The position numbers and the translations under genes were made by a program. A model generated the notes under the pieces. That model was not told where the DNA came from and did no database searches. It saw only the letters and a list, made by a program, of their open reading frames with translations. A stretch of DNA of 64,000 nt from Chloroflexota bacterium. Lineage in GTDB: Bacteria; Chloroflexota; UBA11872. Shown here piece after piece: positions 1-64,000 of this stretch. Every line of letters starts with the position of its first letter. The stretch's first letter is position 1. The stretch is taken from NCBI GenBank assembly GCA_022825895.1, contig JAJDVX010000010.1, forward strand, positions 124,001-188,000, given 5' to 3'.

Positions 1-849
1 TTCCATGATCTCCATCACGCCGCCGGCGCGTCGGGCGTCCGGTTGCAGGATGTCCACGCCGCGCTTCTCGAGCAGGTCGAGCACGGCGTACTTGCCGTAG
101 ATGTTCTCGCCGGTGGCGATGGGAACCGAGACTGCGGCTCGGAGTTCGCCGTACTCGGTATTCATCCAGGGACGCAGCGGCTCCTCGTACCAGTAGATGT
201 CGTACGGCTCGTAGGCATGGCCGCGACGAATGGCTTCATCGACCGGGTGAATCTGGTTGGCGTCGATCATCACGTGTATGTCTGACCCGAGGGCGTTGCG
301 GACGGCTTCCAGACGTCGCAGATCGTCGCCGAGGTCGGGTGCGCCGACCTTGATCTTGACGGCGCGGTAGCCGGCGTCGATGGCGCGTTGGCACTGCCCG
401 ATCAATTCGTTCTCGGGGTAGTTGAGCCACCCAACCATGCCGTAGGCCGGAATCTCGGTGCGGTACTGGCCGAGGAGTTGGGCGACCGACGTATCACGTG
501 CCTTGCCGAGGATGTCCCACACGCAGTAGTCGATGACCGAGATGCCAAAGACGCCAAGGCCGCTGGCGCCGTAGTACTCGGTCTGGTCGAATAGGTGGCG
601 CCGCAGGCGGCGGGGCATGGAGGCGTCCTGGCCGACGACCAGTTTCCGCATCTCGACTTCAAAGAGCTGGCGCGTGAGTTCGCCGCCGTAGCCCGAAATG
701 CTGAGGGTGAAGGTGCCGTAGATTCCGTCTTCCGTGTGGAGCCGCACAATCAGGTCGCGACCCGAGGCGATGCGGTGGATGGAATCTTCGATGACGCGCG
801 GCGGCCCAGGCTGCTGGATGACGATGGTTTCGAGTTCGGTGATTCGCAT
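1..849 (-). CDS. Mandelate racemase/muconate lactonizing enzyme (enolase superfamily), 3' end cut by window edge
   Basis: Manual reverse translation from ATG at 849: MRITELETIVIQQPGPPRVIEDSIHRIASGRDLIVRLHTEDGIYG...YRAVKIKVGAPDLGDDLRRLEAVRNALGSDIHVMIDANQ...YWYEEPLRP. KxK and DxN motifs fit the family. Missing from the ORF track because no stop lies in the window. Confidence 0.85.
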   Translation of the reverse strand, partial: MRITELETIVIQQPGPPRVIEDSIHRIASGRDLIVRLHTEDGIYGTFTLSISGYGGELTRQLFEVEMRKLVVGQDASMPRRLRRHLFDQTEYYGASGLGVFGISVIDYCVWDILGKARDTSVAQLLGQYRTEIPAYGMVGWLNYPENELIGQCQRAIDAGYRAVKIKVGAPDLGDDLRRLEAVRNALGSDIHVMIDANQIHPVDEAIRRGHAYEPYDIYWYEEPLRPWMNTEYGELRAAVSVPIATGENIYGKYAVLDLLEKRGVDILQPDARRAGGVMEIME

Positions 850-1041
850 GTGGCCTCGCAGTTGCTCAGGGAGCGAGCGAGTCGGCGTCTGTTGAGGTTT
901 TGCAGTCTAGTTGGTCGCGTCAGCTTCGCTGGCCGCCGTGCACCGGGCAGCCGCACTTAGTCGCGCTCGACGGGAGGCTCGGCCGCGAAGGGCGAAAGAC
1001 GCGTGCGACGATATGAGGCGTTGTGAGGTGGAGGCGAAACT

Positions 1042-2073
1042 GTGCCTGCCGTGGATGTCCCGCGGGTGTCGTTCGTTGGTTCAGGTCGGATTTCGATTGA
1101 CAGCGTGCGGGTGACCGATCCGGCGCCGAACCAGATACGCGTGCGGACGACGCAATCGTTAATCAGTGCTGGGTCGGAACGAAATAGCTTCGAGTCGCCA
1201 AATACCGAGCCGCGGTCGCCGGGCTATTCGAGTGTGGGGACTGTGGACGCGGTAGGGCGACAGGTTGAAGGCTATCGCGAAGGGGACCGGGTGTATGCCA
1301 CGGGACCGCATCAGGGTGCGCATTTGGTGGAAGTGGATACGCCTCGGGTGGCTGACCGGAAAGAGCATTACCCGCCGCCCAAAGTGCCCGACTCGGTGAC
1401 GGACGCGCAGGCCACGTTTTTGTCGCTGTGCGACGTGGCGTTGCACGGTGTCCGGCGAGGTCGTCCCTATATCGGTGACTCCGTGGCGGTGTTTGGCCAG
1501 GGCGTGGTGGGACAGTTGGTGACGCAGTTCGCACGTATGGTCAATCCCTATCCGCTGATTGGGATTGACCTGGAGGACGAGCGGTTGGAGTTGGCTCGTG
1601 CCAGCGGCGCGACGCACACGATCAACGCCAGCCGGCAGGACGCCGTGGACCGGGTGATCGAGTTGACGGAAGGCGAAGGCGCGCGGGTTGTATTCATGGT
1701 CACGCGCACGCCGGCGATCCTGCCGGACTGCATGCGAGCCACGGCGGCGGGCGGGACGGTGACGCTAACGGGCAGCCCGCCGGGCGCCGTGGACATTCGC
1801 CTTCAGGAAGAGTTGCTCCGCAAGGAGTTGACGATTACCGGCACCTACCAGACGCGCTTGTACCCGCTGACCGCCTACCACATGCAGCGCTGGACGCGCC
1901 CGGCGAATCGCGCCTACATCTACGAACTGATGGGACGGGGCGGCCTGACTGTTGACCACCTGGTGTCACACCACGTGCCGTACACAGAAGCCCAGGAAAT
2001 GTACGCGATGATCGCGGGAGGTCCCACCGGATGGACGGGCGTTGTGCTGGATTGGACTGATTCAGCGAACTAA
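1042..2073 (+). CDS. Zinc-type alcohol dehydrogenase-like (MDR) oxidoreductase
   Basis: GTG start; MDR-type N-domain (SAGSERNSF, PGYSSVGTVDAVG) and Rossmann VAVFGQGVVGQLVTQFARM. Confidence 0.8.
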   Translation: MPAVDVPRVSFVGSGRISIDSVRVTDPAPNQIRVRTTQSLISAGSERNSFESPNTEPRSPGYSSVGTVDAVGRQVEGYREGDRVYATGPHQGAHLVEVDTPRVADRKEHYPPPKVPDSVTDAQATFLSLCDVALHGVRRGRPYIGDSVAVFGQGVVGQLVTQFARMVNPYPLIGIDLEDERLELARASGATHTINASRQDAVDRVIELTEGEGARVVFMVTRTPAILPDCMRATAAGGTVTLTGSPPGAVDIRLQEELLRKELTITGTYQTRLYPLTAYHMQRWTRPANRAYIYELMGRGGLTVDHLVSHHVPYTEAQEMYAMIAGGPTGWTGVVLDWTDSAN

Positions 2074-2127
2074 CGCGGTCAGAGCGGCGGCCCCGAGAAA
2101 CCGGTATCGCTGCCCGGAAGCTACCTG

Positions 2128-3417
2128 TCAGTCCTTTGGCAGTCGCGGCATCCAATCGGGACGGGGGAGCCGGCCCTCAAAGCTGTAGTACGGGTCGTCG
2201 CGGTCCAGCGGCAACCGGACCGTCGACGCCGTGGCGGCCGACTTGTAGATGGCCCGTGTAAGTTCGACGTGTTGCCGCGCGATGGTCTGAGGGAACGGAA
2301 CGGCACGGCCCTCGAGTGCGCAACTGGCCCAGAGCCGGCTCTGATGGAGTTGGCTGGGAGCCTCCGGGAAGTCATCCAGACCGTCGCCAAGCGCTTCCAG
2401 TTCGGCTATCACCCCCGGGGTGTTGGTGGACCCGAACGAGAGCGTGTGCTTGAACACGCTCTCGCGACCGGAGTTCAGCAGCACGGTCGGCTGCCCCCAG
2501 CCCAGGTGTTCGTGGGTCACGACCATCGAGGCGTTCTGGCCCACGAACTCCCAACGAGTCTGCTCGGTCTGGGGATGTTCGTGATGCAGCAGGGAGCCTT
2601 GAACGATGCCCACGGCGCCGTTGGCATAGCGAACCAGCGCCAGGCTGTAGCTGTCGTGCTCGATTTCGCGCAGGAAGCCGCCGGAGTAGGCCGTGACTTC
2701 GACAATCGGCGAGCCAAGGGCAAAGAGGAACGGCTCGATGACATAACGCCCATGGTGAAAGACCGCGCCGCCGCCCTCGGTATCGAACTTCCCGTGCCAA
2801 CCGCCCATGTAGTACGACTGCTGGTGGTACCAGTTGATCTCGATCTTGGCCACGGCCAGCGGGCCCATCAGGCCGCTGTCGATCGCGCGTCGGGCGTGCT
2901 GCAAGCCACGGGTGTAGCGGCCGCCGCACTGTGAGACGTACGTCACCCCGGCCTCTTCGACCGCGGCCAGAATTTCGTCCGCCTCCTGAACGCTCTTGGC
3001 CATGGGGCCTTCCGTGAAGATGTGCTTGCCGGCCCGCGCCGCTGCCACGACGGGCACGCCGCGAATGGGCGGGGTGGTGAGAACCGCGACGGCATCGACG
3101 TCAGGGTCCTTCAGAAGGGCCTCGTGTGAGTCATAGGTCCGAATGTCGTTGTCGGCCGCGGCCTGCGCGTGTTCGGCCATCTGCCTGGCCGCTTCGCGGG
3201 ACTCGTCATCACGGGCGTTGATTGCCAGGGCGCGCTGGCGGGCGGCTTCAGCGGTGTACGCCTCGTGGATGGCCTCGGCCCGGTCTTCAGCCAGGCTGGG
3301 ATACAAGTCGGCCGTGGCCACGACCTGGGCCAGGTCGGTCATGCCCGCGTAGATGTCGGTGTAGAGCCGAGAAATTCCGCCGCAGCCGATGAAGCCGACG
3401 TTGAGCTTGCGGTCCAT
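2128..3417 (-). CDS. Gfo/Idh/MocA family oxidoreductase
   Basis: Likely start MDRKLNVGFIGCGGISRLY at 3417 (track ORF extends to 3666); GKHIFTEGPMAKSVQEADEI replaces the usual EKP segment. Confidence 0.85.
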   Translation of the reverse strand: MDRKLNVGFIGCGGISRLYTDIYAGMTDLAQVVATADLYPSLAEDRAEAIHEAYTAEAARQRALAINARDDESREAARQMAEHAQAAADNDIRTYDSHEALLKDPDVDAVAVLTTPPIRGVPVVAAARAGKHIFTEGPMAKSVQEADEILAAVEEAGVTYVSQCGGRYTRGLQHARRAIDSGLMGPLAVAKIEINWYHQQSYYMGGWHGKFDTEGGGAVFHHGRYVIEPFLFALGSPIVEVTAYSGGFLREIEHDSYSLALVRYANGAVGIVQGSLLHHEHPQTEQTRWEFVGQNASMVVTHEHLGWGQPTVLLNSGRESVFKHTLSFGSTNTPGVIAELEALGDGLDDFPEAPSQLHQSRLWASCALEGRAVPFPQTIARQHVELTRAIYKSAATASTVRLPLDRDDPYYSFEGRLPRPDWMPRLPKD

Positions 3418-3563
3418 GTGCCTGCGCTCCAGCCGATGGGTTGGCGGGATGGTATACGAAACACGAATGGGCGGCGGCTGGGGAGAAACGCCTGACGGCG
3501 CGGGGGCGTAGCATACGCGCCACACCCCGTTCGGCCGGAACGGTGACGGAAGGAGCTTGAGGC

Positions 3564-4853
3564 ATGTGTGCGCTGGCCCTGCACGGTGGAACGCCCATCC
3601 GAACCAAGCCGTATAACGCCTGGCCCGAGTTCGACGAGGCCGAGATCGAGGCTGTGGTTGCCGCACTACGAACCGGCAATTGGGCGTCCGGCGACGGCGA
3701 CCGAAGCCTTACCAACTTCGAGCGATCGTTCGCGGCCTACCAGGGCGCCGAATTCTGCCTGGCGGTCAGCAGCGGAACCAGCGCCCTGGAAATCGGGCTG
3801 CGGGCGTTACGGCTGCCGCGCGGTTCCGAGGTCATCCTCTCGCCCTACACCTACATGGCCAGCCCGACCGCGGTGCTGAACGTGGGCCTGGTACCCATTT
3901 TTGTGGACATGGATCCGGAGACCTACAACATCAATTCGCGCCTGATCGAGTCGGCGATTACCGAGCAAACCGGCGCGATCATGACGGTGCACTTCGGAGG
4001 GCTGCCCTGCGATATGGGAGCGATTCTTGAGATCGCTCGCCGGCACGACCTGAAGGTGATTGAGGACTCAGCCCATGCGCACGGTTCCACCTGGAACGAT
4101 CGTGGCCTCGGCACGATCGGCGACGTTGGCTGCTTCAGCCTGGGACCCGGCAAAAACCTCACGCCCGGCGTTGGTGGCGCGGTCATGACAAATGACCTGG
4201 ACATCTACAGACACGCCATCGCCTATTCCGAGATGGACATCGGTGGACGCGTGATGCGGTTCGGCGAGATGGAAATCGACATGCCGGCCGCCGAGCTTGA
4301 CGAATGGTTTCCCTATAGCTCCGGCAACCGCCGTCTGGGTGGCGTGCTGGCGGCTTTGGCCAGCGCGCAGCTCGACCGGCTGGAGGGCCAGACCCAGCGG
4401 CGCTCCGAGAATGGCAGGTACCTCGCCGAACTGCTTGAAGACGTGGAGGGGCTGTCGTCGCGCCGTGAGGACCCCTACGTAACGCGCAACGCCAACCACC
4501 TGCACATCGTTCGCTACGACGCCGAGGGTTTTGAGGGGCTGCCTCGAGAACGCTTCGTTGAAGCCATGCAGGCTGAGGGAATCGCGATCCGGACCGGCTA
4601 TAGGCGTCCCATGAACCGAGCCGATCTGTTCAGCGATCCCAATGGCGAACTGTCGCTCGTCTGGCCTCGAGGCGATAGTGGACCCGACGTGGACTACGCC
4701 TCAATGTCGTGTCCACAGGCCGAGCAGGCCTGCGCGACGGAAGATCTCTGGGTAACACAGAACATGATGCTCAGCGGACGTGGGGCTATGGAAGAGATAG
4801 TCGAAGGGGCCGAGAAAGTCCGCGACAATCTGCCGACGCTTGGCAGGGCGTAG
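3564..4853 (+). CDS. DegT/DnrJ/EryC1/StrS family PLP-dependent aminotransferase
   Basis: FCLAVSSGTSALEIGLRAL, VIEDSAHAHGSTWNDRGLGTIGDVGCFSLGPGKNLTPGVGGAV with PLP-lysine context. Confidence 0.9.
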   Translation: MCALALHGGTPIRTKPYNAWPEFDEAEIEAVVAALRTGNWASGDGDRSLTNFERSFAAYQGAEFCLAVSSGTSALEIGLRALRLPRGSEVILSPYTYMASPTAVLNVGLVPIFVDMDPETYNINSRLIESAITEQTGAIMTVHFGGLPCDMGAILEIARRHDLKVIEDSAHAHGSTWNDRGLGTIGDVGCFSLGPGKNLTPGVGGAVMTNDLDIYRHAIAYSEMDIGGRVMRFGEMEIDMPAAELDEWFPYSSGNRRLGGVLAALASAQLDRLEGQTQRRSENGRYLAELLEDVEGLSSRREDPYVTRNANHLHIVRYDAEGFEGLPRERFVEAMQAEGIAIRTGYRRPMNRADLFSDPNGELSLVWPRGDSGPDVDYASMSCPQAEQACATEDLWVTQNMMLSGRGAMEEIVEGAEKVRDNLPTLGRA

Positions 4854-4902
4854 ACGTAGCCCAGGCCACCAGGTCTACGGTCGAACGGGAGGGCTCTTGC
4901 CG

Positions 4903-5949
4903 CTAGCCCTTGATTCCGGTCAGGGTGATTCCACGCACGAACTGGCGTTGCGCAAAGAAGAAAACCACGATAATCGGCATGACCGCGATCATGGCAACAG
5001 CCATCTGGAAGGTGTGTAGCTGTTCGGTGTATTGGCCGGCCGCGAAGTAGCGTAGGCCAACCGGTAGGGTGATTCGTTCCGGAGAATTAAGAACGATGAG
5101 GGGTAAGAAGAACTCGTTCCAGTTGGCAATGAATGAAAGCGCAGCGACCGTAGCAATTGCCGGCTTAGAGAGCGGAAGGATGACCCGAAATAAAATACCA
5201 ATGCGGGATGCGCCGTCCGTTCGCGCAGCTTCGTCGAGTTCAATGGGAATAGTCATGAAAAACTGCCGCAAGACGAAGATGGAAAAGGCGCCTCCTCCCA
5301 GGCCTGGCACAATCAGTGGCCAAAGGGTGTCGAGCCAATTCAATTCCCTAAAGATGATGACGATTGGGATGATGGTGACATGCAGAGGCAACATCATGGT
5401 GGAGAGCAGGACTATGAAGAGAACTCGGTTCCCTGGGAAGTCAAGACGAGCAAATCCGTAGGCAACGACGCAGCTTGAGAAAGTCCCAGCGACTACTCCA
5501 ATAAACGTCACGACCGACGAATTGAGCAGCCACCATGGAACAGGGTGATTTGCCCAGACGTACGTGTAGTTTTCCCAGGCCATCGGGAACGGCCAAAACA
5601 GGTCGGGGTCGTAGACCTGGCCGGTGGTCATGAATGACCAGCGAACCATGTAGACGAACGGAATGGCGAACATGACGCTGCCGCCGAGCAATACCAGGTA
5701 CGTAAGGGTCCGAGTCAATGCTCGAAGCACGCGAACCGATGTGGAACGCACGGTGATTGGCTTGCCCGAAAGGGCGGTTTGAGGCGATTCGAGCGAGCCT
5801 CCGAGGGGGGCGCCTAAGCCGGAAGCGGCGGACGTACCGGCCGTATGCGCGCGCCCGACAACAGTGTGGCGCATTGGCGTCGGTGCGGCAGAACCAATGT
5901 CCGTGGGTCGCTGCCTCATTTCGAGCGAGCCCCGAAGGTCGTGGCGCAA
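4903..5949 (-). CDS. Carbohydrate ABC transporter permease (MalG-like), copy 2
   Basis: EAA loop ELDEAARTDGASRIGILFRVILPLSKPAIATVA; C-terminus TLTGIKG; about 60 aa N-terminal extension. Confidence 0.9.
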   Translation of the reverse strand: MRHDLRGSLEMRQRPTDIGSAAPTPMRHTVVGRAHTAGTSAASGLGAPLGGSLESPQTALSGKPITVRSTSVRVLRALTRTLTYLVLLGGSVMFAIPFVYMVRWSFMTTGQVYDPDLFWPFPMAWENYTYVWANHPVPWWLLNSSVVTFIGVVAGTFSSCVVAYGFARLDFPGNRVLFIVLLSTMMLPLHVTIIPIVIIFRELNWLDTLWPLIVPGLGGGAFSIFVLRQFFMTIPIELDEAARTDGASRIGILFRVILPLSKPAIATVAALSFIANWNEFFLPLIVLNSPERITLPVGLRYFAAGQYTEQLHTFQMAVAMIAVMPIIVVFFFAQRQFVRGITLTGIKG

Positions 5950-5968
5950 CTCACGCAGTCTTCGGGCC

Positions 5969-6883
5969 TCAGCCCTTGATGCCCGTCAGCGCGATTCCGC
6001 GGATGAAGTGTTTCTGAGCAAGGAAGAACAGAATGACGACGGGCGCTACGGCAATAAGGGCAATGGCCATCTGCAGGTGGAGCCGCTGCGCCTCGTATTG
6101 TCCTGCCTGCAGCCAGCGCATCCCGACGGCGAGCGTCAGCCGCTCGGATGACTGCAAGACGATGAGTGGGAAGAAAAAGTCATTCCAGTGACTGATAAAC
6201 GAGAACACCGCGACGGTCGCAATCGCCGGTTTCGACAGCGGTATGACGATCGTCCAGAAAACTCGCATACGCGACGCACCGTCGATGGCGGCGGCCTCGT
6301 CAAGCTCCAGAGGCAATGTCAAGAAGAACTGGCGGAGGAGGAAAATGTAGAACGGCGCCCCGCCAAGCAGCGGAACGATCAGCGGCAAAAGCGTGTCCAG
6401 CCAGTTAAGTTCTCGAAATAGAATGACCTGAGGAATGATCGTAACGTGCTGCGGCAGCATCATCGTGGAGATCACGAGCAGGAAGAGAGCGCGGTTTCCG
6501 GGAAACCTGAGACGAGCAAATCCAAAAGCAACAAGCGCGCTGATAAACGTTCCAACGGTGACCCCGACGAACGACACGATCGTGCTATTCGTAATCCACC
6601 AAAGCACCGGACCGACCTGCCACACGTCCGTGTAGTTATTCCAAGCTGGAGGATCGGGGAACAACGGCTGAGGAACTTCGTAGAACATATCGATGCTCAT
6701 CAACGAAGCCCGGATCATCCAGAAAAACGGGATAGCGTACATAACGCTGCCGCCGATGAGGATGAGGTAGTACACGGCTCGCAGCAAGAGTTGCAAAGCC
6801 TGGACCCGACGCGATCGGATAGTGCGCCCGCCGGACGCGAGGGCGGCTGAAGGCAGGCCGGAATCCACGGTTCGTGCTGTCAT
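5969..6883 (-). CDS. Carbohydrate ABC transporter permease (MalG-like), copy 1
   Basis: EAA loop ELDEAAAIDGASRMRVFWTIVIPLSKPAIATVA; highly similar to the 4903-5949 product. Confidence 0.9.
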   Translation of the reverse strand: MTARTVDSGLPSAALASGGRTIRSRRVQALQLLLRAVYYLILIGGSVMYAIPFFWMIRASLMSIDMFYEVPQPLFPDPPAWNNYTDVWQVGPVLWWITNSTIVSFVGVTVGTFISALVAFGFARLRFPGNRALFLLVISTMMLPQHVTIIPQVILFRELNWLDTLLPLIVPLLGGAPFYIFLLRQFFLTLPLELDEAAAIDGASRMRVFWTIVIPLSKPAIATVAVFSFISHWNDFFFPLIVLQSSERLTLAVGMRWLQAGQYEAQRLHLQMAIALIAVAPVVILFFLAQKHFIRGIALTGIKG

Positions 6884-6886
6884 GGC

Positions 6887-7774
6887 TTAGCGCTCCGAGG
6901 CGCCTTCGTAGTAGACCCAGCGCCGGGCAATTCCGAACTGCAGCACCGTGAATACCAGAATGATGACGAACAGTACCCAGGCAATAGCCGAGGCATAGCC
7001 CATCTGGAAGTATTCGAATCCGGTGCGATAGAGATGCAGCAGAATAAACAGCGTGGAATCTCGAGGCCCACCATTTGTCACGATCAGTGCCTGCGTAAAT
7101 ACCTGCCACGATCCAATGATCTGGAGCACGGCGGTCAGAAAGATGGCGGGCGTCATCATCGGCACCGTCACATGCCACATCTTGCGAATAACGCCTGCAC
7201 CGTCAACGCTGGCGGCTTCGTAGAGATGCTGCGGGATGCCCTGCAGCGCCGCCAGGTAGATAATCATCGTGGTTCCCAGCCCCCAGAAACTCATGAGAAT
7301 CAGGGCTGGCATGGCCCAGGTTGAGCTCGTCAGCCAGTTGGGACCGTCGATACCTACGAGTCCCAGGAACTGATTCACCAGGCCATTTGGCTGGAGGAGG
7401 AGAATCCACAGGTAGGCCGTGGCCACGCCTGCCGTTACCGACGGCAGATAGAAGGCCGTGCGGTAGATAGGCTGACCTTTGACTTTCTGATTCAGCAGAA
7501 TTGCAACAAAGAACGCCATGACCATGATTCCTGGTACGTGAACTGCTGTGTAGTACAGGGTGTTGATAATGCTGCGTATGAACTTGGCGTCGTCGGTAAA
7601 GAGTCTGACGTAGTTATCTGCTCCGACCCACTCCGGCAAGCCAATGAACCGATAGTTGGTGAAGCTCAGAAAAATCGATGCAATGAATGGTCCCAGCGTG
7701 AACCAGAGAAACGTTATGAGCCAGGGCGCGATGAAAAGCAGGCCGCTCCAGCGTTGCCATCGTGTCGTGCGCAA
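6887..7774 (-). CDS. Carbohydrate ABC transporter permease (MalF-like)
   Basis: EAA loop YEAASVDGAGVIRKMWHVTVPMMTPAIFL; multiple TM segments. Confidence 0.9.
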   Translation of the reverse strand: MRTTRWQRWSGLLFIAPWLITFLWFTLGPFIASIFLSFTNYRFIGLPEWVGADNYVRLFTDDAKFIRSIINTLYYTAVHVPGIMVMAFFVAILLNQKVKGQPIYRTAFYLPSVTAGVATAYLWILLLQPNGLVNQFLGLVGIDGPNWLTSSTWAMPALILMSFWGLGTTMIIYLAALQGIPQHLYEAASVDGAGVIRKMWHVTVPMMTPAIFLTAVLQIIGSWQVFTQALIVTNGGPRDSTLFILLHLYRTGFEYFQMGYASAIAWVLFVIILVFTVLQFGIARRWVYYEGASER

Positions 7775-7872
7775 AGTTTCCTCAGTTCATAGGCGGTCGG
7801 GCGGGCACCGGGAAATGGCGCCCGCCCGACACATCCACGTCATTCAATGATGTGAATGAGCGTGAAGGGTAC

Positions 7873-9408
7873 CTATTGCAGTGTGGCCAGGTGCTTGTCG
7901 CAGGCGGCCTGGGCGTTCAGCAGAGCCTCGCGGGCGGGAATCTCGCCGACGATCGCGGGCTGCGTTTCGTCGTGCAGGATGTTCCACCACTGGGCCCAAC
8001 CGCTGAAGAACATGAGACCGTAGGCGTCCGGGCTCAGGAAGTGGTCCCGGATCAGGTTCATGCTGCGGGGCATCCCGGGCTGGAACCCGAGATAGCGGTC
8101 GCTGTTGATCACGGCGCGATGCATGGGGATTGCTCCGCGTCCGTCGGCAACCAGACCCTGGAAATACTCACCCGCGATGAACGACGTGAGGATGACCGAG
8201 GCCTCGACCGTGCCGTGCTCGAGCGCCTTCACCGTAATGAAGTGGCCCAACTCGTTGGTGGAGTAGGCAACCTCGCCGGTCGGCGATCGTGGCGACGGCA
8301 TGTTGTCCCACTCGAAACGGCCGCCGACGCGCAGCTTGCGGCCACCGGGGCCGTGAATGCCGCCGGGCTCCATGCCAATCTTGCCGGTTGCGAACGGAGC
8401 CGTGATGCCCTCGGTCAGCAACTGCGACAACTCGCCGAGCGGAACGCCTACACCCTCTTCGTACGTGGCGTTGACGTACCACTCAAACGCCTCGAGTCCG
8501 CCTTCGGTGGCGAATCCGGACGCCGGCGCCGGGCGGGTTCGCTCGGTGAAGAGCCAGCCGCCGTTGGCGCTGATCAGGGGCAGCCAGCGGAACTCGCCGC
8601 CGGTGCCGTGGTGCAGTCCGTACTCATTGGTCTCGGCGTTGGTGAGCTGCCGGGCCGCTTCCAACTGCGAGTCCCAGGTCCAGTCAGCCGTTGGGGCGTC
8701 CACGCCGTCGGCATCGAACTTGTCGATGTTGTAGACGTAGCCGTTGACGGCGGACATGAAGGGCATGCCGTACAGCACCCCATCGATGTCCAGGTTCTGG
8801 AGGCTCGGGTCGGCCGGGTTTTCGCGCGACAGGATCAGGTAGTCGTCAAGGTCGATGCCGGCCTTGTCGACGTGGTCCTGGAGCTGCACGAGACCCGGCG
8901 CGAACTCGCGCATCCGGGCGCCGTTCAGCACAACCACGTCACCGACCGTACCGGCCGCGAACATGATGTTCACCTTGTCGCGGTAGAACCCGGGCGGGAT
9001 CGGAATCAGGTCGTACGTGACGTTGGGGAACTGCTTGTCGAATTCCTCCAACCCGGCCTTCATGGTCTCCCAGCGCGTCCCGGCCGCCCAGTAATTCATG
9101 AACTGGATCGGCGGAGTCGGCTCCATCTGGGCTGGGGCTTCGACCATGACTTCCCTGGTCACGACCTTCTCGACCTCAACGACCTTCTGGACTTCGACCG
9201 GAACTTCCTTCACGACTTCCTTCGTGACGATCTGCTGAACCGGGACTTCCTTCTCTACGACCTTCTCGACCGGAACTTCCTTCTCGACGATCTTCTCGAC
9301 CTCGACGACCTGGGTCTCCCCACAGGCCGCGAGAATCGCTGCCGACGCTCCCAGGGAACCGACCCCAAGGGCGCGGATGACCTTACGTCGTGTGACTGGA
9401 CCGCTCAT
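7873..9408 (-). CDS. Extracellular solute-binding lipoprotein of the sugar ABC importer
   Basis: MSGPVTRRKVIRALGVGSLGASAAILAACGE (Tat-like plus lipobox), repetitive VEKEVPVEK linker, SBP-like body; adjacent to the permeases. Confidence 0.88.
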   Translation of the reverse strand: MSGPVTRRKVIRALGVGSLGASAAILAACGETQVVEVEKIVEKEVPVEKVVEKEVPVQQIVTKEVVKEVPVEVQKVVEVEKVVTREVMVEAPAQMEPTPPIQFMNYWAAGTRWETMKAGLEEFDKQFPNVTYDLIPIPPGFYRDKVNIMFAAGTVGDVVVLNGARMREFAPGLVQLQDHVDKAGIDLDDYLILSRENPADPSLQNLDIDGVLYGMPFMSAVNGYVYNIDKFDADGVDAPTADWTWDSQLEAARQLTNAETNEYGLHHGTGGEFRWLPLISANGGWLFTERTRPAPASGFATEGGLEAFEWYVNATYEEGVGVPLGELSQLLTEGITAPFATGKIGMEPGGIHGPGGRKLRVGGRFEWDNMPSPRSPTGEVAYSTNELGHFITVKALEHGTVEASVILTSFIAGEYFQGLVADGRGAIPMHRAVINSDRYLGFQPGMPRSMNLIRDHFLSPDAYGLMFFSGWAQWWNILHDETQPAIVGEIPAREALLNAQAACDKHLATLQ

Positions 9409-9739
9409 GAAACCTCCCCGCATCGGTGGACTCTTGCGACGCACAACGAGATGTCGCCAGTCCGCTTAATGCAAAAACTCAACGGCCGGCCAACTGACCT
9501 TCAGCCGGGCAAGCCGCCATAGACTGCCTTATGTAGCACCCGGCTCAGAATCCTGTCAAACGGCTCGGTGCCAAGAGGTCCGCGGCGCGTGCTCACTTGG
9601 CCTCGGCGTGCCATGGCGTCGAGCGTCGGAGTGACTTCGCACTCGAAGGCGCCGCCCAAGGGCCACGAGTCCTGTGATGGTCAACCAGGCCGCGAGGCTC
9701 GCGTGCGATCCAGGGCGCCGAACCCGTGCCGGGTTCCTG

Positions 9740-10939
9740 CTAGCGCTTCGTACCCCGCTGCTGCACGCACGAGTAGTGGATTTGGCACACGGCCTTCCGT
9801 TCCGAATCGTCCCTCAGCCGGCCGCCGACCGAGGTCATGCGCAGGAACATACCCACAGGGGGCGACTCGAGCGCGATCGTGTTCTCCTTGCTGGAGGTGA
9901 TCGTCAAGCTGTTGGCTTCCCAGTCCTGCTGATAGACCACGGCGACGGCCTGGTCGTCGGTCAGCATTGCGTAGATGCGGCTGAAGTCCGGCCGCACGGC
10001 CACCATCTGCGGGTTCAAACCCACCCGGATGTGCGCCAGGGCCCTGAGGTCGGCCGTATCCACGACCTGCACGAAGTTGTCGTCGGCGTGGCCGGTGTAG
10101 GCGTAGCTGCCGTCCCAGGTGAAGGTCCCAAGGATGGGCTGCGTGCCGGTCTGTAAGCGCTTGACCAGCTCGAGGGCGGACGGCTCGTAGACGGCGACCG
10201 TGTGCTTGCCGGCCTCCTGGACCCAGATGGAGCCGTCGGGGGAGGTGGTGAGGCGGGTGGGATTCCCGCCCTTCTTGGACTCCGCCGTGGCGAGCACGGC
10301 GCCGCTGGAGGGATCGAGGGCCACGACCCGGTCGCCCTCGCCGGTGGGATAGACGAAACGTTCCACTCCGTCGGCGTCAATGCTGAGGTCGGCGTCGGCC
10401 AGGATGCCGCCGTGCAGCGGGACGTCGCTGAAGGTGTTGGTGACCTCGTTTGAGGCGGTGTTGACGGTGAGGACCTCACCGGCGGCCATCTTGCTAACGA
10501 GCAGCGTGCCGTCCTGCCGGGCCTTCCCGAGAAAGACGCCCTCCGCCTCGCTGCCCAGCGGCACCCGGTTACTGACGGTGAAGGTGTCGACGTCAAGCGT
10601 GATGAGCTCGGCGGTGCCGGCGTTCAGAGTGCCGAGCCACAGGTGGCGACCGTCAAAGAAGTTGTTGTCGTCGTTCCAGGCCCAACTGGCGAGGCCGTCG
10701 ACGTCGCCGGTGCGACTAACTTCCTCGGTCAGGATGTCGATGGCGGTGACGTGCGGCGAACTGTTGCTGAAGACCAGGATCTCGCCGGCGTCGCCTTGCG
10801 GCGCCTCGGCAACTCCGCCCGCCCCGCCGCCGGGCGCACTCTCCGGGCCGCCCTCGCCGCAGGCGGCGGCCAGCATGGCTACCCCAAGGCCGCCCATGCC
10901 GGCCAGCAGTCGTCGTCGCGGGAATCGGTGGGTGGTCAT
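9740..10939 (-). CDS. Tat-type lipoprotein, predicted beta-propeller, tandem copy A
   Basis: MTTHRFPRRRLLAGMGGLGVAMLAAACGEGG signal (RR motif and lipobox), YVTN-like repeated strands (VAVYEPSALELVKRLQTG; FVQVVDTADLRALAHIRVG), C-terminal CQIHYSC...GTKR. Confidence 0.75.
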   Translation of the reverse strand: MTTHRFPRRRLLAGMGGLGVAMLAAACGEGGPESAPGGGAGGVAEAPQGDAGEILVFSNSSPHVTAIDILTEEVSRTGDVDGLASWAWNDDNNFFDGRHLWLGTLNAGTAELITLDVDTFTVSNRVPLGSEAEGVFLGKARQDGTLLVSKMAAGEVLTVNTASNEVTNTFSDVPLHGGILADADLSIDADGVERFVYPTGEGDRVVALDPSSGAVLATAESKKGGNPTRLTTSPDGSIWVQEAGKHTVAVYEPSALELVKRLQTGTQPILGTFTWDGSYAYTGHADDNFVQVVDTADLRALAHIRVGLNPQMVAVRPDFSRIYAMLTDDQAVAVVYQQDWEANSLTITSSKENTIALESPPVGMFLRMTSVGGRLRDDSERKAVCQIHYSCVQQRGTKR

Positions 10940-11005
10940 CGCCTCGGTCCTTTCACGGCCGGGTCGCTGCTCGACGGCCGGCGGTGCAGCCCGGCTGGCT
11001 TGGGT

Positions 11006-12211
11006 CTAGCGCTTGGTACCCAGGTTCTGCGTGGCGCAATACGCCGACGTATGCCTGCAGGCTTCAGGCCGTTCCTGCTCGTCGCGCAGCCGGCCGCCGA
11101 CAGAGGTCATACGCAGGAACATGCCGACGGGCGGCGACTCCAGCGCGATTGAGTTCTCCTTGGCGGAGGTGATCGTCAAGCTGTTGGCTTCCCAGTCCTG
11201 CTGATAGACCACGGCGACGGCCTGGTCGTCGGTCAGCATCGCGTAAATGCGCGTGAAGTCGGGGCGCACGGCCACCATCAGCGGGCTGAGGCCGACGCGG
11301 ATATGGGCCAGGGCGCGGAGGTCGGCGGTGTCCACGACCTGGACGAAGTTGTCGTCGGCGTGGCCGGTGTAGGCATAGCTGCCATCGTAGGTAAAGGTGC
11401 CCAGGATGGGCTCGGTGCCGGTCTGGAAGCGCTTGACAAGTTCCAGGGTCGAGGGCTCGTAGACCGCCACGGTGTGCTTGCCGGCCTCCTGGACCCAGAT
11501 GGAGCCGTCGGGGGAGGCCGTGAGTCGGGTGGGGGTGCCGCCCGACTTGGACTCAGCGGTCGCGAGCACGGCGCCGCTGCTCGGGTCGAGGGCGACGACC
11601 CGGTCGCCTTCGCCGGTCGGATAGACGAAGCGTTCGACACCGTCGGCGTCGGTACTGAGGTCGGCGTCGGCCAGCACGCCGCCGTGCAGCGGCACGTCGC
11701 TGAAGGTGTTGGTGACCTCATGGGTGGCGGTGTTGACCGTCAGAACCTCGCCGGCCGCCATCTTGCTCACCAGCAGCGAGCCGTCCTGGCGGGCCTTGCC
11801 GAGGAAGACGCCCTCGGCCTCGCTGCCCAGCGGCACCCGGTTGCTGACCGTCAGGGCGTCGACATCGAGCGTGATGAGTTCGGCGGTCCCGGCGTTGAGG
11901 GTGCCGAGCCACAGGTGGCGACCGTCAAAGAAGTTGTTGTCGTCATTCCAGGCCCAGGTGCCGAGCCCATCGACATCCCCGGTGCGGGTGACTTCCTCGG
12001 TGAGGATGTCGATGGCGGTGACATGCGGCGAACTGTTGCTGAAGACCAGGATCTCACCGGCGTCGCCGACCGGCGCCTCGGCGCCCCCGCCCGCCGCGCC
12101 GCCGGGGGAACTCTCCAGTCCACCCTCGCCGCAGGCGGCGGCCAGCACGGCCATCCCAAGGCCGCCCATGCCGGCCAGCAGTCGTCGTCGCGGGAACTGT
12201 GAGGTGCTCAT
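11006..12211 (-). CDS. Tat-type lipoprotein, predicted beta-propeller, tandem copy B
   Basis: MSTSQFPRRRLLAGMGGLGMAVLAAACGEGG; nearly identical to copies A and C; C-terminal CRHTSAYC...GTKR. Confidence 0.75.
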   Translation of the reverse strand: MSTSQFPRRRLLAGMGGLGMAVLAAACGEGGLESSPGGAAGGGAEAPVGDAGEILVFSNSSPHVTAIDILTEEVTRTGDVDGLGTWAWNDDNNFFDGRHLWLGTLNAGTAELITLDVDALTVSNRVPLGSEAEGVFLGKARQDGSLLVSKMAAGEVLTVNTATHEVTNTFSDVPLHGGVLADADLSTDADGVERFVYPTGEGDRVVALDPSSGAVLATAESKSGGTPTRLTASPDGSIWVQEAGKHTVAVYEPSTLELVKRFQTGTEPILGTFTYDGSYAYTGHADDNFVQVVDTADLRALAHIRVGLSPLMVAVRPDFTRIYAMLTDDQAVAVVYQQDWEANSLTITSAKENSIALESPPVGMFLRMTSVGGRLRDEQERPEACRHTSAYCATQNLGTKR

Positions 12212-12277
12212 TGCCTCGGTCCTTTCGCGGCCGGGTCGCTGCTCGTCTGCCGGCGGTGCAGCCCGGCCGACATTGGT

Positions 12278-13477
12278 CTAGCGCTTGGTGCCCAGGTTCT
12301 GCGTGCCACAGGCGTACGAAATCTTGCAGGCTTCAGCCCGCTCGGCGGAGTCGCGCAGGCGGCCGCCCACAGAGGTCATGCGTAGGAACATGCCCACGGG
12401 TGGCGACTCCAGCGCGACCGAATTCTCCTTCGTGGAGGTGATCGTCGAACTGTTGGCTTCCCAGTCCTGCTGATAGACCACGGCGACAGCCTGGTCGTCG
12501 GTCAGCATGGCGTAGATGCGGCTGAAGTCGGGCCGCACGGCCACCATCTGCGGCGTCATGCCGACCCGGATGTGGGCCAGGGCCCGCAACTGGGCCGTGT
12601 CGACGACCTGCACGAAATTGTCGTCGGCATGGCCGGTGTAGGCGTAACTGCCGTCGTAAGTAAACGTGCCGAGAATGGGTTCCGTGCCGGTCTGGAAGCG
12701 CTTGACCAACTCAAGGGCAGCCGGTTCATAGACGGCCACTGTGTGCTTGCCGGCCTCCTGGACCCAGATGGACCCGTCGGGCGAAGTGGTGAGACGGGTG
12801 GGATTTCCGCCTTTCTTGGACTCCGCCGTCGCCAGGACGGACCCGCTGCTCGGGTCGAGGGCGACGACCCGGTCGCCTTCACCGGTGGGATAGACGAAGC
12901 GTTCCACCCCGTCGGCGTCGATGCTCAGGTCGGCGTCGGCCAGCACGCCGCCGTGCAGCGGAATGTCGCTGAAGGAGTTGGTGACCTCATGCGTGGCGGT
13001 GTTGACCGTGAGGACCTCGCCGGCGGCCATCTTGCTGACGAGCAGCGTGCCGTCCTGGCGGGCCTTGCCGAGGAATACGCCATCCGCCTCGCTGCCCAGC
13101 GGCACCCGGTTACTGACGGTGAACGTGTCGACGTCAAGCGTGATGAGCTCGGCGGTGCCGGCGTTCAGAGTGCCGAGCCACAGGTGGCGGCCGTCGAAGA
13201 AGTTGTTGTCGTCGTTCCAGGCCCAACTGACCAGGCCGTCGACGTCGCCGGTGCGACTGACTTCCTCCGTGAGGATGTCGATGGCGGTGACATGCGGGGA
13301 ACTGTTGCTGAACACCAGGATCTCGCCGGCGTCACCTTGCGGCGCGGCTTCTGCGCCCGTGCCGCCCCTGGGCGCGCTTTCCGGCCCGCCCTCGCCGCAG
13401 GCGGCCGCCAGCGCGGCCACGCCAAGGCCGCCCATGCCGGCCAGCAGTCGTCGTCGCGGGAATCGGTGGGTGGTCAT
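12278..13477 (-). CDS. Tat-type lipoprotein, predicted beta-propeller, tandem copy C
   Basis: MTTHRFPRRRLLAGMGGLGVAALAAACGEGG; nearly identical to copies A and B; C-terminal CKISYAC...GTKR. Confidence 0.75.
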   Translation of the reverse strand: MTTHRFPRRRLLAGMGGLGVAALAAACGEGGPESAPRGGTGAEAAPQGDAGEILVFSNSSPHVTAIDILTEEVSRTGDVDGLVSWAWNDDNNFFDGRHLWLGTLNAGTAELITLDVDTFTVSNRVPLGSEADGVFLGKARQDGTLLVSKMAAGEVLTVNTATHEVTNSFSDIPLHGGVLADADLSIDADGVERFVYPTGEGDRVVALDPSSGSVLATAESKKGGNPTRLTTSPDGSIWVQEAGKHTVAVYEPAALELVKRFQTGTEPILGTFTYDGSYAYTGHADDNFVQVVDTAQLRALAHIRVGMTPQMVAVRPDFSRIYAMLTDDQAVAVVYQQDWEANSSTITSTKENSVALESPPVGMFLRMTSVGGRLRDSAERAEACKISYACGTQNLGTKR

Positions 13478-13816
13478 CGTCTCGGTCCTTTCACGGCCGG
13501 GTCACTGCCGGTCCGAGGACAAAACAGGGCGACGCTACCTCCCGGCGCCAGCCCGAAGACCCGGGTCGGCGGCATCGCGCGTCGCGCGCTGATTAATCGT
13601 GCCTGCATGCGCCTGAACCCACGCGGCTCATGTCGCGAATTCACAGCTTCTGAAAGTATAGCGCCGACCGCGTTTCCAACGGAAACCGACCACCGGCATC
13701 TTCGAGGATTCGAGAATGCGGGCCGCCTCGCGTCAAACTAGCCTTCAGCAGCCGCGCAAGGCAAAATCCCCGCATCCGCGCGGCAATCGAGCCGCACCGA
13801 CATAGGCAGCCGCTTC

Positions 13817-14923
13817 ATGAGCGACAAACTGCGGGTTGCGGTGATTACCGAACCGACCGCCTGGCACCTGGGCGCCCTGATCGACGCGCTCCACAACGAC
13901 GAAGTCGGCGAGGTGGCTGTCGGCGACGTGACCGGCGGAACGTTCGACGAGGTCCGCGAGGGCGGCGCCGGCAAGGTGTCGGCGACATTCACCGACCTGG
14001 ACCAGCTGTACCGGGACTTCGACCCGCAAGTCGCGCTCATCACGATGGAGCCGTGGCGCATGCCGCCGGTCATCACCCAGGCGTTGGAAGCCGGCGTCCA
14101 CGTATTCCACGAGAAACCGGGGTACGTGGACATTGATGACTACCGCGCAATCTACCGACTCGCCAGGAGCCGGGATCTCCACCTTGGGATCGCCTATATC
14201 TCCCGCGCCTATCCCATCGTCCAGGAAGCGCGGCGTTTGGTGGCCGAGGGCTTCCTGGGTGACCTGCTGTCGTTCCAGGCCTGGTTCGTGGCCGACCAGG
14301 AGCGCACGATTCAGAATCCCGCGGCCCGTCCCCAGTACGACGTCGCGGCCGGCGGCTGGTTCTTCTCGAAGGAACTGGGCGGCGGCGGCCACCTCACCAT
14401 CCTGGGCTGCCACTACCTGGACCTGCTGCGGCACATCGCGGGATCCGACTTCAAGTCGGTCAGCGCCTTCTGCCGCAACGTCGGCGGCGAGGCGATTACC
14501 GTCGAGGACGCCGCCGTGGTCAACCTGGAGTTCGAGAACGGCATGGTCGGCAACCTCAACTCCGGCTACTACACCAGCAGCGCCGAGTACGGCTCATTGC
14601 GGCACAACGGTCTCATCCTTTGGGGTCGCGACGGTTGGCTGAAGTTCAATCCGAACGGCGAATCCAACCGCGAACCGATGCAGTGGGCCTCCTACAGTGG
14701 CGCCCAGGCCAGCGCGCCGCTCAAGTCATGGACGTTCGACGCAACCGGCGCCCTGAATAACCCCTACCGCGTACTCACAGGCGACTTCTTCCGCGCCTGT
14801 CTGGGCGAAGGTCCGCCGCCAATCGAACCGGAAGCCGGCATGTGGGTCAACGAAGTCACCACCGCCGCCTACGCCTCGTCCGATTCAGGCCAGATGCTTT
14901 CAGTCTCGATCCCGGAGGTATAG
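13817..14923 (+). CDS. Gfo/Idh/MocA family oxidoreductase
   Basis: EAGVHVFHEKPGYVDIDDY (EKP motif) and LGGGGHLTILGCHYLDLLRHI. Confidence 0.85.
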   Translation: MSDKLRVAVITEPTAWHLGALIDALHNDEVGEVAVGDVTGGTFDEVREGGAGKVSATFTDLDQLYRDFDPQVALITMEPWRMPPVITQALEAGVHVFHEKPGYVDIDDYRAIYRLARSRDLHLGIAYISRAYPIVQEARRLVAEGFLGDLLSFQAWFVADQERTIQNPAARPQYDVAAGGWFFSKELGGGGHLTILGCHYLDLLRHIAGSDFKSVSAFCRNVGGEAITVEDAAVVNLEFENGMVGNLNSGYYTSSAEYGSLRHNGLILWGRDGWLKFNPNGESNREPMQWASYSGAQASAPLKSWTFDATGALNNPYRVLTGDFFRACLGEGPPPIEPEAGMWVNEVTTAAYASSDSGQMLSVSIPEV

Positions 14924-14992
14924 GCCGAGCAGGCAGGTGCTCGTGATCCCAGCCCCGGCGCGGCTCACCGAGGCTCAATCGGGGCCAACGCT

Positions 14993-16024
14993 ATGAGCGC
15001 GGCCCCGCTGCGAGTCATTTCGGTTGGATTGGGCATTCGCGCGCGTCAACACCTGAGCGCCCAGATGGCGCTACCGGATCGGTTCAAGCCCGTTGGGCTC
15101 GTCGATATCGTTCCGGAGGCGTTCAAAGGCGCGCTCGAAATCACCGGCCTGCCAGAGTCGGCCTGCTTCGAGAGCCTGACCGAGGCCATGGCGGCCACGC
15201 CATGCGACGCCGTCGGCGTCTTCACCCCGGGCCATCTCCACACGACCTACATGGAAGAGGCCATCGCCGCCGGCAAGCACGTCATCGTCGAGAAACCCTT
15301 CACGTGCAGCCTGGAGGAAGCCGAGCGCGTCGTAGCCGCAGCCGAGGCCAACGACGTGCGTGTGGTCGTCACCCAGAACGACAGGTTCTTCCACCCCTAT
15401 CCGCTGCTCCGCGAGATCATCGCCGAGCAGCGCTACGGCGAACTGGGCGCCATCACGATGGTGCACCACAACGCCCGCGGACGTCCGTTCGAGAACGGCG
15501 ACCCGCCGATGCACCTCTGGCACCAGGGCTCGCACCAGGTCGACTCGTTGCTTTCGCTGGTGCGGCGGCCGCCGCGTTGCGTGTGGGGCGTCAACGCAAC
15601 ACCGGCCAACAGCAACTGGACGGCTGAGCCGCACGTCTGCGCCATCATCACCTTCGATGGTCCGGTGATCGTGAGCTACACCGCCACCTCGGACGCCCAG
15701 GCCTACGAGATGTACCTGCGTCTGGAATTCTCGGAAGCCGCCGTCACCGTTCACGGATTCTCGATGAACTCCACGGACTTTCGGATGACCATCACGCCCC
15801 GACAGCCGCTGGAGCGCTATCCCCGCTCGGAAGTCTTTCCCATCGGAAGAGCCGAGCGCGGCGGCCGTTGGACCGACATTGAGCAGGACATCTGGAACGG
15901 CTTCTGGACGCACGTCATGGAGGGCCGCGACAACCCGTGCTCCGGACGCAATAACCTGGACACGATTGGAGTCTTGGACGCCATCATCCGCTCGAGCACC
16001 GAGAAAATCGCGGTCGAACTGTAA
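14993..16024 (+). CDS. Gfo/Idh/MocA family oxidoreductase
   Basis: VISVGLGIRARQHL, AAGKHVIVEKPFTCSLEEAERVV. Confidence 0.85.
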   Translation: MSAAPLRVISVGLGIRARQHLSAQMALPDRFKPVGLVDIVPEAFKGALEITGLPESACFESLTEAMAATPCDAVGVFTPGHLHTTYMEEAIAAGKHVIVEKPFTCSLEEAERVVAAAEANDVRVVVTQNDRFFHPYPLLREIIAEQRYGELGAITMVHHNARGRPFENGDPPMHLWHQGSHQVDSLLSLVRRPPRCVWGVNATPANSNWTAEPHVCAIITFDGPVIVSYTATSDAQAYEMYLRLEFSEAAVTVHGFSMNSTDFRMTITPRQPLERYPRSEVFPIGRAERGGRWTDIEQDIWNGFWTHVMEGRDNPCSGRNNLDTIGVLDAIIRSSTEKIAVEL

Positions 16025-16057
16025 GGCGAAGCCAACGGCACGCCTGGGGAGGGTCCG

Positions 16058-17125
16058 ATGGGCAGCACGCTGAGAGCCGGCGTCGTGGGGCTGACGGGAA
16101 TCGGCGCCCGCGCACCGATTCCGGCCGCCAAACCTGGCTGGGGCATCACCATGCCGCACTCGCACGCCTCGGCGTATCACTTCGTCGAGGACACGGAACT
16201 GGTCGCCGTCTGCGACCTGCGGCAGGAGGCGATCGACGAATTCGACGCCAACTGGCGCTCCCACGTCTCGGAAGTCAATTCCTACACCGACTACCGCCAA
16301 ATGCTGGACCGGGAAAACCTGGACCTCATCAGCGTGGTCACCAGCGACCACGTCCATACCCAGATCGTGATCGACGCGGCCGAGGCCGGCGTCAAGGGCA
16401 TCGTCTGCGAAAAGCCCATCGCCACCACGCTGGCCGACGCCGACCGCATCATTGACGCCGTGGAACGGGCCGGCATCCCGATGCTGGTGGATCACACCTA
16501 CCGCTGGTGGTTTCCGTGGGCCGACGTCGGCAAGTTGATCGACGACGGCGCCATCGGCGACGTGGTGCGGATCATGTGCAACCAGGGCGGTCCCCGAGCC
16601 ATGTTGTTCCGCAACGGAACCCACGTATGCGACACGATTAACTGGTTCTCCACCGGCAACCCGACCGCCGTCTACGCCGTGGCCGAGAAGGGCTTCGAGG
16701 ACTATGGCCCCCGCTACGCCAGCGACGGCGGCCACGACCCGGACACCGATCCCGCCCTCAGCATCATGATCGAGTACGACAACGACGTGCGCGCGTTCTG
16801 GAATGCCTGCAAGACCATGCCCGGGCGCTACATCGGCCCCTTCGACATTTGGGGCACCAAGGGCCGCATCCACCTCACGAACGACTACGCCGTGCTCTAC
16901 GACGACCCGGACGAGGGCCTCCGCGGCCGCGCGATCACGCCCACCCACTACACCCAGGGCCACATCGCCGGGCTCGTAACGGAGCTTGTGGGCCTGATTC
17001 GCGATGGCGGCGAGCCCAGCTGCGACGGTCGGCAGGCGCGTCAGGCCCTGGAGGTTCTCCTGGCCGCCCTGCAATCGCAGGCCGGCGGAAACGTCCGCAT
17101 TCAGCTACCGATCGTGGACGCCTGA
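16058..17125 (+). CDS. Gfo/Idh/MocA family oxidoreductase
   Basis: AGVKGIVCEKPIATTLADADRII; NQGGPRAMLFRNGTHVCDTINWF. Confidence 0.85.
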   Translation: MGSTLRAGVVGLTGIGARAPIPAAKPGWGITMPHSHASAYHFVEDTELVAVCDLRQEAIDEFDANWRSHVSEVNSYTDYRQMLDRENLDLISVVTSDHVHTQIVIDAAEAGVKGIVCEKPIATTLADADRIIDAVERAGIPMLVDHTYRWWFPWADVGKLIDDGAIGDVVRIMCNQGGPRAMLFRNGTHVCDTINWFSTGNPTAVYAVAEKGFEDYGPRYASDGGHDPDTDPALSIMIEYDNDVRAFWNACKTMPGRYIGPFDIWGTKGRIHLTNDYAVLYDDPDEGLRGRAITPTHYTQGHIAGLVTELVGLIRDGGEPSCDGRQARQALEVLLAALQSQAGGNVRIQLPIVDA

Positions 17126-17154
17126 CTGAGTGGGCGGCGTAGCATTGCGGTGGC

Positions 17155-18321
17155 ATGACACTTCAGGGGGGCGCGGGCGTGTATGACGTAGTCGTCATCG
17201 GCGCGGGCGTCATGGGCAGCGCCACCGCCTACTGGCTCAGCCGGGCCGGCAAACGCGTGGCCCTGCTCGAACAGTTCAGCCCCGCCCACGTGCGCGCGTC
17301 GTCCGCCGACGAGTCCCGCACCATCAGGTACCAGTACCGCGGCCAGGCGGCCTACACCCGAATGGTCGCCGGCGCCGTGGAACTCTGGAAGGAGTTCGAC
17401 CGCCGGTCGGGCACGAACTACTACCAGGAGACCGGGACGCTCACCCTGCAGACCCGGCCGGACTTCGAACCGCTGCGCGACGGCTACCAGGGTCTCTGCG
17501 ACCTGGGCTACGAGCCGCGTTGGCTGGAGACCCGGGACATTCGCCGGGAGTTTCCGCAGTTCGCCAACGTGGACTCCGGCTACATCATGGAGGGGGTTGG
17601 CGGATACATAACCGCGGGACCGGCGACTCGCGCGCTGGCCGATGCAGCCGCCGAGCAGGGCGCGGACGTATGCACGGGGGCTGAAGCTGTCGCGCTGAAT
17701 GAATCCGGCGGCCGCGTCACGTCTGTGGCGACAAGCGACGGACGCGCCTTCGAAGGCGAAGTCGTCGTCGTCACGGCCGGACCGTGGACCGCTCGCCTGC
17801 TGCCGGAACTCCCGGTCCGCGTGCAACCGACCGCCGCTCGCCTGCACTACCTGAGGCCGGCGGACCCGGCGGCCTACGAGTCCCCGCGCCTCACGCCGTT
17901 CTCCGTCATGGATACGCAGTTCTACGGCTTTCCCGTGCACTGGCGCGGCTGCGTCAAGGTCGCCGACGACATGATTGGTGAGCCGTTCGACCCGGACCGT
18001 GACCGCGAGCATGAGGATCCCGTCGCGCTCGCCAAGCTACGAGACTTCCTGGGCCATCACTTGCCCGGCCTCCGCGACGCCGAAGTGATCTACAGCAAGA
18101 CCTGCACCTATTCGATGACCCCGGACTCGGACTTCATCATCGACCGCGTGCCGAACCTCGACAACGCGCTGGTGGCGGCCGGATTCTCAGGGCACGGCTT
18201 CAAATTCGGCATCCTGATCGGCCAGATCATGGCCGACCTGGCAACGCACGGCGCCACCCAATGGGACCTGAGCCGGTTCCGCCTCGACCGTGATCCGTCG
18301 GCGGTGAGCCAGCACTGGTAG
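17155..18321 (+). CDS. FAD-dependent amine oxidase, sarcosine/N-methyl-tryptophan oxidase-like
   Basis: YDVVVIGAGVMGSATAYWLSRAGKRVALLEQF dinucleotide fold; KTCTYSMTPDSDFIIDRVP...AAGFSGHGFKFGILIGQIMADL as in MSOX/SolA. Confidence 0.88.
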   Translation: MTLQGGAGVYDVVVIGAGVMGSATAYWLSRAGKRVALLEQFSPAHVRASSADESRTIRYQYRGQAAYTRMVAGAVELWKEFDRRSGTNYYQETGTLTLQTRPDFEPLRDGYQGLCDLGYEPRWLETRDIRREFPQFANVDSGYIMEGVGGYITAGPATRALADAAAEQGADVCTGAEAVALNESGGRVTSVATSDGRAFEGEVVVVTAGPWTARLLPELPVRVQPTAARLHYLRPADPAAYESPRLTPFSVMDTQFYGFPVHWRGCVKVADDMIGEPFDPDRDREHEDPVALAKLRDFLGHHLPGLRDAEVIYSKTCTYSMTPDSDFIIDRVPNLDNALVAAGFSGHGFKFGILIGQIMADLATHGATQWDLSRFRLDRDPSAVSQHW

Positions 18322-18343
18322 GAGGCCGGCTAAACGCTGGCGA

Positions 18344-19363
18344 TCAGTCGCGCCACACTTCGCCGAACAGCCTCAACCAGTTCCCGCCCAGGATCTTGAG
18401 AGCGTCGTCTTCGCCGTACCCGCGCCTCAGCAGGCCCTCGGCCACGTTCACGAACTCCAGCGGCCCGGCAAAGCCATGCAGGTGCCGGTACGGCTGCGGC
18501 ACGTCGCCGGATTTCAGGTACGGCTCGTGGCCGTGCGACGAACCGATCCAGGCAAACCACTCGCGGCTCTGCCCCATGCAGAAGTCGGTCCCAACGGCCA
18601 CCTGGTCCGGCCCCACCATGTCCACCAGGTAGTCGACCGCGTCCAGGTAGTCGTCCAGCGTGGACTCGTAGGCGTGGCGGTGGTGATTCGGGAAGGCGTT
18701 GGCGCCCACAATCCCGCCCTTGGCCGTCAGGGCGCGAATCGCCTCGTCCGTCTTGTTCCGGGGGTAGTCCGTCTGCGACCGCGCGTTGGCGTGCGTAAAC
18801 ACCACCGGCTGTTCCGAGTGCTCGATGGTATCCAGCACCGTGCGATCGCCCACGTGCGAGAGGTCGATCAGGATGCCCAGCTTGTTCATCTCGCGAATCG
18901 CGGCCAGGCCGATCACGCTCACGCCGTCGTCCGTCCGCTCCCAGCAGCCGTTCCCGAACAGGTTTCGCTCGTTGTACGTCAGCTGCACGATCCGCACGCC
19001 CAGGGCGTGAAAGAGCCGGAAACGCCGAACGTCGTTCTCCACCGGCGTCGCGTTCTGCCAGCCCAGGATGATGCCGGTCCGCCCCTCGGCCTTGGCCGCG
19101 TGGATGTCGGCCACCGTATGCACCGGTCGGATGTACTCGGAGAACTCCTCGAACCAGTGCAGCCACGTCGTCAGGTTGTCCAGGGTCTGCTGAAAGTTGT
19201 GCCAGATCGCCGAGGTGGCGTTGCAGGCCGTGACCCCGCCATCGCGCAGTTCGCGAAATATCTGTTCGGCGCCCCAGTTGCTGGTATCCAGGCCGTCGAT
19301 CACCACGGCCGACTCAAACAGGCGTCGAGCCGCCGCGCTGGGAACCCACTGCTCAGTTGCCAT
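18344..19363 (-). CDS. Membrane dipeptidase-like (peptidase M19)
   Basis: VVIDGLDTSNW, GIILGWQNATPVEND, ILIDLSHVGDRTVLDTIEHSEQPVVFTHANAR, VAVGTDF. Confidence 0.88.
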   Translation of the reverse strand: MATEQWVPSAAARRLFESAVVIDGLDTSNWGAEQIFRELRDGGVTACNATSAIWHNFQQTLDNLTTWLHWFEEFSEYIRPVHTVADIHAAKAEGRTGIILGWQNATPVENDVRRFRLFHALGVRIVQLTYNERNLFGNGCWERTDDGVSVIGLAAIREMNKLGILIDLSHVGDRTVLDTIEHSEQPVVFTHANARSQTDYPRNKTDEAIRALTAKGGIVGANAFPNHHRHAYESTLDDYLDAVDYLVDMVGPDQVAVGTDFCMGQSREWFAWIGSSHGHEPYLKSGDVPQPYRHLHGFAGPLEFVNVAEGLLRRGYGEDDALKILGGNWLRLFGEVWRD

Positions 19364-19584
19364 AGCCGCCTCCGCTGGGCTGACCCCAACGCTTCACGTT
19401 GCGCCCGCGAGCATAACCGGCGGCGGAGCCGTCATCGGCGCGGCCGGCGTAGTCGGCGAAGCGCCCTGGCCCTTCCGAGTGAATCTCCTGCGCAAGCCGC
19501 CGGCTGCCTACCGACTCGGTCGCTCGAACGCCGGGCCGTTCGCGGTTATGCCGGCCAAACTTGCGCTCCAAATGGGGAAATAAC

Positions 19585-19613
19585 TTGATAGAGAGACACT
19601 AAGATGATATAAA
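19585..19613 (+). promoter_or_regulatory. sigma70-like promoter upstream of clpB
   Basis: TTGATA (19585-19590), 17-bp spacer, TATAAA (19608-19613), in an AT-rich patch; no functional data. Confidence 0.65.
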
Positions 19614-19748
19614 GGCACTGCACGAAAGGGTTCGGTCGGACGACTTGATGGCGCGACGTGCAATCGAGCAGCCGCACGCTTTCCAGTCACGACGGCAATC
19701 CCAGGGTGCTGATTCCCGTTGCATCGGCGGACGAGGAGGTTCGCGGAT

Positions 19749-22343
19749 ATGGCGTTTGACATAAACCGATTCACGGAGCGATCCCAGCAGGCCATCAGCC
19801 AGGCCGCAAACCTGTCGGCCGAGCACGGGCATGCCCAAATCCGCCCCGAGCACCTGCTGGCCGCCTTGCTGGCCGATGCCGAAGGCATCGCCGTAACGGC
19901 GCTTGAGCGTTCGGGAGCGTCCCCGCGGGACCTGGGGTCAATGACCGAGGCCGCGTTGCAGCGGATTCCGCGGGTGAGCGGCGACGCAGCCTCGCCACAG
20001 TTGGCGCCGGCCGCGCGGGAAGTTCTGGTCCGCAGCCACGACGAACTCACGTCCTTCGGGGACGAATACGTCTCCACCGAGCACCTGCTGCTGGCCCTGC
20101 TTGAACACGGAGACCAAGCGTCTCGTCTCCTGCGGGACGCCGGGATCACGCGCGAGACTCTCCTCGCGGCGCTGCGCGAAGTACGCGGCGCGCAGCGCGT
20201 AACCTCACAGTCTCCGGAAGCCTCGTTCGACGCGCTGGGCAAGTACGCCGTCGATCTCACCGACCTGGCCGACCGCGGCAAGCTGGACCCGGTCATCGGG
20301 CGCGACGAGGAAATCCGGCGCGTCATCCAAATCCTCAGCCGCCGCACCAAGAACAATCCCGTCCTGCTGGGCGAACCCGGCGTGGGTAAGACGGCCATCG
20401 TCGAAGGCCTGGCCCAGCGGATCGTCCGCGGCGACGTCCCCGAAGGACTCAAGGAGAAGCGGGTCCTCGCGCTCGACTTCGGGGCCATGCTGGCCGGCGC
20501 CAAATACCGGGGTGAGTTCGAGGAGCGCCTGAAGGCGGTCCTCCAGGAGATCACGGCAGCTGAAGGCGAAATCGTGCCCTTCATCGACGAACTCCACACG
20601 GTCGTGGGAGCGGGAGCGGCCGAAGGCGCCATGGATGCGGCCAACATGCTCAAGCCCATGCTGGCGCGCGGCGAATTGCACGCCGTCGGCGCCACCACCC
20701 TCAACGAATACCGCAAGCACGTGGAGTCCGACGCCGCCCTGGAACGGCGCTTTCAGCCGGTCCTCGTGGACGAGCCGTCGGTCGAGGACACCATCTCGAT
20801 CCTGCGCGGACTGCGCGACCGCTACGAAACCCACCACCAGGTGCAGATTCGCGACAGCGCCCTGATTGCCGCCGCGACCCTGGCGCATCGCTACATTTCC
20901 GACCGCCAGCTGCCCGACAAGGCCATCGACGCCGTCGACGAGGCCGCCAGCCGGCTGCGCATGGAGCTCACGTCGGCGCCGGCTGAACTCGATGAACTCA
21001 ACCGCAAGGTCGTGCAGCTCGAGATCGAGCGCGAGGGTCTGCGTAAGGAAGAGGACGACGCTTCCCACGAGCGTTTGGCCGCGCTGGAATCGGAGTTGGC
21101 AACCCTGCGGGAAGACCAGCGGTCCTTGCAGGCTCGCTGGGACCGTGAACTGGCCGCCGCTGACGGGATCGCCGATCAGAAGCGCCGCCTGGACGAGCTG
21201 CAGACCGAGCTCGAGCGGGCCACCCGCGAGATGGATCTCGAGACCGCGGCGAGAATTCGCTACGGCGAGCTGCGCGAGGCCCGGCAGGCGCTGTCTGAGG
21301 CCGAGTCCGCGATTGCCAGCGGCAAGCGCCTCGTCCGGCAGGACGTCGACGAAGAAGACATCGCCGACGTCGTCGCCTTGTGGACCGGCATCCCGGTCAA
21401 CAAGCTGCTGGAAGGCGACGCGCGCAAGCTGCTGCAACTCGAAGATCGCCTGCACGCGCGTGTCGTCGGCCAGGACGACGCCGTGCATGCCGTGTCCACG
21501 GCCGTGCGGCGCGCCCGAGCCGGCTTGCAGGACCCGAACCGTCCGCTGGGCTCGTTGCTGTTCCTTGGACCCACCGGCGTCGGCAAGACCGAACTGGCCC
21601 GCGCGCTCGCGGAGCAGCTGTTCGACGACGAACAGGCGCTGATCCGCCTTGACATGAGCGAGTACATGGAGCGGCACACCGTCAGCCGCATGATCGGCGC
21701 GCCGCCCGGCTACGTGGGCTATGACGAAGCGGGTCAGCTGACCGAAGCCGTGCGCCGCCACCCGTACAGCGTCGTGCTCTTCGACGAGGTCGAAAAGGCG
21801 CACCCGGATGTCCTCAACGCCTTGCTGCAAATCCTCGACGACGGACGCCTGACCGACGGCCACGGCCGCCTGGTCGACTTCCGGAACGTCGTGGTCATCC
21901 TGACCAGCAACATCGGCAGCGCTGCAATCATGGACGCCCTTGCGGTCCGGCCCGACGATGCCGGCGCCCAGGCCCTGGCCGCCGCCCGCGGGCACTTCCG
22001 GCCCGAGTTGTTGAACCGCCTGGACGACATCGTGGTCTTTCAGCCACTCACCCGCGAGCAGCTACGGGAAATCGTCGGTCTGCGTGTCGCGGAGGTCAAC
22101 CGGCGGCTGGCCGACCGGGGAATCGAACTCGACCTGGCGCCCGCGGCGCTGGACCTGCTGGCCGAGCAGGGCTACGACCCCGCATACGGGGCCCGCCCCC
22201 TCCGCCGCGCAATTCAGCGAACCCTCCTGGACGCCCTGTCTGACCGCCTTCTGCAAGGCGACATCACCGACGGCGATCGAATTGCGGTGAACGTCAAGGA
22301 CGGCTGCCTGAGCTTCGGAGGCGCTGGGCGGTTGGCGGCATAG
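19749..22343 (+). CDS. clpB: ATP-dependent disaggregase ClpB
   Basis: [41 protein letters not shown]; two AAA+ modules [18 protein letters not shown] and [20 protein letters not shown]; coiled middle domain. Confidence 0.97.
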
Positions 22344-22349
22344 GCGCGA

Positions 22350-22374
22350 AAGCCCGCCTCTTGGAGGCGGGCTT
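22350..22374 (+). terminator. Hairpin after clpB, possible terminator without a T-tract
   Basis: AAGCCCGCCTC-TTG-GAGGCGGGCTT, perfect 11-bp stem 7 bp after the stop codon. Confidence 0.6.
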
Positions 22375-22494
22375 CCGGCTGCGTCACCGCGCTCGGCGTA
22401 TTGAAGCTGCGCGGGTCCGCGGGCGTAGGGCGCCTCCTAGTATGCTTCGTAACTGAACATACGAGACCGACTCCCACGCGAAGGTGACCTCGAT

Positions 22495-23520
22495 ATGGCG
22501 GACGACTGGCAGGAACTCCGGGTTTCGAACGACGCGTTGGACGATCCGCCCGAACTGCGCGCCCGGATGGACACCGAGGGCTATGTCTTCATCAAGGGCC
22601 TGTTCAACCCTGACGACATGCTGTCGCTGCGGCGCGCGATGACCGAGAGGCTGCAGGAGCATGGCTGGCTGCGGGCCGGCACCGATCCACTCGACGGAAT
22701 CGCCGTCATCGAGGCCCAGTGCACCGAGGGCGACACGGCCTACACCGACGTGTATCACCAGGTCTACAGGCTGGAGGAGTTCCACCGGTCCGGGCACTGG
22801 CCGGTGATCCTGGACGCGATGGGCAAGATCATCGACGCGCCCGTGCTGCCCCACCCCATGAAGATCGCGCGCATCTGGTTCCCCCAGTACACCGACCACA
22901 CCACCCCGGCCCACCAGGACTTCGTGCACTTCCAGGGCACCTTCGACACCTACACCTGCTGGGCGCCCGTGGGCGACTGCCCCGAAGAGCTTGGCGGTTT
23001 GGCCGTTGTGCCCGGCACCCACAAGGTCGGTAAGGTCGTCGACCACCACTTCTCCTTGGGCGCCGGCTCGCTCGTCGTGGACGAGGAAGCGCAGCAAGGC
23101 ATCTGGCGCTCGACCAATTACGAGATCGGCGACGCCCTCTTGTTCCACAGTCTCACGGTCCACAAGGCCTTGCCCAACGTCACCGACGACCGCATGCGAA
23201 TCTCGCTGGACAATCGCTACCAGTCCATCCACGAGCCGATCGCGGAGCACATGCTCACGCCCCACCTGTCGCAGGACAACGCCTACGACTGGGACGACGT
23301 CTACGCCGACTGGACCGACGACGCGCTGAAGTACTACTGGACCGGCCGCGACCAGGCCACCGTGCCTCGCGACCTCAGCTACGGCGAGCGCGGGTTTGCG
23401 GAAGCCGTGGAGCGTGCCGCCCAGGGCGACCCGGCCGCGCGGCTCCACCTCGAGCGCATCGTGCGCCGCGACCCCACCTCCGACAACGCGCGCAAGGCCG
23501 CCGCGGCGCTGTCGGCCTGA
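22495..23520 (+). CDS. Phytanoyl-CoA dioxygenase (PhyH) family protein
   Basis: EGYVFIKGLFNPDDMLSLRRAM; Fe ligand motif TPAHQDFVHFQG; distal HSLTVHKALPNVTDDRMRISLDNRYQ. Confidence 0.88.
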   Translation: MADDWQELRVSNDALDDPPELRARMDTEGYVFIKGLFNPDDMLSLRRAMTERLQEHGWLRAGTDPLDGIAVIEAQCTEGDTAYTDVYHQVYRLEEFHRSGHWPVILDAMGKIIDAPVLPHPMKIARIWFPQYTDHTTPAHQDFVHFQGTFDTYTCWAPVGDCPEELGGLAVVPGTHKVGKVVDHHFSLGAGSLVVDEEAQQGIWRSTNYEIGDALLFHSLTVHKALPNVTDDRMRISLDNRYQSIHEPIAEHMLTPHLSQDNAYDWDDVYADWTDDALKYYWTGRDQATVPRDLSYGERGFAEAVERAAQGDPAARLHLERIVRRDPTSDNARKAAAALSA

Positions 23521-23593
23521 GATTCTCGGTACGGCCCGCGTGTCGCGAGGCCATCCGACGTTTTGCCGCCAACCGCGGCCCTGGCCTCTGCCG

Positions 23594-25192
23594 CTAGCCC
23601 TGGGGCCCGGCCTCGGGTTGCCGGTTGGAGACTCGCCTCGCGGCCGGCGCGGGGGACGGTGAGCCGGATTCCCCTCCCACGCGCTCAACGACGACGCCCT
23701 GGTAGTAGTGCGTGAGAATCTGGTCGAACGAATACCCGTCCTTGGCCAGACCCTGAGCGCCCCACTGGCTCATGCCGACGCCGTGGCCAAAGCCCCGTCC
23801 GTTGACGACCAGGCGAGGCGGGAGACGGAACTCGACGACGTCCAGCGTTCCACGCACCAACTGCACGTCGGCCGGCGCCTGGTCGAATGCCAGGCTGCGG
23901 CGCCGCTGTTCCATCGAAAACCCGTCGGCTTGCAGCGCCGCCACCCGGCGTGAGGTTGGGTTCAGCAGCACCAGGCGCTCGGCGGGCACGGTCCGAAACT
24001 CGGCGAATGCGCTGGGCAGTCCCAGCGTGATTCGAATGGCGTCGCCGGACAGGGTCACCGCGCCTTGACTGCCCAGGAGTTCCACTTCTGCGGGCTGCCC
24101 GCTCTGGGCGCTGCGGACCACGCGAACCTCGCCGAGCTCCCCAAGAACTCCGCTTGCGGTCTTGAGCTCGGCCAACCGATGCAGCGGGATGGCTCGCGTC
24201 CAGCGGTAACCCGCGGCGCCCCAGCTGACGCTCAGGGCTTCCACGTCGCTGGGTGATGGCACCCCGCGCAGGTACGGCACGTCCCGCCCCCACACGTCCA
24301 CCGCGCTGGTGGTGTGATCGCCCATGTTCGAGGCGTAGTACGCGGCGATCAGATCGCCTTCGTACATCGCCACCACGCCCGACGTTTCTCGCACGGCCTG
24401 AATCGTCGAGGGGTACTCGCTCGCGACGCCGCCGTAGGCCTGGCAAAACTGCGAATCGCAGATGTCATAGTCGGCCGACGGATCCAGCTGCCGCAGGGCG
24501 TAATTGCGCGCGGCCACCGCCTGGGCCTTGAGCGCTTCGACTTCCCAGCTCGGCGGAATCTCGGACCCCACGACCGACGCCAGGTAGTCGGCCAGCCGCA
24601 GCTCATTCACCACCTGCGGGTCTCCGCCGCTCAGGTCCACGAGAACGCGCCCGCGATAGGGACGGTCGTTGATGGTGGTGATGTCAGCAAGATCGCGTGG
24701 CTGGATGTCGATCTGCTGCGGCAGCGGCGCCAGGAGCCGGCTGCCGATGTGCAGGCCGGCGCGCGGTGTGGCCAGGGCGGGAGCGACGCTGAATTCCGAG
24801 CGCAGCACCCGGCGGTCGCGGTGCTCGCGGCCATCCCAGCCATACGGGCCGAGCAACAGCTGCCCGTCCGGCCGTGATCCATTGGGTGTGCGGACCGCCA
24901 GCGCGTCCAATATCGGCGTTTCTTCAAGGTCCGGAAGCCGCAGGTAGCGCAAGGCCCAGCCGACCGTCATCGCCGAGGGCTCCGCCGGCAGAGGTTGCGC
25001 GTCCACCTGCACCGTCGCCGTCGGCGGCGGGACGAGCCGCAGCGCGCCGGGCGACACTGTTAGTTGAACCCGGATGGTCTCCGGCAAAGTTGGCGCGGCG
25101 GCGGACGGATGCGGGCCGACCACGAACACGACCGCCAGTGCCAGCGCAACACAAACGGCCCGCCCGGCTGGAAGGCCGGGCGGGCCGTGCAA
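23594..25192 (-). CDS. SpoIID/LytB-domain protein (stage II sporulation protein D-like)
   Basis: YRGRVLVDLSGGDPQVVNELRLADYLASVVGSEIPPSWEVEALKAQAVAARNYALRQ...GRGFGHGVGMSQWGAQGLAKDGYSFDQILTHYYQGV. Start uncertain: TTG at 25192 proposed, since the track start at 25330 lies inside tatA. Confidence 0.85.
   Translation of the reverse strand: MHGPPGLPAGRAVCVALALAVVFVVGPHPSAAAPTLPETIRVQLTVSPGALRLVPPPTATVQVDAQPLPAEPSAMTVGWALRYLRLPDLEETPILDALAVRTPNGSRPDGQLLLGPYGWDGREHRDRRVLRSEFSVAPALATPRAGLHIGSRLLAPLPQQIDIQPRDLADITTINDRPYRGRVLVDLSGGDPQVVNELRLADYLASVVGSEIPPSWEVEALKAQAVAARNYALRQLDPSADYDICDSQFCQAYGGVASEYPSTIQAVRETSGVVAMYEGDLIAAYYASNMGDHTTSAVDVWGRDVPYLRGVPSPSDVEALSVSWGAAGYRWTRAIPLHRLAELKTASGVLGELGEVRVVRSAQSGQPAEVELLGSQGAVTLSGDAIRITLGLPSAFAEFRTVPAERLVLLNPTSRRVAALQADGFSMEQRRRSLAFDQAPADVQLVRGTLDVVEFRLPPRLVVNGRGFGHGVGMSQWGAQGLAKDGYSFDQILTHYYQGVVVERVGGESGSPSPAPAARRVSNRQPEAGPQG
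25155..25188. other. Perfect 14-bp stem hairpin at the tatA/spoIID-like junction
   Basis: ACGGCCCGCCCGGC-TGGAAG-GCCGGGCGGGCCGT. Terminator- or attenuator-like, or possibly within the 5' end of the spoIID-like CDS. Confidence 0.6.
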
Positions 25193-25199
25193 CCAACGC

Positions 25200-25466
25200 C
25201 TAGTTGGTGGTTTCTTCTTTCTTGGCTGGAGGCGTTTCGGCGTCGGCAGCGGAGGCCGTGGCGCCTTCGGCAGCGGCGGTCTCGTCCTCGCCGTCACCGT
25301 CACCTTCGCCTTCGCCCTCTTCGTCCTCATTGCGCGCTTCTTCGCGGAATTCGCGCACGCTGGTGCCGAGCGCCCGGCCGATGCCGGCGATCCGGCCAGC
25401 GCCGAAGACGGCGATGACGATAAGCAGAATGATGATCAACTCGAACGGTCCAACGTTGAAGGGCAT
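25200..25466 (-). CDS. tatA: Sec-independent translocase TatA/E-like
   Basis: MPFNVGPFELIIILLIVIAVFGAGRIAGIGRALGTSVREFREEARNEDEEG; acidic low-complexity tail. Confidence 0.9.
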   Translation of the reverse strand: MPFNVGPFELIIILLIVIAVFGAGRIAGIGRALGTSVREFREEARNEDEEGEGEGDGDGEDETAAAEGATASAADAETPPAKKEETTN

Positions 25467-25677
25467 GTCCCTCCTCTTTCTCGTGAGCGATTAGCCGCCG
25501 GGCAACCCGCGGACCTCGCCTGCGCTGTGCAGGCTGACGGACCACGACGATTCGAGGCACGGGACCGTCGGGTGTCCATTCACCCGCGGGTCCGGTTCCC
25601 GAAGCGGCGCACCGGTCACCGTAACGATACGCGATTGTGCCATTCCAACCACCGTCGCACGCACAATTCCGAGACAT

Positions 25678-26802
25678 CTAGCCTCGCGCCGCCAGCGCCC
25701 GGTAGCCGAAATCCAGCAACGTCTCCGCGTCGGCCAGACGGTCCTCGCTGCCCAGCAGCACCACCATCAACCGCCGCGGCCCGCGCCTCGCCGCCGCGAT
25801 CAGGTTGCCGCCGGCCTCCTCCGTGTGGCCGGTCTTGACCCCAATGGCGCCCTCGTACGACCAAAGCAATCCGTTGAGATTGCGGACGCTATACGAACGA
25901 TTGGCCGGCCCGGCCGGAATCACGTGAATCTGGGTGGCCACAATCTGTGCCAGCAACGGAAACCGGTCCATGGCGTCAGCGGCCAGCACCGCCAGGTCAA
26001 AGGCCGTGGTGTATTGGTCCTCCGCATCCTGGCCGCCGGGGTTGGCAAAGTGCGTGTTGTTCAAGTCCAGGCGCCGGGCCAGGTCGTTCATTTGCGCCAC
26101 CGTGTAGGCATCACCGCCAATCCCGTCGGCAATGGTGGCGGCGGCGTCGTTGGCGGATGGCAACAGCAGCGTGTACAGCAGGTGCTCCAGGGTCAACACG
26201 TCGCCCGGTCGGAGACCGGCCACGACCGAGGGTTCCCCAGTCGCGCTCTCCGGAACCTGAATGCGCGTATCCGGCGGCGCCTGTTCCAACGCCACGATGG
26301 CCGTGGCCAGCTTGGCCAGGCTCGCTGGCGGACGACGCTCCCCGGGGTTTTTCGAGAACACGACCGTTCGCTCGCCCATGTCCACCAGCAAGGCGGCACG
26401 GGCCGAAATCGGTGGCGCTTCCACCGGTCGCGTAAACGGGCTGTCGATGAACGCCGCCGTCGTGGGTATCCGCTGGACGCGGGAGTCCGATGTTTCAGGC
26501 GACAGAAGATTCACAACGCGCCCCTCGTCCGGCGGCGGGGGCTCGACGGAAGACAATAGTCGGACGAGCAGCAAGACGCCGGCAATCACCAATAGGCAGA
26601 TGAACACAACGCTGGACAGCTGCCGCAGTTGGGTTCGCCGCGCGTGGCGCGCCTTCGCCACCGCCGAGCGCTCGCGCAGTCTCGCGTGGTAAATCGGCGG
26701 CGGTATGGCTGCCCGTCGACGCCCCACCGGCCTCGCGAACAAGGCGTCCTGCGACCAGTCCTCGTCGTCCAATTCGGGCCGGGGCGGGGCGCGCCGGCTC
26801 AT
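25678..26802 (-). CDS. D-alanyl-D-alanine carboxypeptidase (PBP5-like, S11)
   Basis: SxxK in PPASLAKLATAIVA, SxN in LPSANDAAATIADG, KTG in GVKTGHTEEAGG; N-terminal TM anchor. Confidence 0.93.
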   Translation of the reverse strand: MSRRAPPRPELDDEDWSQDALFARPVGRRRAAIPPPIYHARLRERSAVAKARHARRTQLRQLSSVVFICLLVIAGVLLLVRLLSSVEPPPPDEGRVVNLLSPETSDSRVQRIPTTAAFIDSPFTRPVEAPPISARAALLVDMGERTVVFSKNPGERRPPASLAKLATAIVALEQAPPDTRIQVPESATGEPSVVAGLRPGDVLTLEHLLYTLLLPSANDAAATIADGIGGDAYTVAQMNDLARRLDLNNTHFANPGGQDAEDQYTTAFDLAVLAADAMDRFPLLAQIVATQIHVIPAGPANRSYSVRNLNGLLWSYEGAIGVKTGHTEEAGGNLIAAARRGPRRLMVVLLGSEDRLADAETLLDFGYRALAARG

Positions 26803-27479
26803 GGCCGTTGCGCGTCCAGGAAGTCCAGGCTGCGCCGGAACTCGTCCTCGCTGATCAGCCGTTCGCTCATGTAGAGATTCAACATGGCCGGCAGCGTCAC
26901 GATCGAGATCAGGCGCAGACCGTGGTACTCCAGCCGCCGGGCCGCCCCCACGTCGCGGTCCACCAGCACGATCACGTCGCGAACCTGTAGCCCTTCGCCG
27001 CGCAGCGCCTGCGCGGTTTGAATGACCGAGCCGCCTGACGTAATCAGGTCATCCACCAGCAGCACGTGCTGGCCCGGCAGGAACCGCCCCACGATCTCCA
27101 GCCCTGCGGGATCGGATTCCGGCTTGACATAAATCAGCGGCATGTCGCACGTCAGCGAGTACGCCGTCGCCAGGTGCAAGCCGCCCATCGGAACGCCGGC
27201 CACCAGCTCAAACGGCTCGGCCCGCTGATGCCGTCGAGCTTCCGCCAGGTTCGCCGCGTCGCGCACCAGCGCCGCCGCCGTCCGCAGCGCCGATGGCACG
27301 GCCACCAGGCGCTTCGGATCAACGTAGACCGGGGAATTCACCGTGGACCGGCCCAGCGTGTAACTACCGAACCGGATACCGCCCAGTTCGTAGATCTGCC
27401 GAGCCAGGTCGAGGGCGCTGAGTTCGTCCGTGAGCGCTACTCCGCGTATGTGGCAAACAGCGGCCAGCGGTCCCGCCAA
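26799..27479 (-). CDS. pyrE: Orotate phosphoribosyltransferase
   Basis: GGIRFGSYTLGRSTVNSPVYVDPKRL...PRPP loop VLLVDDLITSGGSVIQTAQAL. Start uncertain (TTG 27479 proposed; track start at 27689 looks too long). Confidence 0.88.
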   Translation of the reverse strand: MAGPLAAVCHIRGVALTDELSALDLARQIYELGGIRFGSYTLGRSTVNSPVYVDPKRLVAVPSALRTAAALVRDAANLAEARRHQRAEPFELVAGVPMGGLHLATAYSLTCDMPLIYVKPESDPAGLEIVGRFLPGQHVLLVDDLITSGGSVIQTAQALRGEGLQVRDVIVLVDRDVGAARRLEYHGLRLISIVTLPAMLNLYMSERLISEDEFRRSLDFLDAQRP

Positions 27480-27509
27480 CGCCCCCCGAGGCGGACCGGG
27501 CGTGCGCAG

Positions 27510-27538
27510 ATTATTGTCAAGTTGGTTTAGCCGGTCAA
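27510..27538 (-). promoter_or_regulatory. sigma70-like promoter for pyrE and downstream genes
   Basis: Minus strand TTGACC-N17-AATAAT, about 30-60 bp upstream of the proposed pyrE start. Confidence 0.5.
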
Positions 27539-27772
27539 GGCTTTTACCCCGGGCAGGGGCTCGGCCCTGACCCGGCCACGCCCCACGCCGGCTGGATTGT
27601 CGGCGTCTCCCGAGCCGCTGCCGCGAATGGACGCTCCCGCGCGTGGGACAATCGACCACCCGGCAGCGCCGACGCTGCGCTCCGGCCAACGGTCAACAAC
27701 GGGACACCGCTCATCAGAATCCTCTGGCGCCTGATTCTCTACCTGCGCAGTCAGAAACTGCTGCTCGCGGGC

Positions 27773-29476
27773 ATGCTCGTCACGCTCACGCTCGGTTCGC
27801 TGCTGCGCACGCTGCCGCCCACCCTCAGCAAGATCGCCATCGACGACGGCGTGCGGGCCAACAACCTGAACGTGCTGTTCGTGACCGTCGGCCTGTTCGT
27901 TGGGGCCGTGCTGCTATCCAACGTCGCCATGGCGGGGCGTCTCTACGCCGCCCGCTACAGCGCCCAGAAGGTCATCCACGACATCCGCAACGACCTCTAC
28001 ACCCATCTCAGCGCCAAGTCCATGAGCTTTTTCGACCGGCACCAGACCGGCGACCTGATGTCCCGGGTCACCAACGACGTCAACATGATTCAGTTCTTCT
28101 TCAACATGGCCGGCACCGTGATCCTCTCGTCGATCGCCCTCACCGCCATGAACCTGATCTTCATGTTCGCGCTGGACTGGGTGATGGCGCTCGCCATCAT
28201 TGCCCTGGTCCCCTTCTTCATCGCCATGCAGTCCGTCGCCAAGCGCGTGGTGCCGCTCTTTCGCCAATCAAATCAGCAGATGGGCGTAGTCAACGTCGAG
28301 ATCCGCGAGGCCATCTCCGGCATCAAGGTCATCCAGGCCTTCGGCCGCGAGCAGTACCAGGAAGAACGTTTCGACCGCGAAAACTGGAAGCTGCGCGATC
28401 TCCGCACCCGCGTGCTGCGCACCTTCGCCCTTTACTCCCAGGGCATCGAGCTGATCGCCGGCGCCGCCACGGCCCTGATTCTCGGCCTCGGCGCTTGGCG
28501 GATTGTCAACGGCGACTTCACGCTCGGCGGCCTGGTGGCCTTCCAGGGTTACCTGCTGCTGATGCTGCAACCCACCCGGTTCCTCGGATTCGCCGTCCAG
28601 ATCACCCAGCAGGCCGTCACCTCCGGCGAGCGCGTCTTCCAGATCATCGACACCCCGCTGGACGTGCAGGAAAAGCCCGACGCGCACCCGTTGCCCGAAG
28701 TCCGCGGCGAAATCGAATTCGACCGCGTCACCTTCCAGTACGGCGACCGCGACCCGATCCTGCGCGACGTGTCGGTCCACGTGCCGGCCGGCGGATCGCT
28801 CGCCATCGTCGGCCGCAGCGGCTCGGGCAAGAGCACCCTGGCCAACCTGTTGCCCCGCTTCTACGACCCCACCGAGGGCGCCATCCGCGTCGATGGCCAC
28901 GACCTGCGTGACATCCGCCTGCAAGACCTCAGGTCCGGCATCGGCATGGTCATGCAGGAGACCTTCCTCTTCAACATGACCGTGGCCGACAACCTGCGCT
29001 TCGGCCGCAAAGACGCCTCCCACGAGGATCTGGAAGCCGCGGCGCGCATGGCCGCCGCCCACGACTTCATCACGGACTTGCCCCAGGGCTACGACACGCT
29101 CATCGGCGACCGCGGCGTGCGGCTCTCCGGCGGCCAGCGCCAGCGGGTCGCCATTGCCCGCGCCCTCCTCGTGCGACCGGCAATCCTGGTCCTGGACGAG
29201 GCCACCTCCAGCGTCGACACCCGCACCGACCGCGCCATCCAGCGCGCCCTCGAGCAGCTGATGCAGGAGCGCACCACCATCGTGATCGCCCACCGGCTGT
29301 CGACCATTCGCCGGGTCGACCAGATCATCGTGGTTGACGGCGGCCGCATCGTCGCCCGCGGCACGCACGAAGAGTTGCTGGAAACCAGCGACGACTACCG
29401 CGCCATCTACGAGCTTCAATTCCGTCTGCAGGAAGAGTCCCTGGCGATTGAGGCCGGCGGGCAGGTCAGCGTCTGA
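27773..29476 (+). CDS. ABC exporter half-transporter (TMD-NBD), subunit 1; true start probably upstream
   Basis: Walker A GRSGSGKST, signature LSGGQRQR, Walker B ILVLDEATSSVD; upstream in-frame codons read LIRILWRLILYLRSQKLLLAG before the first ATG. Confidence 0.93.
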   Translation: MLVTLTLGSLLRTLPPTLSKIAIDDGVRANNLNVLFVTVGLFVGAVLLSNVAMAGRLYAARYSAQKVIHDIRNDLYTHLSAKSMSFFDRHQTGDLMSRVTNDVNMIQFFFNMAGTVILSSIALTAMNLIFMFALDWVMALAIIALVPFFIAMQSVAKRVVPLFRQSNQQMGVVNVEIREAISGIKVIQAFGREQYQEERFDRENWKLRDLRTRVLRTFALYSQGIELIAGAATALILGLGAWRIVNGDFTLGGLVAFQGYLLLMLQPTRFLGFAVQITQQAVTSGERVFQIIDTPLDVQEKPDAHPLPEVRGEIEFDRVTFQYGDRDPILRDVSVHVPAGGSLAIVGRSGSGKSTLANLLPRFYDPTEGAIRVDGHDLRDIRLQDLRSGIGMVMQETFLFNMTVADNLRFGRKDASHEDLEAAARMAAAHDFITDLPQGYDTLIGDRGVRLSGGQRQRVAIARALLVRPAILVLDEATSSVDTRTDRAIQRALEQLMQERTTIVIAHRLSTIRRVDQIIVVDGGRIVARGTHEELLETSDDYRAIYELQFRLQEESLAIEAGGQVSV

Positions 29477-31266
29477 TGGGTATGCGTCAGACCTACGTCG
29501 ACACCTCCAACCTCAGCGGCCGCACCGTCGCCGGCACCCTGCGGCGCTTGCTCTACTACGTCGGTTTGCACCGGCGCCACATCGGGATCGCCTTCGTTGC
29601 GCTGTCCATCGCCTCCCTCTTGAACATGGTGCCGCCCTGGGCCTTGAAGATCGCGGTTGACGACTTCATCCCACAAGCGGACGCGGCCGGGGCGGTGCGC
29701 ATCGCCGGCGCCATGATGCTGGTCTACCTCGCCCGCGGCGCGCTCAACTACCTGAACTTCTACCTCTTCGCGCGCAGCAGCCAGACCATCGTCTACCAGG
29801 TGTCGCGCGACATGTTCGTCCGGCTGGTGCGTCACTCCATGCGTTTCTTCGAGAGCCAGCGCACCGGCGAGACGGTCTCGCACTTGACCGCCGATGTCAC
29901 CGCCGTCCAGCAGGCCATGCAGGGCCAGGTGCTCACCGCCAGCGCGGGCATCGTCACCATGCTCCTGTACCTGGTCGTCATGCTGACGCTCGACTGGCGC
30001 CTGACGCTGGTGATCCTATCCGTGGTGCCCCTGATGCTGATCGCCAGCGTCATTACCGCCCGGATGCTCCGCGTGCGCTACCGCCGCGTGCAGGAATCCA
30101 TCGCCAACATCAACACCGCCATCGAGGAAAACGTCAGCGGTGTGCGTGTCAGCCGCGCCTTCGCCCGCGAGGAAGCCGACGCTCGCCGCTTCCAGACCGA
30201 GAACCGCGCCAACCTCCAGGCCAACCTCAACACTACGATGGTGGAATCCATTGCCACGCCCGTGATCGAAGGCCTCAGCACCCTCAGCGTGGCCGCCCTC
30301 CTGGCCTACGGCGGCTGGCAGATCACGATTGGCGAGATGCAGCCCGGCACGCTCATCGCCTTCCTGGCCTACGTGCAGATCTTCCACCAGCCCATGACAG
30401 AGCTCGTGCGTGTCAACTACGTCATCCAGTCCGGCCTGGCCGCCGCCGACCGCATCTTCCAGTTCATGGACGTCCCGCGCCACATCGTCAATCGGCCGTC
30501 GGCGGTCGATCTGGTCCGGCCGCGCGGACGCGTCGAGTTCCGCAACGTCGACTTCAGCTACGACGGCGTCACCCCGGTCCTCCAGGACGTGTCCGTGACC
30601 GCCGAACCCGGCCAGACCGTCGCGCTCGTTGGAGCCACGGGATCCGGCAAGACCACCATGGTCAACCTCATCGCCCGCTTCTACGACCCCACCTCGGGCC
30701 AGATCCTGGTAGACGGCAACGACCTGCGCGACGTCCGGATGGAGAGCCTCCGCTCACGTCTGGCCTACGTCCCCCAGGAGACCTTCCTGTTCAGCGGCAC
30801 AGTCGCCGAGAACATCCGCTACGGAAACCCCGATGCCGGCGACGACCAGGTCGCCGCCGCGGCCGCATTGGCGCGTGCCGACGACTTCATCGAGCAACTG
30901 GACGACGGCTACGAAACCATCGTCGGCGACGGCGGCCTGCGGCTCTCACGCGGCCAGCAGCAGCGCGTGGCCCTGGCCCGCGCGATCCTGGCCGACCCCG
31001 CCGTGCTCGTGCTCGACGAAGCCACTTCCGACATTGACACCGAATCCGAATACGAGATTCAGCAGGCCCTGGTCCAGGTCATGCGCAACCGCACCAGCTT
31101 CGTCATCGCCCACCGCCTCTCCACCATCCGCAACGCCGACCTCATCGTCGTGCTCGATGAAGGCCGCATCGTCCAGCGCGGCCCCCACACCGAACTCATC
31201 GCCCAACCCGGCCCCTACCGCGACCTCCACGCCGCCCAATTCGACGACCCACCCCCTCCTTCGTAG
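29476..31266 (+). CDS. ABC exporter half-transporter (TMD-NBD), subunit 2
   Basis: Walker A GATGSGKTT, signature LSRGQQQR, Walker B VLVLDEATSDID; start overlaps the stop of subunit 1. Confidence 0.93.
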   Translation: MGMRQTYVDTSNLSGRTVAGTLRRLLYYVGLHRRHIGIAFVALSIASLLNMVPPWALKIAVDDFIPQADAAGAVRIAGAMMLVYLARGALNYLNFYLFARSSQTIVYQVSRDMFVRLVRHSMRFFESQRTGETVSHLTADVTAVQQAMQGQVLTASAGIVTMLLYLVVMLTLDWRLTLVILSVVPLMLIASVITARMLRVRYRRVQESIANINTAIEENVSGVRVSRAFAREEADARRFQTENRANLQANLNTTMVESIATPVIEGLSTLSVAALLAYGGWQITIGEMQPGTLIAFLAYVQIFHQPMTELVRVNYVIQSGLAAADRIFQFMDVPRHIVNRPSAVDLVRPRGRVEFRNVDFSYDGVTPVLQDVSVTAEPGQTVALVGATGSGKTTMVNLIARFYDPTSGQILVDGNDLRDVRMESLRSRLAYVPQETFLFSGTVAENIRYGNPDAGDDQVAAAAALARADDFIEQLDDGYETIVGDGGLRLSRGQQQRVALARAILADPAVLVLDEATSDIDTESEYEIQQALVQVMRNRTSFVIAHRLSTIRNADLIVVLDEGRIVQRGPHTELIAQPGPYRDLHAAQFDDPPPPS

Positions 31267-31303
31267 CGGCCGGTTTCTAACCGGCCTCTTCCGCTCGTGA
31301 TCC
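31262..31303. repeat. REP-like palindrome family 1, copy 1
   Basis: cgtagcggccggtttctaaccggcctcttccgctcgtgatcc; 41/42 identical to copy 2; core GGCCGGTTtctAACCGGCC. Confidence 0.85.
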
Positions 31304-31324
31304 CACGGCCCAACCCCAACGCCG

Positions 31325-31969
31325 CTACCCCGACTCCCCCTCCCGCTTCAACCACCACCGCAACGGATTTTCCGCGATGTACTCCCGAATCCGGTTCAAG
31401 TCCTCCTCATTCCGAACCACATGCTCATAAAACCCCCGCTGCCACACCGCCGTCCCCGGCGTCCCCCGCATTGCATTCACCCGCCGGCCCGAATACGTCT
31501 TGAACCCCCTGACAACCTCCGGCAACCCATGCCGCCGCATCTTCGCGGGGGCTCCCTCCTGCGTACGGGCCTCATCTTGCGTAGGGGCCGGTTTCTAACC
31601 GGCCTCTTCCGCTCGTGATCCAACAGTCGCACTCCCCAACGCCGGGCCGGAATCCGAACCCGCTTCCGAGTCCCCATCCATAAGAACAACAATCCCATGC
31701 ACGTGATCCGGCATCACCACAAACGCATCCAGCGCCACGTACGGGTAATGCACTGGCAATTCGTTCCAAACCCCTTCCACCGCCCGCCCCGCCGAATTCA
31801 ACGCCATCCGGCCGTCCCTGACCCGACCAAACAAATGCTTCCGCCAGTCCGTGCAAATCGTCACCGAATACGCCCCATCCTGCGAATAATCGTATTCCCG
31901 CAACCGCCGCGGCCGGGCAACACGTCGCCCCGTCCCGTCGTCGTCCCGAATCAGCGCCGCTTCTCCCAT
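31325..31969 (-). pseudogene. REP-associated tyrosine transposase (RAYT, Y1/IS200-like TnpA_REP), one in-frame TAG
   Basis: N-part PRRLREYDYSQDGAYSVTICTDWRKHLFG...DAFVVMPDHVHGIVVL (HUH) and C-part RRHGLPEVVRGFKTYSGRRVNAMRGTPGTAVWQRGFYEHVVRNEEDLNRIREYIAENPLRWW lie in the same frame, separated by a single TAG at 31595-31597 inside REP copy 2. An N-terminal extension to 32065 is possible. Confidence 0.85.
31580..31621. repeat. REP-like palindrome family 1, copy 2 (inside the RAYT gene)
   Basis: cgtaggggccggtttctaaccggcctcttccgctcgtgatcc. Confidence 0.88.
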
Positions 31970-32025
31970 CCTTGGTGGGGATCGGTCCCCGACCCGTCGC
32001 TTCCCGTCCGGCGTCCCCATTCTGT

Positions 32026-32054
32026 CGTAGGGGCCGCGTCTCTGACCGGCCTCT
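32026..32054. repeat. REP-like family 1, copy 3 (divergent)
   Basis: cgtaggggccgcgtctctgaccggcctct. Confidence 0.65.
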
Positions 32055-32075
32055 GGTTGTTCCAACTGATCTTGG

Positions 32076-32110
32076 CGTAGGGGACGGTTTCTAACCGGCC
32101 TCTTCCGGTC
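32076..32110. repeat. REP-like family 1, copy 4
   Basis: cgtaggggacggtttctaaccggcctcttccggtc. Confidence 0.8.
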
Positions 32111-32131
32111 GAAGCGCCAAGTTCTTCCTTA

Positions 32132-32167
32132 GTGAGCCGGTTCGGAGTCATTCGCAAACCCGTGTCG
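32132..32167. repeat. Short interspersed repeat family 2, copy 1
   Basis: gtgagccggttcggagtcattcgcaaacccgtgtcg; 32/36 identical to copy 2. Confidence 0.75.
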
Positions 32168-32241
32168 CCCCCGGATGAAGGGATGGTGTCCCCGGCCCGC
32201 CCATCTTCCGCTCCCTCCGCCATCCGAGTGTCGCAACCTTA

Positions 32242-32275
32242 CGTAGGGGCCGGTTTGTAACCGGCCTCTTCCGGG
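32242..32275. repeat. REP-like family 1, copy 5
   Basis: cgtaggggccggtttgtaaccggcctcttccggg. Confidence 0.82.
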
Positions 32276-32602
32276 CAGCCAACCTTCAGCTCGCCGCCCC
32301 CGTTCAAGGTGAGCCACCCCCGTCATACGCCGGTGCCTCGACACTTGTAGGGGTACCCCAGAGCAGGGTCTCGCAAGGCAACCGCGCCGCTGCGGAGAGC
32401 GCGCGTCCCCAGACCGCGAGACGCATTCCCGGCGAGCCTGCCCTGAGCCTGCCGAATGGCGCCGGAACCCAGCAGCAACCAACACCCTCGCCATCCCCCA
32501 GCCACTATCCACCAACCACGAACCACTTCTCCTCACCGGCGTCCGCGCCGTTCGTCCTGTTAGCGTGAGCGTCCTGTTCAATGAGTCGAGTGGCGATTAG
32601 TC

Positions 32603-33223
32603 ATGGTTGAACCGGCGCCATTCCAGCAGTGGCTTGCGGCACAGGCGTCGACAGTCGACCCCTTCGACCATATTCGCGAGGCCAGCGAAGCGCACCGCCA
32701 ACAGCATGGCGCGGCCTGCACGGTCTATCCCACGTCCAGGGCCCCATTGTGGGGCGTCATTGCCGGTGCAATCCGTCCAAACCGAATCCTCGAAATCGGT
32801 ACTGGCCTCGGGCATAGCGCCCTCTGGCTGGCCTACGGAGCGCCAGAGGCCGACGTCACCACCATCGAAGCCGACCCCGTCCATGCCGCGCTCGCTCGGG
32901 CCAATGTGCGGAAGGCGGGTTACGCGGACCGGATTGAAATTGTCAACGCACGCGCAATCGACTTCCTCGCCGATTGCGACGAGCAGGTCGACATCATCTT
33001 CTGCGACTGCGACGTGGACGAGTACGGCGACTATCCCACCCACGTCATGCGGCTGCTCCGGGTAGGCGGCTTGCTCATCACCGCCAACCTCTTCGCTGGC
33101 TGGTACACACCCGGCATGCCGGGACTCGATGCCGCAGTCGCCTACCGCGACCGGGTACTCGCAGACCCGCGCCTGCTCTCCACCTTCCTGGGCGCCAACG
33201 CCATCAGCCTCCGCACCCCCTAA
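32603..33223 (+). CDS. Class I SAM-dependent O-methyltransferase-like protein
   Basis: SRAPLWGVIAGAIRPNRILEIGTGLGHSALWLAYGAPEADVTTIEADPVHAALARANVRKAGYADRIEIV. Confidence 0.8.
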   Translation: MVEPAPFQQWLAAQASTVDPFDHIREASEAHRQQHGAACTVYPTSRAPLWGVIAGAIRPNRILEIGTGLGHSALWLAYGAPEADVTTIEADPVHAALARANVRKAGYADRIEIVNARAIDFLADCDEQVDIIFCDCDVDEYGDYPTHVMRLLRVGGLLITANLFAGWYTPGMPGLDAAVAYRDRVLADPRLLSTFLGANAISLRTP

Positions 33224-33340
33224 CTCCACCAACCACACACCCACGGCCCCGCCCGCACTGCCCCCGATCCACCGGCAGGCCGAAGCGCCCCACGCCAGCG
33301 CCGCCGTGGAAACTCCCCAATGCATCCCCTACCATTCGTG

Positions 33341-33376
33341 GTGAGCCGGCTCGGAGTCTTTCGGAGACCCGTGTCG
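33341..33376. repeat. Short interspersed repeat family 2, copy 2
   Basis: gtgagccggctcggagtctttcggagacccgtgtcg. Confidence 0.75.
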
Positions 33377-33547
33377 AACCACCCGCCGGACGCAGCACCC
33401 AACCCTCCGTCCTCCGGCGTCCTCAGCCAGGGCCCGGCGCCCCGGGCAATCTAGGCGCACACTGCTGCCCGGTTTGCTCCCTCGCTCCCGAGTCCGCGGT
33501 CCGCAGTACCCGCCAAGTACATTCGAGCTCGACAGATTGACCGGGAT

Positions 33548-34435
33548 CTACGCAGTAGGAGCCAGGTAGTGAACGGGTCGAAGTGGAAACAGCTGTTGCG
33601 CTTCCTCGGAGATCTTCGCGTAGTGTTCGATCCAGAGTTCGACGAAACGCTCGAGATCGACCAGGGTAATTCGGCGTCGCTCTTGTGTTCGCGCTTCGCG
33701 CTGGGCATCTCGGGTGAAGCCTCCCGCGGACACGAAGATGCCAATGTCCTCGTCGCCAAGCACGGCTAGGAACGCCCGAAGCCCATCAACGTTTGTTGCA
33801 TCCGCCCGGCGCTTGACCTGCACCTTCAGTCTCGGCGAGGCGGCTCCAAGCGGGTCGGCCGACGCAACGATGTCGATTCCCTGATCCTGTCCTGGCGGCG
33901 ACACCCACTGAACGTGATAGGACATCGCTTCCAGCAGTCCGGCCACGAGATCTTGAAACTCGTAAGGGTTGATGGCTAGGAGGAAGCTCTTGATCTCTGT
34001 CCAGGCAGTCTCTTCCGCCTCTTCCAGTACCGACCCCGGACTAGGTGCCGCATCGTCATCCAGGTCGGTCGCCGGATCAGGCTGCTTGGCGCGCCACTCG
34101 CCGTAAAGCCGGCCCGCCTCCCGAAAGAGATCCTCGGGGTCCGGGAATTGCTCCAGAGCCGCGCGCCCTTCGTCTGTGACTGTCCACATACCCCGCTGTT
34201 TCACCATCCATCCAGCCTTCACCGGAGCGATGGTCGAAAAGCGAACGATATTGGGAAAGCGTCGAATGCCGGGCCGGTTCGGATACTCGCTGTCTTCGAA
34301 CGGCGTGGCTTGAAGAACTTCCTCGACGCGGTCCACCGCCGCACGCGCAGAGAGTCCGTCGGGTGCCTCGGCCAGGATTCTGAGGAGGGCCTGGGTCATT
34401 TCACCCTGCCGCCGTCGGGTGATTTCGGGCATCAC
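33548..34435 (-). CDS. Mrr-like restriction endonuclease (PD-(D/E)XK)
   Basis: N-terminal winged-helix-like Mrr_N region; NPYEFQDLVAGLLEAMSYHVQWVSPPGQDQGIDIVAS...LKVQVKRR catalytic core. Confidence 0.82.
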   Translation of the reverse strand: MMPEITRRRQGEMTQALLRILAEAPDGLSARAAVDRVEEVLQATPFEDSEYPNRPGIRRFPNIVRFSTIAPVKAGWMVKQRGMWTVTDEGRAALEQFPDPEDLFREAGRLYGEWRAKQPDPATDLDDDAAPSPGSVLEEAEETAWTEIKSFLLAINPYEFQDLVAGLLEAMSYHVQWVSPPGQDQGIDIVASADPLGAASPRLKVQVKRRADATNVDGLRAFLAVLGDEDIGIFVSAGGFTRDAQREARTQERRRITLVDLERFVELWIEHYAKISEEAQQLFPLRPVHYLAPTA

Positions 34436-34801
34436 ACGTTCCCCGTCGAACTCGAGTACCGGAACTGAAGCGAATCGTACCGAAGCGGCTGCTTTCGCTG
34501 CCTCGTTGAAGCGGACTCCGCCTGACCGCCCAACGATCCGGCGCTGACCTTGACCTCACCCTCATAAGATTGTACACTATCTGAGTAACCTCTGCGAGTC
34601 AATGTCCCGTGCCCGGCGCCCGTTTCCCGCTGCTGCCGCCCCTCCGTCACTCTGGCCTCCGCGTCTGGAATCCAGCCCTCGCCCCACGCTTCGCCACGGG
34701 TTGCCGGTACGTGCCACCCCGCGCAGCCGGTCGCTCGACGCGGTCAGCGGTACGATGAGCGTCCGGCCCCGACCTGCGGCGCCGCCGCATCCTGAGTCCT
34801 G

Positions 34802-37468
34802 ATGGATTCCCAACGTCCGCCCTCTGTCCTCGACGGCATGGCCGGCCCCTACGACCCGGCCGCCGTGGAAGCCCGCCTGTACGACACCTGGAACGAGTCC
34901 GGCGCCTTCCAGCCGTCGGACGATCCGGAGCGCCGGCCGTTCACAATCGCTATCCCTCCGCCGAACATCACGGGCCAGCTACACAACGGGCACGTGCTCT
35001 TCGTCGCCTACCAGGACCTGATGATCCGCTGGCAGCGCATGCACGGCCGGGCCGCGCTGTGGCTGCCGGGCACCGATCACGCGGCCATCGCCACGCAGAA
35101 CGTGATCGAGCGCGAGCTGGACAAGGAAGGACTCACCCGTCACGACCTGGGCCGCGAGGGATTCGAAGAGCGCTTCTGGCAGTGGAAGGACCAAGTCGGC
35201 GACAGCATCAACGACCAGTTGCGGCGGCTGGGCGCCTCGGTGGACTGGACGCGCGAGCACTTCACGCTGGACGAGCAGCTTTCGCGGGCGGTGCGCGAGG
35301 CTTTCGTGCGGCTGTACGAGAAGGGCCTGATCTATCGCGGCCGCTACATGGTCAATTGGTGCCCCGACGACCAGTCGGCCATCAGCGACCTGGAAGTCGA
35401 CCACCTGGACGTGGAAGGCTCGCTCTGGCACATCCGCTACCCCCTGGTCGACGGCGGTCACCTGACCGTGGCCACAACCCGGCCGGAGACGATGCTGGGC
35501 GACACGGCGATTGCCGTGCATCCCGACGACGAGCGTTACCAGGCGCTGATCGGGCGGGAAGCCGTGGTCCCGGGTATCGGTCGCCGGGTTCCGATTATCG
35601 CCGACGCCTTCGTCGATCCCGAGTTCGGGTCAGGGGCGGTCAAGGTCACGCCCGGACACGATCCCAACGACGCGGCGATGGGCGAGCGCCACGACCTGCC
35701 GGTGATCAACATCATGAACGGTGACGGGACGCTGAACGAGAACGCCGGGCGCTGGGCCGGCCAGGATCGATTCGACGCCCGGGCGGCCTACCTGGAGTTC
35801 CTGGAAACCGAGGGTCTGCTGGAACGCACGGAAACGCATACGCACTCCGTGGGCCACTGTTCACGCGACGAAGCAGTGATCGAGCCGCTGGTTTCCGAGC
35901 AGTGGTTTGTGAATGTTCGTCCGCTGGCCGACGCCTCCGAGGCGGCGGTGCACGAGGGGCGCATTAGCTTCCACCCGGCCCGATTCAAGAACGAGTTCCT
36001 GCGCTGGCTGGAGGACATCCAGCCCTGGTGCATTTCGCGGCAGCTCTGGCTGGGCCACCGGATCCCCGTCTGGTACTGCCAGGACTGCAACGCCGAGATC
36101 GTTGCGCGCGAGGATCCGACGTCCTGCGCAACGTGCGGCGGGCGGAAGCTGGAGCAGGACCCCGACGTGCTGGACACCTGGTTCAGCTCGGGCCTGTGGC
36201 CGTTTTCGACCCTCGGCTGGCCGGACGATACGGCGGACATGCGGCGGTTCTACCCGACCGACGTGATGGAGACCGGCTACGACATCATCTTCTTCTGGGT
36301 CGCCCGGATGGTGATGCTGGGATTGGAACTCGTGGGCGAGGTGCCGTTTCACGACGTGTACTTTCACGGGCTGGTACGGCACCTGGACGGCTCCAAGGTC
36401 AGCAAGACCAACTACCAGCCGGGCGACGATCCGCTCGAGACCATCGAGGCCTACGGCGCGGACGCCATGCGCTTCAGCTTTGTCACCGCCGCCGCGCCAG
36501 GCAACGACATGCGGCTGGATCTGCGGCAGGTCGAGCGCGGCGGTCATTTCGCCAACAAGCTCTGGAACGGGGCCAAGTTCGTCATCGGCGCCATGGAACG
36601 CACGGCCGGCAACGAACCCGGGGCGCCGTCACTGGTCGATCGCTGGGTGCTCAGCCGCTTCAACCAGGTGCACGCCGAAGCGATTCGCGACGTCGAACGC
36701 TTCCGCTTCGGCGAAGCCGGACGGGCGCTGCACGATTTCCTGTGGACGGAGTTATTCGACTGGTACGTCGAGGCCGCCAAGATTCGGCTCTACGGCGACG
36801 ATCCGGCGGCCGCCGCCCGCACGGCGGAAACTTTGGCGACCGTGCTGGACGGCTCGTTGCGGCTGCTGCACCCGTTCATGCCGTACGTGACCGAGGAGAT
36901 CTGGCGGCACTACCGCGCCGCGGGAGGCGCGGCGGACGCGCCCGAATTGCTGATCGATACGCCGATCCCGGCCGCTTCGCCGGAGGTTGACGAGGAGGCG
37001 ATCGCTCGGGTGCGGGTGCTGATCGACATCGTCCAGGGCATCCGCAACGCCCGGCACGAGTCGGGCGTGGAGGCGGGCCGCCACGTGGAGGCGCGCGTCA
37101 TCGGCGGCGCGGGACTGGACGCCGAGGCTGTGTTTATCCGGCGCCTGGCCCGTGTTGACCCGCTGACATTCCATCCCGCCGGCACGACGTTCGATGAACC
37201 AGCGGTCACGGCTCGCGCCGGTGGTGTGGAGATATTCCTGCCGCTGGCAGGCATGGTGGATCTCAGCGCCGAGCGCGAGCGCCTGGCGCGTGAGCTGTCT
37301 GAAGCCGAGGCCACGCTGGGGCGCGCGGAGCAGCTGCTGGCGAATCCGCGATTCGTGGAACGTGCCCCGGAGGCCGTGGTGGCCAAGGAGCGCGAACGAG
37401 CGCGGGCGGCGCGTGAGCGCGTGGCCCAGGTCAGGGAGCGGCAGGCGGCTCTGGTCGGCTCCCCGTAG
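34802..37468 (+). CDS. valS: Valyl-tRNA synthetase
   Basis: PPPNITGQLHNGHV (HIGH region), GLVRHLDGSKVSKTNYQPGDDP (KMSKS region), C-terminal coiled arm. Confidence 0.97.
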   Translation: MDSQRPPSVLDGMAGPYDPAAVEARLYDTWNESGAFQPSDDPERRPFTIAIPPPNITGQLHNGHVLFVAYQDLMIRWQRMHGRAALWLPGTDHAAIATQNVIERELDKEGLTRHDLGREGFEERFWQWKDQVGDSINDQLRRLGASVDWTREHFTLDEQLSRAVREAFVRLYEKGLIYRGRYMVNWCPDDQSAISDLEVDHLDVEGSLWHIRYPLVDGGHLTVATTRPETMLGDTAIAVHPDDERYQALIGREAVVPGIGRRVPIIADAFVDPEFGSGAVKVTPGHDPNDAAMGERHDLPVINIMNGDGTLNENAGRWAGQDRFDARAAYLEFLETEGLLERTETHTHSVGHCSRDEAVIEPLVSEQWFVNVRPLADASEAAVHEGRISFHPARFKNEFLRWLEDIQPWCISRQLWLGHRIPVWYCQDCNAEIVAREDPTSCATCGGRKLEQDPDVLDTWFSSGLWPFSTLGWPDDTADMRRFYPTDVMETGYDIIFFWVARMVMLGLELVGEVPFHDVYFHGLVRHLDGSKVSKTNYQPGDDPLETIEAYGADAMRFSFVTAAAPGNDMRLDLRQVERGGHFANKLWNGAKFVIGAMERTAGNEPGAPSLVDRWVLSRFNQVHAEAIRDVERFRFGEAGRALHDFLWTELFDWYVEAAKIRLYGDDPAAAARTAETLATVLDGSLRLLHPFMPYVTEEIWRHYRAAGGAADAPELLIDTPIPAASPEVDEEAIARVRVLIDIVQGIRNARHESGVEAGRHVEARVIGGAGLDAEAVFIRRLARVDPLTFHPAGTTFDEPAVTARAGGVEIFLPLAGMVDLSAERERLARELSEAEATLGRAEQLLANPRFVERAPEAVVAKERERARAARERVAQVRERQAALVGSP

Positions 37469-37487
37469 CTCGGCGGCTGTTCGAGGC

Positions 37488-38432
37488 TTAGTCCTCGGCC
37501 CGCACGTAGAGTTCGCGCATCGCGGTGGGCCCGCGCAGCATCTCGCCGCGCACGCCCCGTTCACGGGCGGCTGCCACGTCCTCGATTGCCGGCCGAACCT
37601 GCGACGACAACTGGTCGATGTAATGCAGCGCAATGGCCTCCGGCAGCATCGGTTCGGTAACCGCGGCGTATTCCAGCTGACCCTGGTGGCTCAGCACCAG
37701 GTGGCGAAGCAACGTCGCGATCTCGCCATCGCAACCGGTGGCGGCTAGCGCGCGGTCCAGGATTCGCACGCCCTGCACCATGTGGCCTTCCAGGTTGCCG
37801 GCGTCCGTGTAGACGATGCTGGCCTGCAGATCCAACTCCTCCAGCTTGCCCAGATCATGGAGAACGACGCCCGCCAATAGCAGATCGCGGTCAAGCTGCG
37901 GATAAACCCTGGCCACCCGATCGGCAATCTGCAGCATTTCCACGGTGTGCTCCGCCAGCCCGCCGAGCCAGGCGTGATGCCGGGTCTTGGCGGCGGGCCA
38001 CTGGGGAAGCCGTTCGGCAACCAGCGGATCCGCAATCACGGCGCGAAGTACGTCCTTGAGGACAGCGGACTCGATGGACTCGACGGCGTCGCGGATGGAT
38101 CCGGTCAGTTCTTCCGCACTCCGGGTCGAGCGCGGCAAGTAGGCGGTCGCGTCCCAGGTTTCGTTCGAATGCCGCATCGAGTCAACCTTGATGTTGACGC
38201 GGTTACGGAACTCATCGGCCCGTCCCTCCACCTCGTACGGCTCGCTCGCCTTAACAGCCGCGATCTGGGCCTCGGTGACCTGAAACATGACCGCGTCGAT
38301 CGAGGCGCCGGCGCGGTCGCGCAGGCTCATTCTCAGGAAGCGATTGCCCGTGCGGGCCTCGCGAACCTCAACGGACGCGACCAGGAACACGGCATGCACG
38401 TAGCTGCCGGGGGTGATGTCGGCGATGTTCAA
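37488..38432 (-). CDS. HD-domain 3'-5' exoribonuclease YhaM-like (OB plus HD)
   Basis: OB-like N-terminus (MSLRDRAGASIDAVMF...), HHAWLGGLAEHTVEM...LLLAGVVLHDLGKLEEL...LSHQGQLEYAAVTEPMLPEAIALHYID. Confidence 0.85.
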   Translation of the reverse strand: MNIADITPGSYVHAVFLVASVEVREARTGNRFLRMSLRDRAGASIDAVMFQVTEAQIAAVKASEPYEVEGRADEFRNRVNIKVDSMRHSNETWDATAYLPRSTRSAEELTGSIRDAVESIESAVLKDVLRAVIADPLVAERLPQWPAAKTRHHAWLGGLAEHTVEMLQIADRVARVYPQLDRDLLLAGVVLHDLGKLEELDLQASIVYTDAGNLEGHMVQGVRILDRALAATGCDGEIATLLRHLVLSHQGQLEYAAVTEPMLPEAIALHYIDQLSSQVRPAIEDVAAARERGVRGEMLRGPTAMRELYVRAED

Positions 38433-38517
38433 GGGCGTGGGCTTACCGTGGTGGTGGAACGGCGCGTCATCCTACTGGCCGGGGGCTGTGCGGGGCGGGC
38501 CGCGTACCCGGAACCGG

Positions 38518-38949
38518 CTAGCGTCGCCAGCGAAGCGCGTCGCGCAGCCGCTGTCGCCACGACGGGCGCTGGTCAGGCAATTCGATTACTTGCCCACGCC
38601 ACATGACGGGGTTGCCGCGACCACCCGGTGATCGGGCCGAGCGTCGCTCCATGATCCCCCGCACGAGGGCCGACGCAAACACAACCGCGCCGGCCACCGC
38701 CACGATTGCCGCAAACTGCCGCAGGAAAATCGACAGGAACAGCGCCACGACCACCAGGACGGCCGCCGTGACCAGCATTTCGCCAGTCGTCGAAAAGCGG
38801 GCCATGATCCATTGGCCGAGCAACTCGACATAATTGCGGCGAGGTTGAGACGGCTGCGGCCCCCGCGAAACCCGTCGCTTGGGCGGTGGCGCTGAGGCGT
38901 CGGCCCGATCAAGGATTTCCTTGACTTCGTCCTGCCAACTCTTGGGCAT
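38518..38949 (-). CDS. Small membrane protein of unknown function
   Basis: 143 aa, two hydrophobic segments (LVTAAVLVVVALFLSIFL; AAIVAVAGAVVFASALV), basic ends. Confidence 0.6.
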   Translation of the reverse strand: MPKSWQDEVKEILDRADASAPPPKRRVSRGPQPSQPRRNYVELLGQWIMARFSTTGEMLVTAAVLVVVALFLSIFLRQFAAIVAVAGAVVFASALVRGIMERRSARSPGGRGNPVMWRGQVIELPDQRPSWRQRLRDALRWRR

Positions 38950-39087
38950 TGCAACCTGCTTCTAAGGGCATCGCTCCGAGTATATCGCCGCGCCGACTTT
39001 CGCCGGGGAGCACGGGCCTGACCTGGAGTTCCCCGGGCAGAGCCGCGACGTGCGGGAAACCGTGGGCAAGCTGGCTATCCTGCACCC

Positions 39088-40698
39088 ATGACGACGCCCG
39101 CAACCGATCCATTCGAGATCGAAGTCTTCCGGCACCTCTTCGCCTCGGTCGCCGAGGAGATGGGGGTGACGGTGCAACGCAGCGCGCATTCGCCCAACAT
39201 CAAGGAGCGGCGCGACCATTCCTGCGCAGTGTTCGACGCCGACGGCCGGATGATCGCGCAGGCGGCGCACATCCCGGTGCATCTTGGGTCGATGCCGGCC
39301 TCGGTCACGGCGGCGATCGAGGTCTACGAGGGCAAGGCGCCAACGCCGGGCGACGTGCTGATCGTGAACGATCCCTATCTCGGCGGCACCCATCTCCCGG
39401 ATATCACCACCGTTTCGCCCGTGTTCGTGGGTTCGAAGCGCCGCCTCACGCACTGGGGCTGGGTGGCGACGCGCGCCCATCACGCCGACGTGGGCGGCCT
39501 GGCGCCCGGCTCCATGCCGCCCTCGACCGAGCTTTACCACGAGGGCCTCATCATCCCGCCGCTGAAGCTGGTGGACGCCGGAGTACTCGACGAGCAGCTG
39601 GTGGAGATCATCTGCCGCAACGTGCGCACGCCGGAGGAACGGCGCGGCGACCTGGAGGCGCAACTGGCCTCGCACCGCGTCGGCGAAGCGCGGCTGGCCG
39701 AGTTCGCCCGGCGCTACGGCGCCGAGCCGCTGCGCGAGCGGGCGGCGGCGTTGCTGTCCTACTCCGAGCGACTCGCCCGAGCGCGCCTTCGAGTGGTTCC
39801 CGACGGCACGTACGGCTTTACCGACTACCTGGACGACGACGGCGCGGACGGTCCGCCGATTCCAATCAAGGTGACGATCGAGGCCGGCGAGGGGCGGCTC
39901 CGGTTCGACTTCAATGGCACGGGCCCCGCGGCGGCCGGTGCGTTGAACGCGCCGGAAGCGGTCACGCGTTCGGCCGTCATCTACGTGGCGCGCTGCCTGA
40001 TGGGCGACGACGTGCCTGCCAATGACGGCGCCACCGCGCCGCTTGAGGTCATCGTGCCCGCCGGCACCGTGCTCAATCCGCCGCGGCCGCACGCCGTCGC
40101 GGCGGGCAACGTTGAAACGTCGCAGCGCGTGGTAGACGTCCTGTGGGGCGCGCTGGCCGAAGCGCTGCCGGACGTGGTCCCGGCCGCGAGCCAGGGCACC
40201 ATGAACAATTTGATCATCGGTGGACTCGATCCCCGGCACGGCCGCGCGTTTACGTACTACGAAACCATCGCCGGCGGCGCGGGCGCGGGCCCGCAAAGCC
40301 CGGGCGCCGATGCGGTGCAGGTTGCCATGACGAACACTCTGAACACACCCATCGAGGCGATGGAGTTGGCCTATCCACTGGCTGCGCGTCGCTACGAGAT
40401 CCGCCGCGAATCCGGCGGCAACGGGACCCACCGCGGCGGCGACGGCGTAATACGGGAGATCGAGACCCTCGTGCCGGCGGTCGTCACCATCGTGACGGAA
40501 CGTCGCAAGCGTCAGCCGTGGGGCGCCGCCGGGGGAGAGCCGGGTAGCCCAGGCGTCAACCGCGGAACAATCGATGGAACTGAGCGGAAACTCCCAGGCA
40601 AGGCCGTGCTGGAACTGCAAGCCGGCGACGTGATCCGAATTGAAACACCCGGCGGCGGCGGCTGGGGTGATCCGCGCTCGGGCGACGCGCCCGCCTAG
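39088..40698 (+). CDS. Hydantoinase B/oxoprolinase family protein
   Basis: [103 protein letters not shown]. Confidence 0.93.
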
Positions 40699-41312
40699 AA
40701 GAAACCGAAGCGCCGCCGCTGTGGCGCGTCCACTGAGACCTCGTCGGGCGCAAATCCCACCGAGAATGCCTCGTGATGGATAGCCCCGGTTGGGGTCAGG
40801 TCGCTTTCCATCAGGCTGATGTGCGACACGGTGAACAATCCCAGCCGGTCAAGCTCCATCGCCTCGAACCCGCGACTGATCGAGCGGCGGGCCGTCGGCG
40901 CGGCCATGCGGCCGATGCGCGCCAGCGTGACGTGTGGGCTGAATGGCCGCCGGTCCACGCGCAGACCCAGCCCGCGCACGGCCTCCAGCACCGCCGCCTG
41001 CAAGTCCCGCAACGCCTCGGTCTCGCCGCTGATCCCGGCCCAGGCAACGCGCGGCTCGCGATTCTCCGGAAACGTGCCGCCGCCGCTGAAGCCGATGCTG
41101 AACGGGTGGCGGCCGCGCACGGCCGCCTGCATACCGGAGCGGACGCTGTCGGTGCTCTGCGCCGGAATGTTGCCCAGGAATGCGAGTGTGAGGTGCAGGT
41201 TTTCCGGCGCAACGGTTCGAATGTGACGCGATACGCGGCCCAATGACGCCGCTTCGGCAGCCAGCGCGTCCCGAAACGGCTTGGGGATCGTGACAGCCAC
41301 GAATGCCCGCAT
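40695..41312 (-). CDS. thpR: RNA 2',3'-cyclic phosphodiesterase (2'-5' RNA ligase family)
   Basis: MRAFVAVTIPKPFRDAL; HxT motifs in ENLHLTLAFLG and FSPHVTLARIG. Confidence 0.88.
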   Translation of the reverse strand: MRAFVAVTIPKPFRDALAAEAASLGRVSRHIRTVAPENLHLTLAFLGNIPAQSTDSVRSGMQAAVRGRHPFSIGFSGGGTFPENREPRVAWAGISGETEALRDLQAAVLEAVRGLGLRVDRRPFSPHVTLARIGRMAAPTARRSISRGFEAMELDRLGLFTVSHISLMESDLTPTGAIHHEAFSVGFAPDEVSVDAPQRRRFGFF

Positions 41313-41402
41313 AGCCGGCCAGTATAGTGAGATGAGCCATCGACCGACGGGCCTCGGATTGCTCGCAATCCGGCGAGCACCGGCAGACCTTCGGAATACC
41401 CA

Positions 41403-42674
41403 ATGACAGCCGCGATTCCAGAGCGCCTTGCGGTCCAGCCGGCCGATCCGGCTGCTCCGGCCGCGCGTGCCGCCACGATTGAGGCGCTGCGCGACCGGCT
41501 CTCGCACCACTTGCCGTCAAACGTCCTGGCGCTCGGCGACGCCGCCGAACTGGCCGTGATGGTCGCGGAAACCGTGGAGGATCCCGTCACGGACGTGTTC
41601 TGGGATCGGGCGGACCACGCGCTCGCCCACGATCTGCTACTGAAGGGCCTGGCCGAAGCACAGAGCACGGAGTCACCCGGCCGCGCGGCTTCCGAGGCGG
41701 CCGGCGTGGCGGTTGCCCGCACGTTGCGTCGCGAACGCCGGCCGGTCGTGGCCGTGCTGGACGAGGCCGGACTGGGAACCGGTCTGGCGTTTGAAGCCGT
41801 GAACCACGTCGGTCACCTGCAAGTTCCGTTTGTCCTGGTCCTGGTTGACGCGCAGACGCCGCGCGGCCGCAACGCCGGAGCCATGGCTCGCTATCTGACT
41901 CGCGTTCGCGGCCACGCCCGCTACTCCGATGCAAAGAACCTGATTGAAGCCACGCTTGGGCGCATGCCGGCGGGCGAACAGGCGGTGGAAGTGGCGCGCC
42001 GGCTCAAGAACTCCGTGCGCGAGCTGCTGGTGCCCACCGAGATGTGGGAAGAGCTGCTGGGGTTCATGTACCTGGGACCGGTCGACGCACACAATCTGGA
42101 GGCCCTGGGCGAACTGCTGCGCCTGGCGCTCCGGGTCGGGCGGCCGGTGGTCCTGCATGTGACCCTTGAAGGGCGCGCGCCGGCCCGATCCACGTCGCCC
42201 GACGTAATCGGCCGCCTGGTCGACCTCGAGCAGGCGCTCGCGGACGCAATGGCTGGAGACGAGCGACGCCTGTTGATTGCGACCGACACCCACGGCGCGC
42301 TCGATACCGCCGTGCTGGCCGAAAAGGCTCCCGAGCGATATTTCGACCTTGGCCTGGGCGGATCGCACGCCGTGTCCTTTGCCGGCAGCCTGGCCGCGCA
42401 GGGCTACCGACCGATGGTGGTTCTCGGCGACGCCAGCCTGGAGTCCGCCCTGGCGGCTCTGACGGCCGAGCCCCGCCATCGCGACGGCCCGGTGACGATC
42501 ATTTGCGCAGCCCGCGGCCTGGCGCTCCGCGCTCCCGTGCACGCGGCGCTCCGCGCGGCAGGCTTCGACTGGATCGGTCCGCATACGCACGGGGGATGGA
42601 CCGAGGCCCTGCGCGCGGCCGACGTCAGCCAGCATTGGACGTTCCTTACGGCCGAGGCGCCGAACCCGGCCTGA
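41403..42674 (+). CDS. DXS/transketolase-like protein lacking conserved catalytic residues and the C-terminal domain
   Basis: ARYSDAKNLIEATLG...LLVPTEMWEELLGFMYLGPVDAHNLEALGELLRLA and APERYFDLGLGGSHAVSFAGSLAAQGYRPMVVL align by eye with DXS; 423 aa. Confidence 0.7.
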   Translation: MTAAIPERLAVQPADPAAPAARAATIEALRDRLSHHLPSNVLALGDAAELAVMVAETVEDPVTDVFWDRADHALAHDLLLKGLAEAQSTESPGRAASEAAGVAVARTLRRERRPVVAVLDEAGLGTGLAFEAVNHVGHLQVPFVLVLVDAQTPRGRNAGAMARYLTRVRGHARYSDAKNLIEATLGRMPAGEQAVEVARRLKNSVRELLVPTEMWEELLGFMYLGPVDAHNLEALGELLRLALRVGRPVVLHVTLEGRAPARSTSPDVIGRLVDLEQALADAMAGDERRLLIATDTHGALDTAVLAEKAPERYFDLGLGGSHAVSFAGSLAAQGYRPMVVLGDASLESALAALTAEPRHRDGPVTIICAARGLALRAPVHAALRAAGFDWIGPHTHGGWTEALRAADVSQHWTFLTAEAPNPA

Positions 42675-42700
42675 CCATCCGGGCCGCGCCGGGCGGCACA

Positions 42701-43645
42701 ATGCCGCGAGGCGCTACGCCAGGAGTCTCTCCGATTCCCCAGGCTGAAGAATCAAGCCTACCCGCTCGCGTTCTGATCGACGTGCATACGCACATCGTGC
42801 CGCCGGACGTGGTCCGCGGCCGCCGCCGCTACAGCCGGGCCGACCTCTGGTTCGGGCGGCTCTATCGGAACGAGCGTCGCGTGCTGGCCTCGGCGGACGA
42901 TCTGCGCCGCAGCATGCGACGGGCCGGCCTGGCCGCCAGCGTCGCCTTCGGGTTTGCCTGGCGCGATCCGGGACTGTGCCGGGCCAACAACGACTACGTG
43001 CTGGATGCCGCCGCCGCGAGCCATGACGGCGGCGGCGGGCAGATAATCCCGTTCTGCGTCGTTCCACCGGGTGACCTGGATTTCGCCGTCGCGGAAATGG
43101 AGCGCTGCCGCGCACGCGGCGCCGTTGGCGTCGGCGAGCTCTTTCCCCAGGGCCAGGGCTGGAATCTCAACGACCAGTCCGCCGTCCGATCATTCATGGA
43201 CGCGGTGCGCTCGCTTGGCCTGATCCTGACCGTCCACACCAGCGAGCCGGTTGGCCACACCTATCCCGGCAAGGACAGCACCACGCCCGACGCGATCTGG
43301 TCGGTGATCGAAGCCGCCGAAGGCGAAGTGCCCATCATCCTGGCGCATTGGGGCGGTGGCCTGGCCTTCTACGAGCTGATGCCCGAAGTCCACCAGCAGG
43401 CCCACAACGTCTATTACGACTCCTCCGCCAGCCACCTGCTCTACCGGCCGGAGATATACCGGGTGATGTGCCAGCTTGCTCCGGGGCGCGTGCTTTTCGG
43501 CAGCGACTACCCGTTGATTCGTCAGACACGAGCTATTCGCCTGACCCGCCAGGCCGGCCTGTCGTCCAACGCGTTGCAAGCACTCCTCGGCGGCAACGCC
43601 CGTCGGCTGGGCCTGACCGGTGTCTCCCGCCAGGAGCCGATCTAG
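42701..43645 (+). CDS. Amidohydrolase family (amidohydrolase 2-like TIM barrel)
   Basis: VLIDVHTHIVPPDVVRG, VPIILAHWGGGLAFYELMPEV, VLFGSDYPL. Confidence 0.83.
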   Translation: MPRGATPGVSPIPQAEESSLPARVLIDVHTHIVPPDVVRGRRRYSRADLWFGRLYRNERRVLASADDLRRSMRRAGLAASVAFGFAWRDPGLCRANNDYVLDAAAASHDGGGGQIIPFCVVPPGDLDFAVAEMERCRARGAVGVGELFPQGQGWNLNDQSAVRSFMDAVRSLGLILTVHTSEPVGHTYPGKDSTTPDAIWSVIEAAEGEVPIILAHWGGGLAFYELMPEVHQQAHNVYYDSSASHLLYRPEIYRVMCQLAPGRVLFGSDYPLIRQTRAIRLTRQAGLSSNALQALLGGNARRLGLTGVSRQEPI

Positions 43646-44520
43646 ACGGTACGAACCTTTTCGCGATCGATCTCGGCCATCAGCCGCTCGATGTGCGTGG
43701 GGTTGTAGCCGGCGGCTCGCGCCTGCTCGGTCAGCCCCTCGGCTTCCATCAGGCCGTCGGCGTGCGATTCGGTTCCGGGCTCCTCGCGCACGGCCACCTG
43801 CAGCGCGTCGCGCGCCCGCAGGTAGAACGAGCGACCCGCGTCCTCGGCTTCCTCCGCGTCGCCCAGCACGCCGAGCAGGCGCTTGGCCAGGATCACGGCC
43901 GAGGCCGCGTCGGCGGCATAACCGTCGGCCCCGATCTCATCAGCGTACCGCTGCGTCACGGGTGCGCCGCCGATAATGCAATGCACCTGCTCGTCCAAAC
44001 CAGCGGCCTCAACGGCCTCGATCGTGTTGCGCATGTTGGTCATGGTCGTCGTCAGCAGCGCCGACATGCCGATGATGTGGGCGTTCTGCTCGACCGCATT
44101 CTGGATGTATTCGTCCGGATGCGTGTCGATGCCGGTGTCGTGCACGCCGAAGCCGGCGCCCTCCAGCATCATCGCCACCAGGTTTTTGCCGATGTCGTGC
44201 AGGTCGCCGCGGACAGTCCCGATCACGACCTGGCCAACCGGTTCAATGCCCGACGCCGCCAGGATCGGCCGCAGGATCGCCATGCCGGCTTTCATGGCCC
44301 GAGCCGAGATCAGCACTTCCGGCACGTAGTACTGGTTCGTGCGGAACAGCTCACCGACCACGTCCATGCCCGGGATCATGCCGTCGTTGATGATCGACGA
44401 GGCTTCCACGCCTTCGTCGAGCGCCGTGCGGACCGTGGAATCCACGGTGGCGGCATCGCCACGGATGATGGCGTTGCCAAGGTCCTTGAACGCTTGCTCG
44501 ACGTCGAAGCTGGACATCAA
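43642..44520 (-). CDS. Cobalamin-binding corrinoid protein (MttC/MtaC-like) with C-terminal extension
   Basis: Helical cap (GMDVVGELFRTNQYYVPEVLISARAMKAG) and B12 signature GTVRGDLHDIGKNLVAMMLEGAGF...GGAPVTQRYADEIGADGYAADA. Confidence 0.9.
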   Translation of the reverse strand: MMSSFDVEQAFKDLGNAIIRGDAATVDSTVRTALDEGVEASSIINDGMIPGMDVVGELFRTNQYYVPEVLISARAMKAGMAILRPILAASGIEPVGQVVIGTVRGDLHDIGKNLVAMMLEGAGFGVHDTGIDTHPDEYIQNAVEQNAHIIGMSALLTTTMTNMRNTIEAVEAAGLDEQVHCIIGGAPVTQRYADEIGADGYAADAASAVILAKRLLGVLGDAEEAEDAGRSFYLRARDALQVAVREEPGTESHADGLMEAEGLTEQARAAGYNPTHIERLMAEIDREKVRTV

Positions 44521-44688
44521 CGCCCTTTCTTCAGGCCGATAGGCAGGACGCCAAACCCAGGGAGTTGAAGTGTCACCGACTCACGAGCGGCGATACTGTC
44601 GGGCAACGTCGCGCCAGTACTGTGGGTAACTCTAGCAATTAACAGCGGAGCTGACGGAGGAACTTCTGCCGCGCGCCCCAGCGTTGTA

Positions 44689-45285
44689 CTGGCCAGCGGC
44701 AGCGCGCACAAGCTGGCTGAGTTCCAGCGAGTTTTCGACCAATCGCCGGTGGAGCTGCTCTCGCCGCTGGACCTGGGCTGCCAGTGCGACGTGGACGAGA
44801 CGGGCGCCACCTTCGCTGACAACGCTCGCCTCAAGGCCGTCGCCTACGCCACGACGTGCCGTCGCTGGTCGCTTGCCGACGATTCCGGCCTGGAGATTGA
44901 CGCGCTGGACGGCGCGCCCGGAGTCCGTTCCAGCCGCTTCGCCGGACCCACCGCCACCGACGACGACCGCAATGCCCGCGTGCTCGAACTCCTGGCCGAG
45001 GTCCCCGACGAACGGCGAACCGCCCGCTACCGATGCGCGGTCGCCATTGCCGATCCCACGGGAGTGATCGCCTTTGAATCCGAAGCCACGGTTGAAGGCG
45101 TCATCGGCCGCGCACCGCGCGGTGAGGGTGGGTTTGGCTATGACCCCCTATTCATCGTCGGTCCGGGAGACACGACCATGGCGGAGTTGCCCGGCGTGGC
45201 CAAGGACGTCATCAGTCATCGCGGCCAGGGCGGTCGAGCCGCGCGCGCCTTCCTTGAGCAGGTGCTCCTCGACGGCGGGACCTGA
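44689..45285 (+). CDS. rdgB: XTP/dITP diphosphatase (RdgB/HAM1); true start unresolved
   Basis: VVLASGSAHKLAEF in frame upstream of the track GTG start; DETGATFADNARLKA, LADDSGLEIDALDGAPGVRSSRFAG, GEGGFGYDPLF, SHRGQGGRAARAF. Start at 44689 is approximate. Confidence 0.88.
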   Translation: MASGSAHKLAEFQRVFDQSPVELLSPLDLGCQCDVDETGATFADNARLKAVAYATTCRRWSLADDSGLEIDALDGAPGVRSSRFAGPTATDDDRNARVLELLAEVPDERRTARYRCAVAIADPTGVIAFESEATVEGVIGRAPRGEGGFGYDPLFIVGPGDTTMAELPGVAKDVISHRGQGGRAARAFLEQVLLDGGT

Positions 45286-45382
45286 CGTCCGGTCTCTCCG
45301 ATGTGCGTCCGCGCAGTCCTGAATGGCTCTGCTATTCCCGACGATAGGCTGTCAGCTGGCCTTTGCTAGTCTCGCTATCCCC

Positions 45383-46156
45383 ATGACGGCCACCACACGC
45401 ACCCCCCTGCCGCTTGCCGGTCGCACGGCGCTGGTAACCGGCGCCGGCTCCGGCTTCGGACGGGCCATCAGCCAACGATTTGCCCAAGACGGAGCGCGCG
45501 TCGGACTGGCCGAGCTCAGTACCGAGGCCGCCGAAGAGTCGCGCCGCCTCATTGAAGCCGACGGTGGCGAGGCGCTCGTCATCCCGACGGACGTCACCGA
45601 TTACGCCGCGATGCAGGCCGCCGTGCAGGCCGTGACAGACCGGTGGGGCCGGCTCGACATCATGGTCAACAACGCCGGCATCACGATTCGCGAGGCGTTC
45701 CTGGACCTCACGGTCGACGCTTTCGACAAGGTCATGGCCGCCAACCTGACCGGCGTCTTCCACGGCGTTCGCGCCGCGGGCCTGCGGATGAAGGAGCAGG
45801 GCGGCGGCGTGATCATCAACATGTCGTCCATCCGCGCCAACGTCGGCGGCTTCATCCACACCTCCTACTGCGCCTCCAAGGGCGGCGTGCGCATGCTCAC
45901 CAAGGCTGCCGCCGTGGAGCTGGGACCCTACGGCGTGCGTGTCTGCGCCATCGGGCCCGGCGTTGCCGAAACGCCGCTCACCGAGTCGCTGCTGGCCAAC
46001 CAGGGGGCGCTGGACGATCAGCTCGCACGCGTACCCATGGGACGCCTCGGCCAGCCCGAGGACATCTCCGAGGTCGCGGCGTTCCTGGCCTCCGACGACG
46101 CGGCCTACGTCTCTGGGGCCACCCTCTACGTGGACGGCGGGGAGATGACGCACTAA
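45383..46156 (+). CDS. Short-chain dehydrogenase/reductase
   Basis: ALVTGAGSGFGRAI (TGxxxGxG), NNAG, YCASKGG (YxxxK), C-terminal VSGATLYVDGGEM. Confidence 0.9.
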   Translation: MTATTRTPLPLAGRTALVTGAGSGFGRAISQRFAQDGARVGLAELSTEAAEESRRLIEADGGEALVIPTDVTDYAAMQAAVQAVTDRWGRLDIMVNNAGITIREAFLDLTVDAFDKVMAANLTGVFHGVRAAGLRMKEQGGGVIINMSSIRANVGGFIHTSYCASKGGVRMLTKAAAVELGPYGVRVCAIGPGVAETPLTESLLANQGALDDQLARVPMGRLGQPEDISEVAAFLASDDAAYVSGATLYVDGGEMTH

Positions 46157-46917
46157 TGCAGCCGGTAGCCATTGTCACCGGCGCCGCCCACGGCATCGGC
46201 CGCGCATGCGTTGAACGCCTGGCGGCCGACGGCTACCGGGTTGTTGCCTCGGATGTCGACGGGGACGAGTTGTCCACCTGGGTAGAACAAGCCGGACTCC
46301 GGGACTCCGTTGACGCCCGGACGCTGGACGTGGCCGACGTTCCAGCCGGTCAAGCCCTGGTGGCCGACACCGTCGCGTCGTACGGCCGCGTCGACGCGCT
46401 GTCCAACGTGGCCGGGTACACCAGGCGTCAGCTGTTGGAAGAGATCGATACGGACATCTGGAATGGAATGCTCGATGTCCTGGTCCGCGGTCCGGTTTTT
46501 CTGACCAAGGCGGTGGCCGAGGACATGATTCGACGCGGCGAACCCGGATCGATCGTCCAGGTCAGCTCCATCCGTTCCGAGTCGGCCGAACCCGGCCAGG
46601 CCCACTATTGCTCGGCCAAGGGCGCCCTGCGCACCGTCACGCGAGCCATCGCCCAGGAGCTGGCGCCGCACCAGATTCGAGTCAACTGCGTGGGTCCCGG
46701 GCTCACGGCTACGCGCATGACGGCCGACGTTCGCTCGAAGTCCGAGCTCTACGAACAGCGCAAGGCCACCGTGCCCCTTGGCCGCTACGCGTCGGCGGAC
46801 GAGATCGCGAGTTGCGTCGCCTTCCTGCTGTCGCCTCGTTCCGCCTATGTCACCGGCACGACGCTCTACGCGGACGGGGGCTACCTGGCCGCGCTGGGCA
46901 AGATGCGGAACTGGTAG
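46156..46917 (+). CDS. Short-chain dehydrogenase/reductase
   Basis: AIVTGAAHGIGRACV, YCSAKGA; TAATG overlap with the preceding SDR. Confidence 0.9.
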   Translation: MQPVAIVTGAAHGIGRACVERLAADGYRVVASDVDGDELSTWVEQAGLRDSVDARTLDVADVPAGQALVADTVASYGRVDALSNVAGYTRRQLLEEIDTDIWNGMLDVLVRGPVFLTKAVAEDMIRRGEPGSIVQVSSIRSESAEPGQAHYCSAKGALRTVTRAIAQELAPHQIRVNCVGPGLTATRMTADVRSKSELYEQRKATVPLGRYASADEIASCVAFLLSPRSAYVTGTTLYADGGYLAALGKMRNW

Positions 46918-46991
46918 CGGCGTCCCGCCGCCGCGTGAGGCAAACGGCACGACTCCGGCCCTGCGACCGGCGACGGGTGTGATACTTGGGC

Positions 46992-47831
46992 GTGAGCACC
47001 GCCCCGCGGGCGACCTTCCGCCCGTCCAGCCGGCGCGGCCAGAACTTCCTCGTGGATCGGGCCGTGCAACGGCGCATTGCATCCGCCGCCGCCCTGCCGC
47101 CCGGCTCAACCGTCGTCGAGATTGGCGCCGGGACCGGCAACCTGACGGAGGCGCTGCTGGCCCGCGGGCTGCGCGTGATTGCCGTGGAGATCGAGGACGA
47201 ACTCGTCTCCCGCCTGCGCCAGCGGTTCCGAAACGTCGATGACGTTCGCATCGTGCCGGGGGATGCCCGGCGGCTTCATTTGCGCGAACTTGCCAGGGGG
47301 CCGTTCCACGTCGTCGCGAATCTGCCCTACAGCGTTGGCACCCGCCTGGTGGTGAGTTTCGTGAGCGCCGCCGAACCTCCGCGCAGCCTGTCGGTCCTGC
47401 TGCAGCGCGAGGTTGCCCGCCGCCTGACGGCGAAGCCCGGCGACATGGCGCTGCTCAGCGTCATCGTTCAGTCATACGCTGACACTCGTCGCTTGTTCGA
47501 TGTCCCGCCTGAAGCGTTTCGACCGCGGCCCAAGGTGATCTCGACTCTTGTCAGAATTGATCCATTTGGCCGTTCTGAACTCAACACCGCGGCTGCCGAG
47601 GCGCGTATCGCCATCGCTCGGCACGGTTTCGCCCAGACGCGAAAGAAGCTCCGGAACTCGCTTGCGGCTGGCTTGGGACGCCGAGAGCCCGACGTGGAAG
47701 CGGCATTGAAGGCCGCGGGCTTGGATCCGGGCCGCCGACCCCAGACGCTGGCGCTCGGCGAGTGGGATCAGATCGTGGCGGCACTTGGCCTGAACGAGCT
47801 TGGCCGGCTCGGCGCGCCCTCAGCTGCATGA
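46992..47831 (+). CDS. rsmA: 16S rRNA dimethyladenosine transferase
   Basis: RRGQNFLVDRAVQRRIASAAALPPGSTVVEIGAGTGNLTEALLARG...VVANLPYSVGTRLV. Confidence 0.95.
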   Translation: MSTAPRATFRPSSRRGQNFLVDRAVQRRIASAAALPPGSTVVEIGAGTGNLTEALLARGLRVIAVEIEDELVSRLRQRFRNVDDVRIVPGDARRLHLRELARGPFHVVANLPYSVGTRLVVSFVSAAEPPRSLSVLLQREVARRLTAKPGDMALLSVIVQSYADTRRLFDVPPEAFRPRPKVISTLVRIDPFGRSELNTAAAEARIAIARHGFAQTRKKLRNSLAAGLGRREPDVEAALKAAGLDPGRRPQTLALGEWDQIVAALGLNELGRLGAPSAA

Positions 47832-48466
47832 AGCGCTGGATGCGTCGCTGGCGCCGCCGCTCGGGGCCAGCGTTCCGGCCCGCCTGTCTGATCGTCGGCC
47901 TGGGGAATCCCGGCAGCGCCTACGCGGGCACTCGGCACAATATCGGATTCATGGTGTGCGACCGTCTCGCCGCCGATGGAAAGGGCCGCTGGCGGCCCGC
48001 CCGCTTCCGCGCTGAGGTCTGGACAGGTCAACTCGACGGACTGGCGGTCGCTCTCCTGAAGCCGCAGACCTTCGTGAACGAGTCCGGACCTGCCGTTCAC
48101 GCGGCGCTGCGGACATTCGGATTGGAGTCCTCGGGCCTCATCGTGGTGCATGATGATCTCGATCTGGCGTTTGCCCGCATCCGTGTGCGTCCTGGCGGCG
48201 GCAGCGGCGGTCACAACGGCATGCGCTCGATAATTCGTACCCTTGGTACCGACGACCTGATTCGCGTCAAGATCGGGCTGGGCCGCCCGCCGGCGGGAGT
48301 CGATCCCGCCGACTACGTGCTCAATCGTTTCACTCCCGCGGAACGACAAGACGCGAACGCCGCAATGGATCGCGCCGCCGACGCGGTCCGCATGCTTCTG
48401 ACGACGGACGTGGACTCGACCATGCAGCGATTCAATCAACCCGATGGCGCTCAGCGGCCTGATTGA
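47828..48466 (+). CDS. pth: Peptidyl-tRNA hydrolase
   Basis: LIVGLGNPGSAYAGTRHNIGFMVCDRLA, KPQTFVNESG, VVHDDLDLAFARIRVRPGGGSGGHNGMRSI; ATGA overlap with rsmA. Confidence 0.96.
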   Translation: MKRWMRRWRRRSGPAFRPACLIVGLGNPGSAYAGTRHNIGFMVCDRLAADGKGRWRPARFRAEVWTGQLDGLAVALLKPQTFVNESGPAVHAALRTFGLESSGLIVVHDDLDLAFARIRVRPGGGSGGHNGMRSIIRTLGTDDLIRVKIGLGRPPAGVDPADYVLNRFTPAERQDANAAMDRAADAVRMLLTTDVDSTMQRFNQPDGAQRPD

Positions 48467-51400
48467 CCTGTTGGCCGACGAGCCAACGCTGGCCGCCGCC
48501 GCGTCGCGGGCGTTGCACGGCCCGCATCCGCTCACGGTCGAAGTCCGGGACGGTGTCAAGTCGGCAGTCATTGGCTTGCTGGGGCGCAAGGCCGGTCAGC
48601 CCCTGATCATCGTCACGGCCGAGGACGGTCGCGCCGCCGAACTTGCGCATGACGTCGCGATGTGGACGGACGACCGTCCGGTCCTGCACTTCCCCGATCC
48701 GGATCAACCCGCCTACTCGATGCTGGCCATCGGCGGCGAAGTGCTGGCGCAACGCGTGGCAGTGCTCGGTCATCTGTCACGCACGCGGGGGTCGGGCGCG
48801 TCGCCTGCCCCCATCGTCGTTACGTCGGTGCCCGCCCTGCTTCGCCGCCTGGTGCCTCCGGACGAGTTCCGCACGCACTTCCTCTCGCTTTCGCCGGGAA
48901 CAGCCGCCGACCTTCCGGACGTGGTCCGCCGGCTGTCCGCCCTGGGCTACGAGAACACGCCGCTCGTCGAGCGGCCCGGCGAGTTCGCCCACCGCGGCGG
49001 CATCGTGGACATCTATCCGCCGGACGCCCGGCTGCCGATCCGGGTCGACTTCTTCGGCGACGACATTGAATCGGTGCGTCACTTCGACCCGGACACCCAG
49101 CGCTCCCTGGGACCGGCCGACGAGGTGATGCTGACGCCGGCTACCGAGGTGCCGATCTGGTTGGGCGAAGCGGTGGCCGGCCGGCTGCGCGAACTTGACC
49201 TGGACTCGCTGCGGCCCGAAGACCGCGTGGTCTGGCGGCGCCACCTGGAACAGCTGGAAGGCAACGAGTACTTCGACGACGCCGCCTTTTACACGATGAG
49301 CCTCCTGCCCGACGCCGCGTCGCTGTTCGACTACGCGCCGGACGCGCTGGTGGTTGTGGACGAGCCTGACCAGATCCCGGCCGCCGTGCGCGACGCGGAG
49401 ACGTCGGCCGCCGCCAATCGCGAGCGCCTGACCGCCAGCGGCGAACTTCCGACCCACTTCGACTCGCCCCTGTTTTCGGGTGCCGAGATCCTGCGCAATC
49501 TGGACCGGGCCCAGGTGCGCCTGACCTTCGTGCCCGGACTGCCGGGCGAGGACGGTTCAGGCCGCGCCGTGGTGGAAGGTTTCCAGGCTCAGCCGCCCTA
49601 CGCCGGGCGTTTGCAACACATGGCCGAGGACCTGTTGGCCCTGCGCGACACGCGCGCCCGCATGCTGATCGTCAGCTACCAGGGCCGCCGCCTGCGCCAC
49701 TTGCTCGCGGAACAGGGCGTGGCCGCCGAGGTACTGGAGCGCCTGGACGAGCCGCCCACGGCCGGCTCCGTGACCATCATCGCCGGCACCCTGGCCGAAG
49801 GCTGGCGGCATCCCCCGTCGGACGTGGTGCTGATCAGCGACGCCGAGCTCTTCGGTCGTAAGCGCATCCGCCGCATCCGGCGCGGCGCGCGCGGGGTGGA
49901 CCGGTCGTTCCTGGCCGACCTCGAAAGAGGCGACTACATCGTCCACGTGGAGCACGGCGTCGGACAGTTCGAGGGCATCGTCCAGATGAGCGAAGGCTCG
50001 GGCGAACGCGAGTACCTGGCCGTCAGCTACGCGGGTGAGGACCGCCTGTATGTGCCAGTCGACCAGATTGGCCGGGTGCAGAAGTACGTGGGCATGAGCG
50101 AGCGGGCGCCCAAGCTCAGCCGCCTGGGCACCGCCGACTGGACGCGCGCCAAGAAGAAAGCGCAGCAGTCCGCCGAGGAGATCGCCGCCGAACTGCTGGA
50201 CATCTACGCCGCCCGCGAACTGGCCAAGGGTTACGCCTTCCCCGCCGACTCGCCCTGGCAGCACGAGTTCGACGAAAAGTTCCCCTTCATCGAGACGCCC
50301 GACCAGCTTGAAGCCATCAACGACGCCAAGGCCGACATGGAACGCGCGCGCCCCATGGATCGCCTGGTCGCCGGTGACGTCGGCTACGGCAAGACCGAAG
50401 TGGCCCTGCGCGCCGTCTTCAAGGCCGCCATGTCCAACAAGCAGGTCGCCGTTCTGGTGCCTACCACGGTGCTGGCCCAGCAGCATTTCGACACCTTCGC
50501 CTTCCGCATGCGCGACTACCCGCTGAAGGTGGAGTTGCTGAGCCGGTTCCGCGCGCGCGCCGAGCAGGCCGAGGTACTGGCCGGTCTCGCCTCGGGCGAT
50601 GTCAACGTGGTGGTCGGAACCCATCGCCTGCTCCAGAAGGACGTCAAGTTCGCAGACCTGGGCCTGGTTGTGGTTGACGAGGAACAGCGCTTCGGCGTCA
50701 AGCAGAAGGAGCGACTGAAGGACCTCCGCCGCGACGTGGACGTGCTCACCCTCACTGCCACGCCCATTCCTCGCACCATGCACATGGCGCTCAGCGGGCT
50801 GCGGGAAATCAGCGTGATCGAGTCGCCGCCCGAGCGCCGGCTGGCCGTCAAGACCTACGTGGCCGGCTATAGCGACGCCATCGCCGCCGACGCCATCCGG
50901 CGCGAACTGGCTCGCGGCGGGCAGGTGTACTTCCTTCACAACCGCATTCAAACCATCGGTACCTGGGAAGAGCGGCTGCGGAACCTGCTGCCGGGTGTGG
51001 ACATCGTGGTCGGTCACGGCCAGATGCCGCCGCGCGACCTGGAAGAGGTTATGTACCGCTTCGCCCGCGGCGACGCCCAGGTGCTGCTCTCCACCGCGAT
51101 CATCGAGAACGGCCTGGACATCCCAAACGTCAACACCATCATCGTCGACGACGCCTGGCGCTTCGGCCTGGCCCAGCTCTACCAGTTGCGCGGACGCGTC
51201 GGCCGCAGCACCACGCAGGCGTACGCCTACTTCCTCTACCAGAAGAGCCATACGCTGACCGAGGAGGCCCAGAAGCGCCTGCAGACCATCCTGGAAGCCT
51301 CGGAGCTAGGCGCCGGCTTCCGCATCGCCCTGCGCGACCTGGAAATCCGCGGCGCCGGCAGCCTGCTGGGCGCCGAGCAGCACGGCCACGTCTCCACCGT

Positions 51401-52031
51401 CGGTTTCGACCTGTACACCCGCATGCTGGCGTCGGCCGTGGACCGCCTGCGCGGCAAGGATGCCGACGAGCCGGACCGCGAGATCCGGGCGGTGGTGGAC
51501 CTCCCTCTCGCCGCCTACCTGCCGGACGACTACATGGGTACCTACGCGGCCAAGATCCGCGAATACCAGCGCCTGGCCCGCCTGCGCACCATCGGCGAGG
51601 TTGAGGAAGCCATCGCCGACATCCGCGACCGCTTCGGCGATCTGCCTGAGCCGGTGGCCAACCTGGCCTACTTGCTGCGAATCAAGGCGCGCGCCATCGC
51701 GCTCGAGATTCCCGGCATCACCGTCTACGGACGCGAACTCATCATTCGCGTCCCCACAGGCCTCCACGTCAGCCGGGGCGTTCTCCTGAAGGAAATCGGA
51801 CGCGGCGTCCGCCGCAGCCACCAGGGCCTCCTCTGGCCCAACTTCCAGCGCGACCGCGAATGGCAGACCAAGCTCCTGGCCCTGCTCGACGCCCTCCTCC
51901 GCTGGCACGACCACGTCGAAGCACCCCCGGCACCGCCGGTCGAAAACGCTCCAGGGACGACTCGGCCTTTGTCGCACTCCTCCCGTGGCCGCCACACCCG
52001 CCGACGTCGGGCAGGCTCGGCGTTTTCTTAG
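48444..52031 (+). CDS. mfd: Transcription-repair coupling factor
   Basis: UvrB-homology region, CarD-like RID (GDYIVHVEHGVGQFEGIV), helicase motifs DRLVAGDVGYGKTEVALRA, VVDEEQRFGVKQKERLK, TATPIPRTMHMAL, QLYQLRGRVGRS; 1195 aa. Confidence 0.96.
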   Translation: MALSGLIDLLADEPTLAAAASRALHGPHPLTVEVRDGVKSAVIGLLGRKAGQPLIIVTAEDGRAAELAHDVAMWTDDRPVLHFPDPDQPAYSMLAIGGEVLAQRVAVLGHLSRTRGSGASPAPIVVTSVPALLRRLVPPDEFRTHFLSLSPGTAADLPDVVRRLSALGYENTPLVERPGEFAHRGGIVDIYPPDARLPIRVDFFGDDIESVRHFDPDTQRSLGPADEVMLTPATEVPIWLGEAVAGRLRELDLDSLRPEDRVVWRRHLEQLEGNEYFDDAAFYTMSLLPDAASLFDYAPDALVVVDEPDQIPAAVRDAETSAAANRERLTASGELPTHFDSPLFSGAEILRNLDRAQVRLTFVPGLPGEDGSGRAVVEGFQAQPPYAGRLQHMAEDLLALRDTRARMLIVSYQGRRLRHLLAEQGVAAEVLERLDEPPTAGSVTIIAGTLAEGWRHPPSDVVLISDAELFGRKRIRRIRRGARGVDRSFLADLERGDYIVHVEHGVGQFEGIVQMSEGSGEREYLAVSYAGEDRLYVPVDQIGRVQKYVGMSERAPKLSRLGTADWTRAKKKAQQSAEEIAAELLDIYAARELAKGYAFPADSPWQHEFDEKFPFIETPDQLEAINDAKADMERARPMDRLVAGDVGYGKTEVALRAVFKAAMSNKQVAVLVPTTVLAQQHFDTFAFRMRDYPLKVELLSRFRARAEQAEVLAGLASGDVNVVVGTHRLLQKDVKFADLGLVVVDEEQRFGVKQKERLKDLRRDVDVLTLTATPIPRTMHMALSGLREISVIESPPERRLAVKTYVAGYSDAIAADAIRRELARGGQVYFLHNRIQTIGTWEERLRNLLPGVDIVVGHGQMPPRDLEEVMYRFARGDAQVLLSTAIIENGLDIPNVNTIIVDDAWRFGLAQLYQLRGRVGRSTTQAYAYFLYQKSHTLTEEAQKRLQTILEASELGAGFRIALRDLEIRGAGSLLGAEQHGHVSTVGFDLYTRMLASAVDRLRGKDADEPDREIRAVVDLPLAAYLPDDYMGTYAAKIREYQRLARLRTIGEVEEAIADIRDRFGDLPEPVANLAYLLRIKARAIALEIPGITVYGRELIIRVPTGLHVSRGVLLKEIGRGVRRSHQGLLWPNFQRDREWQTKLLALLDALLRWHDHVEAPPAPPVENAPGTTRPLSHSSRGRHTRRRRAGSAFS

Positions 52032-52141
52032 GTGACGACGCCGGCTGGCCTGTGGATACCTGCGCTCCCAGCAAGGAGTGCATGGACATCCGCCTCCACG
52101 CTCCCGACAATCGCCGGCCACCCGGCAACCGCGAGGGCGCA

Positions 52142-52987
52142 GTGAAGCTCGGCTATTTTCACAACGGACACTTTCCGCCAATCGAGTTTGAGGAGTTCGT
52201 TCGCTGGGGCGCGGCCAATGGCTACCAAGCCATTGACGTCCCCCTCTTCGAACCGAATGTTCGCGCCATCTGTGATCGTCACGGCCTGGAGCCGACCTCC
52301 ACCGTCGGCATGGCCTGCCAACCGATCGCGACCGATCCCCAACAACGAGCGGAGGAAGCAGCCCGGGCCCGCCGCGCGCTCGACTACGCCGCCGCCGAGC
52401 ACATTCCCAACGTCTGGCTTGGGCACGAGATGGCGCCTGACCTTGGCTTCGACGAAAACGTCAAACTCTTCGCGGAAGGTGTTGCCCCCGTTCTGGATCA
52501 TGCCGATCGCGTCGGTGTTCGCCTGGTCATGGAGAACTGGGCCAACGGTGGCCGCAACCTCGCCTACGCCCCGGCTCACTGGGCCGCGATCTTCGACGCT
52601 GTTCCCCACCCCGCCCTCGGCCTGTGCCCCGACCCCTCGCACCTGGTCTGGCTGGGGATCGACTACCTGCGCGCGGTACGCGAATTCGGCTCCCGCGTCT
52701 ACCACGCCCACGCCAAGGACACCGAATTCCTACCGGACGACCTCTATAGGTACGGCGTCATCGGCACGGAGCGTGGACGCGTCGGCCAGGGCACCTACCG
52801 CTTCCGGATTCCCGGGTTCGGCGTCGTCGACTGGCCCGCCTACATCACCGCCCTGCTTGAGGTCGGCTTCAACGGCGCGCTGGTCGTCGAGCACGAGGAC
52901 GCCTTCTGGAGCTCCCAAACCGACGCCCAACACGCGCTCAACGGCCTCGTGCTGGCCCAGCGATTCCTTTCACCCCTTCTGGTCTAG
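52142..52987 (+). CDS. Sugar phosphate isomerase/epimerase-like TIM barrel (AP endonuclease 2 family)
   Basis: VKLGYFHNGHFPPIEFEEFVRWGAANGYQAIDVPLFEPN, VRLVMENWANGG, LGLCPDPSHLVWLGIDYL, ALVVEHEDAFW. Start uncertain (GTG 52142 or ATG 52082). Confidence 0.83.
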   Translation: MKLGYFHNGHFPPIEFEEFVRWGAANGYQAIDVPLFEPNVRAICDRHGLEPTSTVGMACQPIATDPQQRAEEAARARRALDYAAAEHIPNVWLGHEMAPDLGFDENVKLFAEGVAPVLDHADRVGVRLVMENWANGGRNLAYAPAHWAAIFDAVPHPALGLCPDPSHLVWLGIDYLRAVREFGSRVYHAHAKDTEFLPDDLYRYGVIGTERGRVGQGTYRFRIPGFGVVDWPAYITALLEVGFNGALVVEHEDAFWSSQTDAQHALNGLVLAQRFLSPLLV

Positions 52988-53142
52988 CTGCCAGGGCAAC
53001 CACGGGAGGTCGGGCTGGACCTGTGTCCCTTGGCGGCGCGGAGAAACAGCTAGACGCCGCCGAGGGTCTTGACACGAGGCCTTATGCTAAGCGCCGCCAT
53101 CAATCCGTCTTCCTAGGCTTCAGCGACCCACCGACCTGACCC

Positions 53143-55854
53143 ATGCCCCCCCGACGCCGTTCACCACGCCAGGACTCCAACGAGAACACGTTGGTCATCG
53201 TCGAATCGCCCGCCAAGGCGCGCACCATCAAGCGCTACCTGGGCGACGGCTACACCGTGGCGTCCTCCATCGGTCACATTCGCGATCTGCCGTCCAGCGC
53301 CGCCGAAGTTCCCAAGAACCTCAAGGGCAAGGACTGGGCCACCCTTGCTGTGAACGTGGACGAAGGTTTTCAGCCGGTTTACATAATTCCGACCGACAAG
53401 AAACGCGTCGTAACTGAATTGCGACGCGAACTCAAGGGCGCCGGCCAGCTCCTGCTGGCAACGGACGAAGATCGTGAGGGCGAGGCCATCGCCTGGCACC
53501 TGGTCGAAGTGCTGAAGCCCAAGACGCCCGTGCGTCGCCTCGTCTTCCACGAAATCACTCGCGCGGCGATCACCGAAGCCCTGTCGCACACGCGCGAGAT
53601 CGACCAGCGCCTGGTCCAGGCCCAGGAGTCGCGCCGCATTCTCGACCGCCTGATCGGCTACCTCGTTTCCCCTGTTCTCTGGAAGAAAGTCGGCAGCGGT
53701 TTGTCTGCCGGCCGCGTGCAGACCCCGGCGCTCCGGCTCATCGTGCAACGCGAACGCGAGCGCATGGCCTTTGTGTCCGCGGCCTTCTGCATCCCAATTG
53801 CCACGCTGGCCGCGTCGACCGACTCCGAGACGACGTTCGACGCCCGCCTGGTCAGCCTGGATGGCCAATTGCTGGCGACCGCGGCCGACTTCGACCCGGA
53901 CACCGGCGAACTCCACGCCGACAGCAAGGCTCGGCTGCTGCCCGAGGCGGAGGCCCAGTCAGTGATCCGGACGCTGGCCGACGCCACCTTCCGAGTCACC
54001 GACGTCGTCAAGCGTCCCCGCTCTCGCCGCCCGCAGCCACCGTTCATCACCTCCTCGCTCCAGCGCGAGGCCTCGACCCGTCTGCGTTTCTCGCCTCGCC
54101 AGACCATGCGCGTGGCCCAGCAGCTCTATGAGAACGGCTACATCACCTATATGCGGACCGATTCCCCGGCGCTCTCGGCCCAGGCGACCAGTGCCGCTCG
54201 CGCCGCCGTCCGTGCCGAGGTGCCGAATGATCAGGTGCGTGACTACCTGCCGGAGCAGCCACGGCGCTATCGTGCCCGCTCGGCCCGGGCCCAGGAAGCC
54301 CACGAGGCCATTCGCCCCGCCGGCGAACGCTTTCGGCATCCCGACGACCTTGGTCCCGACGTCGACGGTGACGGCCGCCGCCTGTACCGGCTCATCTGGC
54401 AGCGCACCCTGGCATCGCAGATGCACGATGCCCGGTTCGAACAAACTCGTGTCCACGTGGCAGCCCAGGCGGGCGAGCACGGCGCTGCCGTCTTCCGGGC
54501 CAACGGCCAGGTCGTCGTCTTCGACGGTTTTCTGCGCGTCTACGCCGGCGAACGCAGCCGGGAACGTCTGCTCCCGGACCTGGCCGAGGGCGATCAGCTC
54601 GACGTTCGCGGCATCGATCTCGGCCGTCGCGAGACCAGCCCGCCCGACCGCTGGACCGAGGCCAGCCTCATCCGCGAACTCGAGCGCCTGGGCATCGGCC
54701 GGCCCTCCACCTACGCCACCATCCTGGAAACGGTTCAGGGCAAGTACGTGGAGCGCAAGGAGGGCGCGCTCGTCCCGCGCTGGAACGCCTTCGCGGTGAT
54801 TCAGCTGCTGGAAGCGCACTTTGGCGAGTTGGTCGACGCTGACTTCACCGCCACTATGGAAATCGGGCTCGACCGCGTGGCTGACGGTTCCCTGGATCCG
54901 CTGCCCTGGCTTTCGGAGTTCTACTTTGGCTCGGCTGGCTCCCACGGCGGCGCGGCGCTCGCCAACGGGGGCATGCTGCACGAGGGCCTGCGGAAGCGAA
55001 TCGAATCCAGCCAGGAGGCCATCGACGCCCGCTCGGTCTGCACGATCCCGCTGTCTGGCGACAACGGATCGTCGATTGCCGTTCGCATCGGCCGCTACGG
55101 CCCGTATCTGGAGGCGCTCGAAAGCGGCGCCCGCGCCCAGGCGCCCGAAGATCTTGCCCCCGACGAGTTGACTCCCGAAGTCGCCGCGGGCCTTCTGGCC
55201 AAGGCGGCCAAGGGCGACGAGCCCCTGGGATCCGATCCGGAGTCCGGTCTGCCGGTGTTCCTCAAGTCCGGGCGTCTCGGCCCCTACCTCCAACTCGGCG
55301 AGGGTCGCGGCGCTGGTCGTCGCCGTCCGAAAACCACAAGCGTCTGGCCGATGTTTCAGCCCGAGAACCTCACCCTCGAGCAGGCGCTCGACATGCTCGC
55401 CTACCCCAAGTCGCTGGGAACTCACCCCGAAAGCGGGACCCGAGTCACCGTCCAGGACGGCCCCTACGGTCCCTACGTCAAGTGCGGTAAGGAGTCTCGC
55501 AGCCTGCCGGGCGAGGGTGACGAGCGTTACGCAAAGTTGGTGGCCATCGAACTTCCCGAGGCCCTGGACATCCTGAAGGCGCCCCGGCAGCCTCGCACGC
55601 GTCGCGCCCAGCCGCCCGCCTTGGCCGAACTCGGTGCCCACCCCGCCTCCGGCGCTCCCATCACGGTTCGCGATGGTCGCTACGGGCCCTACGTCACCGA
55701 CGGCGAACTGAATGCCAGCGTCCCGAGGGGACGAGATCCTTCAACGGTGACGCTCGACGACGCCGTGGCGCTGCTGGCCGCACGGGCCGAGCGCGTGGCC
55801 GCCCAGGGCGGACGTCGCCGGCGCCGCGGCGCCGCCCGTCGACGAAGCCGCTGA
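53143..55854 (+). CDS. topA: DNA topoisomerase I
   Basis: TLVIVESPAKARTIKRYLGDGYTVASSIGHIRDLP, TDEDREGEAIAWHL, catalytic TYMRTDSPALS; C-terminal topo-C repeats (SGTRVTVQDGPYGPYVKCG). Confidence 0.97.
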   Translation: MPPRRRSPRQDSNENTLVIVESPAKARTIKRYLGDGYTVASSIGHIRDLPSSAAEVPKNLKGKDWATLAVNVDEGFQPVYIIPTDKKRVVTELRRELKGAGQLLLATDEDREGEAIAWHLVEVLKPKTPVRRLVFHEITRAAITEALSHTREIDQRLVQAQESRRILDRLIGYLVSPVLWKKVGSGLSAGRVQTPALRLIVQRERERMAFVSAAFCIPIATLAASTDSETTFDARLVSLDGQLLATAADFDPDTGELHADSKARLLPEAEAQSVIRTLADATFRVTDVVKRPRSRRPQPPFITSSLQREASTRLRFSPRQTMRVAQQLYENGYITYMRTDSPALSAQATSAARAAVRAEVPNDQVRDYLPEQPRRYRARSARAQEAHEAIRPAGERFRHPDDLGPDVDGDGRRLYRLIWQRTLASQMHDARFEQTRVHVAAQAGEHGAAVFRANGQVVVFDGFLRVYAGERSRERLLPDLAEGDQLDVRGIDLGRRETSPPDRWTEASLIRELERLGIGRPSTYATILETVQGKYVERKEGALVPRWNAFAVIQLLEAHFGELVDADFTATMEIGLDRVADGSLDPLPWLSEFYFGSAGSHGGAALANGGMLHEGLRKRIESSQEAIDARSVCTIPLSGDNGSSIAVRIGRYGPYLEALESGARAQAPEDLAPDELTPEVAAGLLAKAAKGDEPLGSDPESGLPVFLKSGRLGPYLQLGEGRGAGRRRPKTTSVWPMFQPENLTLEQALDMLAYPKSLGTHPESGTRVTVQDGPYGPYVKCGKESRSLPGEGDERYAKLVAIELPEALDILKAPRQPRTRRAQPPALAELGAHPASGAPITVRDGRYGPYVTDGELNASVPRGRDPSTVTLDDAVALLAARAERVAAQGGRRRRRGAARRRSR

Positions 55855-56020
55855 TTGGGGTTCCTCACCCGGCCGTACGATATGCTTGGCGCACGCCCGG
55901 CTCGCTCGGGTGAATTCACACGCTGCCTGACGCCACGGGGCCCTGCCGCGACACGCGCTCCCCGCCGCGAGTGAGGGCGGCGGAGGATCCTTGAAGGACC
56001 AGAGAGGGGCAATTACCCAC

Positions 56021-57103
56021 ATGCCGGCAGCCTCCATGCGCGATTTGCTCGCCGCGGGCGTGCACTTCGGCCACCGAACCCCACGCTGGAACCCCAAGAT
56101 GGCGCCGTTCATTTTCGGCGCCAGGGGTGGCGTACACATCATCGACCTTCAGCACACCGTGCGGGCGCTCGACCGGGCCACCGCCTTCATGCGGGCCACC
56201 GCCGCCCGCGGCGGCGAAGTCATCTTTGTCGGCACCAAGCGCCAGGCCCAGGAAGTCGTGCGCGAGCAGGCGGAACGCTGCGGGGCCAACTACGTCCAGC
56301 ACCGCTGGCTCGGCGGCACGCTTACGAATTTCGAAACCCTGCGCGCGCGTCTGCAACGACTTCGTGAGCTCGAAGCCCGCGAAGCCGCCGGCGACTTCGA
56401 CACGCTTTCAAAGAAAGAGGGCCAGCGCCTGCGTGTCGAACTGGCCCGCCTCACCAAGAAAATGGGTGGAATCAAGCACATGTCGCGCCTGCCCGCGGCG
56501 ATCTTCGTAATCGATCCCAAGCGCGAATCCAACGCGGTGACCGAAGCACGCAAGCTCGACATTCCAATCGTCGCCATCGTCGATACCAACTGTGATCCCG
56601 AAGTCGTCGACTATGTGATTCCTGGAAACGACGACGCGATTCGATCCATCGTGGCCGTGACCACCGTGGTCGCTGATGCCGTACTCGCGGGCCAGGAAGA
56701 GTTCAGAAACCGCCAGGCCGAGCGCGAGGCCCAACTGGCTCGCGAGGCCCAGGCTGCCCTTGCCGCTGCTGCGAGAGCCGATGCGGCGGGCCAGTCGACC
56801 GGCGACATCGAAGCCGCCATGCTGGCGGCGGCCAGCGAAGCCGGAAATGTTCAGCGATCGTCACCGCAAGACGCGGGGGCGCGCGCGGCGGCCGCGGGTC
56901 CGGCCGCCGACCCGCGGGGTGCTCCGCGAGGCCGGCGTCGCCCCCCGCCCCAGGCACGGGGTGGGCGTCGCCGACCGGATGGACGCTCGCCTCGGTCAGG
57001 TGAGGGTGGGTCGCGACCGCGCGGTCGCGCGCGGCCCGGTCAACGCGGCCCGGGATCGAGCGGTGGCGGCACCGGCCCGCGCCCGCGCAACCAGGGAGCG
57101 TGA
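56021..57103 (+). CDS. rpsB: 30S ribosomal protein S2 with R/G/P-rich C-terminal extension
   Basis: MRDLLAAGVHFGHRTPRWNPKMAPFIFGARGGVHIIDLQHTV...VQHRWLGGTLTN...IPIVAIVDTNCDPEVVDYVIPGNDDAIRSI. Confidence 0.96.
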   Translation: MPAASMRDLLAAGVHFGHRTPRWNPKMAPFIFGARGGVHIIDLQHTVRALDRATAFMRATAARGGEVIFVGTKRQAQEVVREQAERCGANYVQHRWLGGTLTNFETLRARLQRLRELEAREAAGDFDTLSKKEGQRLRVELARLTKKMGGIKHMSRLPAAIFVIDPKRESNAVTEARKLDIPIVAIVDTNCDPEVVDYVIPGNDDAIRSIVAVTTVVADAVLAGQEEFRNRQAEREAQLAREAQAALAAAARADAAGQSTGDIEAAMLAAASEAGNVQRSSPQDAGARAAAAGPAADPRGAPRGRRRPPPQARGGRRRPDGRSPRSGEGGSRPRGRARPGQRGPGSSGGGTGPRPRNQGA

Positions 57104-57109
57104 CCGGCA

Positions 57110-57600
57110 TGGCGCATAAGGCATCGGTGGCGGATATTCGGGCAATCCGGTCCGAGACCGGCGCGGGCGTGATGGACATCAAGCGCGCCATTGAGGACGC
57201 CGAAGGCGATCTCGATAAGGCCCGCGACCTGCTGGGACAGCGCGGTTCACAGTTCTCCGCCAAACGAGCCGAACGCGAGACCCGCGAAGGCCTGGTCGCT
57301 GCCTACGTGCATCCCGGCCGGCCCTTGGGCGCCTTGCTCGAGCTCAACTGCGAAACTGACTTCGTGGCGCGGACTGACGAATTCACAACCCTCGCTCGCG
57401 ATATCGCCATGCACATTGCCGCCATGGGGCCCACGCGAATTAACGATGCTGAGGACGAGAACCCGGACGACGGTCCGGCGCTGTTGACCCAGCCGTGGTT
57501 CCGCGACGGATCGCAGACGGTGGAGCAGGTCATCCAGGCCGCCGTCGCCAAGCTGGGCGAGAACATCCAGGTCGGACGCTTCAGCCGCTTCGAAATCTAA
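57110..57600 (+). CDS. tsf: Elongation factor Ts (short form)
   Basis: ADIRAIRSETGAGVMDIKRAIEDAEGDLDKARDLL...ELNCETDFVARTDEF...LGENIQVGRFSRFEI. Confidence 0.96.
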
Positions 57601-57634
57601 CCACAACCGCACGCCGGCGAACACTGGAGGGCCA

Positions 57635-58351
57635 ATGGCGAGACCTGCCCTGAAGTACCGCCGCGTCCTGTTGAAGATCGGCGGGGAATCGCTGGCTGGC
57701 GAGCGAGGCTTTGGCATTGCCCCGCTTGCCGTGCAGGCGCTGGCCGCGCGGATCGTCGAGGCGCTTGCGCTGGGCGTCGAACTCGCCGTGGTCGTCGGCG
57801 GCGGCAACTTCTGGCGAGGCGGCGAGCACAGCAACATCAACCGAGCCACCGCCGACTACATCGGCATGCTCGGCACCGTCATGAACGCGATGGCGCTGCA
57901 GGAGGCGGTCGAACGGCTCGACGTGCCAACCCGCGTGCAGACCGCTATCGAAATGCGCGAAGTCGCCGAGCCGTACATTCGCCGCAAGGCCGTGGCTCAC
58001 CTGGAGTCGGGGCGGCTGGTCATTTTCGCGGCGGGCAGTGGCAATCCCTACTTCACGACCGACACGGCCGGCGCCCTGCGCGCCATGGAAATCGGCGCCG
58101 AAGCCCTCCTCAAGGCCACCAAGGTGGACGGCGCGTACACTGACGATCCAATGACGAATCCAGACGCCACCCGTATCGAGCGCACCACCTACCTTGAGGC
58201 TCTCAACAACGGCCTGAAGATTCTGGACGCCACCGCGTTCAGTCTCTGCATGGACAACAATCTGCCCATCATCGTTTTCCGGCTGGAGGACGAGGGCAGC
58301 CTGGTGCGCGTCCTCGCCGGCCACCAGGTCGGCACCCTGGTCGCGGCCTGA
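57635..58351 (+). CDS. pyrH: UMP kinase
   Basis: YRRVLLKIGGESLAGERGFGI, GGGNFWRG, TGNPYF-like GSGNPYFTTDTAGALRA, KATKVDGAYTDDP. Confidence 0.97.
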   Translation: MARPALKYRRVLLKIGGESLAGERGFGIAPLAVQALAARIVEALALGVELAVVVGGGNFWRGGEHSNINRATADYIGMLGTVMNAMALQEAVERLDVPTRVQTAIEMREVAEPYIRRKAVAHLESGRLVIFAAGSGNPYFTTDTAGALRAMEIGAEALLKATKVDGAYTDDPMTNPDATRIERTTYLEALNNGLKILDATAFSLCMDNNLPIIVFRLEDEGSLVRVLAGHQVGTLVAA

Positions 58352-58358
58352 GCGGGCC

Positions 58359-58916
58359 ATGATCGACGAGTTCCTGCTGGACGGTGAACGTCGAATGAGC
58401 CAGGCCGTCGTGCACCTCCGTCACGAACTTGCGGGGATTCGCACGGGCCGTGCCGCCCCGGCCCTGATCCAGGACCTCAGCGTTTCCTACTACGGCCAGC
58501 CGACCCCGCTCAAGCAGATCGCGGGCATATCCGCGCCCGAGGCCCGTCTCCTCGTCGTCCAGCCCTGGGACAAAGCCGCGCTCCCGGACATCGAACGCGC
58601 CCTGATCTCATCGGACCTGGGGATAACCCCGTCGAATGACGGCAACGTGATCCACCTGCCCATCCCGCAACTGAGCGAAGACCGCCGCCGTGACCTCGTG
58701 CGACTCGTCCGCCAGCGTGCTGAAGACTCCAAGGTCGCCGTTCGCAACGTTCGGCGCGACGTGCACGACGATCTGCGCGAGCTTGTCCGTGAAAAGGAAG
58801 CCTCCGAGGATGACCTCCGCCGCTCGGAATCGCGGCTCCAGGACATAACGGACAAGTACGTCGCCGCGATTGATGATCTGAGCCGGCAGAAGGAAGCCGA
58901 GGTGATGCAGGTCTGA
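58359..58916 (+). CDS. frr: Ribosome recycling factor
   Basis: MSQAVVHLRHELAGIRTGRAAPALIQDLSVSYYGQPTPLKQIAGISAPEARLLVVQPWD. Confidence 0.97.
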   Translation: MIDEFLLDGERRMSQAVVHLRHELAGIRTGRAAPALIQDLSVSYYGQPTPLKQIAGISAPEARLLVVQPWDKAALPDIERALISSDLGITPSNDGNVIHLPIPQLSEDRRRDLVRLVRQRAEDSKVAVRNVRRDVHDDLRELVREKEASEDDLRRSESRLQDITDKYVAAIDDLSRQKEAEVMQV

Positions 58917-58933
58917 GCGGTCAACCCGGAAGG

Positions 58934-59647
58934 GTGCCGGCGCATGTCGCCATCATCATGGACGGCAACGGCCGCTGGGCCCAGCGCCGCGGTCTCGAAC
59001 GTCAGGCCGGTCATCGTGAAGGCGCCCGCCGCGTTCGGGACATCGCCGCCGCCTGTATCGACCACGGGGTTCGTGTCCTGACCATCTACGCCTTCTCAAC
59101 GGAAAATTGGGACCGGCCGGCCGACGAGGTCAGCTTTCTTATGGATCTCATTCCCGAGCGTCTCGAAGCCGAACGATCAATGATCTTCGAGCAGCAAGTG
59201 CGAATTCACGTGCTCGGCGAAATCGAGACCCTGCCCCTCCTCGATCGCGTGGCGGTCCAGGACATCGTGCGCCAGACGGCCCATCACGACGCGTTGGATC
59301 TCAACATTGCCTTCAACTACGGCGGACGCGCCGAAATCGTTCGGGCCATTCGCAGTCTGATTCGTGAGGGAATCCGCGCGGAGGATGTGACCGAAGACCT
59401 CGTGAGTCGCGCCATGTATACGGCCGGCCAACCCGACCCGGACCTGCTCATTCGCACCGGCGGCGACCAGCGCTCCAGCAATTTTCTCGTCTGGCAGTCC
59501 ACCTACACCGAGTTCTATTTCTCGTCCATCCTGTGGCCCGACTTCACGAGGGAGGCGTTCGAATCGGCGCTGGCCGACTTCGGGTCGCGCCAGCGCCGCT
59601 TTGGCCGCGTTCCCGTGGCCGCGCCTGGCGCGGCGAGCGACGCCTGA
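58934..59647 (+). CDS. uppS: Isoprenyl transferase (UPP synthase family)
   Basis: PAHVAIIMDGNGRWAQRRGLERQAGHREGARRV, YAFSTENWDRP, DLLIRTGGDQRSSNFLVWQSTYTEFYFSSILWPDF. Confidence 0.96.
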   Translation: MPAHVAIIMDGNGRWAQRRGLERQAGHREGARRVRDIAAACIDHGVRVLTIYAFSTENWDRPADEVSFLMDLIPERLEAERSMIFEQQVRIHVLGEIETLPLLDRVAVQDIVRQTAHHDALDLNIAFNYGGRAEIVRAIRSLIREGIRAEDVTEDLVSRAMYTAGQPDPDLLIRTGGDQRSSNFLVWQSTYTEFYFSSILWPDFTREAFESALADFGSRQRRFGRVPVAAPGAASDA

Positions 59648-60441
59648 CGCCGCTGACGGTTCGCGTCGCCACGGCCCTGGTCCTGGCGCCGGCCATTCTG
59701 GCGCTGGCCTGGTGGCATCCAATCGCACTGGCAATCCCCATGGCCCTGGCGGCCGCCGTAATCGCCTTTGAAATGGGCACCATGTATGCCATCAGTGGGC
59801 TGCGCGTGTCGCGCGGGGCCGGAGCGCTACTTGCCGCCGGACTGGTGGCCCGCTGGGCGTTCACCCCCGAGCATCGACTCTGGGTTGACCTGGCCATCGG
59901 TCTGGTGGCCGCCTACACCTTGCTGCGCCAGTTGTGGCATCCGCGGATGTACGGACGCTTCACCAGCTGGGGCCTCGCCATCGCGTCCGCGGTCTACGCC
60001 GGTGGCCTGCTGGGTTTCCTCGTCCTGCTTCGCGAATTGCCCAACGGATTCCTGTGGGTGGCCCTGGCGTTTGCCGTGACCTGGGCCTACGACACCTTCG
60101 GCTACCTCGTGGGACGCGGCCTGGGCCGTCGGGGTTTCATGACCCATATCTCGCCTCGCAAGACCTGGGAGGGCGTGGCCGGCGGCATGCTGGCGGCGAT
60201 CGTCGTCGTTGCCGCGTTTGCGCCGGTGCTCGGGTACGCCTGGTGGCTCGCCCTTCCCATAGGATTCCTTTGGGGGCTTGCCGCCCAGGCGGGTGATTTG
60301 GTGGCGTCGATGCTCAAGCGTGATACCGGGCAAAAGGACTCCGGCCGCGTGATCCCGGGGCATGGCGGCATGCTGGACCGGCTCGACGCCCTGCTCTTCG
60401 TGGCCCCCGCCGTGTTTGCCTTCGCCCGGCTGGTGGCCTGA
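59644..60441 (+). CDS. cdsA: Phosphatidate cytidylyltransferase
   Basis: TM-rich; C-terminal CDS signature ISPRKTWEGVAGGMLA...GDLVASMLKRDTGQKDSGRVIPGHGGMLDRLDALLF. Start uncertain: CTG at 59644 overlapping uppS TGA, or GTG 59533 inside uppS. Confidence 0.92.
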   Translation: MTPLTVRVATALVLAPAILALAWWHPIALAIPMALAAAVIAFEMGTMYAISGLRVSRGAGALLAAGLVARWAFTPEHRLWVDLAIGLVAAYTLLRQLWHPRMYGRFTSWGLAIASAVYAGGLLGFLVLLRELPNGFLWVALAFAVTWAYDTFGYLVGRGLGRRGFMTHISPRKTWEGVAGGMLAAIVVVAAFAPVLGYAWWLALPIGFLWGLAAQAGDLVASMLKRDTGQKDSGRVIPGHGGMLDRLDALLFVAPAVFAFARLVA

Positions 60442-61616
60442 TGCCGGCGGCTGACTCCGACCGTTCGTCTCGTCCCAGGCGTGTAGTGATCCTGGGATCC
60501 ACCGGATCCATTGGCGTCCAGACGCTTGAGGTCGTGCGCGCCCATCCGGATCGCTTCGAAGTGCTGGGTCTGGCCTGCGGGTCGAACTGCGACCTGCTAT
60601 ACCGGCAGATACGCGAATTCAACGCGCCGCTGGCCTGCATCCGCGACATTGACCCGTCCGCCGGCGACTGGCCCGCCGGGACCGAGCGACTCCCCTACCC
60701 CGACGGCATGGCCGAAATGGCCGGCCTGCCCGAGGCCGACATTGTCGTCGTGGCCACGGTCGGCGACGCCGGATTCCGCCCCACCGAGAGCGCCCTGCGC
60801 GCCGGCAACAGCGTCGCCTTGGCCAGCAAAGAGATGCTCGTCATGGGCGGTGGTCTCTTCCGCACGCTTGCTGATACGTCGGGCGCCGAAATCCTGCCCA
60901 TCGACAGCGAACACAGCGCAATCTGGCAGTGTCTCGCCGGCGAAGCACCCGAATCTGTACGTCGACTGATCCTCACCGCCTCAGGAGGACCCTTCCGCAC
61001 CTGGGCTCTGCCCGACATTCGAACGGCAACCGCCGACGAAGCGCTCGAGCACCCCAACTGGGACATGGGCGCCAAGATCACCGTCGACTCGGCCAGCTTG
61101 CTCAACAAAGGCTTGGAAATCATCGAAGCCCGGTGGCTGTTTCAAGTGCCGTATTCCGCGATTAACGTAATCGTTCATCCCGAATCCATCGTGCACTCCA
61201 TGGTTGAATTCCATGACGGCTCCATCAAGGCCCAACTCGGCGTGCCGGACATGCGTCTGCCCATTCAATACGCCATCGGTTTCCCCGAACGCTTGCCTGA
61301 GGCCCACGCGCCCCTCGACCTTCGCTCACTTTCGCGCTTGAACTTTGAGCAGCCGGATGAGCGCCGCTTCCCGCTGCTGGCAGCCGCACGAGCGGCGGGT
61401 TCCGCCGGCGGCACGGCCCCGGCCACCCTCTGCGGCGCCGACGACGCGGCCACGGCTTGGTTCATCGAGGGGGATGGCCGCTTCGGAACGATGACCGACG
61501 CCGTCCAGGCCGCAATGGATGCCATCCCGGCCGAGCCGCTGGATGATCTGGGCGCCGCCCTGGCGGCTCATCGCCGCGGCTTCGAGTACGTACAGGCGCG
61601 ACTGGCTGACGCGTGA
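60441..61616 (+). CDS. dxr: 1-deoxy-D-xylulose 5-phosphate reductoisomerase
   Basis: VVILGSTGSIGVQTLEVV, VALASKEMLVMGG, PIDSEHSAIWQCL, LTASGGPFRTW, HPNWDMGAKITVDSASLLNKGLEIIEARWLF. Confidence 0.97.
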   Translation: MPAADSDRSSRPRRVVILGSTGSIGVQTLEVVRAHPDRFEVLGLACGSNCDLLYRQIREFNAPLACIRDIDPSAGDWPAGTERLPYPDGMAEMAGLPEADIVVVATVGDAGFRPTESALRAGNSVALASKEMLVMGGGLFRTLADTSGAEILPIDSEHSAIWQCLAGEAPESVRRLILTASGGPFRTWALPDIRTATADEALEHPNWDMGAKITVDSASLLNKGLEIIEARWLFQVPYSAINVIVHPESIVHSMVEFHDGSIKAQLGVPDMRLPIQYAIGFPERLPEAHAPLDLRSLSRLNFEQPDERRFPLLAAARAAGSAGGTAPATLCGADDAATAWFIEGDGRFGTMTDAVQAAMDAIPAEPLDDLGAALAAHRRGFEYVQARLADA

Positions 61617-63031
61617 GCCCGCTTGAGGCCCTCCTCAACAGCGAGGCGGGCCTGCTGGTCACCTTGCCGTTGGCCCTGCTCGTCCTCAGCGTCATCGTCT
61701 TCGTTCACGAACTCGGGCACTTCGTCGCCGCTCGCAGATTCGGCGTCCACGTCAAGGAATTCGCCATCGGGTTTCCGCCGCGCGTCAAGTCGGTGGTGCG
61801 AGGCGGCAACACCTATCCCGCAGCTCGGATTACACCGGATCCCATTGACCTGAGCGGGCGCCTGGTTCGCCTGTGGAGCGGCGATCCGGCGTCCAACCTC
61901 GCCAGGGCCGTCGTCGTCCTTGACGGCGAGGGCCCCTACCTGCGGGCCGACGCCGCGCATGCGGCCGCCAGCTCGGCCGCTGGCCTCGTCGTGGCCGGAC
62001 CCCAGTCCGTCCAGGACGCGATCGACCTTGCGGAAATGTCGATTCCGGTGATCGCCGTCAGCCGCGATGACGCGCTGGCCATGCTGGCGGATGCGGCTGG
62101 ACGAGAGGCCGTCATCGAGACGGGCCGGAGTCAGGCCGGCGAGGACGAAGCGCGTGTGCATATCGGCGCCACGCGCTTCGCGCTCAACCTGCTGCCGCTC
62201 GGCGGCTACGTGCGCATGACCGGCGAGAACGACGAGTTTGACGCGCCGGGCAGCTTCATGACGCGCCCGGCCTGGCAACGCGGCCTCGTCCTTTTGGCCG
62301 GACCGCTGATGAACGTGTTGCTCACACCCCTGTTTTTCTTCGTCGCGGCCATGATCGCGGACGTGACCGGCAGCGTCGTCGCCGGCGTTGTCCCGGATTC
62401 ACCCGCGGCCCAGGCCGGCCTCCGGGAAGGCGATCAACTCGTTCGCATCGGCGAGCGCGACATCGTCTCCCTTACCGACGTTCGAGACGCCGTAAGCGCT
62501 GCCGCCGGCCGGGAAGTGACCATTGTCGTCAGGCGACAGGAGGCCGAGCTCGCGCTTGTTGCGACCCCCCGGCTCAATCCGCCGCCCGGACAAGGGGCCC
62601 TGGGCATCCGGATGCGAGCGACGGTCGGGCCTGCACCCGTTCACGTGGCAATCCCTCGCGCGTTTCAGCGCACCTGGGACGCCTTGCTCCTGCTGCCCAG
62701 GGTGATCGGCGAAGCCATAGCCGGCACCCAACAGCTGGAGTTGGCCGGTCCGGTTGGCATCGTCCAGACCGTCGGCGTCGCCGCCCGCCAGGGTCTGGAA
62801 ATTGTCTTCATCCTTGCCGCGTTTCTCACCGCGCAGATCGGCCTGCTCAACCTGGTGCCCTGGCCCGGGCTGGACGGTGGCCGCCTGATCTTCGTGTTGG
62901 TCGAGCTTCTCACCGGCCGCCGGGTCCCGCCCCGCCGCGAAGCCGCCTTCCACTTTGTCGGCATCGTGCTGCTGCTCACGCTGGTGCTCTTCATCACCGT
63001 GGGCGACGTACAACGCGTCGCCGGCACGTGA
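61613..63031 (+). CDS. rseP: RseP-like site-2 metalloprotease (M50) with an extra inserted domain
   Basis: FVHELGHFVAARRFGV active site, LNLLPLGGYVRMTGEND, PDZ VVPDSPAAQAGLREGDQLVRI, second metal motif NLVPWPGLDGGRL; insert of about 100-120 aa between HExxH TM and LNLLPLGGY. Confidence 0.92.
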   Translation: MSPLEALLNSEAGLLVTLPLALLVLSVIVFVHELGHFVAARRFGVHVKEFAIGFPPRVKSVVRGGNTYPAARITPDPIDLSGRLVRLWSGDPASNLARAVVVLDGEGPYLRADAAHAAASSAAGLVVAGPQSVQDAIDLAEMSIPVIAVSRDDALAMLADAAGREAVIETGRSQAGEDEARVHIGATRFALNLLPLGGYVRMTGENDEFDAPGSFMTRPAWQRGLVLLAGPLMNVLLTPLFFFVAAMIADVTGSVVAGVVPDSPAAQAGLREGDQLVRIGERDIVSLTDVRDAVSAAAGREVTIVVRRQEAELALVATPRLNPPPGQGALGIRMRATVGPAPVHVAIPRAFQRTWDALLLLPRVIGEAIAGTQQLELAGPVGIVQTVGVAARQGLEIVFILAAFLTAQIGLLNLVPWPGLDGGRLIFVLVELLTGRRVPPRREAAFHFVGIVLLLTLVLFITVGDVQRVAGT

Positions 63032-63061
63032 GCGCCCCGCCTACCGCCCAGCCAGCCCAGC

Positions 63062-63081
63062 GCACCTCGGGCTCGAGGTGC
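63062..63081 (+). terminator. Hairpin downstream of rseP, possible terminator without a T-tract
   Basis: GCACCTCG-GGCT-CGAGGTGC, perfect 8-bp stem 30 bp after the rseP stop. Confidence 0.4.
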
Positions 63082-63170
63082 CGGGCGGCGTTACGTACCA
63101 GGCAGGCGGCGTCCTTCGACGTTAGAAGCGTAGCGAGACGCGCCAGCCTGAAGGCTCACCACGGCCCGCG

Positions 63171-64000
63171 TTAGCCGGCCACCTGGAAGCTGACTTGATG
63201 CCAGCCCTCCGCGCCGTTCGGCGCTGGCGGCCTGGGTCCCACCGGTTGTGTCACGCCGCTGGCGTCGGTCGCGCGCACCCTGGCGACGTGCCTGCCCGGG
63301 GTCGCCTCCCACCGGTGCACCCACTGCACCCAGGTGTGCTTGCTGATCGGCAAGGCCAGCCGTGCCTCCTGCCAGTCGCCGTTGTCGATCTGCACCTCCA
63401 CCTTGCTGATGCCGCGGTTCTGCGCCCACGCCACGCCGGCAATCGGCTGCAAGCCGGAGTTGATCGTCGAGGAAGGCCTCGGCACGTCGATCCGGGATTG
63501 CGTCTTCACCGGACCCTCCTTTGACCATCCCCGCGGAATCCAGTAGCCGTTGAAGCCGTCCCACGTCGTGACTTCGATCTCCTGCAGCCACTTGGTGGCT
63601 GATACGTACCCGTAGAGGCCCGACACAATCAGCCGCGCCGGAAATCCGTGCTCGAACGGCAGCGGCTCGCCATTCATGCCCACCGCCACCAGCGCCGGAC
63701 GCCCATCGAACGCCACGGCCGTCGGGAATCCGACCGTAAACCCGTCGACCGACCGGCCCACGATCTGGGTGCCTTCAGGCTTCACCCCCGCGTGATTCAC
63801 CAGGTGCCAGATCGGCACGCCCTGCCACGTGGCATTGCCGATCAATTCGCCGCCCACTTCGTTGGAGACGCAGCACAACGTGATGAACTCCTCGAAGACC
63901 GAGAGCCCGAGGAGCTCCGGGAATGAAATGCTGTACGGGCGCTCGACCAGACCCGTGATGTTGAGCCTCCAGTTGTTGACGTCGACCCGTGGAACCGAGA
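63171..64000 (-). CDS. Molybdopterin-dependent oxidoreductase (sulfite oxidase/YedY-type), N-terminus beyond window
   Basis: VPRVDVNNWRLNITGLVERPYSISFPELLGLSVFEEFITLCCVSNEVGGELIGNATWQGVPIWHLV (Moco-binding, conserved Cys) and a C-terminal dimerisation-like domain. The track ORF (to 63878) starts at an internal TTG. Confidence 0.88.
   Translation of the reverse strand, partial: SVPRVDVNNWRLNITGLVERPYSISFPELLGLSVFEEFITLCCVSNEVGGELIGNATWQGVPIWHLVNHAGVKPEGTQIVGRSVDGFTVGFPTAVAFDGRPALVAVGMNGEPLPFEHGFPARLIVSGLYGYVSATKWLQEIEVTTWDGFNGYWIPRGWSKEGPVKTQSRIDVPRPSSTINSGLQPIAGVAWAQNRGISKVEVQIDNGDWQEARLALPISKHTWVQWVHRWEATPGRHVARVRATDASGVTQPVGPRPPAPNGAEGWHQVSFQVAG

What the first reader, a model, noticed from the sequence alone, without database searches (positions are those of the whole stretch)
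31325..32065. REP palindrome sits inside its likely cognate RAYT transposase gene and creates a single in-frame amber codon
Seen: ORFs 31325..31540 and 31595..32065 (minus) are in the same frame, 57 nt (19 codons) apart. Reading through gives ...GSRAEEAG*KPAPTQDEARTQEGAPAKMRRHGLPEVVRGFKTYS...; the only stop is TAG at 31595-31597, in the palindrome core GGCCGGTTAGAAACCGGCC of REP copy 2. HUH (DHVHG) and the C-terminal domain are both intact. Established: RAYTs (Y1/TnpA_REP) mobilise REP/REPIN palindromes. Inference: the REP occupies a variable linker where a one-base variant core (TTG instead of TAG) would be translated as GLKPAPT. The gene may therefore be toggled on or off by the core variant, expressed by amber readthrough, split into two polypeptides, or be a fresh pseudogene.
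Basis: partly seen in the sequence, partly recalled or inferred. Interest (0 to 1): 0.75.

Follow-up and report, generated by a model that had tools for sequence, protein, structure and literature searches.

The report
REP palindrome interrupts its own transposase
A small transposase gene that carries a translated copy of its own target hairpin in a floppy loop, as its family commonly does, has here a hairpin version that spells a stop codon, so this copy is most likely freshly broken rather than switched.

Summary
A RAYT/TnpA_REP gene on the minus strand (31325..32065) holds a REP hairpin at 31586-31604 in the linker between the HUH and Tyr domains. Its core puts one in-frame TAG at 31595-31597. 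Everything else is in frame, and the catalytic motifs are intact. The main idea, that the REP sits in the linker of its own RAYT and can be translated, is right but already published (TnpA_REP subclass 2.4; Quentin et al. 2018). I find the same in many relatives: 78 of 175 linkers share a repeat with their own flanks, against 6 and 0 for control segments. In-frame linker stops are almost absent: 1 of 175, this gene. Three near relatives carry other, sense-coding hairpins (cores TCGGGG or TCAGAG) in the linker. The TTAGAA hairpin is the commonest type in this genome. So the amber most likely arrived when the linker hairpin was replaced by the prevailing type. There is no CUA tRNA, TAG is a common stop, and of the congeners whose listed REPs are mostly TTAGAA none keeps an uninterrupted RAYT of this kind. 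Best reading: a recent pseudogene of a known element. A switch, readthrough or a split protein is not excluded but has no support.

The parts
31598..31969 (-). RAYT N-terminal half: HUH domain (DHVHG) from the likely ATG start at 31969, followed by the start of the linker
31595..31597 (-). single in-frame amber codon TAG in the REP core
31586..31604 (-). linker REP hairpin GGCCGGTTAGAAACCGGCC (8-bp stem, 3-nt loop), part of a roughly 45-nt unit GGATCACGAGCGGAAGAGG...CCCCTACG
31325..31594 (-). RAYT C-terminal half: rest of linker, then helix, WQ...EH..R (REP-guide contacts) and the Y motif YIAENP; possible internal ATG at 31540
31268..31286 (-). downstream REP, same core, sharing a 36-nt identical stretch with the linker REP; its GTAG supplies the stop codon of the ABC transporter gene
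32082..32100 (-). upstream REP, one mismatch (GGCCGGTTAGAAACCGTCC)
32248..32266 (-). upstream REP with TTACAA core (no stop in the linker frame)
32030..32052 (-). decayed upstream REP with the TCAGAGAC core type
   Evidence: read directly

Best explanation
A REPtron: a REP-associated tyrosine transposase of the subclass-2.4 kind, flanked by GTAG-tagged REPs and carrying a further translated REP in the disordered loop between the HUH and Tyr domains. In this lineage the sense-coding hairpin in the loop was replaced (gene conversion or REP exchange; inferred) by the genome's prevailing TTAGAA hairpin, which reads TAG in this frame. Translation should stop before WQ and the catalytic Tyr, so the gene is most likely a recent pseudogene while its REPs remain. 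Shown: anatomy, relatives, absence of other linker stops, absence of a CUA tRNA among those recovered. Inferred: the replacement event and loss of function.
For: Both halves match REP_Tyr_transpos. The best fold match of the AlphaFold model is 4er8, the TnpA_REP-REP complex. Linker residues 88-126, which include the TAG at about residue 112, have pLDDT < 50. The linker repeat is found in the gene's own flanks in 78 of 175 homologues, against 6 and 0 for controls. Linker stop in 1 of 175. Linker hairpins in relatives have sense cores: G006 TCGGGG, G010 TCGGGG twice, G012 TCAGAG, while the left flank GTTGGATCACGA is kept between G000 and G010. TTAGAA is the commonest genomic core in G000, and in the listed copies of G001, G004 and G010. 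None of these keeps an uninterrupted RAYT of this kind: G010 lacks the HUH half, G001 has a remnant with five stops, G004 has none. No CUA anticodon. Single premature stops also occur in 5 other RAYTs of the survey, so the lesion is ordinary.
Against: No sign of decay beyond the TAG: dN/dS against G006 is 0.38 (N half) and 0.25 (C half), bootstrap intervals below 1, and own dN is no higher than between relatives. So the stop is either very recent or tolerated. The replacement event is inferred from a handful of relatives at non-orthologous sites.
Confidence: 0.72

Rival explanations
1. The TAG is a MAG assembly or consensus artefact at a 36-nt repeat; the true linker hairpin has a sense core.
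For: The genome is a draft of 44 contigs. The linker and downstream copies are identical over 36 nt and only 318 nt apart. The rest of the gene looks intact.
Against: Flanks on both sides of each copy are unique, and the copies differ just outside the core (CCCCTACG against CGCTACG). 36 nt is short for modern reads.
Confidence: 0.08
2. The gene still works as two polypeptides: the HUH half ending at the TAG and a C-terminal Tyr half re-initiated at ATG 31540.
For: ATG at 31540 with AGGAGG 14 nt upstream. The C half shows constraint (dN/dS about 0.25). G010 keeps an open C half without an HUH half. IS200-type dimers build active sites in trans (general knowledge).
Against: The SD spacing is long, and the AGGAGG resembles a stretch that also follows other REPs in this genome. 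None of 174 other genes is split at the linker. E. coli TnpA_REP works as a monomer (general knowledge).
Confidence: 0.07
3. A reversible switch: exchange between REP cores (TAG against TAC, TGG or TTG types) by gene conversion turns RAYT on and off.
For: Both core classes coexist in the genome. The linker hairpin differs between species while its left flank is kept.
Against: No second state of this gene has been seen. One linker stop in 175 genes is far below what a recurrent switch would give.
Confidence: 0.05
4. Amber readthrough or suppression yields a low level of full-length RAYT.
For: Frame and motifs beyond the TAG are intact, with no excess of nonsynonymous change.
Against: No CUA anticodon among the tRNAs recovered. 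TAG ends about half of the long window ORFs by a rough count, including the neighbouring ABC transporter gene.
Confidence: 0.05

Closest known systems
TnpA_REP subclass 2.4 (Quentin et al. 2018, PMC6006769; equals Bertels group 4)
   Different: There the inserted REPs are reported not to disrupt the frame; here the REP carries an in-frame TAG. HUH is DHVH rather than NHxH, and the Y motif is YIAENP rather than YIxNNP. Host is in Chloroflexota.
GTAG-tagged REPs and REPtrons (Di Nocera et al. 2013, PMC3733652)
   Same: CGTAG-ended hairpin in many copies, flanking a RAYT, sometimes inside ORFs; REP ends supply TAG stops to neighbouring genes, as here for the ABC transporter
   Different: Intragenic REPs discussed there are mostly in non-transposase genes
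Rickettsia palindromic elements (RPE; described in PMC3733652)
   Same: palindromic repeats inserted in frame in coding genes and translated
   Different: Many unrelated host genes rather than a cognate transposase; reported inside ORFs that likely encode functional proteins, so without an interrupting stop

Membership tests
RAYT / TnpA_REP (class 2 TnpA_Y1) | HUH motif, W-Q motif, Y---NP motif and match to the family profile | tested here: met
   NF047646 on both halves, each below the 80-bit cut-off alone; alignment; fold match 4er8
RAYT / TnpA_REP (class 2 TnpA_Y1) | REPs flanking the gene and dispersed in the genome | tested here: met
RAYT / TnpA_REP (class 2 TnpA_Y1) | one uninterrupted reading frame | tested here: not met
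   TAG at 31595-31597: a broken member
[quoted passage not shown]
   defined in PMC6006769
TnpA_REP subclass 2.4 | inserted REP keeps the reading frame | tested here: not met
   length keeps the frame, but the core encodes TAG
TnpA_REP subclass 2.4 | motif signature NH[IFV]H, WQ, YIxNNP | tested here: inconclusive
   own DHVH, WQ, YIAENP; no subclass profile or phylogeny was run
TnpA_REP subclass 2.4 | ssDNA cleavage of the cognate REP | not testable with these tools
   biochemical

The most novel reading that the evidence does not exclude
REP core identity acts as a heritable on/off state of the transposase: hairpins spelling TAG spread by conversion into the RAYT linker and shut the gene off, while REPs spelling TAC, TGG or TTG reopen it, giving the REP family feedback control over its own mobiliser.
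Probability: 0.05. Interest if true: 0.75.

Novelty: new member of a known kind. Interest (0 to 1): 0.28.

Why it matters
It shows how a transposase can be disabled by its own target sequence: because subclass-2.4 RAYTs carry a REP in their coding sequence, concerted change of the REP family can write a stop into the gene. The survey also extends the published REP-in-RAYT feature to Chloroflexota and other phyla and puts a number on frame protection (1 stop in 78 flank-shared linker REPs, about 21 expected for random frames).

Tried and rejected
PF01797 search of the own genome: no match above threshold. Looking for other RAYTs in the genome: only this one. The TAG in G015 (L064) lies upstream of HUH, not in the REP. 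Empty-site test from the methyltransferase side: no synteny. From the ABC-transporter side, four congeners have valS directly downstream where the window has a 3.5-kb island, which supports a lineage-specific island but not a precise RAYT insertion. Suppressor tRNA: none found. Papers on RAYT stop codons: none relevant beyond those cited.

Full report
Observation. On the minus strand, 32065..31595 and 31540..31325 lie in one frame and are separated only by TAG 31595-31597 and 18 further sense codons. The TAG sits in the REP core GGCCGGTTAGAAACCGGCC at 31586-31604. Both halves match NCBIfam REP_Tyr_transpos consecutively. All invariant columns of a 14-member alignment, including DHVHG, WQ and Y...NP, are kept. 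The hairpin folds strongly and belongs to a dispersed family with 8 exact and at least 13 near copies in the genome. Four related copies lie at this locus, two upstream, one in the gene and one downstream, so this is a REPtron.

What it is. The AlphaFold model built from homologues puts the TAG in residues 88-126, all with pLDDT < 50, between two confident domains. The best solved structure is 4er8, TnpA_REP bound to a REP hairpin. The residues discussed as GTAG-guide contacts in E. coli (W94, Q95, E100, H101, R104; PMC6006769) all have counterparts in WQRGFYEHVVR.

Relatives. I gathered 175 distinct genes of this kind: 95 from whole genomes of the window's phylum and 80 from named records of many phyla. 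The phylum is Chloroflexota, since one of its loci is 100% identical over 3.5 kb to a named Chloroflexi record. The linker shares a repeat with the gene's own +/-1.4-kb flanks in 78 of 175 genes; equal-length segments of the N- and C-terminal domains do so in 6 and 0. In-frame stops in the linker occur in 1 of 175, this gene; random frames of the flanking copies would give stops in about 21 of 78. The counts are not phylogenetically independent. Five other genes have a single premature stop outside the linker.

Origin of the amber. Three congeners carry linker REPs with other cores: G006 TCGGGG, G010 TCGGGG in two copies, G012 TCAGAG. All are read through, although G010 has lost its HUH half. 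The left flank GTTGGATCACGA is shared between G000 and the second linker REP of G010 while the hairpin differs. In G006 the linker core equals that of its downstream REP array, and in G000 the linker core equals that of its downstream REP. So the linker hairpin tracks the local REP family. TTAGAA is the commonest core in G000 and among the listed copies of G001, G004 and G010. Compared with the core TCAGAGA, the change is a stem pair C:G to T:A on both sides, which turns CAG into TAG. Replacement by a whole TTAGAA hairpin explains this better than two independent point changes (inference).

State of the gene. No CUA anticodon is among the tRNAs recovered, and TAG ends about half of the long window ORFs by a rough count. 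dN/dS against G006 is 0.38 for the N half and 0.25 for the C half, bootstrap intervals below 1, with no acceleration relative to G012. On the own branch of the C half there are 5-6 nonsynonymous and 3 synonymous changes, too few to decide. Of the congeners whose listed REPs are mostly TTAGAA, none keeps an uninterrupted RAYT of this kind: G010 lacks the HUH half, G001 has a remnant with five stops, and G004 has none; G005, where few copies were listed, has none either. I therefore read the TAG as a recent inactivation.

Context. The ABC transporter gene before the REPtron is conserved in 12 of 13 genomes of the genus. In G001, G006, G007 and G010 valS follows it directly; in the window valS is 3.5 kb further on, beyond the REPtron, a methyltransferase and an Mrr-type nuclease. 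G008, G009 and G012 have REPs at the same ABC 3' end. The downstream REP supplies the TAG stop of the ABC gene.

What is known. Quentin et al. 2018 (PMC6006769) report REP insertions within tnpA_REP of subclass 2.4, between HUH and Y, without disrupting the frame. Di Nocera et al. 2013 (PMC3733652) report intragenic REPs and REP-supplied TAG stops. The linker REP is therefore known; only the amber in it is unusual, and it looks like damage.

Noticed in passing
window 31260-31286: The GTAG of the downstream REP supplies the stop codon of the ABC transporter gene 29476..31266; congeners G008, G009 and G012 have their own REPs at the same 3' end.
   Followed up: partly
window 31267-34801: 3.5-kb lineage-specific island between an ABC transporter gene and valS: REPtron, O-methyltransferase (32603..33223) and Mrr-type restriction endonuclease (33548..34435); four congeners lack it.
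   Followed up: partly
L030 (G010:C22), 1345-1782: RAYT fragment without its HUH half, joined to unrelated DNA at two linker REPs; 90% DNA identity to the window's C half, ending at the downstream REP.
   Followed up: partly
L055 (G017), L116 and L114 (G173), L125 (G091): RAYT linkers with tandem in-frame multiplication of the REP-coded peptide (for example VGAPLVGAQ or VGAKN repeated many times).
   Followed up: no
window 9764-13508: Three direct repeats of about 1.27 kb, 80-89% alike (tandem gene copies).
   Followed up: no
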